Notes under the pieces: model-generated | Databases searched by the model: none | What the model saw: only the letters and a program-made list of their open reading frames with translations | Told to the model about the DNA's origin: nothing | Shown: in pieces, positions 1 to 64,000 of the stretch | Layout: each line of letters opens with the position of its first letter | Numbering within the stretch: position 1 is the first letter of the stretch | Position numbers and translations under genes: made by a program | Origin: Rugalucina vietnamica | Lineage: Eukaryota > Mollusca > Bivalvia > Lucinida > Lucinidae | NCBI GenBank assembly: GCA_964017185.1 | Contig: OZ024870.1 | Coordinates: forward strand, 21,165,621-21,229,620 | Direction: 5' to 3' | DNA: 64,000 nucleotides

Positions 1-221
1 TTATATCTGGTTCTGTTGATGTACAGTAGCTGAATTTGTACTTGTATTTTGGAACGCTTTGTTAGCCGCGGACAAACGAGTACATTGTCTTTTAGTTATT
101 ACCTAAATATATTGACATTGGTTTTGATTGCGTCTGCCAGCCAGTCACGTTGACTTTTCACGTTTTCATGTTAGTTTTTACTGGGTCGGGTTCGGTATGA
201 ACTAAGCATTTTAGTCTTTAC

Positions 222-425
222 GAAAACGTACCCATGCAATATACACAGATTTTTTTTTCAGCGGGAAAAATGGAAAATTTCAAGGGAAAACAATAATACT
301 TTTGTTCAAAAATAGATTGTAGTTCGATCTAAAATGATATAATAAAAATAGGTATATCCCTGTAGACCCCAAGTTACTATAAAAAGTGTGATATTAGGGG
401 TATACATTATACGGATATTGTTGTT
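222..425 (+). repeat. Degenerate copy of GCCTC-stem MITE
   Basis: A run matching the better copies at 4690-4955 and 8180-9105: a temperature of T-rich and A-rich spacer (GGGAAAAATGGAAAATTTC), a 'TCAAAAATAGATTG' arm, then AAAAATAGGTATA and a closing segment ending in a GGGGTATACATT box. The central GCC/GGC stem seen in other copies is eroded here. Non-coding; non-autonomous DNA element by inference. Confidence 0.5.
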
Positions 426-429
426 TGCA

Positions 430-1620
430 AAATAAGGGCATCAAAATTCGATTGTTTTAAAGTCCACCGAAATCTAGGACGATAAAGTTCCTCGTACTAT
501 GTTGTGACGGTGACCTTTATTTGCTTTTGGTGACCCGTTCGAAAATAGCTCGGTATTTGTTCTCAAACAAACATTTGTTTCGCCATGTTTTGATACTCTA
601 CAAAATCAAACATTGTGCCATGACACTGGTGTATTACCTCAAGACTTTGATTGATGTAAATTTTTATTCAAGATTACTTTTTTCGTTAACTACCAGGAAG
701 AACATGACACTGGCATTTGCAAACCACTTTCCATGTCCACTTCAAGAATCACGGATTTTACCCGGTCAATACCAGGCATCTTGAAGTTTTATCATTTGTT
801 TGTACGGGAAATACCTTTCCATACGAACTTCGTTTTGCAGTGCTAGTTACAAGTCCCGTAAAATGCAGACAACGTACCGACATGGCCAAAGCTGTTGACT
901 GGGGCGTTAAGCATCAATTTAAACAAACAAAATATATAATAATTATATCTCGAGCAAACTGATGAGCTCTCTCTTCCTGGTTCAGTTTGCTGTCTACAAG
1001 TCTTTTGTAACATCGCTAACATCGCTACCATCTGGGGCTGAAGTTTTAATTCAGCATTCTTTGTATCCGGAGAATGTGTATTATCCATTTCACCTTCGTT
1101 CGTTTACAACATATTAAAGACACTCGATCATAGGACATTAATTTATTTACAAATTCCTCTCTTCTCACCTAGGGTTGATACTAACATCGGCCAAATCTTA
1201 AGATATTCACCTGTTAAATCTTAAGCCAATATTTGCCATAGATTTTGCTGTGGCTGTTAAATGTTTGGCAAAATGAGCTGGGTTCGTGCATTGCTGAAAC
1301 CAAACAATTTAGACGTCGTGTAAGTCATGATAATCAAACATTTCTATAGGAGAGATCATTAAACACTAGGTTAATTGATACTGGTCAGTTATTGTTTGGA
1401 TCCTCAGCTTTACCAAGAAAGTGCACACATAGGACACTCCTGCTTTATTACCTCCTACAGAGAGCTTAACTATAATCACGGCTTAAGCCTTTGATGTCAA
1501 GATAGACCAGTGCCGTTCATCTATAATATGTAAGTTGGATGTTACATTACTTGCATAAACATGATGCAAATAGTATATCGTATTCGTTCTAGATGGTGCA
1601 CTGTGATCTTACATTTATAA
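430..1620. other. No gene recognised; SINE tail at about 876-945
   Basis: Only short open frames are present, without any recognisable protein pattern. About 876-945 carries the tail shared with other SINE-like repeats of this window (GACATGGCC, then TTGACTGGGGCGTTAAGC, then an AAACAAACAAA run). The rest shows no repeat that I can link to other parts of the window. Confidence 0.5.
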
Positions 1621-1830
1621 AAATGAGGGCCCCAAGGAAGATTGGTACACAACCAATTGGGTCACCTTCTTGAAATTAAGTATTTACTTACTTACTTACT
1701 TACTTATTTACTAAAAGGGAAATATGTCCAAAACGTGCATGGTGGTGCATTCTAAGTAGGACTGCGGTGGCTCCGCCCCGACATGACTAAAATTGTTGCT
1801 TGGGACGTTAAACCTAAAACAAGGTTTAGT
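1621..1830 (+). repeat. Two SINE tail fragments with TTAC run
   Basis: 1628-1710 starts with GGGCCCCAAGGAAGATTGGT and ends in a tetranucleotide run (TTAC/TTAT), exactly as a second copy does at 33,098-33,180. 1745-1830 is the GACATGACT...GGGACGTTAAACC tail found in the tRNA-derived SINEs of this window. Heads are missing, so these are truncated copies. Confidence 0.55.
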
Positions 1831-2440
1831 GTAAGTTTCAGTAAACCAACCAAAACATTCCGGTGACAAAACTAGCGAACAATACCAATACATCAGTGCT
1901 CAAATATTCTTTCAAACATGAAAATACATTGAAGTCTAGGGAGTTTTTAAAAATGACGAATAACTATGTCAGTCGACTATACCTTACAAGCATATAGGAT
2001 ATTATATAAATGTGATGCGACAGTCTGTATGCTTAGTTTTTAACCCAATCACGGTTGATAGCTATGTTTCCTTCTTTAATTGCACGCAGGTGGGTCGGGC
2101 GTCAGACTCTATGATGACCCCTACTTATTTATTGCGTTTTTAAACCATTTCAGTGTAAGTCACTTAATGACTTTGTGTTTTAACCTCTTCAGTGTACTTT
2201 CACTTAAATGACTGGAAAAATGTATAAAAATAAAAACAAAAATAAATAAATGTTCAGGTTTTTCGAAGAACGATGCTTACCCTTTGGAAGATAAAACATC
2301 AGTACGTGCATAGGTCATACAACTGAACTATACTACTAAGTTCAAGATGATGCGAGTTTCTTCTAGGACAATCTAGTCCTCCAAAAGTCAGCTACATGAA
2401 AAATGTGACATAAAACTAGTTTAGCCCCTAGAAGTCATAT
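1831..2440. other. No gene or clear repeat seen
   Basis: AT-rich sequence with short spurious frames only. A loosely repeated phrase (TCAGTGTAAGTCACTTAATGAC and a diverged second copy) occurs at about 2150-2210. Nothing else stands out. Confidence 0.4.
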
Positions 2441-2675
2441 GAGCCTGTGCATGAGAAAACCAACAATTTGGGTTTCCGACCAGGTCCAACACAAACCAGC
2501 CTGTACAGTCACAGAAGAAACCCAGGATCTTGAAAATTTGGGTATAAGTAGAGGAGGAAATGTACCATCCGTGTAGCGAAAACAAAGACGCTGATCAGCT
2601 TCGCGGTTACCGCGAAGCTGATCTGCGTCTTTGTTTTCGCCCATGCAAATTGTTGGTTTTCTCACGCACAGGCTC
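2441..2675. mobile_element. Palindromic MITE, family A, copy 1
   Basis: Starts GAGCCTGTGCATGAGAAAAC and ends with the complement (GTTTTCTCACGCACAGGCTC). It is flanked on both sides by ATAT, a 4-bp target duplication. A nearly perfect inner palindrome at 2576-2640 joins GCGAAAACAAAGACGC to its complement through a TGATCAGCTTCGCGGTTACC turn. No coding capacity. Six full copies plus one arm are spread over the window, so this is a non-autonomous DNA transposon family whose transposase is not in the window. Confidence 0.85.
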
Positions 2676-2924
2676 ATATACAAGTCACATTTACGTCCGA
2701 AAACTAGTTTAAGGTAGCTTTGCTAGTTTAATCTAGTTTGCGGAATTTATAGGAAAGAAATTAGCGAATCAGAAGACAAATATAATTAAGTAAATATAAT
2801 TAAAATATGACATGTTCTACATCCGTAGATGCAAAAATCAAACCGTAGGATGCGGCATCACGAAAATATATAACGAAATGACGTTGTCGACTTTTAGGTC
2901 ACATGAATTATAAGACTACTGTCT
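2676..2924. other. No feature recognised
   Basis: AT-rich spacer between two MITEs; no frame or repeat that I can support. Confidence 0.4.
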
Positions 2925-3475
2925 AAAAACTTGCCTCTGATAATGGTTTTTCGCAGAAAATTTTTGTATGGGGGACGACAGAAAAATTATTTTCATGTCA
3001 AAATCCTGATCTTAGTTTGTCCTAATAGGACCTGCAAAAACTTTGAAAATCGGTGAACAAATAAACTTTTTATGGCCAAAATGAATTTTGCATAGGGATT
3101 TTTGCATTGGCAAGGGAGATAATCGATGATCATGAAAATGCATATTTTTCGAGAATTTTTACCTGATCATGAAGATTTTGTCTCAGGTATATCTTTTGTG
3201 TCAATTTATAATAATTTTGAGCAATCATGATTAAAAAGTTAGAATTCAAAATTTTTGCGGAAAAATATTTACCTCCCTTCCATGAGATTTTTGTACAGGA
3301 AATCCCTATACAAAAATGTTTTGGACCAGAACTTTTTTATTTGTCAACCGATTTTCAAAATGTTTGCTGCACAATTTGCGACAAACTAATGCTTAATTGT
3401 GCCAAGAAAATATTTCTTCTATATTTGAACAGTTGTAAAATATCTGCAAAAAACCATTATCACACACTACGAAAC
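2925..3475. mobile_element. Palindromic MITE, family C
   Basis: The outer arms are inverted repeats: TGATAATGGTTTTTCGCAGA near 2938 and the complement near 3440-3463. Further in, a TTTGAAAATCGGTGAACAAA box near 3040 pairs with TTTGTCAACCGATTTTCAAA near 3340. A single arm of the same family lies inverted at about 29,990-30,150. The ORFs inside are shadows of the palindrome. The target duplication is not clear. Confidence 0.6.
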
Positions 3476-3688
3476 AGACTTTAGTACTTGCAGTCGTAAG
3501 CTGGAATATGTAGCAAAACGGAAGAATATTTGGCGCATGTGTGCAGGACTCATAAACTGGGCCAGTCCCACAAACTGGGATAAATTCAGAGCTGATTTCC
3601 ACAGAGTCAATTTAATCAATGAAGGCAAGTATTTTCATGGGTTACAAGATGATGCATTCTTATATAAACTGACCAACAAACATGATTT

Positions 3689-3922
3689 GAGCCGCCTCGT
3701 GGGAAAACCAACAATGTGGTTTCTGAAAAGGTCTGACACAAACCGGCCTGTACAAGCACAGAAGCAGGCTAGAAGCTTGAAATTTTGGAGTTAAGTAGAG
3801 GAGCAATTGTACTATCCGAGTAGCGAAAACAAAGGCGCTAATCAGCTTCGCGGTTACCGCGAAGCTGATCTGCGCCTTTGTTTTCGCATATGCAGATTGT
3901 TGGTTTTCCCACGAGGCGGCTC
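3689..3922. mobile_element. Palindromic MITE, family A, copy 2
   Basis: Termini GAGCCGCCTCGTGGGAAAAC / complement, flanked by ATTT on both sides (3685-3688 and 3923-3926), a perfect 4-bp target duplication. The inner palindrome is centred on GCGGTTACCGC near 3855. About 234 bp long like the other copies. Confidence 0.88.
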
Positions 3923-3999
3923 ATTTATTACTCGACAAATCTCGCACTAGTACTTGTTCATTTCCATTCTAACACAAAACAAATAGAAATCATTTAATA

Positions 4000-4130
4000 A
4001 AGGTTAAAAAAGTAAGCAATGATCAGGAAAAGGCGCAGTCAGAAAGAAATTCCCACTCAAAAAAAAAAAAAAAAAAAAAGTCGAGTGAGCAGCTATTTCC
4101 CAGTAGGCGGCTACTCAGTTATCCGAACTT
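4000..4130 (-). repeat. Remnant of the 310-bp repeat found at 20,579 and 27,950
   Basis: Reverse-strand match to the end of that repeat: AAGCAATGATCAGGAAAAGG here equals the complement of CCTTTTCCTGATCTTTGCCT at 20,870. It is followed by an A19 run and the complement of the GAGTGGCCACCTATTGGGAA segment in diverged form. Non-coding. Confidence 0.5.
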
Positions 4131-4525
4131 AAATAAAAATATGAAAACGTACACAAACTTCAAACAGCACTAAAAGTCGACTCCAAAACATACAAAAAAT
4201 GGAACCACAACAGAAGTATCGCCTTGGAACGATCAGCAATATAAAATTATAAAAGCATTTTTGAGAAGTGATTTATTTTCATGCATAACTGAATATAATC
4301 ATTTGAGCATAAACTGCGTTTAGTGGACTAATTTACACCTGTTAGTAGTTCTCAATACGACAAACACCATAACAATAAACCAAGGATAATATCAACCAGG
4401 CGTATGCCATGCACCCATGATACATATGATGTCTGGGATGCTTAAAATTAACCATTTATGAGAGGGTGGCATTCAACCATTTTTTTAACGCAATGTTAAT
4501 TTTGTGATATTAAGTCGTGTTGTAT

Positions 4526-4700
4526 GGAGCGCGGTAGCACTGTGGCAGAGCGTCGGACGGACTCCGAATCAAAAGGTCCTGGATCAGAAGAACCTCGATG
4601 CGCAGCCGTGCCTTGTCATTGAGCAAGTCACAATAACTTCCCAGCTACTGGCAATTACCTGAGATATGGTCATTTACCGAAATTGTTTTGATATATGCAT
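4526..4700 (+). repeat. tRNA-derived SINE, family 1
   Basis: GCGGTAGCACTGTGGCAGAG resembles a pol III A box and GGTCCTGGATCAGAAG a decayed B box. The following 'CCTTGTCATTGAGCAAG' body is shared with the better copy at 32,280-32,463. A SINE rather than a tRNA gene: the cloverleaf is not closed. Confidence 0.55.
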
Positions 4701-4955
4701 TACAAAAACTTTCCCATGCAATATACAGTGATTTTTAAAGTTGTAAAAAATGAAACTTTTCAGTAGAAAATTTTTGATATTTTTTCTTATTTTTGCTCAA
4801 AACATAAATTGTGTGTACACGTTAGAACCGCCTCGCCGAGTACCCACAATCTATGTTTTGGAGCACAAATAAGAAAAATAGGTATACCCCTGCATACCCC
4901 AGTTTTACTATATAAAAGTTGGGTTTGAGGGGGTATTCATCGCACTGACATGTTT
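4690..4955 (+). mobile_element. GCCTC-stem palindromic MITE (family B)
   Basis: The order is TTTGCTCAAAACATAAATTG, a short GAACCGCCTC stem, then CCCACAATCTATGTTTTGG, the complement of the first arm, followed by AAAAATAGGTATACCCCTGC and a TATAAAAG...GGGGTATTCAT tail. So the element has an outer palindrome and an inner hairpin. Related copies are at 7212, 8180-9105, 9360, 10,745, 38,765 and 48,385. Confidence 0.65.
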
Positions 4956-5063
4956 TCCTGATGTAACTGTGAACTGACACATTGCAACGGACACCATGTG
5001 GTTTGAATTGTTGGATTTTTATTCATTGTAATAGAAACACATGTTTTTCTTATGTGTTAGTGT

Positions 5064-5306
5064 TAGGCCTCGTTTCCACGGACAATTTTTCTTTGACAAA
5101 GTAGGTTTGTCGCAGAAAAAAATATGCTCTTGTAAAGTTCAATTCTGTGGCGAAGTTTCATTGTCAAATATCTGTGACAAAGACGAGCGAGCTAAGAAAT
5201 ATGTTATCTTTGCTGTGTGTGAACGCAAAATTCATTGCCAAAGTTTCTGTGACAAATTATCTTCATCAAAGAAAAAAATGTCCATGGAAAACAGGCTATG
5301 TCAGCA
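5064..5306. mobile_element. Candidate short TIR element
   Basis: TAGGCCTCGTTTCCACGGAC at the left matches, with a few changes, the complement of GTCCATGGAAAACAGGCTA at the right. A second inner pair follows (TTTCTTTGACAAAG and CATCAAAGAAA). About 243 bp and no coding pattern; the 95-residue frames here are shadows of the repeat. No target duplication is evident. Only one copy is seen. Confidence 0.45.
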
Positions 5307-5365
5307 AACATGTAATTTCAGAGCATAAATCCCTCACGACCTACTTTTGTCACGACATAACAAAT

Positions 5366-5596
5366 GAGCCGCCTCATGGGAAAACCAACAATCTGCATAT
5401 GCGAAAACAAAGACGCAGATCAGCTTCGCGGTGACCGCAAAGCTGATCAGCGCCTTTGTTTTCGCTACTCGGATAGTACAACTCCTCTTCTACTTAAATC
5501 CAAAATTTCAAGCTTCTAGCTCTTTTCTGTGCTTGTACAAGTCAGTTTGTGTAGGACCTGATCAAAAACCACATTGGTTTTCCCATGAGGCGGCTC
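5366..5596. mobile_element. Palindromic MITE, family A, copy 3
   Basis: GAGCCGCCTCATGGGAAAAC to its complement, flanked by AAAT on both sides (4-bp target duplication). The central palindrome carries one unpaired change (GCGGTGACCGCAAAG). Inverted relative to copy 2 by the flanking arm differences. Confidence 0.87.
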
Positions 5597-5677
5597 AAAT
5601 TCTAAAACATTCGTGGCAATTCTGCTCTACACGCTTTGTTGTTCGTATATTGGTGTTATACTGTGTTCACCTTTAGC

Positions 5678-5912
5678 TGTACGTTCCCTTTCAAGGTTAG
5701 AGACGGGCAAATCAGTAGACTGGGGCGAACACGAAAGTGTAACAAATTTTGACAATATAACAACCTGGCACACTCACAAGCAGAACTAAGAGAGTCTCCT
5801 ACTAATGCGCCACATGCGAAGTTCGAACCCACACTGGACAAAGCGTTGAGATGATCGAATGAGGGAAATCAACAAACTTAATGACTCGACCACAGGGCCG
5901 TCCCAGACTAGT
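5678..5912 (-). repeat. tRNA-derived SINE, family 2 (decayed)
   Basis: On the minus strand a 'GGTCGAG' A-box-like head and GTGTGGGTTCGAACTT B-box-like motif are followed by the CTGCTTGTGAGTGTGCCAGG body and a GAAAGGGAACGTACAG end. Better copies at 36,788, 41,688, 45,934 and 50,020 share this order, ending in GAAAGGGACGT. Confidence 0.6.
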
Positions 5913-6380
5913 AGGACTGTTGTATATGAGGCTGCATATTCCTCGTCCTGCACAACTAAACATAGTATCATGCTAAAGCTAACACGTGGGATAACAAAGC
6001 CTGATAACCCGTAAAAAATAATTTAAGGTCCAAACTAGCATTGTGCCACACTGTTGTGCTGTTGCTTTTTAAAATAATACCACTTGACAAATTTGGTGAT
6101 GACGTTGACCTATATTTGTTGATGCCATTGACCTATATGAAAATTATCACATTTACATATTCATGATATTAAACAAAATATAAAAATCAGGAAAAAAACG
6201 AGGGAAAACTATTGCTATTAAAGGGGTTGGGTGGGTTATAGGATCTACCGTGCAGCCCTTGAAAAATCCTTACAGCTGCCCGTTTGGTCAGAGGAACCAC
6301 CTAAATGCCAAAAATACTGTCCTAAACAATGAACACGTTTGTATAATGTAACTACATACAGTTTGCGTTACCACCCTTAA
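5913..6380. other. No feature recognised
   Basis: AT-rich; short frames without a recognisable pattern and no repeat I can link to another part of the window. Confidence 0.4.
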
Positions 6381-6384
6381 TGAT

Positions 6385-6730
6385 TCTTAAAGGTGGTCGG
6401 GTCGGATTATGGGCCCCGCCCAATGGGGCCTAGGAGAAATAGATGGGCTGCTTGTGCCTCCAGGCAAAGCTTCTAAACTACTGACAGACCATCTGATTAC
6501 TTGTCAACCGCTCATGTCTGAGCCTGCCCAGGAAAAGTGGTTTAGTCAAACCATCCATACATATAAGCTTTAATGGCTTAGTTTGAATGGTTATATTCAT
6601 GAAGCACATTTTGCGTGTCATGTCATCCTAATGTTCTCATAAAATGGAGGTAACGTCCCGACATGACCATTGCTATTGACTGGGAAGTAAAGCATCAATT
6701 GAAACAGAACAAAACAAAACAAAACAAAAA
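6385..6730 (+). repeat. SINE-like repeat, family 4
   Basis: Order: GGTGGTCGGGTCGGATTATG, GGCCTAGGAGAAATAGATGG, CAAACCATCCATACATATAA, GTAACGTCCCGACATGACC, then GGAAGTAAAGCATCAA and an AAAAC-rich tail. The same order is read at 24,672-24,942 (minus), 32,200-32,970 (minus, split), 33,290-35,870 (split by a hAT-like insertion) and starts again at 63,972 at the window edge. The A-rich 3' tail suggests retroposition. Confidence 0.6.
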
Positions 6731-6744
6731 ATACCCACATCACA

Positions 6745-7210
<466 letters not shown>

Positions 7211-7211
7211 A

Positions 7212-7465
7212 CATCACGAAAACATGTCCGTGTAATGTATACTCCATTGAACCCCACTTTGAAATAGCAAACCTTGGGTATGCAGAGGTATACATATTTT
7301 CTTATTTTTGCCCCAAAACATAGATTCACTCGTCGGATTGTGGGTACACATATTGACTATGTTTTGAGCAAAAAAAAATAAAAATAAAATAAGAGAAAAT
7401 AACAAAAATTTTCAGCTGAAAATTTTCAAATTTTAAAAGCTCAAAAAATCTCTGTTTATTGCATG
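7212..7465 (-). mobile_element. GCCTC-stem MITE (family B), reverse copy
   Basis: Read on the minus strand it shows the family order: GCAAT..., AAATTTTCAGCTGAAAATTT, TTTTTGCTCAAAACATAGTC, TGTGTACCCACAATCCGACG, TTTTGGGGCAAAAATAAG and GTATACATTACACGGACATG. The inner GCC stem is lost. Confidence 0.6.
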
Positions 7466-7469
7466 AGCA

Positions 7470-7502
7470 AATTAATCATAGCCAATCTTGTTCTTCACGC
7501 GT

Positions 7503-7536
<34 letters not shown>

Positions 7537-7800
7537 GTGTTTTGTTTTGTTTTGTGTTTTGTGTGTGTGTGTGTGTGTTGTCTTGTACTGTCGTTTCTTT
7601 CCCTCCTAGTGTCTGGGTTGGGATTCTTACCAGTATGAAAATTCGTAACCAAGAGATGACGTTAGTCCCTAATGGGATTCGAACTCGGGTTCGAACTCGG
7701 GTCGCCGGGGTAGAAATCCAATGCTCTAACCACTGAGCCAAAGAGTCGACTCCCTGACTAAGTATGTCAGAGATTTTACTATTGATTGAATAAGGTGCTA
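7470..7800 (-). repeat. tRNA-derived SINE, family 3
   Basis: Minus strand from about 7750: GACTCTTTGGCTCAGTGGTT (A-box), TAGAGCATTGGATT, then GAGTTCGAATCCC (B-box) near 7673, followed by a TCATCTCTTGGTTACG body and a GAAACGACAGTACAAG segment leading to T-runs and (GT)n on the plus strand. A second copy lies at 29,490-29,780 in the same orientation. The B-box region is duplicated here (GGGTTCGAACTCGGGTTCGA on plus). A SINE, not a functional tRNA. Confidence 0.75.
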
Positions 7801-8073
7801 CATGTATTTATAGAAGTTACGCTTCATGTGATCTGCCAACTCGACCTTCCAACCACGGCAGATTATCTAGAATAAATGAAGATGCAATGGGAAATAACAT
7901 CGCCACCCCATATTTCGAGAAAGTAACTTTTTATGACTTTAATGACTCATTAGGTCCATCTTCGACGAGCCCCCACCTGACGAACATAAAAATTCGTAAC
8001 TAAGAGATGACGATAGTTTGAAACAAGAAAAGGTATGACACAAAGTGTCATATCAATTGACTCAATTATGAAG

Positions 8074-8135
8074 ATGTTGCAGTTACTCATCTATAAGGCC
8101 GAAAATGTTGCAGTTACTTATCTATAAGGCCGAAA
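8074..8135. repeat. 31-bp tandem duplication
   Basis: ATGTTGCAGTTACTCATCTA...GGCCGAAA is followed directly by the same phrase with one change (ACTTATC). Two copies only. Confidence 0.8.
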
Positions 8136-8179
8136 ACTTTTTTCTCGGCCCCCTCCCTTATCTGTTTTAACCGCCCCTC

Positions 8180-8458
8180 ATCTTTTCTTATGGCTCAAAT
8201 AAAACATGGCTTCTTTTTGCAGATGTCAAATGTGAAATTTAAATATTATTTCATGTGTTTAACTGGTTTTAAAATGGAAATTTCACCAGAAAAATTGGTA
8301 TTTTTAATAGTTATTGCTCAAAACTGGGATTTTGAGTGCATGTTAGACCCGTCTCACTGAGGCGGTTCTTGCAGGTACCAGGGATCGGATGTTTTGGTCC
8401 AAAAAAAAAAAAGAAAATAGGTATACCCTTTATGAAAAGTTGTCCGTGCATTTTACAG

Positions 8459-8490
<32 letters not shown>

Positions 8491-9105
8491 CAACTGTAAA
8501 AAATGAAAATTTCACTAGAAAAATTTGATATTTCTAGTAATTTTGCTCTAGGATTGGATCTTGGGTGCATGATGGACCCGCCTCACTGAGGCGGTTCTAG
8601 CAGGTACCCATGATCCGATGTTTTGGACCAGAAATAATAGAATTAGGTGTACCCTGCATTATTCAAACTTGCCCACGCATTTTACAGAGATTTTTATCAA
8701 CTGTGAAAAATAAAAATTTAACCAGAAAAATTTTGATATTTTTGATATAGTTCTAAGCTTGGATCTTGGATGCATGTTGGACCCGCCTCACCGAGGCGGT
8801 TCTAGCAGGTATCCATGATGGGATGTTTTAGACCAAAAATAATAAAAATGGGTATACCCTTTATGAAAAGTTGCCCATGCATGTTACAGAGATTTCACCA
8901 GAAAAATTTTGATAGTTTGCTCTAAACTTGGATATTGGGTGCATGTGGGACCCGCCTCACCGAGGCGGTTCTAGCAGGTACCCATGATCGGTGTTTTGGA
9001 CCAAAAATAAGAAAAATGGGTATACCCCTGCAGACCTCAGTATCGTTATATAAAAGTGGGTTTATAGAGGCAATCATTGTACAGACTTGTTTTTCTGATA
9101 CAATA
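8180..9105 (+). repeat. Head-to-tail cluster of GCCTC-stem MITE (family B)
   Basis: Four successive units each give GAAATTTCACCAGAAAAATT, TTGCTC(T)AAACTTGGAT, a hairpin ACCCGCCTC-ACC/ACT-GAGGCGGT, GCAGGTACCCATGATCGGAT, TTTTGGACCAAAAATAA and GGGTATACCC. The unit spacing is about 200-230 bp; the last unit alone carries the TATAAAAGTGGGTTTA tail. The first contains a T30 run. This looks like serial insertion or unequal exchange of one element. Confidence 0.75.
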
Positions 9106-9359
9106 ATGTTTTGTTACTTTTAAAAGTTGTGAAAATGTCAAATTTCAAACAGATATACAAAATAAGTCTCAATTTTGATCTCGTCAATTTAGGTTTACAG
9201 GGCTTTCCACTGGTACATGAAAAATTATTGCCTGTTTAATACTTCAAATATAAAATTTGTGAACTAAAGAATTAAAAAAGACTGCATTTTGTCGAAAAAA
9301 AAAAAACAACAAAAAAACAACATGTTTGTTTAGATTTTAGATTTTAATAATTATTTCCC

Positions 9360-9620
9360 CTACATTATGAGAACATAGCCATGTAATGCACAGTAATCTT
9401 TGATGATAATTTTTCAGAAAAAAAAATATTGGTATCTGTTTTTCAGTGTTTAAAGGGCAGATTGTGGGTATGCGTAGGGACCACCTCGGTAGGGCGGTTC
9501 TGACAGGTACCCACAGATTGTCACCATCTATGTTTTGGGGTAAAAAACGGGAAAATTGTTAACTCTGAAAATCACACTTTCAATATACAGAAGAGGGGGT
9601 ATGTGGAATTATGTATTACA
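9360..9620 (+). mobile_element. GCCTC-stem MITE (family B)
   Basis: Family order is kept: CCATGTAATGCACAGTAATC, the stem CCACCTCGGTAGGGCGGTTC, GACAGGTACCCACAGATTG, CTATGTTTTGGGGTAAAAAA. The tail is shortened. Non-coding. Confidence 0.6.
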
Positions 9621-9674
9621 TGGGTCTGTTGGCATGATGTGCATACTTCAATTTCCTCAGCTTTTACCATGGGG

Positions 9675-10645
9675 TTACATTTACTGACTTGTGTTTACGC
9701 CATAACTTTGTTTCAAAGACAGGCTTTATCATGACACAACCTACATGTTTATAGGATATTAGCAACATTTACTGACTTATTTTAATGCTATGTCTCAAAG
9801 ACAGGCTTTATCATGACACAGCCTACATGTTTATAGGATATTAGCAACATTTACTGACTTAGTTTTATGCCATATCTCTGGTCTCAAAGACAGGCTTTAC
9901 CATGACACAACCTACATGTTTATAGGATTTTAGCAACATTTACTGACTTAAATTTATGCCATATCTCTAGTCTCAAAAACAGGCTTTACCATGACACAAC
10001 CTATATGTTTATAGGATATTAGCAACATTTACTGACTTATTTTTCTGCCATATCTCTGGTCTCAAAGACAGGCTTTACCATGACACAACCTACATGTTTA
10101 TAGAATATTAGCAACATTTACTGACTTAGTTTTATGCCAAATCTCTGGTCTCAAAGACAGGCTTTACCATGACACAATCTACATTTTTACAGGATATTAG
10201 CAACATTTACTGACTTAGTTTTATGCCATATCTCTGGTCTCAAAGACAGGGTCTACCATGACACAAACTACATGTTTATAGGATATTAGCAACACTTACT
10301 GTATTATTTTTATGCCATATCTCTGGTCTGAAAGATGGGCTTTACCACGACACAACCTATAAGTTTATAGGATATTAGCAACATTTAATGACTTAGTTTT
10401 ATGCCAGATCTCTGGTCTCAAAGACAGGCTTTACCATGACACAACCTTCATGTTTATAGGATATTAGCAACATTTACTGACTTAGTTTTATGCCATATCT
10501 CTGGTCTCAAAGACAGGCTTTACCACGACAAAACCTACATGTTTATAGGATATTAGCAACATTTAATGACTTAGTTTTTTGCCAAATTCCTGGTCAAAAA
10601 GGCAGGATTTACTATGACACAACCTATCAGTCTATAGGATATTAG
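9675..10645. repeat. 89-bp minisatellite, about 11 copies
   Basis: The anchor TTACTGACTT starts at 9681, 9769, 9851, 9940, 10,029, 10,118, 10,207, 10,296, 10,385, 10,474 and 10,563: mostly exactly 89 bp apart. Each unit reads TTTATGCCATATCTCTGGTC, CAAAGACAGGCTTTACCATG, ACACAACCTACATGTTTATA, GGATATTAGCAACA. The first two periods are 88 and 82 bp. No open frame runs through the array. Confidence 0.95.
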
Positions 10646-10650
10646 TTTGT

Positions 10651-10714
10651 TTCTGAGAATGTACAAGCCGGTTTGTGTCAGACTGGGTCAGACTGGTTTT
10701 ATCGCGTCATGGCT
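10651..10714 (-). repeat. Single decayed arm of MITE family A
   Basis: TGTACAAGCCGGTTTGTGTC and a final CGTCATGGCTC match one arm of the full copies; the inner palindrome and other arm are absent. Confidence 0.6.
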
Positions 10715-10744
10715 CATTTGGAAATTTAGAAAAGGTATTGATTT

Positions 10745-10970
10745 ACAATAAGAAGACTTGCCCCTGCAAAATACTAAGATTTTTCAAGTAGTGAAAATTG
10801 AAACTTTACAGCAAAAACTTTTTCTTGATATATTTCCAGTTTCTGTTGGGAACCTGGATAGTGGATGCACGTTAGAATCGCCTGGATTAGGGTATACCAC
10901 TGTATAGCCTGGTTTTACCATGTAAAAGTGGTGTTCAGGGGTGTATACATTGCAGGGACATGCTTTCTTG
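10745..10970 (+). mobile_element. GCCTC-stem MITE (family B), decayed
   Basis: CTGCAAAATACTAAGATTTT, GTGGATGCACGTTAGAATCG, GGGTATACCACTGTATAGCC and TAAAAGTGGTGTTCAGGGGT are in family order. The second half of the palindrome is missing. Confidence 0.55.
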
Positions 10971-11127
10971 ATGAAGTATTTGATAGCCAATTAAAAGAAA
11001 TGTTGAAATTATAAAGTACAAGTTGAGAACTATATTTAGTTGTACCAAACTGTCAGGTATTGAGATAATATGGTAGGTATTGAGGAAGGATAAATTCTTT
11101 AAATACTGTATATTAATGAAAGTATAT

Positions 11128-11361
11128 GAGCCACCCCGTGGGAAAACCAACAATCTGCATATGTGAAAACAAAGACGCGGATCGGCTTCGCGGTGACCGC
11201 GAAGCTGATCAGCGTCTTCCTTTTCTCTACTCGGATAGTGCAATTCCTCTTCTACTTAACTCCAAAAATTTAAGCTTCTAGCCTGCTTCTGTGACTGTGC
11301 GGGTCGGTTTGTGTCGGGCCTGTTTTGAGACCACATTGTTGGTTTTCCCACGAGACGGCTC
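11128..11361. mobile_element. Palindromic MITE, family A, copy 4
   Basis: GAGCCACCCCGTGGGAAAAC to its complement, flanked by ATAT on both sides. The inner palindrome has small mismatches (GGATCGGCTTCGCGG against CCGCGAAGCTGATCAGC). Confidence 0.87.
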
Positions 11362-12277
11362 ATATGATTACTTAAATCCTGGACAACAAGATTTATAGAT
11401 TGCATTATGAAATATAGGTAATTAAATCAATGAAGGATCAATGTAGCATAGTGGTATAGTCTCCAATTGTGTCATTGAGCCATATACATTATAAATGGAA
11501 TAACCTAGAAACAAGGAAGTGGATTATCTAAGAAGTAGTCTGTCTTGACATATTTGGATGATTGTTGACATCAAAATCAAGCAAATATTCAAAAGAGGTT
11601 TTAATACAACCTCAATATGCAGAATAAGCTGATCATCTAATAGATGTACTGATGTGGGCCTCAACCCTCATATATTCGAGTTGAACTAATCCGGCAGTGT
11701 GATATAGGCCTCTGGCTGTGAGATACACCTGGTCAGTATTATTAGGAAAAAAAATCAGGTTCATTGCTAATAGGTATGAGTAGCCAACTAACAGTTGGGG
11801 CTGTCTGATGCTGGGCATGAAGTATGGGCTGAGGTGTATAGTCCGAATATAGGACTTGTATATTTATAAGTCAAATGACTTTTCTGGAGGGTTTAATATG
11901 TCAGTGTTGATTTACATTGTTTGTTCCGGTATATTGTGTTTTTGGATTGTGGAAGTACCTTTGAAATGGCAAACAAAACTCTTGTTTTTAAAGTAAAATC
12001 CTTTTTACAGATTATGAGACTATCAAATAAAAGCAGTTGAAGGTTTCAATATGGCGGTACTTCCACAATACAAAATCACAGATCTATATAAGTATGAATA
12101 TATGTTGTAAATACAATGGAACCCCAGGCTAAGTTTTGACCAGAGCCGGAAAATGATTTTTTCTAGTTCATTCAGCATTTTGTCTCAATTACACAGAATA
12201 TTATGTACTTTCTCTCATCAATGTACCTTCGGTGGAGCTGAATATTTTTTCTAGATTGAAAGGTATGAAACTAGATA
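11362..12277. other. No gene seen; one inverted pair near 11,955-12,070
   Basis: TTGTGGAAGTACC at about 11,958 is matched by GGTACTTCCACAA at about 12,056, enclosing about 85 bp. This may be the core of a short palindromic element. Sequence from 12,110 to 12,277 may be the 5' leader of the LINE that follows, but no ORF1 is visible. Confidence 0.4.
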
Positions 12278-12990
12278 ATGGCTGATTTTATAACCATTTA
12301 TAGTCAGAACACAAGGGGATTGAACTGTTCTAAAAAACGAAGAGATGTTTTTCATTATTTGAGGAAGAAAAAGTACAACATTATTTGTTTACAAGATGTA
12401 CACTTAGAAAATAAGATGGAAAATTTTATAAAAAATGAATGGGGATATTCTATTTACCTAAGTGGATTGTCAAGTAACCAAAGAGGAGTAATGATTCTGA
12501 TAAGTAATAACTTTGATCAGGAAGTAACAAAAGTTATTAAAGATCCAAACGGCAACTATATTATTTTGGAAATAACCATGCAAAATCAAAAATTCACGCT
12601 GGCAAATATTTATGGCCCAAACGAAGACAGACTTCAGTTTTATAATAACCTTAAACAAAAAATTGATGAATTTGACAATGATAATGTTATAATCTGCGGC
12701 GATTGGAATTTGGTTATAGACCCTAATAAAGATACAGAAAACTACAAATCAGTAAATAATCCAAATGCCAGGTCGGTTGTGCTTAGTTTTTTTAGATATG
12801 GATTATATGGATGCATGGAGGCTATTGAATGAAGACAAGAAAGGGTTTACTTGGAGAAGATTGCAACCAGAAAAAAAGCAAGCACGTTTGGATTGTTTTT
12901 TAATTAGTCACTTTGTTTTTTTTCTTCCTGCATGCATGTGAAATAATCTCAGGGTATAGATCTGATCACTCAGGGGTACTTTTAAAACTA
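12278..12990 (+). pseudogene. LINE ORF2, APE-type endonuclease domain
   Basis: The frame from 12,278 shows the APE landmarks: SQNTRGL near residue 9, CLQDVHLE (usually LQETH; Glu replaced by Asp), ANIYGPNED, ICGDWN, then after a frame change YRSDHS near 12,952, the catalytic Ser-Asp-His. This domain nicks target DNA to prime reverse transcription. The frame changes at a T7 run (12,787-12,793) and again at a T8 run (12,916-12,923). The start ATG at 12,278 fits the usual ORF2 start just upstream of the first motif. Family membership is clear; this copy is unlikely to be active as written. Confidence 0.85.
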
Positions 12991-13660
12991 CAAATCAATT
13001 TTGATACTGAAAAAGGTCGGGGATATTGGAAGTTTAATAACACTTTACTTACGGATGTAGCATATGTTAAAAAGGTTAAACAGGTGATAAATGAAAATTT
13101 AGATAGATACCGTTTAAAAGATGCCAGTAGTGATAATACGAATAACAACAACAACAACAACAATAATAATAATAAGAATGATAATAATAATAATAATAAC
13201 AATAAAGATACAATAGATGGAAATAGTTTCAGCATAAATGATCAACTGCTATTGGAAACAATTTTACTTATGATTAGGGGAGAAACTATAAAATACAGTT
13301 CATATAAGAAAAAAAAGAATAATGAGCAAGAGCTAGAATTAGAGAAAAGTATAAAGCAAATAGAGGAGCGTGTGCAAAAAAATTTAAACTGTACATGTAT
13401 ATCTATGGAAGACATTTTGGTGTTAAATGATAAAAAAAGAAAAATTACAGGAAATTATAAAAGTTAAACTAGAAGGGGTAATGTTAAGATCAAGATGTCG
13501 ATATGAAGATTTAGGTGAAAAGCCAACAAAATATTTTTTTAAATCTTGAAAGTAGGAATTATCAGGAAAAGGTTATTAATAATTTAATAGATGAAAACGG
13601 AGAGGAAATTTATACAACACAGGATATATTAGAGACTAAAAAAATATTATAAAAATCTGT
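12991..13660 (+). pseudogene. LINE ORF2, linker between endonuclease and RT
   Basis: Typical linker phrases: GYWKFNNTLL just after the endonuclease, then an acidic/lysine-rich helix region, and GEKPTKYFF near 13,515. It is unusual in carrying a low-complexity Asn tract (13,139-13,206, AAC/AAT codons with a few Lys/Asp) that is not a normal family trait. Frame changes occur at a T7 run (13,534-13,540) and an A7 run (about 13,638-13,644). Confidence 0.75.
13139..13206 (+). repeat. AAC/AAT trinucleotide tract encoding poly-Asn
   Basis: Runs of AAC then AAT inside the LINE frame; translated as long Asn stretches broken by Lys-Asn-Asp. Likely microsatellite expansion after insertion. Confidence 0.85.
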
Positions 13661-14790
13661 ATGATGAAAAAATTCAAATTGATGAAACCCCCATTTTGTG
13701 AATTGATTGGGGAAAATGAAAACAAGCTTAACAACGAAGAAGTTCAATCTTTAGAAGGAGAATTAACATACGAAGAACTGACATTAGCGTTGAAGAATAT
13801 GAAAAATTCTAAAAGTCCGGGAAATGACGGTTTTACTGCTGAGTTTTTTAAATTCTTTTGGGTTGATTTAGGAAAATATATTTTAAGATCTATAAATTAT
13901 GCATACAGAAATGGTTTATTATCAGTTACTCAAAAACAGGGTATTATAACATGTCTTCCAAAACCAAATAAAGCCAGAAACATTTTAAAAAAATTGGCGA
14001 CCGATTTCTTTGTTAAATGTCATATATAAATTAATGTCATCAGCAATAGCTAATCGACTAAAAACCGTTTTAAATAAATTAATAAATCAGGATCAAAAAG
14101 GATTCATAACAGGTAGATTTATTGGAGAGAACATAAGGTTAGTGTATGATGTTTTATTTGAAACAAAAAAGCAAGAAATACCAGGTTTACTGCTCTCTAT
14201 TGATTTCCAACAAGCCTTCGATTCAATTTCGTGGAAATTCATCCATAAAGTTTTAAATTATTTTAACTTTGGACCTTCGATTCAGCGTTGGGTAAAATTG
14301 TTTCAAACTGGTGTTGAATCTTGTATTCTCCAAAATGGTTTTATGTCTGATTTCTTCCTTTTAAAACGCGGTTGTAGACAGGGTGATCCCATATCCCCAT
14401 ATATTTTTATTTTGTGTGTGGAAGTTTTAGGAATGATGATTCGGAAATCAAAAGATGTTAAAGGAATTAAGATAAATAACATGGAATTTAAATTAAGTCA
14501 ATATGCCGATGACACGCAAATGTTTTTGGATGGATCTGAAACATCACTAAAACAAGCATTAGTTATTTTACAAAAGTTCTACCAGATGCCTGGTTTAAAT
14601 GTTAATTTAGATAAAACTAAAGCTTTATGGATAGGATCGATGTGTAAGTCATCAAAGATACTGTGTAAAGAATTTAGTATTGATTGGGAACAGAAACCTT
14701 TAAAAATATTAGGTGTATTTTTTTCCCCAGAAGTTTTTGATATTTGGGACCACAATCTAGATAATGTTATAAAAAAGTTAAAGGTATGAT
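13661..14790 (+). pseudogene. LINE ORF2, reverse transcriptase fingers and palm
   Basis: 13,661-13,984 carries NSKSPGNDGFTAEFFKFFW, the block ahead of the palm. After an A7 run (13,986-13,992) the frame changes and reads an LLNVIYK block, GFITGRFIGENIRL, motif A SIDFQQAFDSISW (about 14,200-14,240), motif B GCRQGDPISPYIF (about 14,370-14,405) and motif C SQYADD (Asp-Asp at about 14,508-14,513). All three catalytic aspartates are present. The enzyme copies LINE RNA at the nicked target. The frame breaks again in an A6 run near 14,771. Confidence in RT is very high; only the clade is uncertain. Confidence 0.93.
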
Positions 14791-15152
14791 TAGCATTTGG
14801 TCAAGAAGAAAACTAACACTAACTGGTAGAATCACAGTAATAAAATCTTTAATGCTCTCTAAATTTGCATATTTATTCCTAGCTTTACCCAATCCACCAG
14901 GAGAGTTAATTAAGAACCTAGAGAGAATGTTCTTCAAATTTTTATGGAATAAAGGACCTGATAGAATTAGTAGGAAGCAAATGATAAAAGATATAGTGGC
15001 AGGAGGATTGAGAATGGTTGAAATACACGCCTTTATAAATTCACTAAAGATAACATGGCTTAGACGTATTATTTTAAATTCGGAAACAGATAATTGGAGT
15101 ATGTTATCAGGTATAGATTTCAGTAAAATAGTTAGTTAAGGAGATTGTCATT
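14786..15152 (+). pseudogene. LINE ORF2, RT thumb/connector
   Basis: Starts IWSRRKLTLTGRITVIKSL and continues KFAYLFLALPNPP, FFKFLWNKGPDRISRKQM and GGLRMVEIHAFINSLKITW, the usual post-palm pattern of L1/Tx1-like LINEs. A TAA at 15,137-15,139 ends the frame nine codons before the point where an 849-bp element was inserted. Confidence 0.85.
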
Positions 15153-16001
15153 CATAGGCGTAGGAAGGTTTATAATATTGGGGGGGGGGGGGGGGGGGGG
15201 CAAATGTTCTAGTTTGAAAACCGACCGAGGGCAGCTAGGGGGGTCTGCTCCCCCAGAAAAATTTTGAATTCTAAGAAGCCATTTCCTGCATTCTGGGCAC
15301 TTTCTAACTGCATTTTATCTGCTTCTGTAGCTTCCATTTTTTCCTCCATTTGTGTGCTTTAACTTAGAAAAAAATTTCTAAGTTTATTTTAAATACACAA
15401 ACACACACACACACATCAATTGTTCGTTGAAAGGCATATAAGTGGAACACTGGTTTGTTTGTTACTGTTATTAATTCGCCATATTTAAATTTGATGTTGT
15501 TTTAGTACAACTAATCATCATTGGATAAGCAGATGAACTCAGTATATAAGGGAATGAAATGATTATAAAAGATCAAAATTTATATTATCCCCTTTTTTGA
15601 TCTTTTTTATAATCATTAAAATTGGACTTATTACATGTATTATGCACAGGGTTCAGGAGGAACTTTCATTAAAATTGGACGTATTATTTTCAGGGATCAG
15701 GAAGATCTATAAGTATAACCATAACTGCACTTGAGTTATAGCAACAACTGCATAACACTATTTCGGGTCATTTCAGTCCATAAATAATAGATAATAAAAC
15801 TTACCCCCAAAGCTTCGTATGATGAAGTTGTTTGGCTACATTACATCTTCCTTTTCCTTCCAAAAACATGAATGATGTCATAAAATACGCATACCTGGAC
15901 CTTTCTTGAAGGAAAATATGAGTGGATTATTGGAGGGGCCAAAGGATATCATTTATTGGGGGGCCTGGCCCCCCCTGGCCCCCCCTCTTCCTACGCCTAT
16001 G
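15153..16001. mobile_element. 849-bp TIR element inserted in the LINE
   Basis: The ends are CATAGGCGTAGGA at 15,153 and TCCTACGCCTATG ending at 16,001, a 13-bp inverted pair. TCATT flanks both sides (15,148-15,152 and 16,002-16,006); with shifted ends the duplication could be up to 8 bp (TGTCATTC/TGTCATTT). Removing the element rejoins the LINE reading frame exactly. Inside: a G21 run, GC-rich ends, an AT-rich middle and no long ORF, so it is non-autonomous. The superfamily is not decided. Confidence 0.85.
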
Positions 16002-17022
16002 TCATTTTAAAAGTATATCTAAAAAGTTATCTTATCCATTTTGGAAGGACTTAACATATAGTTTATCTTTATTCTGCATAGCTGTTAAACCACAAAGAAT
16101 TGAGGATATCCTCTGCTCACCTATATGGTGTAATTCAAATCTTTCACTTAACAATGAAACTTTTATTTTTAAAGATTGGTTTTTAAAGAAAGGATTAAGG
16201 AACATTTTCGATATACTTGATATAAACGGACATTTGTATAATTTTGAAGAGTTACAAAGAACATACAGTCTAAAGGGAACTTTCCTTGATTACCAAAGAT
16301 TAATAAGAAAAATACCTAAGACCTGGTTGGAAACAATAAATGACCATAATGACAAGTGCAAAATTTTGAAATATAATGTACAGATAAATCTATACCTAAA
16401 GTTAATACTTAAAGACAAAAGGGGATGTAGAGCAATACATGATAAATTAATACCAGTGAGGGAGCAAACTGCAAACAACAAATGGAATGAAGACGTTGGT
16501 CCAATAACAAATGAGGAACAAAGAAAAGTCAATTCAAGTTTAAAATATATAAATGAAGTAAAATTAAGAGATTTTCAATTCAAAATTAACAATAAAATAT
16601 TGGTGACTAATTCCTTTCTATATAAAATTAATAAAGCAGAAAATAATCTATGCTCCTTTTGTCAGAAAGATATTGAAAATATACATCATCTGCTGTGTAC
16701 ATGTGATACAGTTAAGGTATTTTGGGACAATTTCAAAAAATGGGTAGGCGAAAGAATAAATACAGAGGTCAACCTTAGTGATAAAGATATCATTTATTCA
16801 GCTTTTTCAAAGTGTTCATTGCTTAATTACCTAATAGTATTGGCGAAATACTACATCTATAAAAATAAATTTTATCATAAAACTCTTAATTTAAAAGGCT
16901 TTGAATCATATGTTAAAGTCAAATTCAAGAACGAAATGTATATAGCTAAGATAAACAATACATATGATAAGTTTCTAGGAATGTGGTCTTCTATTTATCA
17001 TTACTTCATGGATGAAAAATAA
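16002..17022 (+). pseudogene. LINE ORF2, C-terminal region with Cys/His knuckle
   Basis: The frame continues the LINE after the insertion (SYPFWKDLTYSLSLF, then PIWCNSN, INGHLYNFEELQRTYSL). Near 16,650-16,720 it shows CSFCQKDIENIHHLLCTC, the C-x2-C-x8-H-x4-C knuckle common at LINE ORF2 ends, followed by VFWDNF. It ends with TAA at 17,020-17,022. About 340 residues without interruption, which makes this the best-preserved part. It probably helps in nucleic-acid binding during target-primed reverse transcription. Confidence 0.85.
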
Positions 17023-17876
17023 TATTTAATACTTGAATGCTTTTTATGTGTTGACTGACTATTTAAATTTCTAAAATGTATGTTTTGAACAAAACCTCAA
17101 TTCTAAGTAAACTATAACTGAAAGGTTAATATTCAGCTCTGCCTGAAGGTTCATTGTTGTTGTTGTTTTTTCAACCTTCCTCATGCATACATAAATTTTC
17201 ATATGTTTATTATGTATATTGGTTTTTGTTTAGACATCATACTTAATGGGAAGGATGTTACTTACAAAAGGGAGCATGCATGTGAAAATTATTGCCTAAC
17301 TATCTTTCACCATGACCATGATTAAATATTCTTTAGTACTCATCCATGGCTCCTTTTGTATAGTGACTTGATAGTATAACCATATACATTATGCAAATTA
17401 TCATAACATAATATAGATATTGTGTGTATTGATTGAAATGCTGTTAAATTAAAAAAAAAAAGAAGAAGCATTTGTGCCTAAAGATGGTATATGACAGTTT
17501 AATTCAAGTGACATGGTTTCCAAAGATTGAAGAATTTGATTTTTTTTTACAAAAGTGGACCCATTTTTAGTGCATGATTGTTGTGGACTGTTATGTTTTC
17601 CACTTTGACAACTGATATTGAAATGTTTGAAAACCGCAAATTGATAACCTGCTATTTGCAGGGTTGTAATGTCTAGTTCCGAAGATTTTAATGGTAAATA
17701 TACTATTAGGCATTGCTCCTTCCTTGATTATGTAAGCTGTGGCTTTGATTTTTGTTGCCCTTTGTCAACAGCTATGGTCATATTAAGACGTTGCCTTAAC
17801 GTATTTTTATGGGACTTCTAGATTTGATGTACGTGAAATGTGTTCAAAATATAATAATTGAACACTACCAATGCAA
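17023..17876. other. No gene seen; possible LINE 3' flank
   Basis: AT-rich with a short (TTG)n at about 17,155-17,166, an A-rich stretch at 17,450-17,466, and a diverged ACAGCTATGGTCATATTAAG SINE-type tail near 17,769. No frame with recognisable content and no clear LINE poly(A) end. Confidence 0.4.
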
Positions 17877-18011
17877 TTAGGTTTTGGTCAAGAGACCCAT
17901 CATTCCAACCCAGTACTCTCTTTCGCTGACATTGTGCATGATACCATACAATTTTGCAAATGACAAAAATAGCGAAGGAAGAAAAAACACAACAGCGACA
18001 AATTCTTTACA

Positions 18012-18182
18012 AATTACAAACGCAAAATATGTAAAGCTGAACCAACCCACAGCAAACCCTGTCGGTGGAAAAGCATGCTCATCGATCAAGGCTATATACT
18101 TAACACTTACTCGCTTCACATAGTTTTGGGTTTCTGATTTGCATATTAAACAACAGTCACACATTAGCTTGTAACCCAAACG
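18012..18182. repeat. Direct repeat at 3' side of the DIRS-type element
   Basis: Nearly identical (for example ATCGATCAAGG against ATCGACCAAGG) to 22,458-22,627 and in the same orientation. It lies directly after the truncated RT frame. Consistent with split direct repeats of PAT/Ngaro-like YR elements, but could also be left by a rearrangement. Confidence 0.85.
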
Positions 18183-18183
18183 A

Positions 18184-18600
18184 GAAATAAATACTCTTCC
18201 AGGCCTAACACAGGCTGCAATGAAATTCAGTTTCCCTATCAAAGATTGTATTCCTTTTAATGAAGCTGAATCTTTATCTAACCAGAAAATAAGAAGTGAC
18301 TTAATTTCTCTCAATCTTTCAGGTATTATTTCGAATGTCATTAATTCTGTATTGAATAGAATTCCAAGAAAAGGCATGATAGTGGAAGGTGCACAAGCTT
18401 TCTTTACTGATTCCTCAATTCCACATTTTTGCAACATAGTTCTCAAAGTCAGAAAACTGAAATCTGCTAACTCTGGTTTTTCTGCAAAAGCTAGATCATT
18501 TAGGTAATTAAGTACCAGAATACCAATTTTAAACAACATGAAAACTATTGCATTTGTCACAGATTGGCAGCAAAAACTGCTGGATCTTGACCCCATAGAT
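18184..18600 (-). pseudogene. DIRS-type reverse transcriptase, C-terminal half
   Basis: Starting at 18,596 the frame reads MGSRSSSFCCQSVTNA, then LNYLNDLAFAE, the motif C position where YLDD would be expected: the first Asp is Asn (codon at 18,498-18,500). FLGILFNTELMTFEI and the helix ending IGKLNFIAACVRPGRVFISRL are the thumb/connection typical of DIRS and LTR-type RTs. After FISRL the frame enters the 171-bp repeat and loses all similarity, so RNase H is missing. Catalytically dead if the Asn is real. Confidence 0.8.
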
Positions 18601-18660
18601 AATAAAATATAAAGGTTTCATCCTTTGGAAGCAGTAAAAACATTCAAAGGGAGATAGTAT

Positions 18661-18706
18661 GGACTATATTGCGCAATTTCGGGTAATGAACCCTCATCAG
18701 TAGCCC
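18661..18706 (-). ncRNA. Hammerhead ribozyme, copy 1
   Basis: Minus strand, 5' to 3': GGGCTA (stem I 5'), CTGATGA (core), GGGT-TCATT-ACCC (stem II hairpin), GAA, ATTG-CG-CAAT (stem III with 2-nt loop), A (cleavage base 17), TAGTCC (stem I 3'). GGGCTA pairs with TAGTCC over 6 bp including one G-U. All invariant core positions (CUGAUGA, GAA, A15.1-U16.1, H17) are present. Predicted cut is between 18,667 and 18,666. The very short stem III is like those of retrozyme and schistosome-type hammerheads. Confidence 0.9.
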
Positions 18707-19031
18707 TTTTTAAACCGGCAACGAACGCCAGACTATTGTGCTGCAATTTCGAGAATTTACACGAGGAGTCTAAATCAAAGACATATTCCTAAATTGGGTC
18801 AAATATTTATAAACATTGCTTAGAAGTATGTTTCTAAACGTGTTTTGAACACTCTGAATATCTTTACTGATCTCAAAGGACCGAAATAAAAATATAATCT
18901 GCACTATGGATGATGTACGGGGAGACTTTTTACGGCCGCCACACGGCACAACACCAGCTGCAGTAATAGCAAATAAAATATAAAGGTTTCATCATTTGGA
19001 AGCAGTAAAAACATTCAAAGGGAGATAGTAT

Positions 19032-19077
19032 GGACTATATTGCGCAATTTCGGGTAATGAACCCTCATCAGTAGCCC
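19032..19077 (-). ncRNA. Hammerhead ribozyme, copy 2
   Basis: Identical in every core and stem position to copy 1, exactly 371 bp away. Cuts at both copies would free one 371-nt RNA (19,037 to 18,667). At 19,403-19,422 the third unit keeps only stem I 3', stem III and GAA; it lacks the CTGATGA half and cannot fold into a ribozyme. Confidence 0.9.
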
Positions 19078-19427
19078 TTTTTAAACCGGCAACGAACGCC
19101 AGACTATTGTGCTGCAATTTCGAGAATTTACACGAGGAGTCTAAATCAAAGACATATTCCTAAATTGGGTCAAATATTTATAAACATTGCTTAGAAGTAT
19201 GTTTCTAAACGTGTTTTGAACACTCTGAATATCTTTACTGATCTCAAAGGACCGAAATAAAAATATAATCTGCACTATGGATGATGTACGGGGAGACTTT
19301 TTACGGCCGCCACACGGCACAACACCAGCTGCAGTAATAGCAAATAAAATATAAAGGTTTCATCCTTTGGAAGCAGTAAAAACATTCAAAGGGAGATAGT
19401 ATGGACTATATTGCGCAATTTCGGGTA

Positions 19428-20580
19428 AAACTGTATCAAAAAAGATATGTTTCTTCCACATATATGCTACCAAATTGTAAGATGAAGGACAGATGGGAAC
19501 CTGCCGGTATGCTTTGCGGAGATCGACTTTGAACAGTAAACAACCGCGCCCTTTAGTTTTGATCAACTGAACAAAATCATCCACTCTGGGAAAAATTAAA
19601 CCCATTTTCCTATCTAAATATTCAATTTTACTGATGTGGTCATTTATAGATCTACCTTTTGGAAAGCTTAAATCTAGAATAATTCTTCTCTCCGATGTGT
19701 CTTTCTTTGCAACTGAGTTTAAAGGAGAAATTTTTATACCAGATGAAAAAGGATTACTTTTGAAAGGACCTATAATGGCATTACTGGCAATCTCTTTCTG
19801 AAAATATCTATTTTCTGGAAAATCATTAGCCCCTTTATGATTCTTAAATTTACATAAATCTTTTTTGTTTATATCTGATAAAAGGGAACTGGTGTCTTTA
19901 GCACCAATTGGAAAACCAAATTCCAAAAAATCACAAACACGATAATCTTCATAATCCTGAAGCCATGATCTTATAAATTCCATATTCATTCTGGTATTAA
20001 CAGGAATTCTACAACCTTCAAAATTAAATTTCTTTGATTTGATAACCTCTTCATGAGCATTGATAAGGTAATTTATATCTGAATGATTTAAGCTGTTCTT
20101 AATGGCTGAACAAACATTGCACTTTGAAGAATGCTGACATAGATGTTCTGAATCAAATTTTTTAATTTCAGTTTGTACATTTGAAGAATCTTTAATTTTT
20201 GAAGTTTTATCTTTACAAAAAGAAGGAAAAAATAAATCTATAAGTTCTCCCTTGGATTCTATCCATTGATTTACTCTCTGTATTGAATGACCCTTAAGTC
20301 AAGCAGAAGCATGTGGGCAACTAGATGAACATTCTGGATGTGTCAGCTTAGTTTTATCTTTTAGCCAACAAGTTGCACATATATGCTGACATAGTTTTGC
20401 TTCACCTTTCAAGACTGCCATGTGTCCATTTTTATGAGGACATTTGTTCCTTTGGTACATACTGCAAAACCAAACATTTTATTTTCTTTATCTGAAGATG
20501 ATTCACTAGAATCTTTTTTGCTTACTGGCTGAGAATTCTTTTGCGGTCTTATATGTTTAGTCAGAATAGCAGTTTCAATG
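19428..20580 (-). pseudogene. DIRS-type Cys/His region and RT, N-terminal half
   Basis: From about 20,440 down a Cys/His-rich run is seen (LCQHICATCWLKDK, HPECSSSCPHA), interrupted by an in-frame stop near 20,299. This is followed by another pair of Cys (CNVCSAIKN). The open frame 19,989-19,428 gives CDFLEFGFPIG, NPFSSGIKISPLNSVAKKD, RRIILDLSFPKGRSINDHI and motif A LFKVDLRKAYRQVPI with its catalytic Asp, then ends at the ribozyme array just after VLP. These are standard DIRS-type RT blocks. Frame change near 20,450. Confidence 0.78.
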
Positions 20581-20889
20581 TGCCAGTAACTTTGTGTTAC
20601 TGATCGTTCCAAGTCGATACTTCTTTGGTGGTTCTTTTTGTTTTTTGTTTTATGTCTTGGTGTATAAAAAATTTTTGTGCTGTTGACGCCTTATGTATGT
20701 TTTCATATTTTTAGTTAAGTTAAGGTAACTGAGTGGCCACCTATTGGGAAAATAGCTGCTCATTCGGCTTACGATATGTTTCATGGTATAAGTACCTGAT
20801 TGTTAGTTTGGTTTTTTCCCACCTCGGTTTTTGGAGTGGGAATCTTTTTTCTGATTGCGCCTTTTCCTGATCTTTGCCTACTTGTACTT
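20579..20889 (+). mobile_element. 310-bp repeat inserted between Gag and RT of the DIRS-type element
   Basis: GTTACTGATCGTTCCAAGTC to TTGCCTACTTGTACTTTTTC matches 27,948-28,262 along its whole length (GAGTGGCCACCTATTGGGAA, AATAGCTGCTCATTCGGCTT, TTGCGCCTTTTCCTGATC). The match ends at both sides where the DIRS coding pattern resumes. Partial copies are at 4000-4130, 33,860-34,030 and 51,030-51,095. No coding pattern; could be a SINE without an obvious tRNA head. Confidence 0.65.
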
Positions 20890-22016
20890 TTTCAATTTGT
20901 TGTGGGTCATCTGACCAAGAACGTTTGCCTAGTTCTATCTCTCTCAGCCAGGCAGCATAAAAGGCTTTCAGACCTTTAAAATCATAGGTACTGCTGTAGT
21001 AAACAATCTTCTTCAAAAGGTTAATTCTCCCATTTCGTTCGGTTTTGGATATATCTGACTCAGAAATAACCTCAAGCTCACCTGCTATAAACATTCTATA
21101 ATCCAATTCCTCAAATGTAACCTGTTTGTTGACATACTCAAATTGCAGGTAAGCATGAGGCCATTTCTGAGGAGACTTAACCTTATCTGAAGATTTGGCT
21201 TTGATGCCCGACTTTTTCTTACTCTTTTTTGATCTATGTTTTTTTTATTTTTCTTAACCTTCTGATTTGAAGAATCATCATCATCAGATGTGTGCCACTA
21301 CTGGAACTTTTATCACTTGAATCAGTGGATCTAGAAGAAGAGGAAAGCTCCTGACAATGTAAACCTAATGATGACAATTCTTTTCTTACAGATTTTCTCA
21401 ATTTTTTGTTCTTTCTTAAACTGTTAATATCTATTTCATTGTTAGACTCTGAGCTTGAAAGTTCGTCTTTAATATGAACAGATCTAGCACCAGTTTGACT
21501 ATTAAATTTAACTTTAGATCTAGCAGACAATTTCACTTTTGAATCTGAAGAGATTTTGTTTTTCTTCACATGCTTGCGCGACGGCTGACTTAAATTGTCA
21601 GATTGAAGGTCCACACCTCGTAATTTAGTCCCTTTCTTTCTCATTTCTTGTAGCGCTAACCTCTTTTCACGTAGTTGTTGGGACTGTGCTAATAACGCCT
21701 CTTGATCCGCCAGAGATTTCATTTCCCGATCAATTTCTTCCACCTCGCGTGCCATTTGTTCAGCACTCCGACTGCCAGGTTCAAGGTCACTGATGTCGCC
21801 GCTATCAGGCATGGGAGGCATACCAGTATTTAAAAGGGTTCTGGACATGTCTCTTGTTACCCTTTCTGACCCACAGAAATAATCCGCAGCTCTCATTTCG
21901 TTGGGAGGATACTTAGCTGCGCCATACGTATGTAAATGAGCATAGTCTACACGAGGTCTGTCCCGTAAGGCTCGATCACCGGCCCCAGATTGAGCGGATT
22001 CTTCTTTGTCACCCAT
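20890..22016 (-). pseudogene. DIRS-type Gag-like protein
   Basis: The best start is the ATG at 22,014-22,016 (MGDKEES), 15 codons inside the longest frame. Residues about 80-130 form a charged coiled coil (AEQMAREVEEIDREMKSL and on), followed by a Lys/Ser-rich linker. A frame change in the T/A-rich 21,235-21,250 region leads to [36 protein letters not shown] and [12 protein letters not shown] (21,106-20,900), the conserved Gag block of DIRS-type elements. It would package the element RNA. It is cut at its C-terminal side by the 310-bp repeat. Confidence 0.7.
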
Positions 22017-22457
22017 GTGTACTGTACATGTATAAAGTAGTGCGCTGCCGCTCGTCAGCACTCAAAATAGAAATCTCTAATCTCAAACCAAAATGTTATT
22101 CACAATATAGAAAGTTTTCGATCACAGTCAAGATCGAATGTCTTCTCTATTCAACTGAAGACAAAGACAAAGGAATTTTGTCAAAGTTTTTCAACAGAAT
22201 TTAACTTCTTGCTTCCCTGCTGTCTAAAATCTAACTGTGAGGAATTGCGCGTAGATTACATTGTTCTCAAACAAATAGCCAATAAAATCAAAGTTTACAA
22301 GAAAAAATTGTCAGCAGATATCTCACTGGATAAAGAATATTGGGTTTACTTAAAGCAGTATTTTACTGTGTCTAAAAGAGGAAAGTTGTTGTTGTTGTTG
22401 TTGTACGACAAACAGTACGTCAAATAATTAAGTTTTATAAATATTTATAAATGCCCA

Positions 22458-22627
22458 ATTACAAACGCAAAATATGTAAAGCTGAACCAACCCACAGCAA
22501 ACCCTGTCGGTGGAAAAGCATGCTCATCGACCAAGGCTATATACTTAACACTTACTCGCTTCACATAGTTTTGGGTTTCTGATTTGCATATTAAACAACA
22601 GTCACACATTAGCTTGTAACCCAAACG
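22458..22627. repeat. Direct repeat at 5' side of the DIRS-type element
   Basis: Second copy of the 171-bp repeat at 18,012-18,182, lying about 440 bp upstream of the Gag start (minus strand). Just beyond it, TTAGCAGTCACACATTAGCG at about 22,706 repeats part of the same motif, so the terminal structure may extend to about 22,780. Confidence 0.85.
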
Positions 22628-22629
22628 CG

Positions 22630-24665
22630 CGCCGGGCGTATGAAAAATCTAAACACGCTGAAGATTTTGGACGTATACAAAATATTTTGTATCTTTAACC
22701 CGCTTTAGCAGTCACACATTAGCGCGTGACTTAGGCGTGTGCCGGACGTCTAAAAAATTTCAAGGTTTTAGAGTACGCTTGTGTTACGTCCCAGGTTCAT
22801 TAACAGCCTGGGTACGGGTGTTTTGTACGTATAACCCCCTCCCCCCTTTTTCCACGAATTTTCTCCCATTACGATTTTTATAAACATTCATGAATATGCA
22901 AATTTAATGATTTCAATATTAGTTATGAAGGTTAAATTGCTGTGTCAATGCATTACTATAAGACCAATCATAGTATTCATCTCATTCTATAGAATCACAC
23001 TAGGGATGGTTGTAGAAACAATGTGATGTTTACATCAGGCAAACGCGTTCATTGTTGAGGCCATTTTATGGCTTTTAATTCGCCCATCTGACCAAACTGG
23101 ATTTTTTTCCTAAAATGCAAGAACGATCATATAACGCACCAAAAACCTTTCAGTTGCAATAGTTTTTCGCTGGTTTTCAGTCGCCCCTATTTCGACATTT
23201 CAATTAATATTCATGAATATGCTAATGAGATGAGTTTCACATTGACCCGTGACACCAGTATATTTGTCATATATGGTATTACTGGCGCAATAACAAGTTG
23301 TCATAATGATAGTTTCGGTCTGAAGTTTGTTTATATATGGATTTTAAAACCATTTTCAGGTTTTGTTTTTTAATGTTTTCATTAAAATTCATGAATATGC
23401 AAATTCGATAATTTGCATTACTTACCAAAGGATCAAAAGGTTATATCGAAGCTATACATTTAGACCAGGTGCAGTGGTCTAGGACATATTAGTCAAAATA
23501 TGATCAATTCTGTAGGTACAAGTAGAAAATCCCACACCCCTGCCCCCTCCGCACCCCCATCGCAGCTTTTAAACTTTTGAGTATATTTTTATTCATTTTG
23601 GACATTCCAATCATTTTAAACTATTAATATTATTATTTTGTAGCAGTCCTAAACATATACCAGTTTGCAGCAATTGATGGTTTTCTTTATTTTGGCAACT
23701 GACTTGGAAATATGCAAATTATATGGTGAAGGAGCCATTTCTCAGCTTGCCAACATTGTTTTTTGAATTCAGCATACCCGATTTCCCTAAAAGTGATCTC
23801 AAAACCTTTTCCTCACAAAAATGTCAGTGCCGACTATTCTCATTTTCTGTCTTAACTAAAAGTTTGCATATATATAACGCATTTGTACTGACGACATTTG
23901 TTCCTATGAAGTACTATCAGCACAGTAGCTGCATACAAAAAGAACAGATGTGCATGTAAAACACTACAAAACCTATGGAATAAGATGTTTACAAAAATAT
24001 CCATATAATATGAAATAAGGCACTACCTTTGTCGCGACGCTCTACTCCCATTAAGCCGCAGATAATGCGATCATTTCCATTAATTTTAAAATAAGCTACA
24101 TACGACAGATTCCTCATCCTGGTGATCATAGCCGACCATTACCATTATGGAAAGTTAGTTTATCAGTTAGTACAATGCAGGGCGTGTTGAAACGTGACGG
24201 TGACGTAAAACTATATGGAAAATAAATTGATCAATTAGTATAATGCAGCAGCGCGTGCTGCAACGTCGCGATGACGTCAAAAATAACAATTCCGGTTCCG
24301 GTTGACGAAAGATTTTTTTTCTATCAATGTACAGAAGAGCCGAATAGAACAGAACATTTTACCACGTCCTACCATAAGAGCGACTCAGGAGCGTCGCTAT
24401 AAGCAACAACATGCTCTAAGTACTATTTATCCACTACTAGTACATGGAAATATATCTTTTTCTAACCAATAAATATGCAAATTCGTGAAATTAACAGAAA
24501 CAAAAAAATCAAGGCAAAAATATGAGGTATAGATACGAAGTCACTTGTACAGTGACTCTCACTATTGTAGTGTTTTAACTAAAATTCATAAATATGCAAA
24601 TATGCAAAATAAAAATTGCAATAAACATGTACAAATTAAATAATTTACATTACTTTAAGAATCAT
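22630..24665. other. No gene; repeated TTCATGAATATGCAAAT motif
   Basis: AT-rich, no protein pattern. CATGAATATGCAAAT or a close variant recurs near 22,889, 23,210 (GCTAAT variant), 23,387, 24,470 and 24,585. ACTATCAGCACAGTAGCTGC at 23,913 is repeated at 30,734. Two blocks near 24,160-24,280 repeat CAGTTAGTACAATGCAG / CAATTAGTATAATGCAG with a following GTGACG/GATGACGTC. Confidence 0.45.
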
Positions 24666-24671
24666 TTGTTT

Positions 24672-24942
24672 GTTTGAATAACGTCCCAGTCAACAGCTAT
24701 GGTCATGTCGGGACGTTGCCTCGAATTTTAATGGGACTTTTACCCAAGATTAGGATGTAATGACATCCAAAAAGGGTTTTAAGTATCACCACCCAACTAA
24801 GCCAATGACGCTTATATGTATGGATGGCTTGACTTGAAAACACTCTAAGATGGTCTGTCGGTAGCGTATAATATTTGCCTGTTTGCACAAGCAGCTCATT
24901 TATGTATTTAGGCCTCACTGGGCGAGGACCCATATTCCCATA
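24672..24942 (-). repeat. SINE-like repeat, family 4
   Basis: Minus-strand order matches the 6385-6730 copy: GGTCCTCGCCCAGTGAGGCC, CAAGCCATCCATACATATAA, GTCCCGACATGACCATAGC, TGTTGACTGGGACGTTATTC. Confidence 0.65.
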
Positions 24943-25039
24943 AATGGAATAAAAAGGTCATAATACAGCTGAGATATAGTCAGTTTTCTGCGTGTACATT
25001 CATTATGAATATACAAAAATAGAATGTTTAGGGTAATGC

Positions 25040-25040
<1 letters not shown>

Positions 25041-25081
<41 letters not shown>
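25041..25081. repeat. A41 homopolymer
   Basis: Uninterrupted A run; the Lys-rich frame over it is spurious. Confidence 0.97.
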
Positions 25082-25082
<1 letters not shown>

Positions 25083-25254
25083 GCAAAAGGCAAAAGGCAG
25101 AAGCTTCTGCTATCAAGACACTGAAAACAGAATTGTGTATAGCGTTTTCAGTTTGCTTTTAGAACATAATAGCGTAGAAATCCCCCCCCCCCCCCGGCTG
25201 GGGAGGGAGTTGTGGGCAGCATAAGACTCTTGGTTGCTTATTGAAAAATGTTTT

Positions 25255-25665
25255 TGGATGCAGACAGTTATAGCTAGAAAACGCTGTCTCCAGTGTGCAA
25301 CAATGGCAATAATTAGATTTTTCTGAGAATAAAGTTCAATAAACACACGCGGAAGTATAAGTTTTTGTTTGTTTAGCGGCGCAGTAGCGTCTTATTGCAA
25401 CCGCAAGGCCAAAGACGTTAGATCAGTATACGTTAAATTACGATTATCCAGATGGTATTCAGACGGTATTTCACCTTTTACGGAAAAAAGTCACATACTG
25501 GTACATGTGGCTTTAAATTTAATAAAATCTTTTAAAGATAATATTATTGCTTTTTGCAGTCATTCGTAAATCAGCACGTTCCTTATGTCAGTCATAAACT
25601 GGAAAACAACCATAGGCAAGCTAGAAGCTTGGAAAAAGCTATACGGGTACATGTACATCACAAAA
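25255..25665 (+). repeat. Second copy of the 6745-7210 dispersed repeat
   Basis: AGTTATAGCTAGAAAACGCT...AGTTCAATAAACAC, then CTTTTAAAGATAATATTATT...AGAAGCTTGGAAAAAGCTAT, the same order as at 6745-7210. Between the two blocks this copy has about 165 bp of other sequence instead of the TA run. Confidence 0.6.
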
Positions 25666-25668
25666 ACA

Positions 25669-26520
25669 TGTCCATGTAATGTATACCCCATTGGTATGCA
25701 GATCGGCTTAGGGTTGCTTTTTCCAGCTAGGTCATGTTATGCGCGTATAATTCAATAGGATATTATGCAAGAATAAATGTTTTTATTTTACCCTAACACT
25801 TAGGCGATAAGCATTCTGGCGATATATAACAATAGGATATTTTGCATATAGAAATGCAATATATTGCTATAGAAATGCAATACATGTCCAAAAATCACCA
25901 TTTTTCACATGTAATGATGTTGCACTTTAAGTTTGGGTGTTTTCTAAGCTGTTTCGCTGATATGTTCAAAAATGAATAAGGTCCAATATTCATGTAATAT
26001 TAAAGGCACATATGTCCCATGTAATATACTTTTTACGGAATTCAGTTTGGACAAAAGATGTGGCATAGCTAGTGAAACTGTACTTTTGTCCATGTAATGT
26101 ATACCCCATTGGACCCTACTTTGAAATAGCGAAACAAAACTTGGGTATGCAGATCGGCTTAGGGTTGTTTTTTCCAGCTAGGTCATGTTATGCCCGTATA
26201 ATTCAATAGGATATTATGCAAGAATAAATGTTAACACTTAGGCGATAAGCTTTCTGGCGATATATAACAATAGGATATTTTATGCAACATTTTGCTATAG
26301 TAAGGCAATATATGTCCAAAAATCACAATTTTCACATGTAATGATGTTGCACTTTTAGTTTGGGTGTTTTCTCAGCTGTTTCGCTGATATGTTTAAATAT
26401 GAATAAGGTCTAATATTCATGTAATATTAAAGGCACATATGTCCTACGTAATGTACTTTTTACGGAATTCAGTTTGGACAAAAAATAAAGATGTGGCATA
26501 GCAAGTGAAACTGTACTTTT
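25669..26520. repeat. Two tandem copies of a 428-bp unit
   Basis: TCCATGTAATGTATACCCCA starts at 25,671 and again at 26,099. Both are followed by GCAGATCGGCTTAGGGTTG, AGGATATTATGCAAGAATAA, GGCGATATATAACAATAGG, GTTTGGGTGTTTTCT and GTGAAACTGTACTTTT. Only substitutions and short indels differ. No coding pattern. Confidence 0.85.
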
Positions 26521-27222
26521 ATTTTACTGTTATTTTTTTTTTATTTTATTAGTGTCTTTAGTCGGCAGGTCAAAATATCTACTTGTTTCTTTAAAAAAAA
26601 AAATAAAAAAAATAAAAAAATAAATAAATAAATAAATAAATAAATTTTATGTAGAGTCCGTAGCCCCTATTTTCAAAACTGAAGTTCACAGCCAGATTCC
26701 TATTATCAAGGATAAAATGGTTTTATTGTTTTTCAAACTGAGGACTAGTAAAACATGTATGAAGGTTTTGTCTAGAAATTGTATAAGACTGCTTATATGG
26801 TCAAATATATTTTTGCATGTTCTGTAGAGTTCGTAGCCCCATGGTAAGAGGCACCTTAGAAATATTTTGTTACTTGCAATCAAGGTTTCCTCCAAATTTT
26901 CATATGCAATCACACATGCTTCATTGTATTAAATTAACTGCAGCATGGAACAATGATTAATCTGGGCTGCATATGATCTCATTTAAACAGTGCAAAACAC
27001 TATTTTGAAGCTCCTGTCTTGAACTATTCTCATTACATACTATGGTGAAATTCGAAAACACACGAGAACCAAAAGAATTATCACTGGAATATCAACCTGA
27101 TAGGTCGTAAGTTATTATAAACCAAGAAAAATGAAAATACAAAGATGTTGATTTTTTTTTGCCTCAAGTGCAACACTAATAGCAGCCCTGATCGTGACTC
27201 AGCCGAGGTGTATACATATTTT
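26521..27222. other. No gene; A/AAAT-rich stretch at 26,592-26,645
   Basis: Simple A-rich repeats (AAAAAAT, then AAAT x5) followed by AT-rich sequence with no linked repeat. GAGTCCGTAGCCCC and GAGTTCGTAGCCCC occur 180 bp apart. Confidence 0.45.
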
Positions 27223-27947
27223 AGCTCACCTGAGCCGAAGGCTCACAAGATGAGCTTAAAGTATAGGCATGCTCCGGCGTCCGTCCGTCCGTCGTCGCCG
27301 TCCACAATTTCAAAGATCTTCTTCTCTGAAACCGCTTGGCCGATCAAGGTGAAATTTATGTGGAGCCTCCATGGGTAGGGGAAATTAAAGTTTATTCACG
27401 GGATCTTGGTCACATGACCAAGATGGCCGCCACGCCCATTACGGTAAAAACCCTTCAAATGTCTTCTCCAGAACCGGTGGGCCTATTTCCACGAAACTTG
27501 ATATGTAGTATTGGAGACTCCAGCCCATCATAGTTTGTTCAAGTGATGACCCTAGGATGACTTTGACCTATTTTAGGGCAAGGTCAATTTTGGAAACACA
27601 GGCTTTTACATGGGAAAATGTGAAACCGATGGATATTGTTGAAACTATTGCAGTCTGAGACTGGAAAGCTGTTAGATATATACAACTATTGAGTCATGAA
27701 GGTATGTAATTAATTAAGGTCAAGGTCATTTCTTGACCTTGACCCAAGGTCTTTGAAATATCAAAATTAAGTCACAATTTCAAAGATCTTCTTTGAAACC
27801 GCTTTGCCGATCAAGTTGAAATTTGATGTGGAGCCCCCATGGGTAGGGGGATGAAAGTTTGTTCACGAGATCTTGGTCACATGACCAAGATGACAGCCAC
27901 GCCCATAATTTTGGAAACATAGGCGTTTAAAACCGGTTAAAGCCCGC

Positions 27948-28262
27948 CAGTAATTTTATATTACTGATCGTTCCAATGCGATACTTCTGTGGTGGTTCTT
28001 ATTGTTTTATTGTCTTGGTGTTTTGTTTTTTTGTGTGTGTGCTGCTAGCGCTTCATGTTAATCATGTATGTTATATTTTATGTTAAGTTTAGGTGACTGA
28101 GTGGCCACCTATTGGGAAAATAGCTGCTCATTCGGCTTACGATATGTTTTCAGGGTATAAGTACATGATTGTTAGTTTAGTTTTTTCCCACAACGGTTTT
28201 TGGACTGGGAATCTTTTTTCTGATTGCGCCTTTTCCTGACCGTTGCCTACTTGTACCTTTTA
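27948..28262 (+). mobile_element. 310-bp repeat, second full copy
   Basis: Matches 20,579-20,889 end to end and interrupts a core unit of the surrounding element: the host phrase 'GGCGTTTA...' stops before it and 'TTACATGGGATAAGG' resumes after it. Confidence 0.65.
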
Positions 28263-28556
28263 CATGGGATAAGGGGAAAACAATTGATATTTTGGAAACT
28301 ATTGCAGACTGAGACTTGGAAGTTGTTAGATACAGACTGCTAATGGAGTAAATGAAGGTATGTAATTAATTAAGGTCAAGGTCATTTATTGACCTTGACC
28401 CAATGTCATTGAAATATCAAAATTAAGCAACAGTTTCAAAGATCTTCTCTGAAACCACTTGGTCAATCAAGTTGAAATTTTATGTGGATCCTCCTTGGAA
28501 AGTGCCATTGCAATTTATTTTTGTTTGTTTTCTTGTTACTCCCATCAATCAATTTC

Positions 28557-28757
28557 TGATTATTCTTGGGAGGTGTACAGGCCTCCAGTTAACGTCCCGA
28601 TCCGAAGGACGGCGCACTGTATCATGTCATTCCTGCAAATGACACGAAGGGAAGCGTGTTCGGACCAACAAATTTTCCTCGCCGCCGGCGGAGATCGAAC
28701 TCGGGACCTCTAGCACAAGAAGCCAGTGCGCTAACCACTCGGCTACCTCGCTTCCTA
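28557..28757 (-). repeat. tRNA-derived SINE (Leu/Ser-like head)
   Basis: Minus strand: GAAGCGAGGTAGCCGAGTGG (A box), TTAGCGCACTGG, GGTCCCGAGTTCGATCTC (B box), then a GGCGGCGAGGAAAATTTG body ending in GGGACGTTAACTGGAG. Head length fits a tRNA-like 75-nt part. Nested in the Helitron-like element. Confidence 0.7.
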
Positions 28758-29334
28758 TTAGTATGTTCGTAATATCTTGGTCACATGGCCAAGATGGCCG
28801 CCACACCAATATATGGTAAAAACCCTTCAAAAATCTTCTCCAGAACCGTTAGGCCGACTTCCATGAAACTTGGTATGTAGCATTGGGGACTTCAGCCCAT
28901 TATGGTTTGATCAATTGATGACCCTTGGATGACTTTGACCTATTTTACAGCAAGGTCAATTTTAGAAACAGGCTTTTACATCGGAAAAGGTGAAAACAAT
29001 GGATATTTTTGGAAACTATTGCAGCTTGAGACCTAAAAGTTGCTAGATGCAGACAACTAATGGAGTTATTTAAGGTATGTAATTAATTAAGGTCAAGGTC
29101 ATTTAAATATCAAAATTAAGATGATGGTTTTCTCAGAAATCACTGGGTTTGGAAACTATTGCAGCCTGACTTATGAAGTCAATAAAGGTGTGTGAGTATT
29201 CAAGGTCAATGTCATATCATGATCACTTAATCGGTAACTAATATTATACTGTTACATGTATATACTCTCCGACTTTAAATAAAATTTGTGTGAGCGTTCT
29301 CAGGACCAATGGTCCTTATTTTTATTGTTAATGG

Positions 29335-29480
29335 TTGTTATTTTTACATAGATTTACTCGTCGAATTGTGAGTACATGTATGTTTGAGCAAAAATATCCA
29401 AAATTTTCAGCTGAAAAGGGCAACGAAGGACGGCGCACTGTATCATGTCATTCCTGCATATCTACATGAAAAGGGCAAGT
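29335..29480 (-). repeat. Partial GCCTC-stem MITE (family B)
   Basis: TTTTTACATAGATTTACTCG, GTGAGTACATGTATGTTTGA and CCAAAATTTTCAGCTGAAAA follow the order seen at 7300-7430. A phrase 'GAAGGACGGCGCACTGTATC' at 29,433 also occurs at 28,610, inside the SINE. Confidence 0.5.
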
Positions 29481-29489
29481 TTTAGTAAA

Positions 29490-29780
29490 TTAAATGATAG
29501 TCAATCTTGCTCTTCACGCGTGTTGTTGAAAATTTTTGTGATGTATTGTCGTTTCTTTCCCGCCTTGTGTCTGGGTTGGGATTCTTATGAATATGAAAAT
29601 TTGTAACTACGAGATGACGTTAGTGTGAAAAGAATCGCACGTGCTTAATGGGATTTGAACCCGGCTGAGGTAAAATACAATGCTCTAACCACTGAGCCAA
29701 AGAGTCGACTCCCTGAAGCAGTATGTCAGAAATTGTACTACTGATTGAATAGCTGTGTTTTTTTATAGAAGCTAGGCATC
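29490..29780 (-). repeat. tRNA-derived SINE, family 3
   Basis: Minus strand from 29,715: GAGTCGACTCTTTGGCTCAG, TGGTTAGAGCATTG, CCGGGTTCAAATCCC (B box), then TCATCTCGTAGTTACA and GAAACGACAATACATC, as at 7470-7800. Here the B-box region is single. Confidence 0.75.
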
Positions 29781-32200
29781 ATGTGATCTGCCAACCCGAC
29801 CTTCAAACCACGGCAGCTAATCTCGAATGAATGAAGATGATACCAGAAAATAATTTAATTCTATCAATTCCTAGAATTTTTATTTCACTAGGCATTAGAG
29901 CTGTTGCAAATAACCGCATCGGCCATAAAACTGTTTAATAATCGCAGTTACATGCAGTTTACTAAAATGTGGTTAGCGAAATTATTAAAATTCATTTTGG
30001 CCATTAAAACTTTTTCTGTTAACCGATTTTCAAACTTTTTGCAGGTCCTATTAGGACAAACTAAGAACGAGCTTTTGACAAGGAAATAACTTTCCTATCA
30101 TCCTCCACACAAAATTTTCTGCGAAAAACCATTAATAGAGGCAAGTGTGTGGACTTTAGTGACTAAATTGCAGTATATGTGCACATGCTAAAACAAAGAG
30201 GACTTCATGATACCATGGCTTTTGAAAAATCGGAGAGTGTTAAACAGAATAATATTAACTATGTAGAACTATTCACGAGTCTAGAGGTTTACTGTTTGCT
30301 TGTCTCAGTCATATTCTCATCTGAGAGAACATTCAAATAATCTATTTTCACGGTATTCGAACTAAATAACTTTTCGGTGCCAGCACAAGGTTCATCAGTA
30401 GCATCAGACGCATAAAGACTCTCAATATTATGCACAAGTTTGCATATAACGACTTTGTAAATAAAAAATATGCTGACGACATTTTTTTTTCAAATATTTT
30501 ACATGTGTTAAAATTTTGCGCCACTGTAATTGTTACGGCTGAATTACATACATATATAATACGTATATCACTACAAAATACATTGTATACAAATATACGC
30601 CCATACGCGTACGGGTCGTAAATTGTCAGCCTGAGCATATTAAAGATTATCCTCAGGCTTGTCTGGTTCTGATGTGGTGCCACTTGGCTACATAAATGTA
30701 TATGAATACGATTTGTAAGACGTCCTGTGAAATACTATCAGCACAGTAGCTGCATACAAAAAGAACGAATGTGTGTGTGGAACACTAAAAACTTAACCTA
30801 TGGAATAAGTATCACCAGAAAATCATTTGTTAGTTTTTCTCAGTGTCGGCTTTGTGTATACTATCAAAACGCACCTCAAGTGTCATCTTTAGCCTATTTT
30901 AGACATACCCGGACTTCAAACACTTTTGATTTAGAACCCGGACTTCCGAATTTAGATTGGCAGCTCAAATAGTGACGTATTTGCATTACTTTTGTTTACA
31001 TATTGACTGCTTAATTGCTTCAATATGAAAAGAATTTGGGAGTTTTCAGGCATATCAGTGAAAAGCATGCTTTGTGTAATGAACACGTAAAACAAAGCCC
31101 CCTGTACTGGCCGATCCGATCAGCTGGGATAACATAAAACAACTAAGTGCATTAATATAGAACATACAGTTCAATTTTACAAACAATTTTCACGCTTTTA
31201 CGATCCAAACAAACATCATCCACCTGTTTTCTCGTGTAAATGCTCATTTAATGGCCCCGTTTTAATTCCTTGTTGTGATTTTCGCTTTATCATCAGGCAA
31301 ATAATAATCCTGATTAACATGATATAGGACAATAAGATGGGTACATATATATAGGTGTATGTAGATAGTAAACAAATGTGATAAAAATGAATGAAATTTT
31401 CTGAATTTTTCTGACATTTTATTGCTCATTGTCTCAATTTTAGCAAATACTGGATGGGCAATAATGCAATTTCTAAATAAACCAAAATGGTGACACTCCG
31501 ATTTATTGCTCATTGAAATAGCTCAATGTCATCGTTTGCAGAAAAAGATTTGCGGCCGCTCACGGGAAAGCTTATTTGTGAGTGGGATTTTTTCTCAGAA
31601 TTGAGTATATGTTCTGTAAGAAAAATAAAGTCCCGAATTTAATTCGTTGAATTCAATTTAAAGGGAAAGGCAAGTTTGAAACACAATGTATCTTAAATGA
31701 AAGAACTCGTTTTTTTTAACAATATGGAACTTGTTTTATCAAAATCGGATGCAAATTACGAAAGTTATGTTGGTTTGATGTTCATCAATGTTTGTTTATG
31801 GAGGCGGCCATCTTGGATATTCATATTTATGACATCATAAAGCCCTAATTAAATATGCATAATCAATATTAATGACACAATATTAATATTTTTCTGTTAA
31901 TATTTGATTGAATGTTTTCTACTATTGATTTACTATCAATTCTAGCCATATTTCACCATAAATTTCACTAAAAGTCGCTTCGTTCCTAAATTTCAAAAGT
32001 CAATATCTCACTTATTCCTTGGCCGATTTGAACAAATGGGCCAAAATGTTTGCTTTGACCAGTTCTTTAGTTTAAAGGGTATTGTTGTTGTACATTCGTT
32101 CTCCTTTAAAACCCAAGTTCCAGACAGGAAATAATGGACAGCCCAAGGCAACAGAAAATATGGCTAGGGCCATACGAAAGTGTGTCTGTTTATTTGAATT
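29781..32200. other. No gene; two linked repeat fragments
   Basis: 29,990-30,150 is one arm of MITE family C in reverse (TTGCAGGTCCTATTAGGACA, TTTTCTGCGAAAAACCATTA). 30,727-30,790 repeats 23,905-23,960. 31,670-31,870 contains 'GGAGGCGGCCATCTTGGATA', a phrase reminiscent of, but not aligned with, the Helitron-like cores. The remainder has only short unsupported frames. Confidence 0.45.
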
Positions 32201-32970
32201 GATGTTTTACGTCCCAGTCAACAGATATTGTAATGTCGGGACGTTGCCTCCATTTTATGTAACTTTTACCCAAAATTAGTGGTAGAGCGTCGGACTCCAA
32301 ATGGAAAGGTCCTGAGTTCGACCCCCACAGGCGTCACCGTGTTGTGTCCTTGAGCAAGACACATTAACTCCCTACAGTACTGGTTAAACCCAGGAGGCGT
32401 TGGCTCTGTCCCGACATGACTGAAAAATTGTTGACTGGGACGTTAAGCCTCAACACAAACAAACAAAATTAGGGCGTATGACATCCAGAATGTGCTTCAA
32501 AGATAACTATCAAAGCGAGGGTATTCTGGGAAATCGGAAAAATATTATCGGTTTAGATTCATTTTCTAACCAACGTTTAATACATTTGACCCCATTTGGA
32601 TTGTACTAGTCTTTGTATAGACTACCCTGGTAAAAGTTGCAAAAGTTACAAAAAGTCTCTTTGGCTCCATGTTGCTTAATCTACAGGGTCACTGAAGAGG
32701 CTTAAGTAGCCGAAACCGCGGTATGGCCCAGCTCCCTTTCTCATCTATATGTTCACTGCTCTTAAAGGATCTGTTTTATTTTTATTCAAATATAACCACC
32801 AAAGTAAGACAATACGGCTTATATCTATGGATGGTTTGACTTGAACCACTTTTCCGTGGCAAGCTTAGACCTTAGCGGTTAACCAGTGATCAGACGGTCA
32901 GTCAGTAGCGTAGAAGATTTGCTTGGAGGCATAAGCAATCCATCTAATTCTCTGGGCCACAATGGGCGAT
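32200..32970 (-). repeat. SINE-like repeat, family 4, split by later insertions
   Basis: 32,205-32,278 (complement of the GTCCCGACATGACC tail) and 32,815-32,970 (complement of the CAAACCATCCATAGATATAA to GCCCATTGTGGCCCAG part) are the two ends of one copy. Family-1 SINE (32,280-32,463) interrupts it with a clean duplication; a further unknown segment lies at about 32,520-32,800. Confidence 0.6.
32280..32463 (+). mobile_element. tRNA-derived SINE, family 1, with target duplication
   Basis: GGTAGAGCGTCGGACTCC (A-box side), GGTCCTGAGTTCGACCCCC (B box), TGTCCTTGAGCAAGACAC, GGCTCTGTCCCGACATGAC, GGGACGTTAAGCC and an ACAAACAAAC tail. CAAAATTAG occurs on both sides (32,271-32,279 and 32,464-32,472), a 9-bp target-site duplication typical of LINE-driven retroposition. 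Only the first few bases of the tRNA-like head are missing. Confidence 0.8.
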
Positions 32971-33289
32971 GAACAAGATGTTTAGCTCTTTCCCAGCAAG
33001 GTAGACAACAGTTCAAATGGCTAGGGGCCATACAGAAGGAAGAAAATTTGAATTTATTGCTTTGAATGTGTCATGCCATGTTTGTTGTTACCATGTTTTA
33101 AGGGCCCCAAGGAAGATTGGTTCTGCAAATGTCACCCTCGTAAAATAAAGAATGTACTTACTTTACTTACCTACTTACTGACTTAGTAACCAAAGAACGT
33201 CAAACATATAAATCTACGAGAAATTTTTTATTTTGTCAATATATAGTTTGTGGCCCATAGCCATTTGAATTGTCATTATTTTACGAAAG
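32971..33289. repeat. GGGCCCCAAGGAAGATTGG repeat with TTAC tail at 33,098-33,180
   Basis: Second copy of the 1628-1710 repeat, ending in (TTAC)n with small changes. The rest of this stretch has no feature that I can support. Confidence 0.55.
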
Positions 33290-33458
33290 TTACTTAAATG
33301 GAAAAAGGGGTGGTCAGTTGGAAATATGGGCCCCTCCCATTGGGGCCTAAAGAAATGGATGAGTTGATTGTGCCTCCAGTCAAAGTTTATACAGTACTGA
33401 CTGACCATTTGATTACTGATTAGCCAAGGTCTAAGCCTGCACAAAAAGGTGGTTTAAA
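33290..33458 (+). repeat. SINE-like repeat, family 4, left part
   Basis: GGGGTGGTCAGTTGGAAATA to AAAAGGTGGTTTAAA; the sequence that should follow (GTCAAACCATCCATACATAT) is found 2.2 kb away at 35,691. The copy is split by the hAT-like fragment. Confidence 0.75.
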
Positions 33459-35690
33459 CAGGGTTCCCACGCTTTTGTATAAACTAAATTCCAGGACTTT
33501 TCCATGACCTTTCCAGGCCAGATGTGTAATTTTCAAGGTTTGACCACAACAAATTTCCAGGACTTTTCCAGGTTAATATCAAGCAAACGAACGAACTGAT
33601 AAGCGAAAACTGTACATCCATTGACATTTTTCAATCAAGGGATTTATAAAGACACATTGGATTTCGTGTTTGTCGAAGAACTTTCTTAGAACAAATGGGA
33701 AATATGCAATTCATGCTTGCATTTTGTATGACCCTCGACATATCACAAGAATACTGTGACCTTCGACAAAGGCAATTTTCATAAAAATAAGTAGCAGATC
33801 ATTGCTTTTGGGTAAAAGTTTTCTTCAGACATGACAATTTATGTACATTTTCTTTAAGTTCCGTGAAGGTAGCTGAGTGGCCATCTTTTTGAAAATAGCT
33901 GTTACCTTGGTTTACCATGGTTTTACTATATTTGTTGGTTTAATTGTTTTCCATTTGGATTGCATGGACATATGTTTGTTTCTTATTGTACCAGTTCCTT
34001 GTCATTGCTTACTCGTATTGTTTTAAGACAGATTTAAAACAATGTTTGCTTGTTGTTTTTTACATGCCATTAACATTACAGTGGAAAGGCAGAATTTTTT
34101 TTCTTCAGTAAAACTCCACAGCATTTAGATCTAAGCCAAATCAAAAGCTCATTTATGGATTCATTTTTAAATTAGCTTAACGATCACAACAAAAAAAAAA
34201 CAAATATTTAATCATTGCTTAAAACATTTACTCCTTAGATCCAGTTAGGCCAACCTTAAAAATGTTTGGTTGCTATTTACAAAAAGACCCCATCTTTTTT
34301 ACAACCAGTATATTTGGCAATTTTGATATTTTAATTTGTATTTGTTGTAAGTCATTTTTTATGAAACATCGTGTTTCTCCAAAACATGTTTTCATAAAAA
34401 CCAACTCAATTTTAAAATATAGAGTTGGTAGGCAGCAATCAAACATATTTCAATGTTAGCCTAGTAACATGATAAAACCATGTACATATTTTGAAATAAA
34501 AGCTGTATTTCTTGTTTTGTATTTTTAATGACAACCCACAACATAAACTAAGTAACACATGTATCTATTTCATGACTTTTTCAGGTAGTAGGTATGCAGT
34601 GCGCTGCAGACTTAAATATTTCTAAGCAGCTTTTCTTTTTCATTAAGTGATTTTTTAAGAGCTGCAAGTTCCTGATCCTTTTCTTTTGCTCTCCGCCTCA
34701 GTGCGTTAGACTTTGTAATATGATTTATGCTTTGCTTTGACTCGGCAAAGTCAGCTGCACTGTCAGCTTCTGTAAATAGGGACTGAATCTCAGATTCCAT
34801 AGTTTTACACCGCTTTCTTAATTGGTCAGGGCTTTGTCTTTTACGGGCCTTCCTTTCAAGTTCTGCCTGTGACCTTTGTTCATCGAGGTGGAGGTGATAT
34901 TTTGTTCTCGCAACTTGAGCTGACTGAAGCAATTCCTTGGTAACTATCATTTTCTCCAGTCCTCCTATACTTCTTAGATGGTCTTTGATTACCCGCAAAG
35001 AGGTAAGGCTGTTTTCTTGCATGTTTGTGTCCATCACCTCTTTATTCACTGAAAAGCCCCGTTCAACGGACGCCTGACCATGTAATAGGACAAGCAGTTT
35101 CTGAATGACTGTCCAGGCATGTTTGTATTCTTGTTTATCATTCATGTAGGTGTAGAAGAGTTTATCCACTCTGTGCTCCTCATCAGCCTTCTTGAACTCT
35201 TGGAATTCTGTTAAATGTTTGACCTCTTTACAAAATTTTGTATACTCTTCAAGGATAACATCACATTCATTTATATCAACCTGACCTAGAGTATGTAGTT
35301 TTTCCAACACTCTTTTAAACCTCCTTTTACAGGCCTCATGATCTGCAACGATTTGTAATGGATCTAAACAACACATATTTCTCAACAAACTATATTCCAA
35401 GGGTGATTTGTCTTCTATTCTTGAAATTATATTTAACAATACATCCTTACAGTCTGTCTTGAAGCCTAAGATATCCTTCTCACTGACTTTCTTGTCTGAT
35501 AAAAGGGATTTTACCTCTAATTCAGCAGCAAAGCCTACATCAATGGTTTTGTGTGTTTTCAAAACTTTTTCATCGGCAATATCAATATTCACCAGTTTCA
35601 CAACAGATGTAGCAGTTTCCATAACAGATGGCTTTACAATTTTAGATTTTAAAGACCTCAGTACATCTTCAAGATCTCCCGCTAAATTAA
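33459..35690 (-). mobile_element. hAT-like transposon fragment inserted in a SINE-like repeat
   Basis: The left edge CAGGGTTCCCACG is a hAT-type terminus. The minus-strand frame at 34,612-35,690 encodes a transposase C-terminal half. The right edge cuts the coding frame with no matching terminus, so the fragment is truncated. TTTAAA at the left and ATTAAAG at the right leave about TTAAA duplicated. Within 33,860-34,030 is a diverged copy of the 310-bp repeat; 34,030-34,610 holds nothing else that I recognise. Confidence 0.65.
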
Positions 35691-35709
35691 AGTCAAACCA
35701 TCCATACAT
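34612..35709 (-). CDS. hAT-like transposase, C-terminal fragment
   Basis: 365 residues without interruption. Residues about 190-245 carry the hAT C-terminal dimerisation pattern: HAWTVIQKLLVLLHGQASVE, RGFSVNKEVMD, then a conserved helix. The last 100 residues are a charged coiled coil (NALRRRAKEKDQELAALKK). Upstream helices have no motif I can name; the N-terminal zinc finger and catalytic DDE residues are not present. The first residues (MYGWFD) come from the flanking SINE-like repeat, so that ATG is probably not the native start. An open frame this long suggests a young insertion or a domesticated relative; I favour a transposon fragment. Confidence 0.65.
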   Translation of the reverse strand: MYGWFDFNLAGDLEDVLRSLKSKIVKPSVMETATSVVKLVNIDIADEKVLKTHKTIDVGFAAELEVKSLLSDKKVSEKDILGFKTDCKDVLLNIISRIEDKSPLEYSLLRNMCCLDPLQIVADHEACKRRFKRVLEKLHTLGQVDINECDVILEEYTKFCKEVKHLTEFQEFKKADEEHRVDKLFYTYMNDKQEYKHAWTVIQKLLVLLHGQASVERGFSVNKEVMDTNMQENSLTSLRVIKDHLRSIGGLEKMIVTKELLQSAQVARTKYHLHLDEQRSQAELERKARKRQSPDQLRKRCKTMESEIQSLFTEADSAADFAESKQSINHITKSNALRRRAKEKDQELAALKKSLNEKEKLLRNI

Positions 35710-35875
35710 ATAAGCCGAAGTGGCTTACTTGGGTGGTTATATTTAAACACCTTTTTGGGTGTCAAGACATCCTAATTTTTGAGTAAAGGACCCATAAAAT
35801 CGAGACAACGTCCCAACATGACTATAGCTGTTGAGAAGGGCATTTAGCATAAACTAAAACCGACAAACAATAATT
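35691..35875 (+). repeat. SINE-like repeat, family 4, right part
   Basis: GTCAAACCATCCATACATAT, CTTGGGTGGTTATATTTAAA, CAACGTCCCAACATGACTAT, GGGCATTTAGCATAAACTAA, ending ACAAACAA. It continues the copy at 33,290-33,458. Confidence 0.75.
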
Positions 35876-35879
35876 TGGA

Positions 35880-36060
35880 ATACCTCTGATGGCATCAAGT
35901 AACATTTTCTCAGAATGATGCTGCTTAAGATCGCGGACTGCAAGTCTCTTCATTATAAAAGTGCACAAGACACTGATATCTACAGAACTCATGTCGTTTA
36001 CAAAGTTGGTCATGTCACTTGCTACTATGTCTACCTCCACTGAAAGAATCCAGGCGACAT
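35880..36060 (-). CDS. Possible exon or gene fragment, unknown
   Basis: The minus-strand frame (VDIVASDMTNFVNDMSSVDI, CTFIMKRLAVRDLKQHHSEK, MLLDAIRG) reads like real protein and is followed by a plausible donor (CAGAG|GTATTC at about 35,886). It abuts the SINE-like repeat on one side and the 14.7-kb palindrome on the other. It may be an N-terminal part of the hAT-like protein or an unrelated exon; I cannot decide. Confidence 0.3.
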
Positions 36061-36383
36061 GTCTTCACGGGAAGGATGTTCACTTGTCTGACAAATAAAC
36101 CTCCCATAAAGAATATTTTGAGATTTGATTGTTTTAGACAGATAAAAAACTAAAACATTTGTACTTGGTTTCTGGACATATTATTAGACATTTTTCACTT
36201 TTGAACGTAACTGTTGCTGGCGCGTGCGTTTGCGATTTTCGGTGTGATGGGGGACGACTCGTGAGGGCATATTTGAGACGATGACGAGGGGCGATTTGAA
36301 GAATTACTTGGTCAAAACTACCAATAGCCTAACTGAGACCAATTAAACAAGACAGGCAAAAAAGAAATAGTCCACGACGTCTT

Positions 36384-36452
36384 ACTCTGTAGCTCAGTAG
36401 GTAGCATGTATGGAATAAAACCTAAAGGTCCTGGGTTCGAGTCCGGCTAGGA
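36384..36452 (+). repeat. tRNA-like sequence in outer left repeat
   Basis: ACTCTGTAGCTCAGTAGGTA (A box) and GGTCCTGGGTTCGAGTCC (B box), with a T arm that can pair. The acceptor and anticodon stems do not close properly. Likely pol III promoter-like relic, not a tRNA gene. Confidence 0.65.
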
Positions 36453-36787
36453 CAAAAATTCTTTTTCTATTCTTAACTGCTTCCTTTTTTCGCCCCTGTG
36501 ACAATATAGCTTAGAAAATGAAAAAGAAAAGAAAAGAAAAAAAATGCAAGAATCACAAAATGCACTGCTGCATTTAATACTAAAATCGTAAATTTGTGGA
36601 TTAAAGTGTGTAGTGAGAAGGCAGTCCGCACGTATAGGTTTTTCTTGTTTTTTTTTTTTTTTTTTTTTTTTTCACCGATTTAAGCCGGTCGTAATTATCG
36701 ACAGAAGAGCGGACCCGCGACCGATCCTCACGTCAACATTTATTTTCTGAAGGCTGGTACAGATAATGCGGCTAGAAAAAGTTGACC

Positions 36788-37003
36788 GCCTCTAATGGCC
36801 GAGCGGCTGAACATTCTTAATCACTCGTTCATCTCACCGCTGTGTCTTGTGTGTGTTCGAGCCCCACACTGGCCACATATGATACAAGCCAAGTTCAACT
36901 TGCGGGAGTGCCAGGTGGATTTTCTTAGGGTACTCACGTTTTCACCCCACCTACTGATTGGTGAGCTGAAATAATCTTGAAAGGGACGTAAAACTGAACT
37001 AAA
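36788..37003 (+). repeat. tRNA-derived SINE, family 2
   Basis: AATGGCCGAGCGGCTGAACA (A box), GTGTTCGAGCCCCACACTGG (B box), CGGGAGTGCCAGGTGGATTT, CACCTACTGATTGGTGAGC, ending AAAGGGACGTAAAACTGAAC. The mirror copy in the other arm is at 50,020-50,232, so it was present before the inverted duplication. Confidence 0.75.
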
Positions 37004-37440
37004 ATGCGCAAGACAATAAATCAAATAGTATAGTGTACATGTTCAGATACATGTATATCTGTGTTTATTAGATGTAAAACTACAGTTTCACGTGCTGTCT
37101 CTTCATTCTGTTTATATTTCAAACAGATTATCAGCTTGATGTCGAAGTTTCGTTCATTCGACAGTCATCTGCATGTCATACGAAGTGCGACGATGGAGGC
37201 AACATCCTACATATAGCTACATTACGCCAAGCCATACAACTAATTTTGTTTAGTGTAGACCTTCAACAGTAATTCAGCCATATCCAGTGTGCTGGTTACA
37301 ATGTAGTAAATTAATTTGGCAAGACATAAGTTTTCTTTTTGATCCATATTTATTCTGTGTGATATTGTATGCGTGTTGTTTACCTGGTTGAATTCAAATA
37401 AATATGATTAAAATCAAACTAACATAATATTATTTTTATA

Positions 37441-38321
37441 AGTTGCTAAAGTGTATCCATAAAGGACCCCATGTCGTAGTGGTTCAGTCAGTCGCCTCGT
37501 AAAACGGGTCGCGCGTTCAATCCAACGCGTAACTCCGTCTTTCGGGCGAGACCAAGGTCCAGTATGTAAATAGTTGTTATTTCCACGCGAGACCCCGAAT
37601 ATTCCTCGTTATATGGTATACATTATGCATGCATGATGGAATATAAATGCATTTTTTTTTTCTTATCGGCGCGAGTAACATCGGAGAAGTTTTGCTATCT
37701 GTTACAATCTAATCAGGGCCCAGAATTACACTACGCCCACCTTAGTGAGGATGTGAAATTTAATTGCATCGATTCCAGGTCCTTCTATTGTTACTTGATT
37801 ACAGATAAGGGTCTGATTGTGCTAATTTCTGGTCATATTCGTTTTTATACAATTTTCGCCCCGTTCAAAATTATTTTAGTTCATATGAGACGGATAAATC
37901 AGTAACACGGGGGGGGGGGGGGGAGAACCCTGAGAAAACGACTTGGCACACCCACAAGCAGAATTTGGTTTGTGTCACCCGTGATTGTAAGACTGATCAA
38001 TTGGACAGCAACCTACGACGAAGTGTTCATTGTCTTGGTGATGGTTGTTGCCAATGCGATATTGCTTTTTTTCAATTACTCCATTTTATCACATGTTGTG
38101 TGATGTTGCATCAATCTTTGCTGTAAGGACTTATGTTGTATCGCAGGCATTTACGATGGTGCTGACACTGATAGACAATCCTGAATATACATATTCATGT
38201 ACAGTATATCACGCAGACATTTTACGTGCTCAATTTACCGGCTTTTTACAAACGAAACGACATCCGTGAAACTAATATTGTGCTGTGTTTGGCTGTTGAA
38301 TTTTTGTCCCACGGCCCCTCG

Positions 38322-38362
<41 letters not shown>

Positions 38363-38764
38363 TTTTATCAAGCAGGATCAGTTATCAAACCACATTGCTG
38401 CTTGACAAGCCGAAATCAGTTAGTGTTAACGGCATGTGTTTGTCCTTTTAAACCAGGGACCGCGGGTTTGATCCCGGGATCCTTAAGTCTGTCGGATGAT
38501 ACTATAAACTGATGTCTCGTTTCCATATGACCTTTGCTGTTGTATTAACGTTAAACCTCAAATCAACACACCAATTAAATTTATCATTTACGTAAATTCT
38601 GATTGAGTAAGAAGCTTATGTGCATTTATGCTCGCCCGGTTCCGGACGCAAAAATGCCCATATGAGTAAGGTTAAGAATGATCAAGGTGTTGTACATGTA
38701 GCTCTGTCGTCAGCATGTGTAATACATGTGCACTAAAATGGTGCCGTGTATCTTGACGCTAGCA
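37441..38764. other. Left arm, repeat mosaic without genes
   Basis: 37,470-37,535 is a tRNA-like SINE head (GTCGTAGTGGTTCAGTCAGT). 37,862-37,990 is a reversed part of SINE family 2 with a G-run at 37,909. 38,322-38,360 is an A39 run whose mirror is the T35 run at 48,939-48,973. 38,467-38,485 carries GTTTGATCCCGGGATCCTTA. No supported coding frame. Confidence 0.55.
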
Positions 38765-39800
38765 TAACAAAACCTTAACAAGCAATATACAGTGTTTTTA
38801 AAGTTGTAAAAAATAAATATTTTCAGTTCAACATTTTTATCTTTTTATTTGCTCAAAACATAGATTGTGGGTATACGCTAAAACTGACTCGCAGAGGCGG
38901 TTGTAACGGGTACTCACAATCTGTGTTTTTAGATGCATGGGCATCCTAAGTTGACCTTGCCGTAAAATAGGTCCATATCATCCCTGGGTCATGATTTAGG
39001 CCATGTATGAACTTTGTAAATGCTTAATGCCAAGTTTCAAAATCATAGGCCTACTGGTTCTGAAGAACATTTTAAAGGTTTTTGCAGTTTATAGCCATGG
39101 TGGCCATTTTTACAATCTTTCGTTCCCTTTCCATGAAGTGTGGCTTTGATCGGCTATGCGGTTGCAGAGATGTTTGAATATTTTGGTCATATGCATGTAT
39201 ATAGCCCCCGGGCAGGAGCAGACAAACCCCTGGGGACTAAATATTTTCATGAACATAAATCTTCAGTACCTTTGCATGCTCATCGCGAGTTTCCACCCAT
39301 TTAATTACATTTAACTTATTTTCCCCATTTAAATGCATGCGCGACCTAAGTTGACCTTGCCATAAAATAGGTCAAGGTCATCCCAGCATTATGATGTATA
39401 CCAACTTTGAAGAACTTTATTGCCTGATGCTTCAAACTTAGTTTCAAAATCATAGGACTTCTGGTTCTGGGAAGAAATTGTTTAAAATGTTTTTGCTATT
39501 TATAGCTATGGCGGCCATCTTAGTCATGTGACCTGAGTCATTTATGCAAACTTTCGTTCCCCCTTCCTAAGAATGCTCAGCAAGCAGTTTAACTTTGGTT
39601 TGCCATTTGGTTTCAGAGGAGAATATCATGGAAATTGTTGACGGACGACGTCGGACGGACGACGGGGCATGGTCATCCTAAGCTCGCTTTTTGAACCGAA
39701 GGGCACTCGTGAGCTTAAAATAGGTATACCCATGCATACCAAAGTTTTGCTGTACAAAAGTGTGGTTCATGGGGTATTCACGGACATGTTATCCTGATAA
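38765..39800 (+). mobile_element. GCCTC-stem MITE split by a Helitron-like fragment (left arm)
   Basis: 38,765-38,930 gives the first part of the MITE (CTCAAAACATAGATTGTGGG, stem GACTCGCAGAGGCGGTTG, ACTCACAATCTGTGTTTTT). 39,715-39,800 gives the rest (TAGGTATACCCATGCATACC and on). Between them lies a 5'-truncated hairpin-ended element (CCTAAGTTGACCTTGCCGTA to GCACTCGTGAGCT) with two core units. The same nested pair is mirrored at 47,510-48,540. Confidence 0.75.
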
Positions 39801-40726
39801 CCCTGGATAACCGACCATGCTCGAGATGACTTGAAATATGTCAAAACGTTGTAAGGCGTAGAATAAAAAACTGCACATAAAATTAAGATCAACTTATGTT
39901 TCAAATCGTAAATCATGCCATGTATACATGTATAAAGTTTTCTGTGCGTTCACGAAAAACACGTGAAAATGTAGCTTAGCAGAACCAATGTACGTATATA
40001 CATAAGCCTGTATGTAAAATGTCACATGGCGATAACAAATAGTTGATATTGGGTTTTCCCACCAACAGTTATGGTCATATGAAGACGGGACCTCGGTTTA
40101 TCGAACGAGCGACGCCTAGTTATACACACGAGTGTCTAAAATAATCGAATTCTGCTTTGGAAGCTGTTAAAATGGAGGCATTTTATTCGCGCCAAGCATT
40201 TGTAAAACCGACGCGCATGAACGAGTAACGCATCTTTAACGGCAAACATGATAAGTAATATATATATGATGCGATTTTAGAAAATATTTCGTGTCAAAGG
40301 TCACTTCTGGTTCCTTGTTCCATCAGAATTAGACAGTTTAACGGAAAGACAACGATTTTTATTTTTAGGCATTCGGTCTCGCGCTCAACCTGCGAAACGA
40401 GTCGAATGTTCTTATTAAACTCATTTTGTACCTGTCTTATACCAACTACGTATATATTTCAAGAGGCGACTGACTGAGCCACTGCGAGACAAAGTCCTCT
40501 ACGGAACGTGTTTGCGTGAGTGTGTGTTTGTGAGTTAGAGTGTGTATGTGCGCTTAAAATTCAGAATATTGTTGTCCTGTTTTAGGGTTAAGCAAGGTTC
40601 GCAGCACGTTTGGTCAGCTGGCTAACCTGCACTCCGATACACTTCGTGACCTCGCTCCTTTTCTGTGTATGGAGAGGTCTAACAGAATACCGATGGAAAT
40701 ATTCCGTCTAGCAGCACGTACTGAAA
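39801..40726. other. Left arm, no gene recognised
   Basis: Contains CGTCGCTCG-type palindromic fragments and a (GTGT)n-like stretch near 40,515-40,550. The whole stretch is mirrored at 46,597-47,510. No repeat family from elsewhere in the window is evident. Confidence 0.45.
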
Positions 40727-41243
40727 ACCAGAGGACCAATGGTCCTGTAAACGCTCACCGGAGACCTAGTTGTCACTTTTTCCCCCATGTAAAAGCCTAA
40801 GTTTCCAAAATTGATCTTGCCGCTAAAGGTCATCCCAGGTCATCATTTTATCAAACTATGATGGGCTGAAGTCATCGATGCTACATACCAAGTTTCGTGA
40901 AAATCAGCCAGCCGGTTCTGGAGGAGAAGATTTTTGAGTGGTTTTTACCATATACGGAATTTTCGTTCCCCCTACCCATGGATGCTCCACATGAAAATTT
41001 CTCTGTGATTGGCCCAGCGGTTTCAGAGATGAAGATGCTATCAACAACAGACTGGCCAAGGTCAAGAGATGACCTTGACCTAAATTAATCACATTCCTTT
41101 ATCTACTCCATTAGTTATCTGCATCTACCGCTTTTCAGGTCTCAGGCTGCAATCGTTTTTAAAAAAAATCCATAGTTTTCATTTTTCCCCATGTAAAAGC
41201 CTCTGTTTCCAAAATTGACCTTGCCGTAAAATGGGTCAAGGTC

Positions 41244-41428
41244 ATGCGCGGATCCAGAGGGGGGAACCGGGGGTCCGGACCCCCCCCCCCCCCTTGAATC
41301 TGAAAATTTTACCTAAAAAGGTAATTTTGGGATTTTTTTGGGGTTGGACCCCCCTCCCCTAGTCTGCGACAATATTTTACCATTTTGGTTGGACCCCCTC
41401 TCGTAAAAATGTCTGAATCCGCGCATAA
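41244..41428. mobile_element. Short TIR element, GCGCGGATCC ends
   Basis: ATGCGCGGATCCAGA at the left and TCTGAATCCGCGCAT at the right form a 15-bp TIR with one mismatch. Inside are C-runs and two GGACCCCC boxes around a TTACC-TAAAAA-GGTAA hairpin. In the other arm the mirror copy (46,400-46,560) lacks one end because of the 509-bp deletion. Confidence 0.7.
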
Positions 41429-41687
41429 AAATCATCCAAGGGTCATCATTTGATCAGATTATGATGGGCTGGAGTCATCGATGCTACATACCGATTTTCG
41501 TGAAAATCGGCCTGCCGGCTCTGGTGAAGAAGATTTTTGAGTGGTTTTAGCAATATATGGGCGTGGCGGCCATCTTGGTCATGTAACCCAGATTTCAGAA
41601 ACAAACTTTCGTTCCCCCTACCCATAGATGCTCCACATAAAATTTCACTTTGATTGGCCAAGCGGTTTCAGAGATGAAGATTTTTTT

Positions 41688-41935
41688 TTTTTATATTCAG
41701 TTTAACGTCCCTTTCAAGATTATTTCAGCTCATATGAAACGGGTCAATCAGTAGGTGGGGCGAAAACGAGAGAACCCCGAGAAAAACCACCTGGCACACC
41801 CGCAAGCAGAACTTGGCTTGTCTCACATGTGGCCAGTGCGGGGCGCGATCCTACACCAGACACATCGGTGAGATGATCGAGTGATTAAGAAACAGCGCTC
41901 TCAACCGCTCGACCACGGGGGCCGCCATGAAGATG
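41688..41935 (-). repeat. tRNA-derived SINE, family 2
   Basis: Minus strand: GGTCGAGCGGTTGAGAGCGC (A box), GGATCGCGCCCCGCACTGGC (B-box region), CGGGTGTGCCAGGTGGTTTT, GAAAGGGACGTTAAACTGAA. Mirror copy at 45,934-46,146. Confidence 0.75.
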
Positions 41936-43014
41936 TTTGAAAAGTATGTATGAACAACAGACTGGCCAAGGTCAAGAGATGACCTTGACCTAAATTAATT
42001 ACATACTTACATCTACTCCATTAGTTGTCTGCATCTGCCTTTTTTCAGGTCTCAGGCTCCAATCGTTTTCGAAAAATCCATAGTTTTCACTTTTTCCCAT
42101 GTAACAGCCTGTTTCCAAAATTGACTTTGCCATAAAACAGGTCAAGGGCATCCCAGGTTCATCATTTTATCAAACTATAATGAGCTGGAGTCACTGATGC
42201 TTACATACCAAGTTTCGGCCTGCCGGTTCTGGAGAAGAAAATGTTTTGATTGGTTTTTACCATATATGGGCATGGCGCCCATCTTTGTCATGTGACTCGG
42301 ATTTCATGATCAAACTTTCGCTCCCCCTACCCATGGATGCTCCACATAAAATTTCAAGTTGATTGGCCAAGCGGTTTCAGAGATGAAGATGTTTGAAAAG
42401 TGTGTATGGAAAACAGACTGGCCAAGGTCAAGAGATGACCTTGACCTAATTTAATCACATGCCTTCAACTACTCCATTAGTTGTCTGCATCTACATCTTT
42501 TCATGTCTCTGGTTGCAATCATTTTCAAAAAAATCCATAGTTTTCACTTTTTCCCATGTAAAAGCCTTTGTTTCCAAAATTGACCTTGCCGTAAAATAGG
42601 TCAAGGTCATCCCAGGGTCATCATTTTGTCAAACTTTGATGGACTTGAGTCATTGATGGTAAATACCAAGTTTCGTGGAAATCGGCCCGCCGGTTCTGGA
42701 GAAGAAGATTTTTGTGTGGTTTTTACCATATATGGACGTGGCGGCCATCTTGGTCATGTGACATGGATTTTGCGATCAAACTTGAAATGCCGATACACAA
42801 GGAGGCCCCACATAAAATTTCAACCTGATTGGCCAAGTGGTTTCAGAGAAGAAGATCTTTGAAATTGTGGACGACGACGAAGACGGACGACGGACGACGG
42901 ATCATGGCCATCCTATAAGCTCTCCTTGTGAGCCTTCGGCTCAGGTGAGCTAAAAAAAAAAGACTAGATGTTTCTCAGTTTTATAATCATTTATTTACTT
43001 GAAAATAACATTGT

Positions 43015-43966
43015 GTTAGTTTGAATATTAATTATATTTATTTGAAGTCAACCAGACAAACAGCACGCATACTACAAGAGAATAAATGAGGATCATACAG
43101 AAAGCCTGTGGCTTGCAAAAATCATCTAAATTCGTAATTATCGCTCTCGATATGGCTGAAATACTGTTGAAGGTCTACAAAACCTCAAATTATTAGTATG
43201 GCTATGGATAATGTAGTTAGGATATCGCACTTATGACATGCAGATGGCTGTTGAATGGGATCAAAACGAAACATCAACCAAATAAACCCCACCAAGCTTT
43301 CGAGTATCTGTTTGAAATACATGTATAAACATGCCAAATGAATTATGTTCGCTCACGAGACAGCACGTGAAACTAGTTTTTACACCTTATAGATATACTT
43401 ATGTCTGTACAGGTACACTATACTATAATTATGAGTTAGTGCCTTACGTCCGCGGAAAACATTTAAAGTCATTCAGGGTGGCTAACTTATCCTAGCCACA
43501 TTATTCCTGTACAAGCCTTCAGAATATGAACATATTTATGTCCCCAAGAAAGAAATATTGACGTGAGGATCGCTCGAAGATCAGCTTTTCTACCAAAAAA
43601 TACGATCGAGCTGTCGATTTCAATAGGTCAAAAGTCAACAAGAGAGAAACAGCAATGTGAGGTGCCGTCTCGCACTTCAATTCCTTTACGATTTAAGTAT
43701 TTTATGCACAAGGGCATTTCCTGATTCTTGCATTCGCCAATAAATATAATCAGTTGATAATTCATTTTTTTTATTTCCTTAGCTTTATTGTCACAGGGGA
43801 GACAAATAAAGAAAAAAAAAACAAAAAAAAAAAAAAAAAACGGTCCGACCAGGACTCGAACCCAGAACCCTTCGCTTTGAATCCTAGCACGCTAGCTACT
43901 GAGCTACAGAGTTAGACGTTCTACGCTATAGGATTTATTGCATGTCTTATTTAATTCGTCTCTGTT
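43015..43966 (-). repeat. Inner terminal repeat, left of apex
   Basis: Complement of the inner repeat at 44,117-44,965 (for example CGTCCGCGGAAAACATTTAA at 43,448 against the complement ending 44,623). It stops at 43,966, about 150 bp short of the true terminus. It is more similar to its mirror than to the outer repeat at 36,186. Confidence 0.8.
43845..43916 (-). repeat. tRNA-like sequence, inner left
   Basis: Minus strand: CTCTGTAGCTCAGTAGCTAG and GGGTTCTGGGTTCGAGTCCT. As in the outer pair, the A and B boxes and T arm are kept but the full cloverleaf is not. Confidence 0.65.
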
Positions 43967-44116
43967 AGACATTTTTCACTTTTGAACGTAAATGCTGCTG
44001 GTGCGTGCGGTTACGACTTTCTGTGTGATGGGGGACGACTCGTGAGGGCATATGTGAGACTAAGACGAGGGGCAATATGAAGAATTACACAGCCAAAACT
44101 ACCAACAGCCCAACGG
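43967..44116 (+). repeat. Apex loop: unpaired terminal 150 bp
   Basis: Starts AGACATTTTTCACTTTTGAA, then GTGATGGGGGACGACTCGTG, like the outermost 150 bp at 36,186. It has no mirror partner at the apex, so it forms the loop of the 14.66-kb palindrome. Confidence 0.85.
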
Positions 44117-44965
44117 AGACGAATTAAATAAGACATGCAATAAATGTTATAGTGTAGGACGTCTATCTCTGTAGCTCAGTAGGTAGCAAGCTAGGATTCA
44201 AAACGAAAGGTTCTGGGTTCGAGTCCTGGTCGGACGGTTTTTTTTTTTTTGTCTTTTCTTTATTTGTCTCCCCTGTGACAATAAAGCTAAGGAAATAAAA
44301 AAAATGTATTATCAGCTGATTATATTTATTGGCGAATGCAAGAATCAGGAAATGCCCTTGTGCATAAAATACTTAAATCGTAAAGGAATTGAAGTGCGAG
44401 ACGGCACCTCACATTAACGTTTCTCTCTTGTTGACTTTTAACCTGTTGAAATCGACAGCTCGATCGTATTTGTTTTGGTAGAAGAGCTGATCTTCGTGCG
44501 ATCCTCATGTCAATATTTCTTTCTTGGGGACATTAAAATGTTCATATTCTGAAGGCTTGTACAGGAATAACGTGGCTAGGATAAGTTAGCCACCCTGAAT
44601 GACTTTAAATGTTTTCCGCGGACGTAAGGCACTAACTCAAATAGTATAGTGTACCTGTACAGACATATGTATATATATAAGGTGTAAAAACTACAGTTTC
44701 ACGTGCTGTCTCGTGAGCGAACAAAATTCATTTGGCATGTGTAGCCATACTAATAATTTGAGGTTTTGTATGCCTTCAACAGTATTTCAGCCATATCGAG
44801 TGCGATAATTACGAATTTTAGATGATTTTTGCAAGCCACAGGCTTTCTGTATGATCCTCATTTATTCTCTTGTAGTATGCGTGCTGTTTGTCTGGTTGAC
44901 TTCAAATAAATATAATTAATCTTCAAACTAACACAGTGTTATTTTCAAGTAAATAAATGATAATA
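44117..44965 (+). repeat. Inner terminal repeat, right of apex
   Basis: CGGAGACGAATTAAATAAG, tRNA-like sequence, CCCCTGTGACAATAAAGC, GGCTAGGATAAGTTAGCCAC, CACGTGCTGTCTCGTGAGCG, ending near ACTTCAAATAAATATAATTA. It lacks the family-2 SINE that sits in the outer repeats. Confidence 0.8.
44163..44236 (+). repeat. tRNA-like sequence, inner right
   Basis: CTATCTCTGTAGCTCAGTAG and GGTTCTGGGTTCGAGTCCTG. The T arm pairs (CTGGG with CCTGG, two wobbles). No proper anticodon arm. Confidence 0.65.
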
Positions 44966-44987
44966 AAACTAAGAAACATCTAGTCTT

Positions 44988-44995
<8 letters not shown>

Positions 44996-45018
<23 letters not shown>

Positions 45019-46594
45019 CAAGGAGAGCTGATAGGATGGCCATGATCCGTCGTCCGTCGTCCGTCTTCGTCGTCGTCCACAATCTTCTTCTCTGAAACCA
45101 CTTTGCCAATCAAGTTAAATTTTTATGTGGAGCCTCCTTGTGTAGCGGCATTTCAAGTTTGATTGCGAAATCCATGTCACATGACCAATATGGCCGCCAC
45201 GCCCATATATGGTAAAAACCACTCAAAAATCTTCTTCTCCAGAACCGGCAGGCCGATTCCCACGAAACTTGGTATTTACCATCAGTGACTCCAGCCCATC
45301 AAAGTTTGGCAAAATGATGACCCTGGGATGACCTTGACCTATTTTACGGCAAGGTCAATTTTGGAAACATAGGCTTTTACATGGAATAAAGTGAAAACTA
45401 TTGATTTTTTTAAAACGATTGCAGCCAGAGACCTGAAAAGAGGTAGATGCAAGCAACTAATGGAGTAGATAAAAGTATGTGATTAAATTAGGTCAAGGTC
45501 ATCTCTTGACCTTGGCCACTCTGTTTTCCATACACACTTTTCATACATCTTCATCTCTGAAACCGCTTGGCCAATCAAGTTGAAATTTTATGTGGAGCAT
45601 CCATGGGTAGGGGGAACGAAAGTTTGATCATGAAATCCGAGTCACATGACAAAGATGGCCGCCATCAGTGACTCTAGCCCATTATAGTTTGATAAAATGA
45701 TGGCCCTGGGATGACCTTGACCTGTTTTACGGCAAGCTTAATTTTGGAAACAGGCTGTTACATGGGAAAAAGTGAAAACTATGGATATTTCGAAAACGAT
45801 TGCAGCCTGAGACCCGAAAAAAGGCAGATGCAGACAACTAATGGAGTAGATGTAAGTATGTTATTAATTTAGGTCAAGGTCATCTCTTGACCTTGACCAG
45901 TCTGTTGTTCATACACACTTCTAAAACATCTTCATGGCGGCCCCCGTCACTCGATCATCTCACCGCTGTCTCTGGTGTAGGATCGCGCCCCGCACTGGCC
46001 ACATGTGAGACAAGCCAAGTTCTGTTTGCGGGTGTGCCAGGTGGTTTTTCTCGGGGTTCTGCCGTTTTCGCCCCACCTACTGATTGGCCCGTTTCATATG
46101 AGCTGAAATTATCTTGAAAGAGACGTTAAACTGAATATAAAAAAAATCTTCACCTCTGAAACCGCTTGGCCAATCAAAGTGAAATTTTATGTGGAGCATC
46201 TATGGGTAGGGGGAACGAAAGTTTGTTTGTGAAATCTGGGTTACATGACCAAGATGGCCGCCACGCCCATATATGGCTAAAACCACTCAAAAATCTTCTT
46301 CACCAGAGCCGGCAGGCCGATTTTCACGAAAATCGGTATGTAGCATCGATGACTCCAGCCCATCATAATTTGATAAAATGATGACCCTTGGATGACCTTG
46401 ATTTGCGGATCCAGACATTTTTACGAGAGGGGTCCAAACAAAATGGTAAAATATTGTCGCAGACGAGGGGGGGGGGGGGGTCCACCCCCCAAAAAAAATC
46501 CCAAAAATACCTTTTTTAGGTAAACTTTTCAGATTCCGGGGGGGGGGGGTTCGGACCCCCGGTGAGCGTTTACAGGACCATTGGTCCTCTGGTT
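44996..46594 (-). mobile_element. Hairpin-ended Helitron-like element, core type 1 (right arm)
   Basis: Mirror of 40,727-42,951: AGCTCACCTGAGCCGAAGGC at 44,996 and GGACCATTGGTCCTCTGGTT at 46,575. It contains the mirrored SINE (45,934-46,146) and the truncated mirror of the GCGCGGATCC element. It is about 600 bp shorter than the left copy, largely because of one 509-bp deletion next to its 5' end. Confidence 0.65.
45934..46146 (+). repeat. tRNA-derived SINE, family 2
   Basis: Mirror partner of 41,688-41,935; TGGCGGCCCCCGTCACTCGA head, GGATCGCGCCCCGCACTGGC and GAAAGAGACGTTAAACTGAA tail. The head is about 35 bp shorter than that of its partner. Confidence 0.7.
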
Positions 46595-46596
46595 TT

Positions 46597-47509
46597 CATT
46601 ACGTGTTGCTAGACGGAATATTTCCATCGGTATTCTGTTAGACCTCTCCATACACAGAAAAGGAGCGAATTCACGAAGTGTATCGGAGTGCAGGTTAGCC
46701 AGCTGATCAAACGTGCTGCGAACCTTGCTTAACCCTAAAACAGGACAACAATATTCTGAATTTTAAGCGCGCATACACACTCTAACTCACAAAACACACT
46801 CACGCAAACACGTTCCGTAGAGGACTTTGTCTCGCAGTGGCTCAGTCAGTCGCCTCTTAAAATCACATGGCAAAAATAAATACGTAGTTGATATAAGACA
46901 GGTACAAAATGATTTTAATAAGAACATTGGTTGAGCGCGAGAACGAAACGCCTACAAATGAAAATTGTTGTCTTTCCGTTAAACTGTCTAATTCTGATGG
47001 AACAAGGAACCAGAAGTGACCTTTGACACGAAATATTTTCTAAAATCGCATCATATATATGTCACTTATCATGTTTGCCATTAAAGATGCGTTACTCGTT
47101 CAATGCGAGTCGGATTTACAAATGCTTGGCGCGAATAAAATGCCTCCATTTTAACAGCTTCCAATGCAGAATTCGATTATTTTCTAGACACTCGTGTGTA
47201 TAACTAGGCGTCGCTCGTTCGATAAACCGAGGTCCCGGCTTCGTATGACCATAAACTGTTGGTGGGAAAAACCAATATCAACTATTTGTTATCGCCATGT
47301 GACATTTTACATACTGGCTTCTGTATATACGTACATTGGTTCTGCTAAGCTACATTTTCACGTGTTTTTCGTGAACGCACAGAAAACTTTATACATGTAT
47401 ACATGGCATGATTTACGATTTGAAACATAAGTTGATCTTTAATTTTATGTGCAGTTTTTTATTCTACGCCTTACAACGTTTTGACATATTTCAAGTCATC
47501 TCGAGCATG
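46597..47509. other. Right arm, no gene recognised
   Basis: Mirror of 39,801-40,726. Short frames here are not conserved in the partner arm, which argues against coding. Confidence 0.5.
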
Positions 47510-48540
47510 GTCGGTTATCCATATCAGGATAACGTGTCCGTACCACACTTTTATACAGCAAAACTTTGGTATGCATGGGTATACCTATTTTAAGCTCACA
47601 TGAGCCCTTCGGCTCAAAAAGCGAGCCTATAGGATGACCATGCCCCCGTCGTCCGTCCGACGTCGTCCGTCAACAATTTCCATGATATTCTCCTCTGAAA
47701 CCAAATGGCAAACCAAAGTTAAACTGCTTGCGGAGCATTCTTAGGAAGGGGGAACGAAAGTTTGCATAAATGACCCAGGTCACATGACTAAGATGGCTGC
47801 CATAGCTATAAATAGCAAAAACCTTTAAAACAATTTCTTCCCAGAAGCAGAAGTCCTATGATTTTGAAACTAAGTTTGAAGCATCAGGCAATAGAGTTCT
47901 ACAAAGTTGGTATACATCATAATGCTGGGATGACCTTGACCTATTTTATGGCAAGGTCAACTTAGGTCGCCCATGCATTTAAATGGGGAAAATAAGTTAA
48001 ATGTAATTAAATGGGTGGAAACTCGCGATGAGCATGCAAAGGTACTGAAGATTTATGTCCGTGAAAACATTTAGTCCCCAGGGGTGTGTCTGCTCCTGCC
48101 CGGGGGCTATATACATGCATATGACCAAAATATTCAAACATCTCTGCAACCGCATGGCCGATCAAAGCCATACTTCATGGAAAGGGAACGAAAGATTGTA
48201 TAAATGGCCGCCATGGCTATAAACTGCAAAAACCTTTAAATGTTCTTCAGAACCAGTAGGCCTATGATTTTGAAACTTGGCATTAAGCACCTACAAAGTT
48301 TATACATGGCCTAAATCATGACCCAGGGATGATATTGACCTATTTTACGGCAAGGTCAACTTAGGATGCCCATGCATCTAAAAACACAGATTGTGAGTAC
48401 TCGTTAGAACTGCCTCTGCGAGGCAGTTTTAGCGTGTACCAACAATCTATGTTTTGAGCAAAATAAAAAGATAAAAATGTTGAACTGAAAATTTTCATTT
48501 TTTACAACTTTAAAAACACTATATATTGCTTGTTAAGGTT
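47510..48540 (-). mobile_element. GCCTC-stem MITE split by a Helitron-like fragment (right arm)
   Basis: Mirror of 38,765-39,800. GGTATACC at 47,578-47,585 pairs with 39,723-39,730; the MITE stem (GAACTGCCTCTGCGAGGCAG) lies near 48,410. The nested hairpin-ended fragment occupies about 47,596-48,383. Confidence 0.75.
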
Positions 48541-48936
48541 TTGTTATGCTAGCGTCAAGATACACGGCACCATTTTAGTGCACATGTATTACACATGCTG
48601 ACAACAGAGCTACATGTACAACACCTTGATCATTCTTTAACCTTATGGGCATTTTTTGCGTCCGGAATCGGGCGAGCATAAATGCGCATAAGCTTCTTAC
48701 TCAATCAGAATTTACATAAATAATAAATTTAATTGGTTTGTTGATTTGAAGTTTAACGTTAATCCAACAGCAAAGGTCATATGGAAACGAGACATCAGTT
48801 TATAGTATCATCCGACAGACTTAAGGATCCCGGGATCAAACCCGCGGTCCCTGGTTTAAAAGGCCGAACACATGCCGTTAACACTGTTTTCGGCTTGTCA
48901 AGCAGCAATGTGGTTTGATAACTGATCCTGCTTGAT

Positions 48937-48974
<38 letters not shown>

Positions 48975-49589
48975 AAAAAAAAAAACAAAACAAAAACAAT
49001 ATCGCTTTGGCAACAACCATCACCAAGACAATGAACACTTCGTCGTAGGTTGCTGTCCAATTGATCAGTCTTACAATCACAGGTGACACAAACCAAATTC
49101 TGCTTGTGGGTGTGCCAAGTCGTTTTCTCAGGGTTCTCTCCTCCCCCCACACACACCTTGTTACTGATTTATCCGTCTCATATGAACTAAAATAACATTG
49201 AACGGGGCGAAAATTGTATAATCTGAAATGAGCGCAATCAGACTCTTATCTGTAATCATGTAACAATAGAATGACCTGGAATCGATACAATTAAATTTCA
49301 CATCCTCACTAAGGTGGGCGTAGTGTAATTCTGGGCCCTGATTAGCAAAACTTCTCCGATGTTACTCGCGCCTATAAGAAAAAAAATGCATTTACATTCC
49401 ATCATGCACGCATGCTTAATGTAAACCATATAACGAGGAATATTCGGGGTCTCACGTGCAAATAACAACTATTTACATACTGGACCCTGGTCTCGACCGA
49501 AAGACGGAGTTACGCATTGGATTGAACGCGCGGCCCGTTTTACGAGGCGACTGACTGAACCACTACGACATGGTGTGCTTTAAGGAAAC
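48541..49589. other. Right arm, repeat mosaic without genes
   Basis: Mirror of 37,441-38,764, with a T35 run (48,939-48,973), reversed-sense SINE family 2 part (49,080-49,212) and the tRNA-like SINE head near 49,495-49,570. No supported coding frame. Confidence 0.55.
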
Positions 49590-50019
49590 ACTTTAGCAAC
49601 TCATAAAAATAATATTGTGTTAGTTTTATTTTAATCATATTTATTTGAATTAACACGCATACAATATCACACAGAATAAATATGGATCAAAAAGAAAGCT
49701 TATGTCTTGCCAAATTAATTTACTACATCGTAACAAGCACACTGGATATGGCTGAATTACTGTTGAAGGTCTACAATAAATAAAATTAGTTGTGTGGCTT
49801 GGCGAAATGTAGCTACATGTAGGATGTTGCCTCCATCGCACTTCGTATGGCATGCAGATGACTGTCGAATGAGCGAAACTTCGACATCAAGCTGATAATC
49901 TGTTTGAAATATAAACAGAATGAATTATGTTCGCTCACGAGACAGCACGTGAAACTGTATACGTAGTTTTACATCTCTGAACATGTACACTATACTATTT
50001 GATTTATTGTCTTGCGCAT

Positions 50020-50232
50020 TTTAGTTCAGTTTTACGTCCCTTTCAAGATTATTTCAGCTCACCAATCAGTAGGTGGGGTGAAAACGTGAGCACCCTGAGA
50101 AAAACCACCTGGCACTCCCGCAAGTATCATATGTGGCCAGTGTGGGGCTCGAACACACACAAGACACAGCGGTGAGATGAACGAGTGATTAAGAAACAGC
50201 GCTCTCAACCGCTCGGCCATGGGGCCGCTTAG
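50020..50232 (-). repeat. tRNA-derived SINE, family 2
   Basis: Mirror partner of 36,788-37,003: on the minus strand GGCCGAGCGGTTGAGAGCGC, GTGTTCGAGCCCCACACTGG and GAAAGGGACGTAAAACTGAA. Confidence 0.75.
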
Positions 50233-50581
50233 TCATTAGAAGCGGTCAATTTATCCTAGCCGCATTAGCTGTACCAGCCTTCAGAAAATAAATGTTGACG
50301 TGAGGATCGGTCGCGGGTCCGCTCTTCTGCCGATTACGATCAAGCTACCGGCTTAAATCGGTGAAAAGACAAGAAGACTTAGTGAAAAACCTATACGTGC
50401 GGACTGCCTTCTCACTACACACTTTAATCCACAAATTAACGATTTTAGTATTAAATGCAGTAGTGCATTTTGTGAGTTTTGCATTTTTTTTTTCTTTTCT
50501 TTTCTTTTTCATTTTCTAAGCTATATTGTCACAGATGCGAAAAAAAGGAAGCAATTAAGAATAGAAAAAGAATTTTTGTCT

Positions 50582-50648
50582 TAGCCGGACTCGAACCCAG
50601 GACCTTTTGGTTTTATTCCATACATGCTACCTACTGAGCTACAGAGTA
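50582..50648 (-). repeat. tRNA-like sequence in outer right repeat
   Basis: Minus strand: CTCTGTAGCTCAGTAGGTAG and AGGTCCTGGGTTCGAGTCCG. Differs from the left partner by only a few bases. Confidence 0.65.
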
Positions 50649-50845
50649 AGACGTCGTGCACTATTTCTTTTTTGCCTGTCTTGTTTAATTGGTCTCCGTT
50701 AGGCTATAGGTAGTTTTTACAAAGTAATCATTCATATCGCCCCTCGTCATCGTCTCAAATATGCCCTCACGAGTCGTCCCCCATCACACCGAAAATCGTA
50801 ACCGCACGCGCCAGCAACATTTACGTTCAAAAGTGAAAAATGTCT

Positions 50846-51099
50846 ATTAACAAACCAATCTCTCAATCAGTAAGGCATCAAAGCCCAAGTATCAGTCTCT
50901 CAATATATCTTGTTCGTTCACACTTAAATTTGCAAGAAATTGAGGCTTTGAAACATGAAGCATACTTTCACATACAAATAAAATTTATGCTTAATATCTC
51001 TTTGGATCAGCACCTAAATGTCATTTTGTCTATCTTCTACCTGGGTTTTGGGTAAGGCTTTGGTCTGATTGCACCAGTTCCTGGTCATCGCTTACTTTT
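50846..51099. repeat. Flank with end of the 310-bp repeat (about 51,030-51,095)
   Basis: TCTGATTGCACCAGTTCCTG and GGTCATCGCTTACTTTTG match the end of the 33,860-34,030 copy of the 310-bp repeat. Nothing else recognised. Confidence 0.45.
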
Positions 51100-51334
51100 G
51101 CGCGTGTGCGTGAGAAAATCAACAATTTGGGTTTCCGACCAGGTCTGACACAAAGCGGGCTGTACAGTCACAGAAGATGGTTAGAGGCTGGAAATTTTGG
51201 ATTTAGAAAGTAGAGGAATTGTACTATCCGTGTAGCGAAAACAAAGGCGCTGACCAGCTTCGCAGTTACTGCGAAGCTGATCTGCGCCTTTGTTTTCGCC
51301 TATGCAGATTGTTAATTTTCCCATGCGGTGGCTC
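51100..51334. mobile_element. Palindromic MITE, family A, copy 5
   Basis: The left end is mutated (GCGCGTGTGCGTGAG), the right end TGCGGTGGCTC. The flanks TTTT and TTGT are close to a 4-bp duplication. The inner palindrome differs from other copies by a matched pair of changes (GCAGTTACTGC rather than GCGGTTACCGC). Confidence 0.8.
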
Positions 51335-51418
51335 TTGTAACTTTCCATTGCATATCATCTTGTTCTCTTAAACGTACCTCGATCATCCTCAGAAAACAGT
51401 CAAAGCAGAGCCACGATC

Positions 51419-51905
51419 AGGGACCAGTTGTTCAAAACTTCGTTAGCTTAACGGTGTTGTTAAGCCCTCAATTTGTAAACTATATAACAACTTCAAAAGC
51501 AAATACACTGTTATTTTTTTGTTGAAACAATGTGAGAATCCTTTGCAATGCAAAAAAATAACAGTGTATTTGTAATATTGCCATTTGAAATTTTAACGAA
51601 TCGTTAACTAACGATATCGTTAATTTTGAACAACTGGGTTCACAGCCCAGTTGTTCACAATTTAACTATGTCGTTATTAAACGACGATTAAAATTTCAAA
51701 CATGAATATTACAAATACTCTGTTATTTTTTGTTGAAAAAATGTGAGAATCCTTTGCATTATTATCCTTTGCATTGCATAGGATTATCACACTTGATCAA
51801 CAAAAATAACAGTGTATTTGCTTATGCAATCGGCATTTACTTAATGAGTTTAAGTCTTAACGATGGCGTTAAGCTAAGATAGTTTTGAACAACTGGCCCC
51901 AGTGT
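51419..51905. mobile_element. Two adjacent palindromic MITEs (CAGTTGTTC ends)
   Basis: First: GGACCAGTTGTTCAAAACTT at 51,421 to TTGAACAACTGGG at about 51,640. Second: CCCAGTTGTTCACAATTTAA at about 51,650 to TTGAACAACTGGCCCC at 51,900. Inside each, AAATACACTGTTATTTTTT and AATAACAGTGTATTTG are inverted partners, as are the GTTAGCTTAACG / CGTTAAGCTAA boxes. Confidence 0.75.
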
Positions 51906-51917
51906 AAGCGGACTAGA

Positions 51918-51926
51918 ACGATTTTT

Positions 51927-51980
<54 letters not shown>
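51918..51980. repeat. A63 homopolymer
   Basis: Uninterrupted A run of about 63 bases. Confidence 0.97.
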
Positions 51981-51982
<2 letters not shown>

Positions 51983-52491
51983 ATCATGCCCTTTTTCCTG
52001 GAAACTGGAAAACAGACTAACCAGAGTCAAACGTCATTTCGAAAACACGAATCACATATAGTGCAATCTTGTTTATTTCGAATTAGGGACTTTATTGGCG
52101 TATTGTGAGTTTGTATAGGTTAACCGAGGTTAAGAGCTGGGAAAGCACTCGGCTTGGCAGGAATGTTTGAAAGAATTTAAATAAGCCTTGTATACTTGAG
52201 TCTAGACATCTGACACTTTGTAAATATTTTAAACATTCAGAACGATAATATCAAAATCATGAGATTATAATCCAGAAACTATTTCTTATATTGCAAGACA
52301 AGCAGTTTAAATGTTAAGTGTAAATTCTAGAACGAAACAGGCACTGGTGTCAGACTGTACGAAGAATTTCATAAAAATATTATCGATATTTCGTGCAAAT
52401 GAGCATAATCTTGGCGAAAATTCCAGTAATCAAATTGTGCAAGCCTTATATGTAGGTCTAAGCACAACTTCCCATGCAATGCAGGTTTACA
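51981..52491. other. No feature recognised
   Basis: AT-rich; the 74-residue frame at 52,311-52,535 has no recognisable pattern and runs into the next repeat. Confidence 0.4.
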
Positions 52492-54383
52492 AACCAGAGG
52501 ACCAATGGTCCTGTAAAAGCTCACCTGAGACCTGAGATATATACGTGTACCAATAAACTTGAATGGTACAATGCATGTATATAACCCTAGGGCTGGGTCT
52601 GAAAAACTCCTGGACTCAATGTCTTTTTAAATCATAAAAATTCAGTCCATTTGCCAATTAACTGCAAGTTTTGTCCTTCAAATGACATTTTAACAATTTT
52701 CTCCATTCAAATGCATGGGCGATCTAAGTTGACCTTGCCGTGAAATAGGTCAAGGTCATCCCAGTGTCATGATTTATACAAATTTTGTAGACCTCCATTC
52801 CTAAATGCTTCATGCCAAGTTTCAAAATCATAGGCCTTCTGGTTCTGAAGAAGAAGATTTTTAAAATTTTGCTATTTATAGCCATGGCGGCCATCTTGGT
52901 CATGTGACCTTGACCATTTATATAAACTTTCATTTCCTCTTCCTAAGAATGCTCCACATAAAGTTTGGCTTTGATTGGTCAAGCAGTTTCTGAGAAAAAG
53001 CTGTTGGAATATTATGGTCATCTACATGTATATAGCTCCGGGGCAGACAACCCCTGGGCCTAAAATATTTTCATAAGCATAGATCTTCTGTCCATTTGCT
53101 CATTCCTTGCAAATTTTCTGCCATTACATGACATTTTCCTATTTTTCCCATTCAAATGCAGGGGCGACCTAAGTTGACCTTGCCGTAAAATAGGTCAAGG
53201 TCATCCCAGGGTCATGATTTATATAAACTTTGTAGACCTTCATTCCCAAGTTTCAAAATCATAGGCCTTCTGGTTCTGAAGGAGAAGATTTTTAAAGGTT
53301 TTTGCTATTTATAGCCATGGCGGCCGTCTTGGTCATGTGACCTTGACCATTCATACAAACTTACATTCCCTCTTCCTAAGGATGATCCACATGAAGTTTG
53401 GCTTTGATTGGCCTAGCGGTTTCAGAGACGATGTTTCAATATTATGGTCATATATATGTATATCCGGGGCAGGGGCAGACAACCCCTTAGGGACAAAATA
53501 TTTTCTTAAACATAAATCTTCTGTCCATTTGCTCATTTCTAGCAAGTTTTCTGCCATTTAATTACATTTTCCTATTTTTTCCCATTCCAATGCATGGGAG
53601 ACCCAAGTTGACCTTGCCGTAAAATAGGTCAAGGTCATCACACGGTCATGATTTATATAAATTTTGTAGAGCTCCATTCCCAGATGCTTCACACCAAGTT
53701 TCAAAATACCTGGTTCTGAAGAAGAAGATTTTTAAACGTTTTTGCTATTTATAGCCATGGCTGCCATCTTGGTCATGTGATCTTGACCATTTATATAAAC
53801 TTTCATTCCCCCTTCCCAAGGATGCTTCACATGAAGTTTGGCTTTGATTGGCTTAGCGGTTTCAGAGAAGATGTTTGAATAGTATGGTCATATACATGTA
53901 TATAGCCCCGGGGCAGGGGCAGACAACCCCCCAGGGGCTAAAATTTTCTATTAACATTAATCTTCTGTCCATTTGCCTATTCCCAGTAAGGTTTACCCAT
54001 TAAATAGCATTTTACCATTTTTCCCATTCAAATGCATTGGCGACCTGTTGACCTTGCCGTAAAATAGGTCAAGGTCATCCTAGGGTCAAAGTTTATATAA
54101 ACTATGATTGGCCCGCTTCCCCGATGCTACATACCAAGTTCCGTGGAAATCGGCCCACTGGTTCTGGAGAAGAAGATTTTTAAAGGTTTTTGTTATTTAT
54201 AGCCATGGCGGCCATCTTGGTCATGTGACCTCGACCATTTATACAAACTTTTGTTCCCCCTTCCTAAGGATGTTCCACATGAAGTTTGGCTTTGATTGGC
54301 CAAGCGGTTTCAGAGGAGATCTTTGAAATTGTGAACGGACGGACGACGGAGCATGGCCATCCTATAAGCTCACTTTGTGAGCT
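52492..54383 (+). mobile_element. Hairpin-ended Helitron-like element, core type 2
   Basis: Starts AACCAGAGGACCAATGGTCC, followed by GCTCACCTGAGACCTGAG; ends CTATAAGCTCACTTTGTGAG-CT (a shortened hairpin) after a GGACGGACGACGG microsatellite. The core is about four units of 460-470 bp: GACCTTGCCGTAAAATAGG, TCAAGGTCATCCCAGGGTCA, ATCATAGGCCTTCTGG, CTATTTATAGCCATGGCGGC, TAGCCCCGGGGCAGGGGCAG. Short frames within are shadows of the repeat units. Confidence 0.65.
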
Positions 54384-54454
54384 AAAAATCGTCAAACCTG
54401 GTACCTTAATTGTAGAAATACGTACGCAAGTATCACGCGTTCTGTTTGCAAAAT

Positions 54455-54687
54455 GAGCCTGTGCGTGAGAAAACCACCGATTTGGGTTCCGACCAGGTCC
54501 GACACAAAACGGCCTGTACAGTCACAGAAGCAGGGTAGAAGCTTGAAATTTCGGATTTAAGAAGCAGAGGAAGTGTACTATCCATGTAGCAAAAACAAAG
54601 GCGCTGATCAGCTTCGCGGTCACCGCGAAGCTGATCTGCGTCTTTGTTTTGTATATGCAGATTGTTGGTTTTCCCATGCGGCGGCTC
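54455..54687. mobile_element. Palindromic MITE, family A, copy 6
   Basis: GAGCCTGTGCGTGAGAAAAC to TTTTCCCATGCGGCGGCTC, flanked by AAAT on both sides. Inner palindrome GCGGTCACCGC. Confidence 0.87.
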
Positions 54688-54689
54688 AA

Positions 54690-56754
54690 ATAATTTTCAT
54701 CGAAAATCAAGTGAAAATTTCAATCACCTCAATTTCCCTTTAAACGAAGGGGAACCGTAATCCAAATGATAATGATCTGATGATGGACAAGGCAGTTCTC
54801 AGTGACGCAGTGAAGAAAATGGTAGTCCAAAACATTATATTGGTGATCTCCGGGGAGCGACATCATTCAGTATTCTCTGATTTTTTTTCGGTCAACAATA
54901 ATAAAACCTTTAAGGGTTCGAGATGTAAGATCTTGATGTGCATCAGATTCCCGCAGTTAAATTGGCGCTTTAGAAAGGATACAAGGACAGACGATTGATC
55001 ATGTAAAAGGGTCATAAAAGCCTGGCCGCATAAAGGCGAAAGACACTCGGCGTAGACTTGCGTTTAAACACAAAAATATTTTTTGTTTATTTGATTTATT
55101 CCTTTACGTCCATGTCAGCAACCGTAACGTCCCGACATGACCATAGCTATTGACTGGTAGATTTATCGTCCCAATCAAAAACTCGTTTTCGCAATTAAAA
55201 CTAAGCTAGGTCAAGATGATTTCGCTTGTGTCTGACGAGACCTTGAAGCCTGATTGTTTTGTTTTTTTTCCGGTTCCCCCCTACTCCGTATTTCCCAGAA
55301 GACAAAAAAAGTCAAATTTGATATTTGATATTTTTATTTTCTCCTTCCGAATTTTAGCCTAAAATTAACTAAAAGTATACTTCAACTTGCATCCAAACAT
55401 TCGTACAGACATATAAAGTGGTTTCGTCCTTTTATACCAAGATTATTGCCATATCTTGGAAAAATGAGTGATCTAAGTGTTTTATTATTATTCAGTTTCT
55501 TTTCTTTTAAAATGTCTTTAAGTCTGTTTACTCTGGTCACTTTGAGGTTTTGCGAGAAACAAAACTTGAAAAAAAATCTCGCTTTATGTTCACCAATTGA
55601 ACAGTCGTGGGCATTTTATTTTTATTCCCTCCTCCAACTCCATATCGTGATTTCCCCCCAAAAAAATCTGTAAACCAGAGAAGCAAAACTCTGGCCTAAA
55701 TGGGCATTGAACCCAGTATAGAACTAGCAACATACGAATTGTACACGTCCTCAAACTACATGTAGTTGCAAGGGACTATCTGTTTTACAATGCTAATCAT
55801 TAATATCGAGCCTCGGTGGGGTAATTTCTGTCCTCTTTTAGATAAAAACAAAGAGCATTATCACTGATGGGTCACCATAAAGTTTAAGTTAATATTATAA
55901 TCGGTATTATGTCAACAGCTCGTCGTGACTACTTCAGTTTTAGAAAAGATAAAATGAGCGCCGCCATGAGACAGTCTTCAACCGGGATTTTAATTAGTTT
56001 AAAATTTTATAGGCCGCTTGTCAGCTTTAATAGATTCTTGCAAAGGGGTTCCAAATGTATGGATGAATCATGTATACATACGCTTTATAAATGTTACCAT
56101 GATGTATGTTAATGGTGAGTTTGAGCGCTTTTGCAGGGTACACTAGTCTCTCATGTTGCTTGAAAAACAGATTTTATGAAGACCAGTCATAAGTGTGACC
56201 TGTCGCCAGGAAAAATATCCTTGGACATTACAAACAACAACGGTAGCCTAACATGCAAGCTGCTGATCAACACCTGTAATGCCCATGCCTATATTAGGCA
56301 TCAAATCCTCCTTTTTGATTTACAAAATGTCTACTTAGAGCTTACCTAGTCTTGTTTGGGTGTAACTCAAACAGGATTTCTCAGGAGGCTCTTGTTTTGG
56401 TGATTTTCTCAGGGTGGTAACTCTGGCAATACAGGAAAAGTAGCCGTGATGATTGAAATCTCTTAACATCGTATTGTTATCAAAAGAAGATTCCCCATGA
56501 TGCAACAGCTCCGGAAAACAGGATTAAGACGACCTTGATAACGTATGCGTCCTGGTTTCCTGTTACGGACATGGTACGGACACAGTGCGAAAAATGGACC
56601 AAGTTCTTACGGACATGGTACGGACACAGTGCGAAAAATGGACCAAGTTCTATGACATGAGACTGATATAATGACGCATTCACTGTTACAGAAATAAGTA
56701 CTAGATGCCTGTTTGACTGTCTTTCGAAATTATTTGGCCTGTTGAGGAATTTGG
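54690..56754. other. No gene; SINE tail near 55,120 and a 44-bp tandem duplication
   Basis: 55,125-55,165 holds GTAACGTCCCGACATGACCA, the family-4 tail. Frames at 54,780-54,998, 55,446-55,673 and 55,909-56,112 show no recognisable pattern. 56,563-56,650 is two copies of a 44-bp phrase. Confidence 0.45.
56563..56650. repeat. 44-bp tandem duplication
   Basis: TTACGGACATGGTACGGACA, CAGTGCGAAAAATGGACCAA, GTTC occurs twice in a row (56,563 and 56,607) without differences. Confidence 0.9.
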
Positions 56755-56893
56755 TTAAATCAAATATGCCTTAGTTGTTTACTTGGGTGGTTATGTTTAA
56801 ACGCGGCACATTTCTCATGTCGTAACATCCGATAGAAGCATCATAAAATGGTGGCAACGTCCACATGACGATATAGTCTAGCTGCAAGAATAT

Positions 56894-56941
<48 letters not shown>

Positions 56942-57150
56942 CAAAAGTGATAGATATAATACAGCCTAGAAGTCCATATTACAGCCAGTCACAAACATTT
57001 TCTATCTTAGACTCTAATAAGAGGCAAGACAGATAAAGAATTAATTTAAGAATTATATAAAAATTCATAATTAATAAAATTAACAATATGGAAACTAGTA
57101 GCTAGTCCAATGACCATACATGTACTGTTGACTGGGTCGTAACGCAATAA
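56755..57150 (+). repeat. SINE-like repeat, family 4, split around a T47 run
   Basis: CTTGGGTGGTTATGTTTAAA and GGTGGCAACGTCCACATGAC (up to 56,880) continue as GACTGGGTCGTAACGCAATA, AAACAAACAAAC at 57,130-57,160. The T47 run (56,895-56,941) and about 160 bp of AT-rich sequence lie between. Confidence 0.5.
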
Positions 57151-57420
57151 AACAAACAAACATAAGCAGTGTGGTATCAGTATAGCAATTTTGTAGAACC
57201 TTCAGCTTGGAGTCACGCTTGATTCCTTTTCGCTCCCATCGAGTCTACCAAATACGTAGTACATCGGATAAACGAGTGAGTGTGTGTGTGTGTGTTTATG
57301 ATTAGTCCTATTTGACGAATGGATTCTCGAACCATCATCAATTGGGTGAGTCCACTTTCATTTTAGGGGTATTAGGAGTGATTTTTATTTTTATCTCATT
57401 TTTCGATGAAATTTCTCCAT

Positions 57421-57487
57421 GCAAACAGAATAGTCCCAGATGGGACGCCGCGTTCTGCGACGTCACATCTGGGGCTATGCTGTTTGC
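57421..57487. repeat. Palindrome, candidate MITE core
   Basis: GCAAACAGAATAGTCCCAGA and the complementary CATCTGGGGCTATGCTGTTTGC form a stem of about 22 bp with two mismatches around GACGCCGC/GACGTCAC. The flanking GGACGCCAGGCTTAAATGAG suggests a longer element. Confidence 0.6.
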
Positions 57488-57689
57488 CTATGTCCCACAA
57501 AAAGGACGCCAGGCTTAAATGAGTTAAATTCATATATAGACAACTTTCAGTTTTTGTCATTTCAAATGCCATCGGTATACTGCTCAAGTCTCGCATGAAT
57601 GTAACAGGATTGAAGACTTTCGGCGTGCTGTCACGCTCGATTCCATATCGCTCTCACTGCTTTTTCCACGGAGTCTTCTAAATGTCACA

Positions 57690-57862
57690 TGGGCGTGACG
57701 GTCATTTTTCTCGGTGACCTGGGCTATTTGTACAAACTCTGCCCCACCTCCACCCCCAGGAGGCGCCCTTGCTTGGCCAAGAGGTTCAGTGGAGTTTATC
57801 TTTGAAAATAGTGGATGGGAGCAAGACAATTAGGTTATAATATAAGCTCACTTTATGAGCTA
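57690..57862 (+). repeat. 3' fragment of a hairpin-ended element
   Basis: A GGCCAAGAGGTTCAGTGGAG box and ATAAGCTCACTTTATGAGCT hairpin remain; the rest of the element is missing. Confidence 0.5.
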
Positions 57863-57869
57863 CTGAAAA

Positions 57870-58683
57870 GTAAGATGTGGTTTGGAAGACAGTGTGAACA
57901 GACATCGACAGACGCTGGTTTATCTATTTTTTAATATTTATAACAACAATGTGCGCAACGCTCGTCTTTTGTAGTTTTCACGTTATGAAAAGGGTTGTTA
58001 CTTTTAAAAAACTTGGACCACACAATATCTGGGAACCACAACGATAAGGTCAACATTGCAGGAATGGTTGAAAGCAAACATAGGATCACAGTAGTCATGA
58101 ATGAATCGTAGTGAAATGGACTTTAAACTTGTTAAGGCCACACCACAAACTAAAATATACAATTTGAGCACGCTTTCGAAATTCCAGCTCATAGTCTGAT
58201 TGGATAGCAAATAAATGTAACTGACATATTTCTTGTGTGTATTCCATTTTGGTCGAACAGAAAATTCACACTGCAAATACAGATTTTGCAGGTCTTGGAT
58301 TTTACATATGCTTGATTATAGGTAGGGCTTGTCATGACGTCGTGGCTTATTTTGTAGAAAGTATTTAGATCTATTTGGAGGAAAATGCTCTTAAATAGAC
58401 TTTTGAAATCGTTCTTTATATATACTGTACCGCCAAATGACGGCTTATGAAATGTTAAAAGTATGGAAGTCAATACAAGTTTCAATAATTCCATTGAAGA
58501 AACTATTTAATCAAAACACCAAGAGGCGCCTCACAATGTTGATTTTTGATATTTATGTTACGATCATTGTTAGTTATAGGGTAGGCCGGGTTAAGTAAGT
58601 GGTATACAAACTTTCCGGGAGGGAAGTTTGGCAGCTCGGTTCAAAAGCTGGAATTCGAAAACAAGTAGCACAAGGGCAACGAT
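57870..58683. other. No feature recognised
   Basis: Overlapping minus-strand frames at 58,004-58,494 have no recognisable pattern and differ in codon composition along their length. No repeat link. Confidence 0.4.
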
Positions 58684-58756
58684 CGCTCACCTGAGCATCA
58701 ACAAGTACAGTCACTGGACAAAGTAGTTGGGGTTTTTACCATATATGGGTATGGTG

Positions 58757-58889
58757 GCTTTGTGTGTTTGTATTGAGGCTCAACAATTTTTCAGTCATGT
58801 CGGGACGGAGTCAACCCTTCCTGGGTTTAACCAGTACTGTAGGGAGTTAATGTGTCTTGCTCAAGGACTCTACACGGTGACGCCATGTG
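58757..58889 (-). repeat. tRNA-derived SINE, family 1, body only
   Basis: Minus strand: GGCGTCACCGTGTAGAGTCC, TTGAGCAAGACACATTAACT, CCCTACAGTACTGGTTAAAC, GTCCCGACATGACTG. It splits the host phrase ACCATATATGGGTATGG / GGCCATCCTGGTCATGTGAC. Confidence 0.7.
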
Positions 58890-60130
58890 GGGGGGCCATC
58901 CTGGTCATGTGACCTTGAAATCCTACTTACATCAACAGAATAGCTCTCGTCTGGATTGTGTATCCTCTTGTCCGTCATTTTGGTTCACTTAAAAAAATCA
59001 TCACACAAGGTCAGGGTCCTATAATGATCCTCATGGTGACATAATTGGGAGGATTTATGTAGTGCTCCACCTGACATTGTTGCATATCAAATATATAAGC
59101 TTTGTGTCATGCGGATGCACAGAAGATTTTTTCATGTATTTCCATTATAAGTCTATGGTAGAAAATGACATGCCTTGGGCGTGGCATGTATGGGTCCCAG
59201 GGGCACCGTTGGCAGGATTTATAAAGAGGCGTATCATACATTGCTCCACACAAAATATGAAAGCTATGGATCATGTGGTTTTGGAGAAGATTTGTTTACT
59301 GTATTTTTTTCCAATTGCAAGTGTATGTGAGCTATTGACCACCCGGGGTGGGGCCTATTTTAAACCCAGGGGCATCATTAGCAGAATTTATGTAAATAAC
59401 AATGTTGCATACCAAATACAGAAGCTTTGGCTCTTGTAGGTTCAGAGAAAAAGACTTTTACATGTATTTTACATGTATTTCCAATTATAAAACTATGGCA
59501 GATGATGACGCCCCCCCCCCCCTCGAGGGTGGGGGAGCTGTATAAATGCCAGGGGCACGGTTGGCAGGATTTATAAAGAGGACCACTATACATTGCTACG
59601 CACAAAATATGGAAGTTCTGGGCCTTGTAGTTTCAAAGAAGATCTTTTTTACGTTTGTTCCATTGTAAGTCTGTGGGAGCTAATGACCCTCGGTGAGGAG
59701 CCATTTCTGACCCCAGGGAAATGCTTGGCAGGATTTATGTTAAGCTCCACATAACAATGCTGCATACCAAATATCATGAATATAGAAGCTTTGGCTGTTG
59801 TGGTTTCAGAGAAGAAGATTTTTTCATGTATTTTACCTTATAAGCCTATGGCAGATAATTATGCCCCCGGGGCAGGGCCTGTATGGACCCCCGGGGCACG
59901 GTTAGCATGATTTATAAAGAAGTCCACTATACATTGCCACATACAAAATATGAAAGCTCTGGGCCTAGTGGTTTCGGAGAATTTTTTTTATGTTTTTCCC
60001 ATTGTAAGTCTATGGGAGCTAATGACCCCTTGGGCGGGGTTACTTTTGACCCCAGGGGCATGGTTGACAGGATTTAAAAAGAGGATCACTATACATCTGG
60101 GCTTCATGGTTTTGGCGAAGAAGATTTTTT

Positions 60131-60873
60131 AGCTCACCTGAGCCGAAGGCTCACAGGTGAGCTTATAGTATACCCATGCTCCGTCGTCGTCGTCGTTGTC
60201 GTCGTTCACAATTTTCAAACATCTTCTCCTCTGAAACCGCTCGGCCAATCAAATCCAAACTTCATGTGGAGCATTCTTAGGAAGGGGGACCGAAAGTTTG
60301 TATAAATGGTCCAGGTCACATGACCAAGATGGCTGCCATGGCTATAAATAAAAAAAAACTTTAAAAATCTTCTTCTCCAGAACCAGTGGGCCGATTTCCA
60401 CGAAACTTGGTATGTAGAATTGGGGACGCCGGCCAATCAAAGTTTATATAAATCATGACCCTAGGATGACCTTGACCTATTTTATTTTATTTAAATCTTC
60501 TTCTCCAGAACCAGAAGGCCTATGATTTTGAAACTTGGCATGAAGCATCAGGCAATGGAGCTCTAGGAAGTTTATATAAATCGTGACCCTGGGATGACCT
60601 TGACCTATTTTACGGCAGGGTCAACTTAGGTCGCCCATGCATTTGAATTGGGAAAATTGTTAACATTTCATTTGAAGGGCAAAATTTGCAGTAAATTGGC
60701 AAATGGTCTGAAGTTTTATGATTTGAAAATGAAATTGACTCCAGGGGTTGCTCTGACCCGGCCCTGGGATTACATGTATATACATGTATATTACCATTCT
60801 TGTCAAACAAGTTTATTGGTATATATCTCAGGTTTCAGGTGAGCGTTTATAGGACCATTGGTCCTCTGGTTTT
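60131..60873 (-). mobile_element. Hairpin-ended Helitron-like element, core type 2, short
   Basis: AGCTCACCTGAGCCGAAGGC hairpin at 60,131, a GTCGTCGTCGTTGTCGTCG microsatellite, one and a half type-2 core units, and GGACCATTGGTCCTCTGGTT at 60,852. It sits in a type-3 unit of the surrounding element, between GAAGAAGATTTTTT and ATATTTTCCCATGACGCCCC, without visible target duplication. Confidence 0.7.
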
Positions 60874-62015
60874 ATATTTTCCCATGACGCCCCCGGGGCT
60901 GGGGCCTGTATGGACCCCAGGGACACGGTTGGCAGGATTTATAAAGTGGACCACTATACATTGCTACGCATAAAACATGAAAGCTATTGGCCTTGTGGTT
61001 TCGGAGATTGTTTTATGTTTTTCCCATTGTAAGTCTACGGGAGCTAATGGCCCCCAGGGCGGGACCATTTTTGACCCCAGGGACATGGTTTGCAGGATTT
61101 ATAAAGAGGATTACTACACATTGCTACATACAAAATATGAGAGCTCTTGGCTTTGTGGTTTCGGAGATTTTTTCCCATGACGCCCCCGGGGCGTGGCCTG
61201 TATTGATGCCAGGGGCACTGTTGGCAGGATTTGTAAAGAGGTCCACTATACATTGCTACACACAAAATATGAAAGCTCTGCGCCTTGTGGGTTCGGAGAA
61301 GATTTTTTTTGTTTTTCTCATTGTAAGTCTGTGGGAGCTAATGACCCCCAGGGCGGGGCCATTTTTGACCCAGGAGCATGGTTTGCAGGATTTATAAAGA
61401 GTACATCTACACATTGCTACATACAAAATATGAAAGCTCTGGGCTTTATGGTTTTGGAGAAGAAGATTTTTTATGTTCTCCCATGACGCCCCCGGGACAG
61501 CGCCTGTTTGAACCCCAGTTGTACGGTTGGCAGGATTTATAAAGAGGAACACGATACATTGCTACACACAAAATATGAAAGAAGATTTTTTTATGGTTTT
61601 CCCATTGTTAGTCTATGGGGGCTATCTGTTGTTTTTATTGCCATGGAAACCAGAGTTCCAATCCGACCTGGCCCAAAACCTAATGCAACCTTTCCCCTAC
61701 CCAAATGATGCTTCTGATAAAATTTGATTGCAATTGGCTGACTAGTTACGGAGATATTTGTATTTGAAAGTGTGGACGGACGGACGAACGGACGACGGCT
61801 CGACTACTATATTATAAGCTCACCTTGTGAGCCTTCGGCTCAGGTGAGCTAAATAAATTAGAGAGAGATACAGTGCCAAGATGTCGCCTACGCAGAGGAC
61901 CAGGAAAAAAAAAGAGAAGCCATCTGAACGTTACAGGTCTATCGACTAGTCAACGGTGTAATCATCGCTCAACAGATGGATGAACAGCTAATTCCACAGT
62001 CAGGTGGGATTTCAT

Positions 62016-63924
62016 AACCAGAGGACCAATGGTCCTGGAGACGCTCACCTGAGACCTGAGATATATACATGTACCAATAAACTTGTTAGACTACAATGGT
62101 ACAATGCATGTATATAACCCTAGGGCAGGGTCAGAATAACTCCTGGAGTCAATGTCTTTTTCAAATCATAAAAATTCAGTCCATTTGCCAATTAACTGCA
62201 AGTTTTGTCCTTCAAATGACATTTTAACAATTTTCTCCATTCAAATGCATGGGCGATCTAAGTTGACCTTGCCGTGAAATAGGTCAAGGTCATCCCAGTG
62301 TCATGATTTATACAAATTTTGTAGACCTCCGTTCCTTAATTCTTCATGCCAAGTTTCAAAATCATAGGCCTTCTGGTTCTGAAGAAGAAGATTTTTAATA
62401 TTTTTTGCTATTTATAGCCATGGCGGCCATCTTGGTCATGTGACATTGACCATTTATATAAACTTTCATTCCCCCTTCCCAAGGATGCTCCACATGAAGT
62501 TTGGCTTTGATTAGCCCAGTGGTTTCTGAGAAAAAGCTGTTTGAATATTATAGCTCCGGGGCAGGGACAGACAACCCCTGGGCCTAAAATATTTTCATAA
62601 GCATAAATCTTCTGTCAATTTGCTCATTCCTAGCAAGTATAACATTTTCCTAATTTTCCCCATTCAAATGCATGGGCGACCTAAGTTGACCTTGCCGTAA
62701 AATAGGTCAAGGTCATCCCAGGGTCATGATTTATATAAACTTTGTAGAGCTCCATTCCCAGATGTTTCATACCAAAATCATAGGCCTTCTGGTTCTGAAG
62801 AAGATTTTTAAACGTTTTTGCTATTTATAGCCATGGCGGCCATCTTAGTCATGTGACCTTGACCATTTATACAAACTTTCATTCCCTCTTCCTAAGAATG
62901 CTCCCCAAAAAGTTTGGCTTCGATTGGCTTAATGGTTTCAGAGAAGAAGATGTTTAAATATTATGGTCATATACATGTATATACCCGGGGCAGAGGCAGA
63001 CAACCCCCTGGGCCCAAAATGTTTTCTTAAACATAAATCTTCTGTCCATTTGCTCATTTCTAGCACGTTTTCTGCCATTTAATTACATTTTCCTATTTTT
63101 CCCATTCCAATGCATGGGAGACCTAAGTTGACCTTGCCGTAAAATAGGTCAAGGTCATCCCAGGGTCATGATTTATATGAACTTTGTAGAGCTTTATTCC
63201 CAGATGCTTCACACCAAGTTTCAAAATCATAGGCCTTCTGGTTCTTGAGAAGAAGATTTTTAAACGTTTTTGCTATTTATAGCCCTGGCAGCCATCTTGG
63301 TCACGAGACCTTGACCATTTATATAAACTTTCATTCCCCTTTCCCAAGGATGCTCCACATGAAGTTTGGCTTTGATTAGCCTAGTGGTTTCAGAGAAGAA
63401 GATGTTTGAATAGTATGGTCATATACATGTATATAGCCCCGGGGCAGGGGCAGACAACCCCCCAGGGGCTTAAATTTTCCATTAACACTAATCTTCTGTC
63501 CATTTGCATATTCCCAGTAAGTTTTACCCATTAAATAGCATTTTACCATTTTTTCCATTCAAATGCATTGGCGACCTAAGTTGACCTTGCCGTAAAATAG
63601 AACAAGATCATCCTAGGGTCATGATTTATATAAACTATGATGGGCCCGCGTCCCTGATGCTAGATACCAAGTTTCGTGGAAATCGGCCCACTGGTTCCGG
63701 AGAAGAAGATTTTTAAAGGTTTTTGCTATTTATAGCCATGGCGGCCATCTTGGTTATGTGACCTGGACCATTTACATAAACTTTCGTTCCCCCTTCCTAA
63801 GGATGCTCCACTTGAAGTTTGGCTTTGATTGGCCAAGCGGTTTCAGAGGAGAAGATCTTCGAAATTGTGAACGACGGACGGACGCCGGAGCATGGGTATA
63901 CTATAAGCTCACCTGTGAGCAGCT
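62016..63924 (+). mobile_element. Hairpin-ended Helitron-like element, core type 2
   Basis: ACCAGAGGACCAATGGTCCT at 62,016, CGCTCACCTGAGACCTGAG, then about four type-2 units and a GACGGACGGACGCCGG microsatellite, ending AAGCTCACCTGTGAGCAGCT. Nearly the same length and order as 52,492-54,383, so the two are close relatives. Confidence 0.65.
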
Positions 63925-63967
63925 AAAAATTCAGATGCATGCAAATGTTTCTGCATGTCCGCTTTGA

Positions 63968-64000
63968 AATGGTGGTCGGGTGGGAATATGGGACCCCGCC
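63968..64000 (+). repeat. Start of a family-4 SINE-like repeat, cut by the window edge
   Basis: AATGGTGGTCGGGTGGGAAT and ATGGGACCCCGCC match the start of the copies at 6385 and 33,300. Confidence 0.55.

Follow-up and report, generated by a model that had tools for sequence, protein, structure and literature searches.

The 2.2-copy tandem array at positions 18601 to 19428 of the window represents a recent insertion of an animal retrozyme present in high copy number, and its 371-bp family is a new member of the kind of type I hammerhead retrozyme described in Mytilus. The window is the whole stretch of DNA that was analysed, 64,000 nucleotides of the lucinid bivalve Rugalucina vietnamica (assembly GCA_964017185.1, contig OZ024870.1, positions 21,165,621 to 21,229,620). 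On the evidence of where copies of this family begin and end in the host genome, and of how their units vary, we consider it likely that the element is a non-autonomous non-LTR retrozyme whose RNA circle, made by self-cleavage, is copied from a fixed internal start for 1.0 to 8.5 laps.

The tandem array and its hammerhead ribozymes

TRF reports a period of 371 bp and 2.2 head-to-tail copies with the minus strand as the sense strand, as the first-pass annotation of this DNA had it, and direct comparison of the copies shows the array boundaries to be exact at both ends (Table 1). The copies differ at a single substituted site, in the middle unit. The remaining, partial unit, which had been described as truncated within the ribozyme, does start there, in the 3' strand of stem II. 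The unit has a GC content of 0.38 and is non-coding: the longest stop-to-stop frame lying wholly within the array has 72 aa, and 371 is not a multiple of 3.

Table 1. Features of the retrozyme insertion, the interrupted frame and the second family member (positions in the window)
Feature	Positions	Strand	Basis
Retrozyme insertion, 2.2 tandem 371-nt units	18601..19428	-	TRF; direct comparison; net insertion of 826 bp
First unit, 5'-truncated to 86 nt, starting in the stem II 3' strand of the ribozyme	19343..19428	-	Direct comparison
Full unit with the sole substitution (18994)	18972..19342	-	Direct comparison
Full unit, 3'-most	18601..18971	-	Direct comparison
66-nt tail, from cleavage site to fixed 3' terminus (TTTTATT)	18601..18666	-	40/40 arrays end at unit positions 369-371
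Type I hammerhead, predicted cleavage 19038/19037	19032..19077	-	Descriptor; model R1, 48.9 bits
Type I hammerhead, predicted cleavage 18667/18666	18661..18706	-	Descriptor; model R1, 48.9 bits
N-terminal part of the interrupted reverse-transcriptase frame; last residues retrozyme-derived	19360..20298	-	Protein relatives
C-terminal part of the interrupted reverse-transcriptase frame	17877..18617	-	Joined flanks give one open frame
Diverged single-unit member, SINE just upstream	32475..32786	+	Smith-Waterman score 148 vs maximum of 62 in 500 shuffles
Hammerhead of the second member, predicted cleavage 32723/32724	32686..32729	+	Descriptor; model R1, 48.9 bits

Each full unit contains a complete hammerhead, with a 6-bp stem I that includes one G-U pair, the CTGATGA and GAA core elements, a 4-bp stem II with a 5-nt loop, and an A at the cleavage position; stem III is, in the hammerheads of the window array, the 10-nt palindrome ATTGCGCAAT. 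A hammerhead descriptor run over the window recovered exactly the two cores that had been annotated, with the same coordinates and order of parts, together with a third motif on the plus strand. The chance level in first-order Markov shuffles was 0.017 loose matches per window, with 0 strict matches in 60 shuffles, and a laxer descriptor, for which 0.95 matches per window are expected by chance, returned the same three motifs only. The predicted cuts in the array are 371 nt apart, and cleavage at both would free a single unit, as had been proposed.

A covariance search, suggested earlier as a check, gave a divided answer. With Rfam, no hammerhead (RF00163) match was found over the whole window at the gathering threshold, and none in the regions of the array and of the third motif when E values as high as 10 were allowed; these scans returned low-scoring matches to unrelated families only. 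By contrast, a covariance model built from 17 hammerheads, of which 16 lie in viral contigs and 1 in a bacterial contig (model R1), gave 48.9 bits for all three window motifs and 13.0 bits for the next-best place. This score is partly circular because the search pattern behind R1 was derived from the two window ribozymes; the contributions of the core and stem II are circular, and those of stems I and III and of the spacing are independent.

Some further sequence features of the unit and its surroundings may be mentioned here. An imperfect 29-bp inverted repeat (79%) links unit positions 92-120 with 323-351 and adds to the long arm of the modelled circle. At 18750-18731 on the minus strand, and at the equivalent place in the next unit, the DNA upstream of the ribozyme is similar to the 3' half of the ribozyme itself (GAAATTG...ATAGTC) and is possibly a decayed second hammerhead. 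The window also holds five other tandem arrays with periods of ~205-466 bp (8271-8895, 41927-42864, 52627-54327, 60875-61581, and 62639-63863), in which model R1 finds no hammerhead at E values of 0.01 or less.

A second, diverged member of the family

The third hammerhead motif lies in a diverged, single-unit relative of the array. This sequence aligns with unit positions 53-371, stopping at the 3' end of the unit, with a score far above the shuffle mean of 41 (Table 1). A BLAST search of the window with the unit missed it, and it was detected by gapped alignment. The tail alone is weakly matched (its score is equalled by 5 of 2,000 shuffles and also elsewhere in the window), so the case for homology rests on the whole unit. 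Between the first and the second ribozyme, 4 of 15 base pairs are changed on both sides, with compensatory changes in all three stems, and the stem III of the second member is palindromic as well. Pairing is kept in 29 of the 29 cells counted; in the shuffle control, which is weak with only two distinct rows, 26 of 500 shuffles do as well.

A SINE, presumably of the tRNA-like type, occupies positions 32271-32472 on the plus strand, is flanked by the 9-bp repeat CAAAATTAG, and adjoins the second retrozyme on its upstream side. A second retrozyme unit upstream of this SINE was considered and set aside as unconvincing, the two-unit alignment scoring 160 as against 148 for one unit.

Predicted folding of the ribozymes

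Both ribozymes probably work as dimers, that is, as double hammerheads, judging from the folding models: cutting in this form is probable because stem III is a palindrome. For each of them, the unconstrained two-strand MFE structure is exactly the double hammerhead, with -33.5 kcal/mol versus -19.0 kcal/mol for two monomers of the first ribozyme and -39.3 versus -28.8 kcal/mol for the second. The MFE structure of the monomer differs from the hammerhead fold and is no stronger than those of shuffles (z scores of -0.91, -1.78, +1.42, and +0.71). In the linear 828-nt array RNA, a forced double hammerhead lies 1.8 kcal/mol above the MFE and two single ones lie 10.7 kcal/mol above it. The hammerhead fold of the modelled circle lies 4.3 kcal/mol above the MFE of the circle, whose stability is ordinary, with 11 of 60 shuffles folding as well. 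Action as a hammerhead dimer has been reported for axolotl retrozymes, according to the parts of that account available to us (PMC7229834). A CCUUU/AAAGG stem-loop appears in the MFE structure of the first tail and is absent from that of the second.

Dispersed copies examined share one 3' end

The first-pass annotation had suggested looking for other 371-bp tandems in the genome, and the family indeed turned out to be high-copy. In the 1.09-Gb host genome (47 contigs), the unit as a query yielded 3,059 first-look, unvalidated candidates. Forty of these were scored, giving at least 114 matches; these form 40 arrays, each of which was retrieved together with ~600 bp of flanking sequence to either side. 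By selection, all hold about one full unit or more. They are dispersed on 16 contigs, and their flanks differ by eye save for one pair, L156 and L165 (G000 C12 and C8), which lie on different contigs within common flanking sequence, so that duplication of a larger repeat probably carried the retrozyme along in this pair.

All 40 arrays end at nearly the same place, at unit position 371 (37 arrays), 370 (2 arrays), or 369 (1 array); without the duplicate L165, the counts are 36, 2, and 1 among 39. Another 3' end could have revealed itself in the 22 of 40 arrays that contain at least two full units. This fixed end lies 66 nt past the cleavage site, and therefore the ribozyme does not set it. The 5' starts, in contrast, are scattered over the whole unit, and none of the 39 lies within 3 nt of the cleavage junction (for this analysis L165 was dropped, the start of L156 was corrected by eye, and other starts at position 1 were kept as BLAST gave them). 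They depart slightly from a uniform distribution (KS p = 0.02), and the sampling is biased. An array end at the cleavage site was accordingly rejected as a candidate, and the truncation inside the ribozyme in the window array, which had been taken as expected for an integrated linear copy, does not mark a linear end made by the ribozyme. Array lengths range from 378 to 3,171 bp, or 1.0 to 8.5 units. Over the 40 arrays, target-site duplication was not above the control, with a mean flank match of 4.38 nt versus 4.30 nt for mismatched flanks, and the flanks at the junctions are slightly richer in A+T (0.69 and 0.68 versus 0.64).

Translated copies, matched through spurious reading frames of the unit, agree with the fixed 3' terminus, with a caveat about selection. 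Among the best 240 of 743 hits, drawn from two lists that may overlap, the residues anchoring the terminus (a match of at least 60% was required) were present in 158, of which 60 leave the element there, 91 enter the next unit, and 7 are too short to tell. The 60 leaving copies show 73-100% identity as far as the terminus, which falls to 50% at the first residue after it and to 1-11% beyond, a drop whose sharpness is partly by construction because the classes were split on the ten residues after the terminus. Under a stricter check, 40 of these 60 copies were clean, with no two flanks alike, and 20 reached a score of at least 25 with a different frame of the unit, including at least four frame-shifted tandems (P0128, P0167, P0198, and P0307). 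Frame B supplied 38 anchors: 10 copies were tandem and 9 too short, and the 19 classed as flank include at least 5 frame-shifted tandems. As to the upstream ends, 81 translated copies had at least 10 upstream residues; of these, 44 represented the unit in other frames and were set aside, and the 37 left began at 26 positions.

A proposed route of circle copying

A fixed 3' end together with scattered 5' ends is the usual trace of target-primed reverse transcription in non-LTR retroelements. The 66-nt tail is read here as the region in which reverse transcription would start. For the 371-nt unit, we infer self-cleavage, circularity, and a helper enzyme, in the following sequence. In a transcript of tandem units, every hammerhead would self-cleave, probably in the double form, and a host ligase would close the 371-nt monomer into a circle. 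A reverse transcriptase acting in trans, most likely that of a Penelope-like element, would nick genomic DNA, and copying would begin at a fixed internal site of the circle, TTTTA(TT), about 66 nt past the ligation site. The enzyme would then round the circle 1.0 to 8.5 times and drop off anywhere; each insertion would then have the same 3' end, a 5' end that varies, and repeated units identical in sequence.

Multimeric cDNA made from circles is part of the published retrozyme model, as far as the available parts of its sources go (PMC7229834; PMC7761336); the circle model proposed here fits this scheme and adds a start site. The Penelope-like enzyme is the best candidate for the helper because, in the portion of the account at hand, the purified protein starts reverse transcription inside its RNA, past the hammerhead, at AT-rich nicks (PMC11167929).

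We incline to the broader view that rolling-circle target-primed reverse transcription spreads animal retrozymes, with the helper recognising a short tail immediately past the ribozyme and starting at a single internal position of the RNA circle, the ribozyme making the template rather than the insertion ends, and the number of laps setting the length of the array. If true, this would give RNA circles produced by ribozymes a concrete way of returning to the genome. The helper could also be traced through the fixed 3' terminus and the tail, as the helper element should share the tail.

Unit clonality, ribozyme variation, and other routes to the arrays

Units of one array are mostly alike. Among 85 full units compared, divergence within arrays (gaps excluded, as in all these values) has a median of 0.27% and a mean of 0.73% (97 pairs in 22 arrays), against a median of 3.22% between arrays. 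At 16 variable columns, 347 of the 352 array-by-column tests are unmixed, and 4 of the 5 exceptions come from a single array, L178. Pairs of units more than 2% apart, and up to 3.5%, occur in 6 of the 22 arrays (L153, L164, L166, L172, L178, and L186), whereas in two of the longest arrays, L189 (8 full units) and L158 (6), the compared units are fully identical.

These data bear on two other routes by which the same retrozyme could have formed its arrays. In the first, the template would be a linear multimer transcribed from a tandem locus and left uncleaved, with the internal start still at the tail and the ribozyme dispensable for insertion; copying would extend over several units, a scheme that has been put forward for Penelope-like elements. 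Circles indeed need not be the template, because ribozyme mutants of the Anolis Penelope-like element left insertion unchanged and unprocessed RNA was the dominant substrate, in the part of the study available (PMC11167929); insertions here cross the cleavage junction freely, and the diverged units in the six arrays listed above are what a mixed multimer would give. However, an old, diverged parent array would give mixed units, and nearly all of the allele tests show one allele per array. Since a young parent array would yield unmixed units too, these tests are not decisive; overall, we regard a linear template as unlikely. In the second route, about one unit plus a fragment would be inserted, and unequal crossing-over or replication slippage would afterwards lengthen the array at its site, as in satellites. 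The full identity of the units in L189 and L158 is what recent local amplification would give, and array ends would be preserved. Nothing decisive speaks against such growth, as the spread of array lengths is equally expected from 1 to 8.5 laps inserted directly, but we find it decidedly improbable as the source of the arrays. Copying of a circle from one internal start is the reading that we retain.

The 40 arrays together contain 106 hammerheads. Of these, 78 are identical over the aligned columns save for one base of stem III and for core position 7, which is C or T. Among the remaining 28 rows, there are stem changes, at least 5 rows with an altered conserved core base, and two rows cut by an array end. 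The stems covary weakly in this young family, the observed values being reached in 25 to 154 of 500 shuffles. The commonest ribozyme polymorphism is at core position 7, where C, T, and A are all seen; no other position of the core motif CUGANGA is free. A plain satellite, or a chance hammerhead-like motif without ribozyme function, would be in keeping with the lack of an Rfam match. We give this almost no credence, considering the absence of strict matches from the shuffles, the retention of all stems with compensatory changes in the diverged relative, and the placement of the commonest polymorphism on a free position.

Relation to known hammerhead elements

By description, and as far as the available parts of the published account go, the family resembles the non-LTR retrozymes of Mytilus galloprovincialis, which have units of ~350-390 bp, a type I hammerhead, and ~5,000 motifs (Cervera and de la Pena 2020, PMC7229834). 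The unit of 371 bp falls within that range and likewise has one type I hammerhead, a low GC content, and a tandem arrangement; as to copy number, the ~5,000 Mytilus motifs compare with the unvalidated candidates counted here. Several features of metazoan non-LTR retrozymes are found together: a type I hammerhead in every unit, tandem non-coding units of ~150-450 bp with a GC content below 50%, and dispersed copies. Unlike in the Mytilus account, so far as it was available, the 3' end here is fixed off the cleavage site, target-site duplication does not exceed the control, and the arrays are mostly clonal. The missing duplications are not disqualifying because the same source, in the part at hand, describes those of metazoan retrozymes, longer than 4 bp, as occurring "when present" (PMC7229834). 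The portions of the open-licence PMC literature available to us hold no report that animal retrozymes have clonal arrays or a fixed 3' terminus lying away from the cleavage site. A review, likewise available in part, states that metazoan retrozymes have no conserved motif revealing the autonomous element that mobilises them (PMC7761336).

Penelope-like elements, as described in the accessible part of the account (PMC11167929), are similar in having a hammerhead upstream of an internal start of reverse transcription and in occurring as tandem copies; by our arithmetic, the start lies ~85-92 nt past the cut in the Penelope-like element and 66 nt past it here. The unit described here differs in that it encodes no protein, whereas Penelope-like elements encode a telomerase-like reverse transcriptase, with or without GIY-YIG. 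Its stem III is a palindrome, whereas the available Penelope-like account describes stems I and II only, and its targets are only slightly AT-richer than their surroundings, whereas the Penelope-like nicks are AT-rich (PMC11167929). Plant LTR retrozymes are also non-coding, ribozyme-bearing, non-autonomous elements with tandem cleavage sites; in the parts of the sources at hand, however, they carry type III ribozymes in LTRs, with ~700 bp between ribozymes and 4-bp target-site duplications (PMC4918200, PMC7761336).

The exact pattern of the window hammerheads had 0 matches in viral contigs, and a looser pattern led to phage hammerheads. A 19-base pattern of core and stem II was found in at least 120 viral contig stretches (L001-L120), compared with 9 (L121-L129) in a 257-billion-base bacterial and archaeal collection. 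Stems I and III are formed in 128 of the 137 pattern matches, most printed rows having a 6-bp stem I, which indicates that the pattern marks real hammerheads. These phage and bacterial hammerheads have the same core, stem II, and loop pattern as those of the window, a likeness imposed by the search, but they have a longer stem III and are mostly single copies.

The interrupted reverse-transcriptase gene

The window array sits inside a retroelement reverse-transcriptase frame, as annotated at first pass. When the flanks are joined, they form one open frame that reads at the insertion point as most relatives do (Table 1). Of 12 relatives other than the window protein, 11 read through this point and one (P0012) shifts frame; from these protein relatives, we infer an empty site without the array. 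By reading, at most 3 bp are duplicated at the junctions of this locus. At E values of 0.001 or less, the interrupted frame has 144 relatives, and species names among the 120 listed are Mya arenaria (2) and Actinostola (1). An RVT_1 domain was found in all 5 relatives scanned and RVT_3 in 1 of these 5, whereas a Pfam search of the two frame pieces of the window gave no RVT_1 match.

The DIRS type assigned to the interrupted gene at first pass is a putative one. In DIRS retrotransposons, a tyrosine recombinase follows the reverse transcriptase and RNase H; no tyrosine recombinase was found by Pfam in the window frame pieces scanned. As a target, this gene does not seem to be special, the examined arrays being spread over 16 contigs. 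The overall description of the locus as a retrozyme-like hammerhead tandem within a reverse-transcriptase gene stands on the motif statistics, the diverged member, the hammerheads of the genomic arrays, and the joined flanks; the linear-end signature, a special role of the target, and the DIRS label are not supported. Near the interrupted gene, at window positions 12275-14789 on the plus strand, lies a LINE-like element with an endonuclease domain (Exo_endo_phos) and RVT_1, its coding sequence split among several frames.
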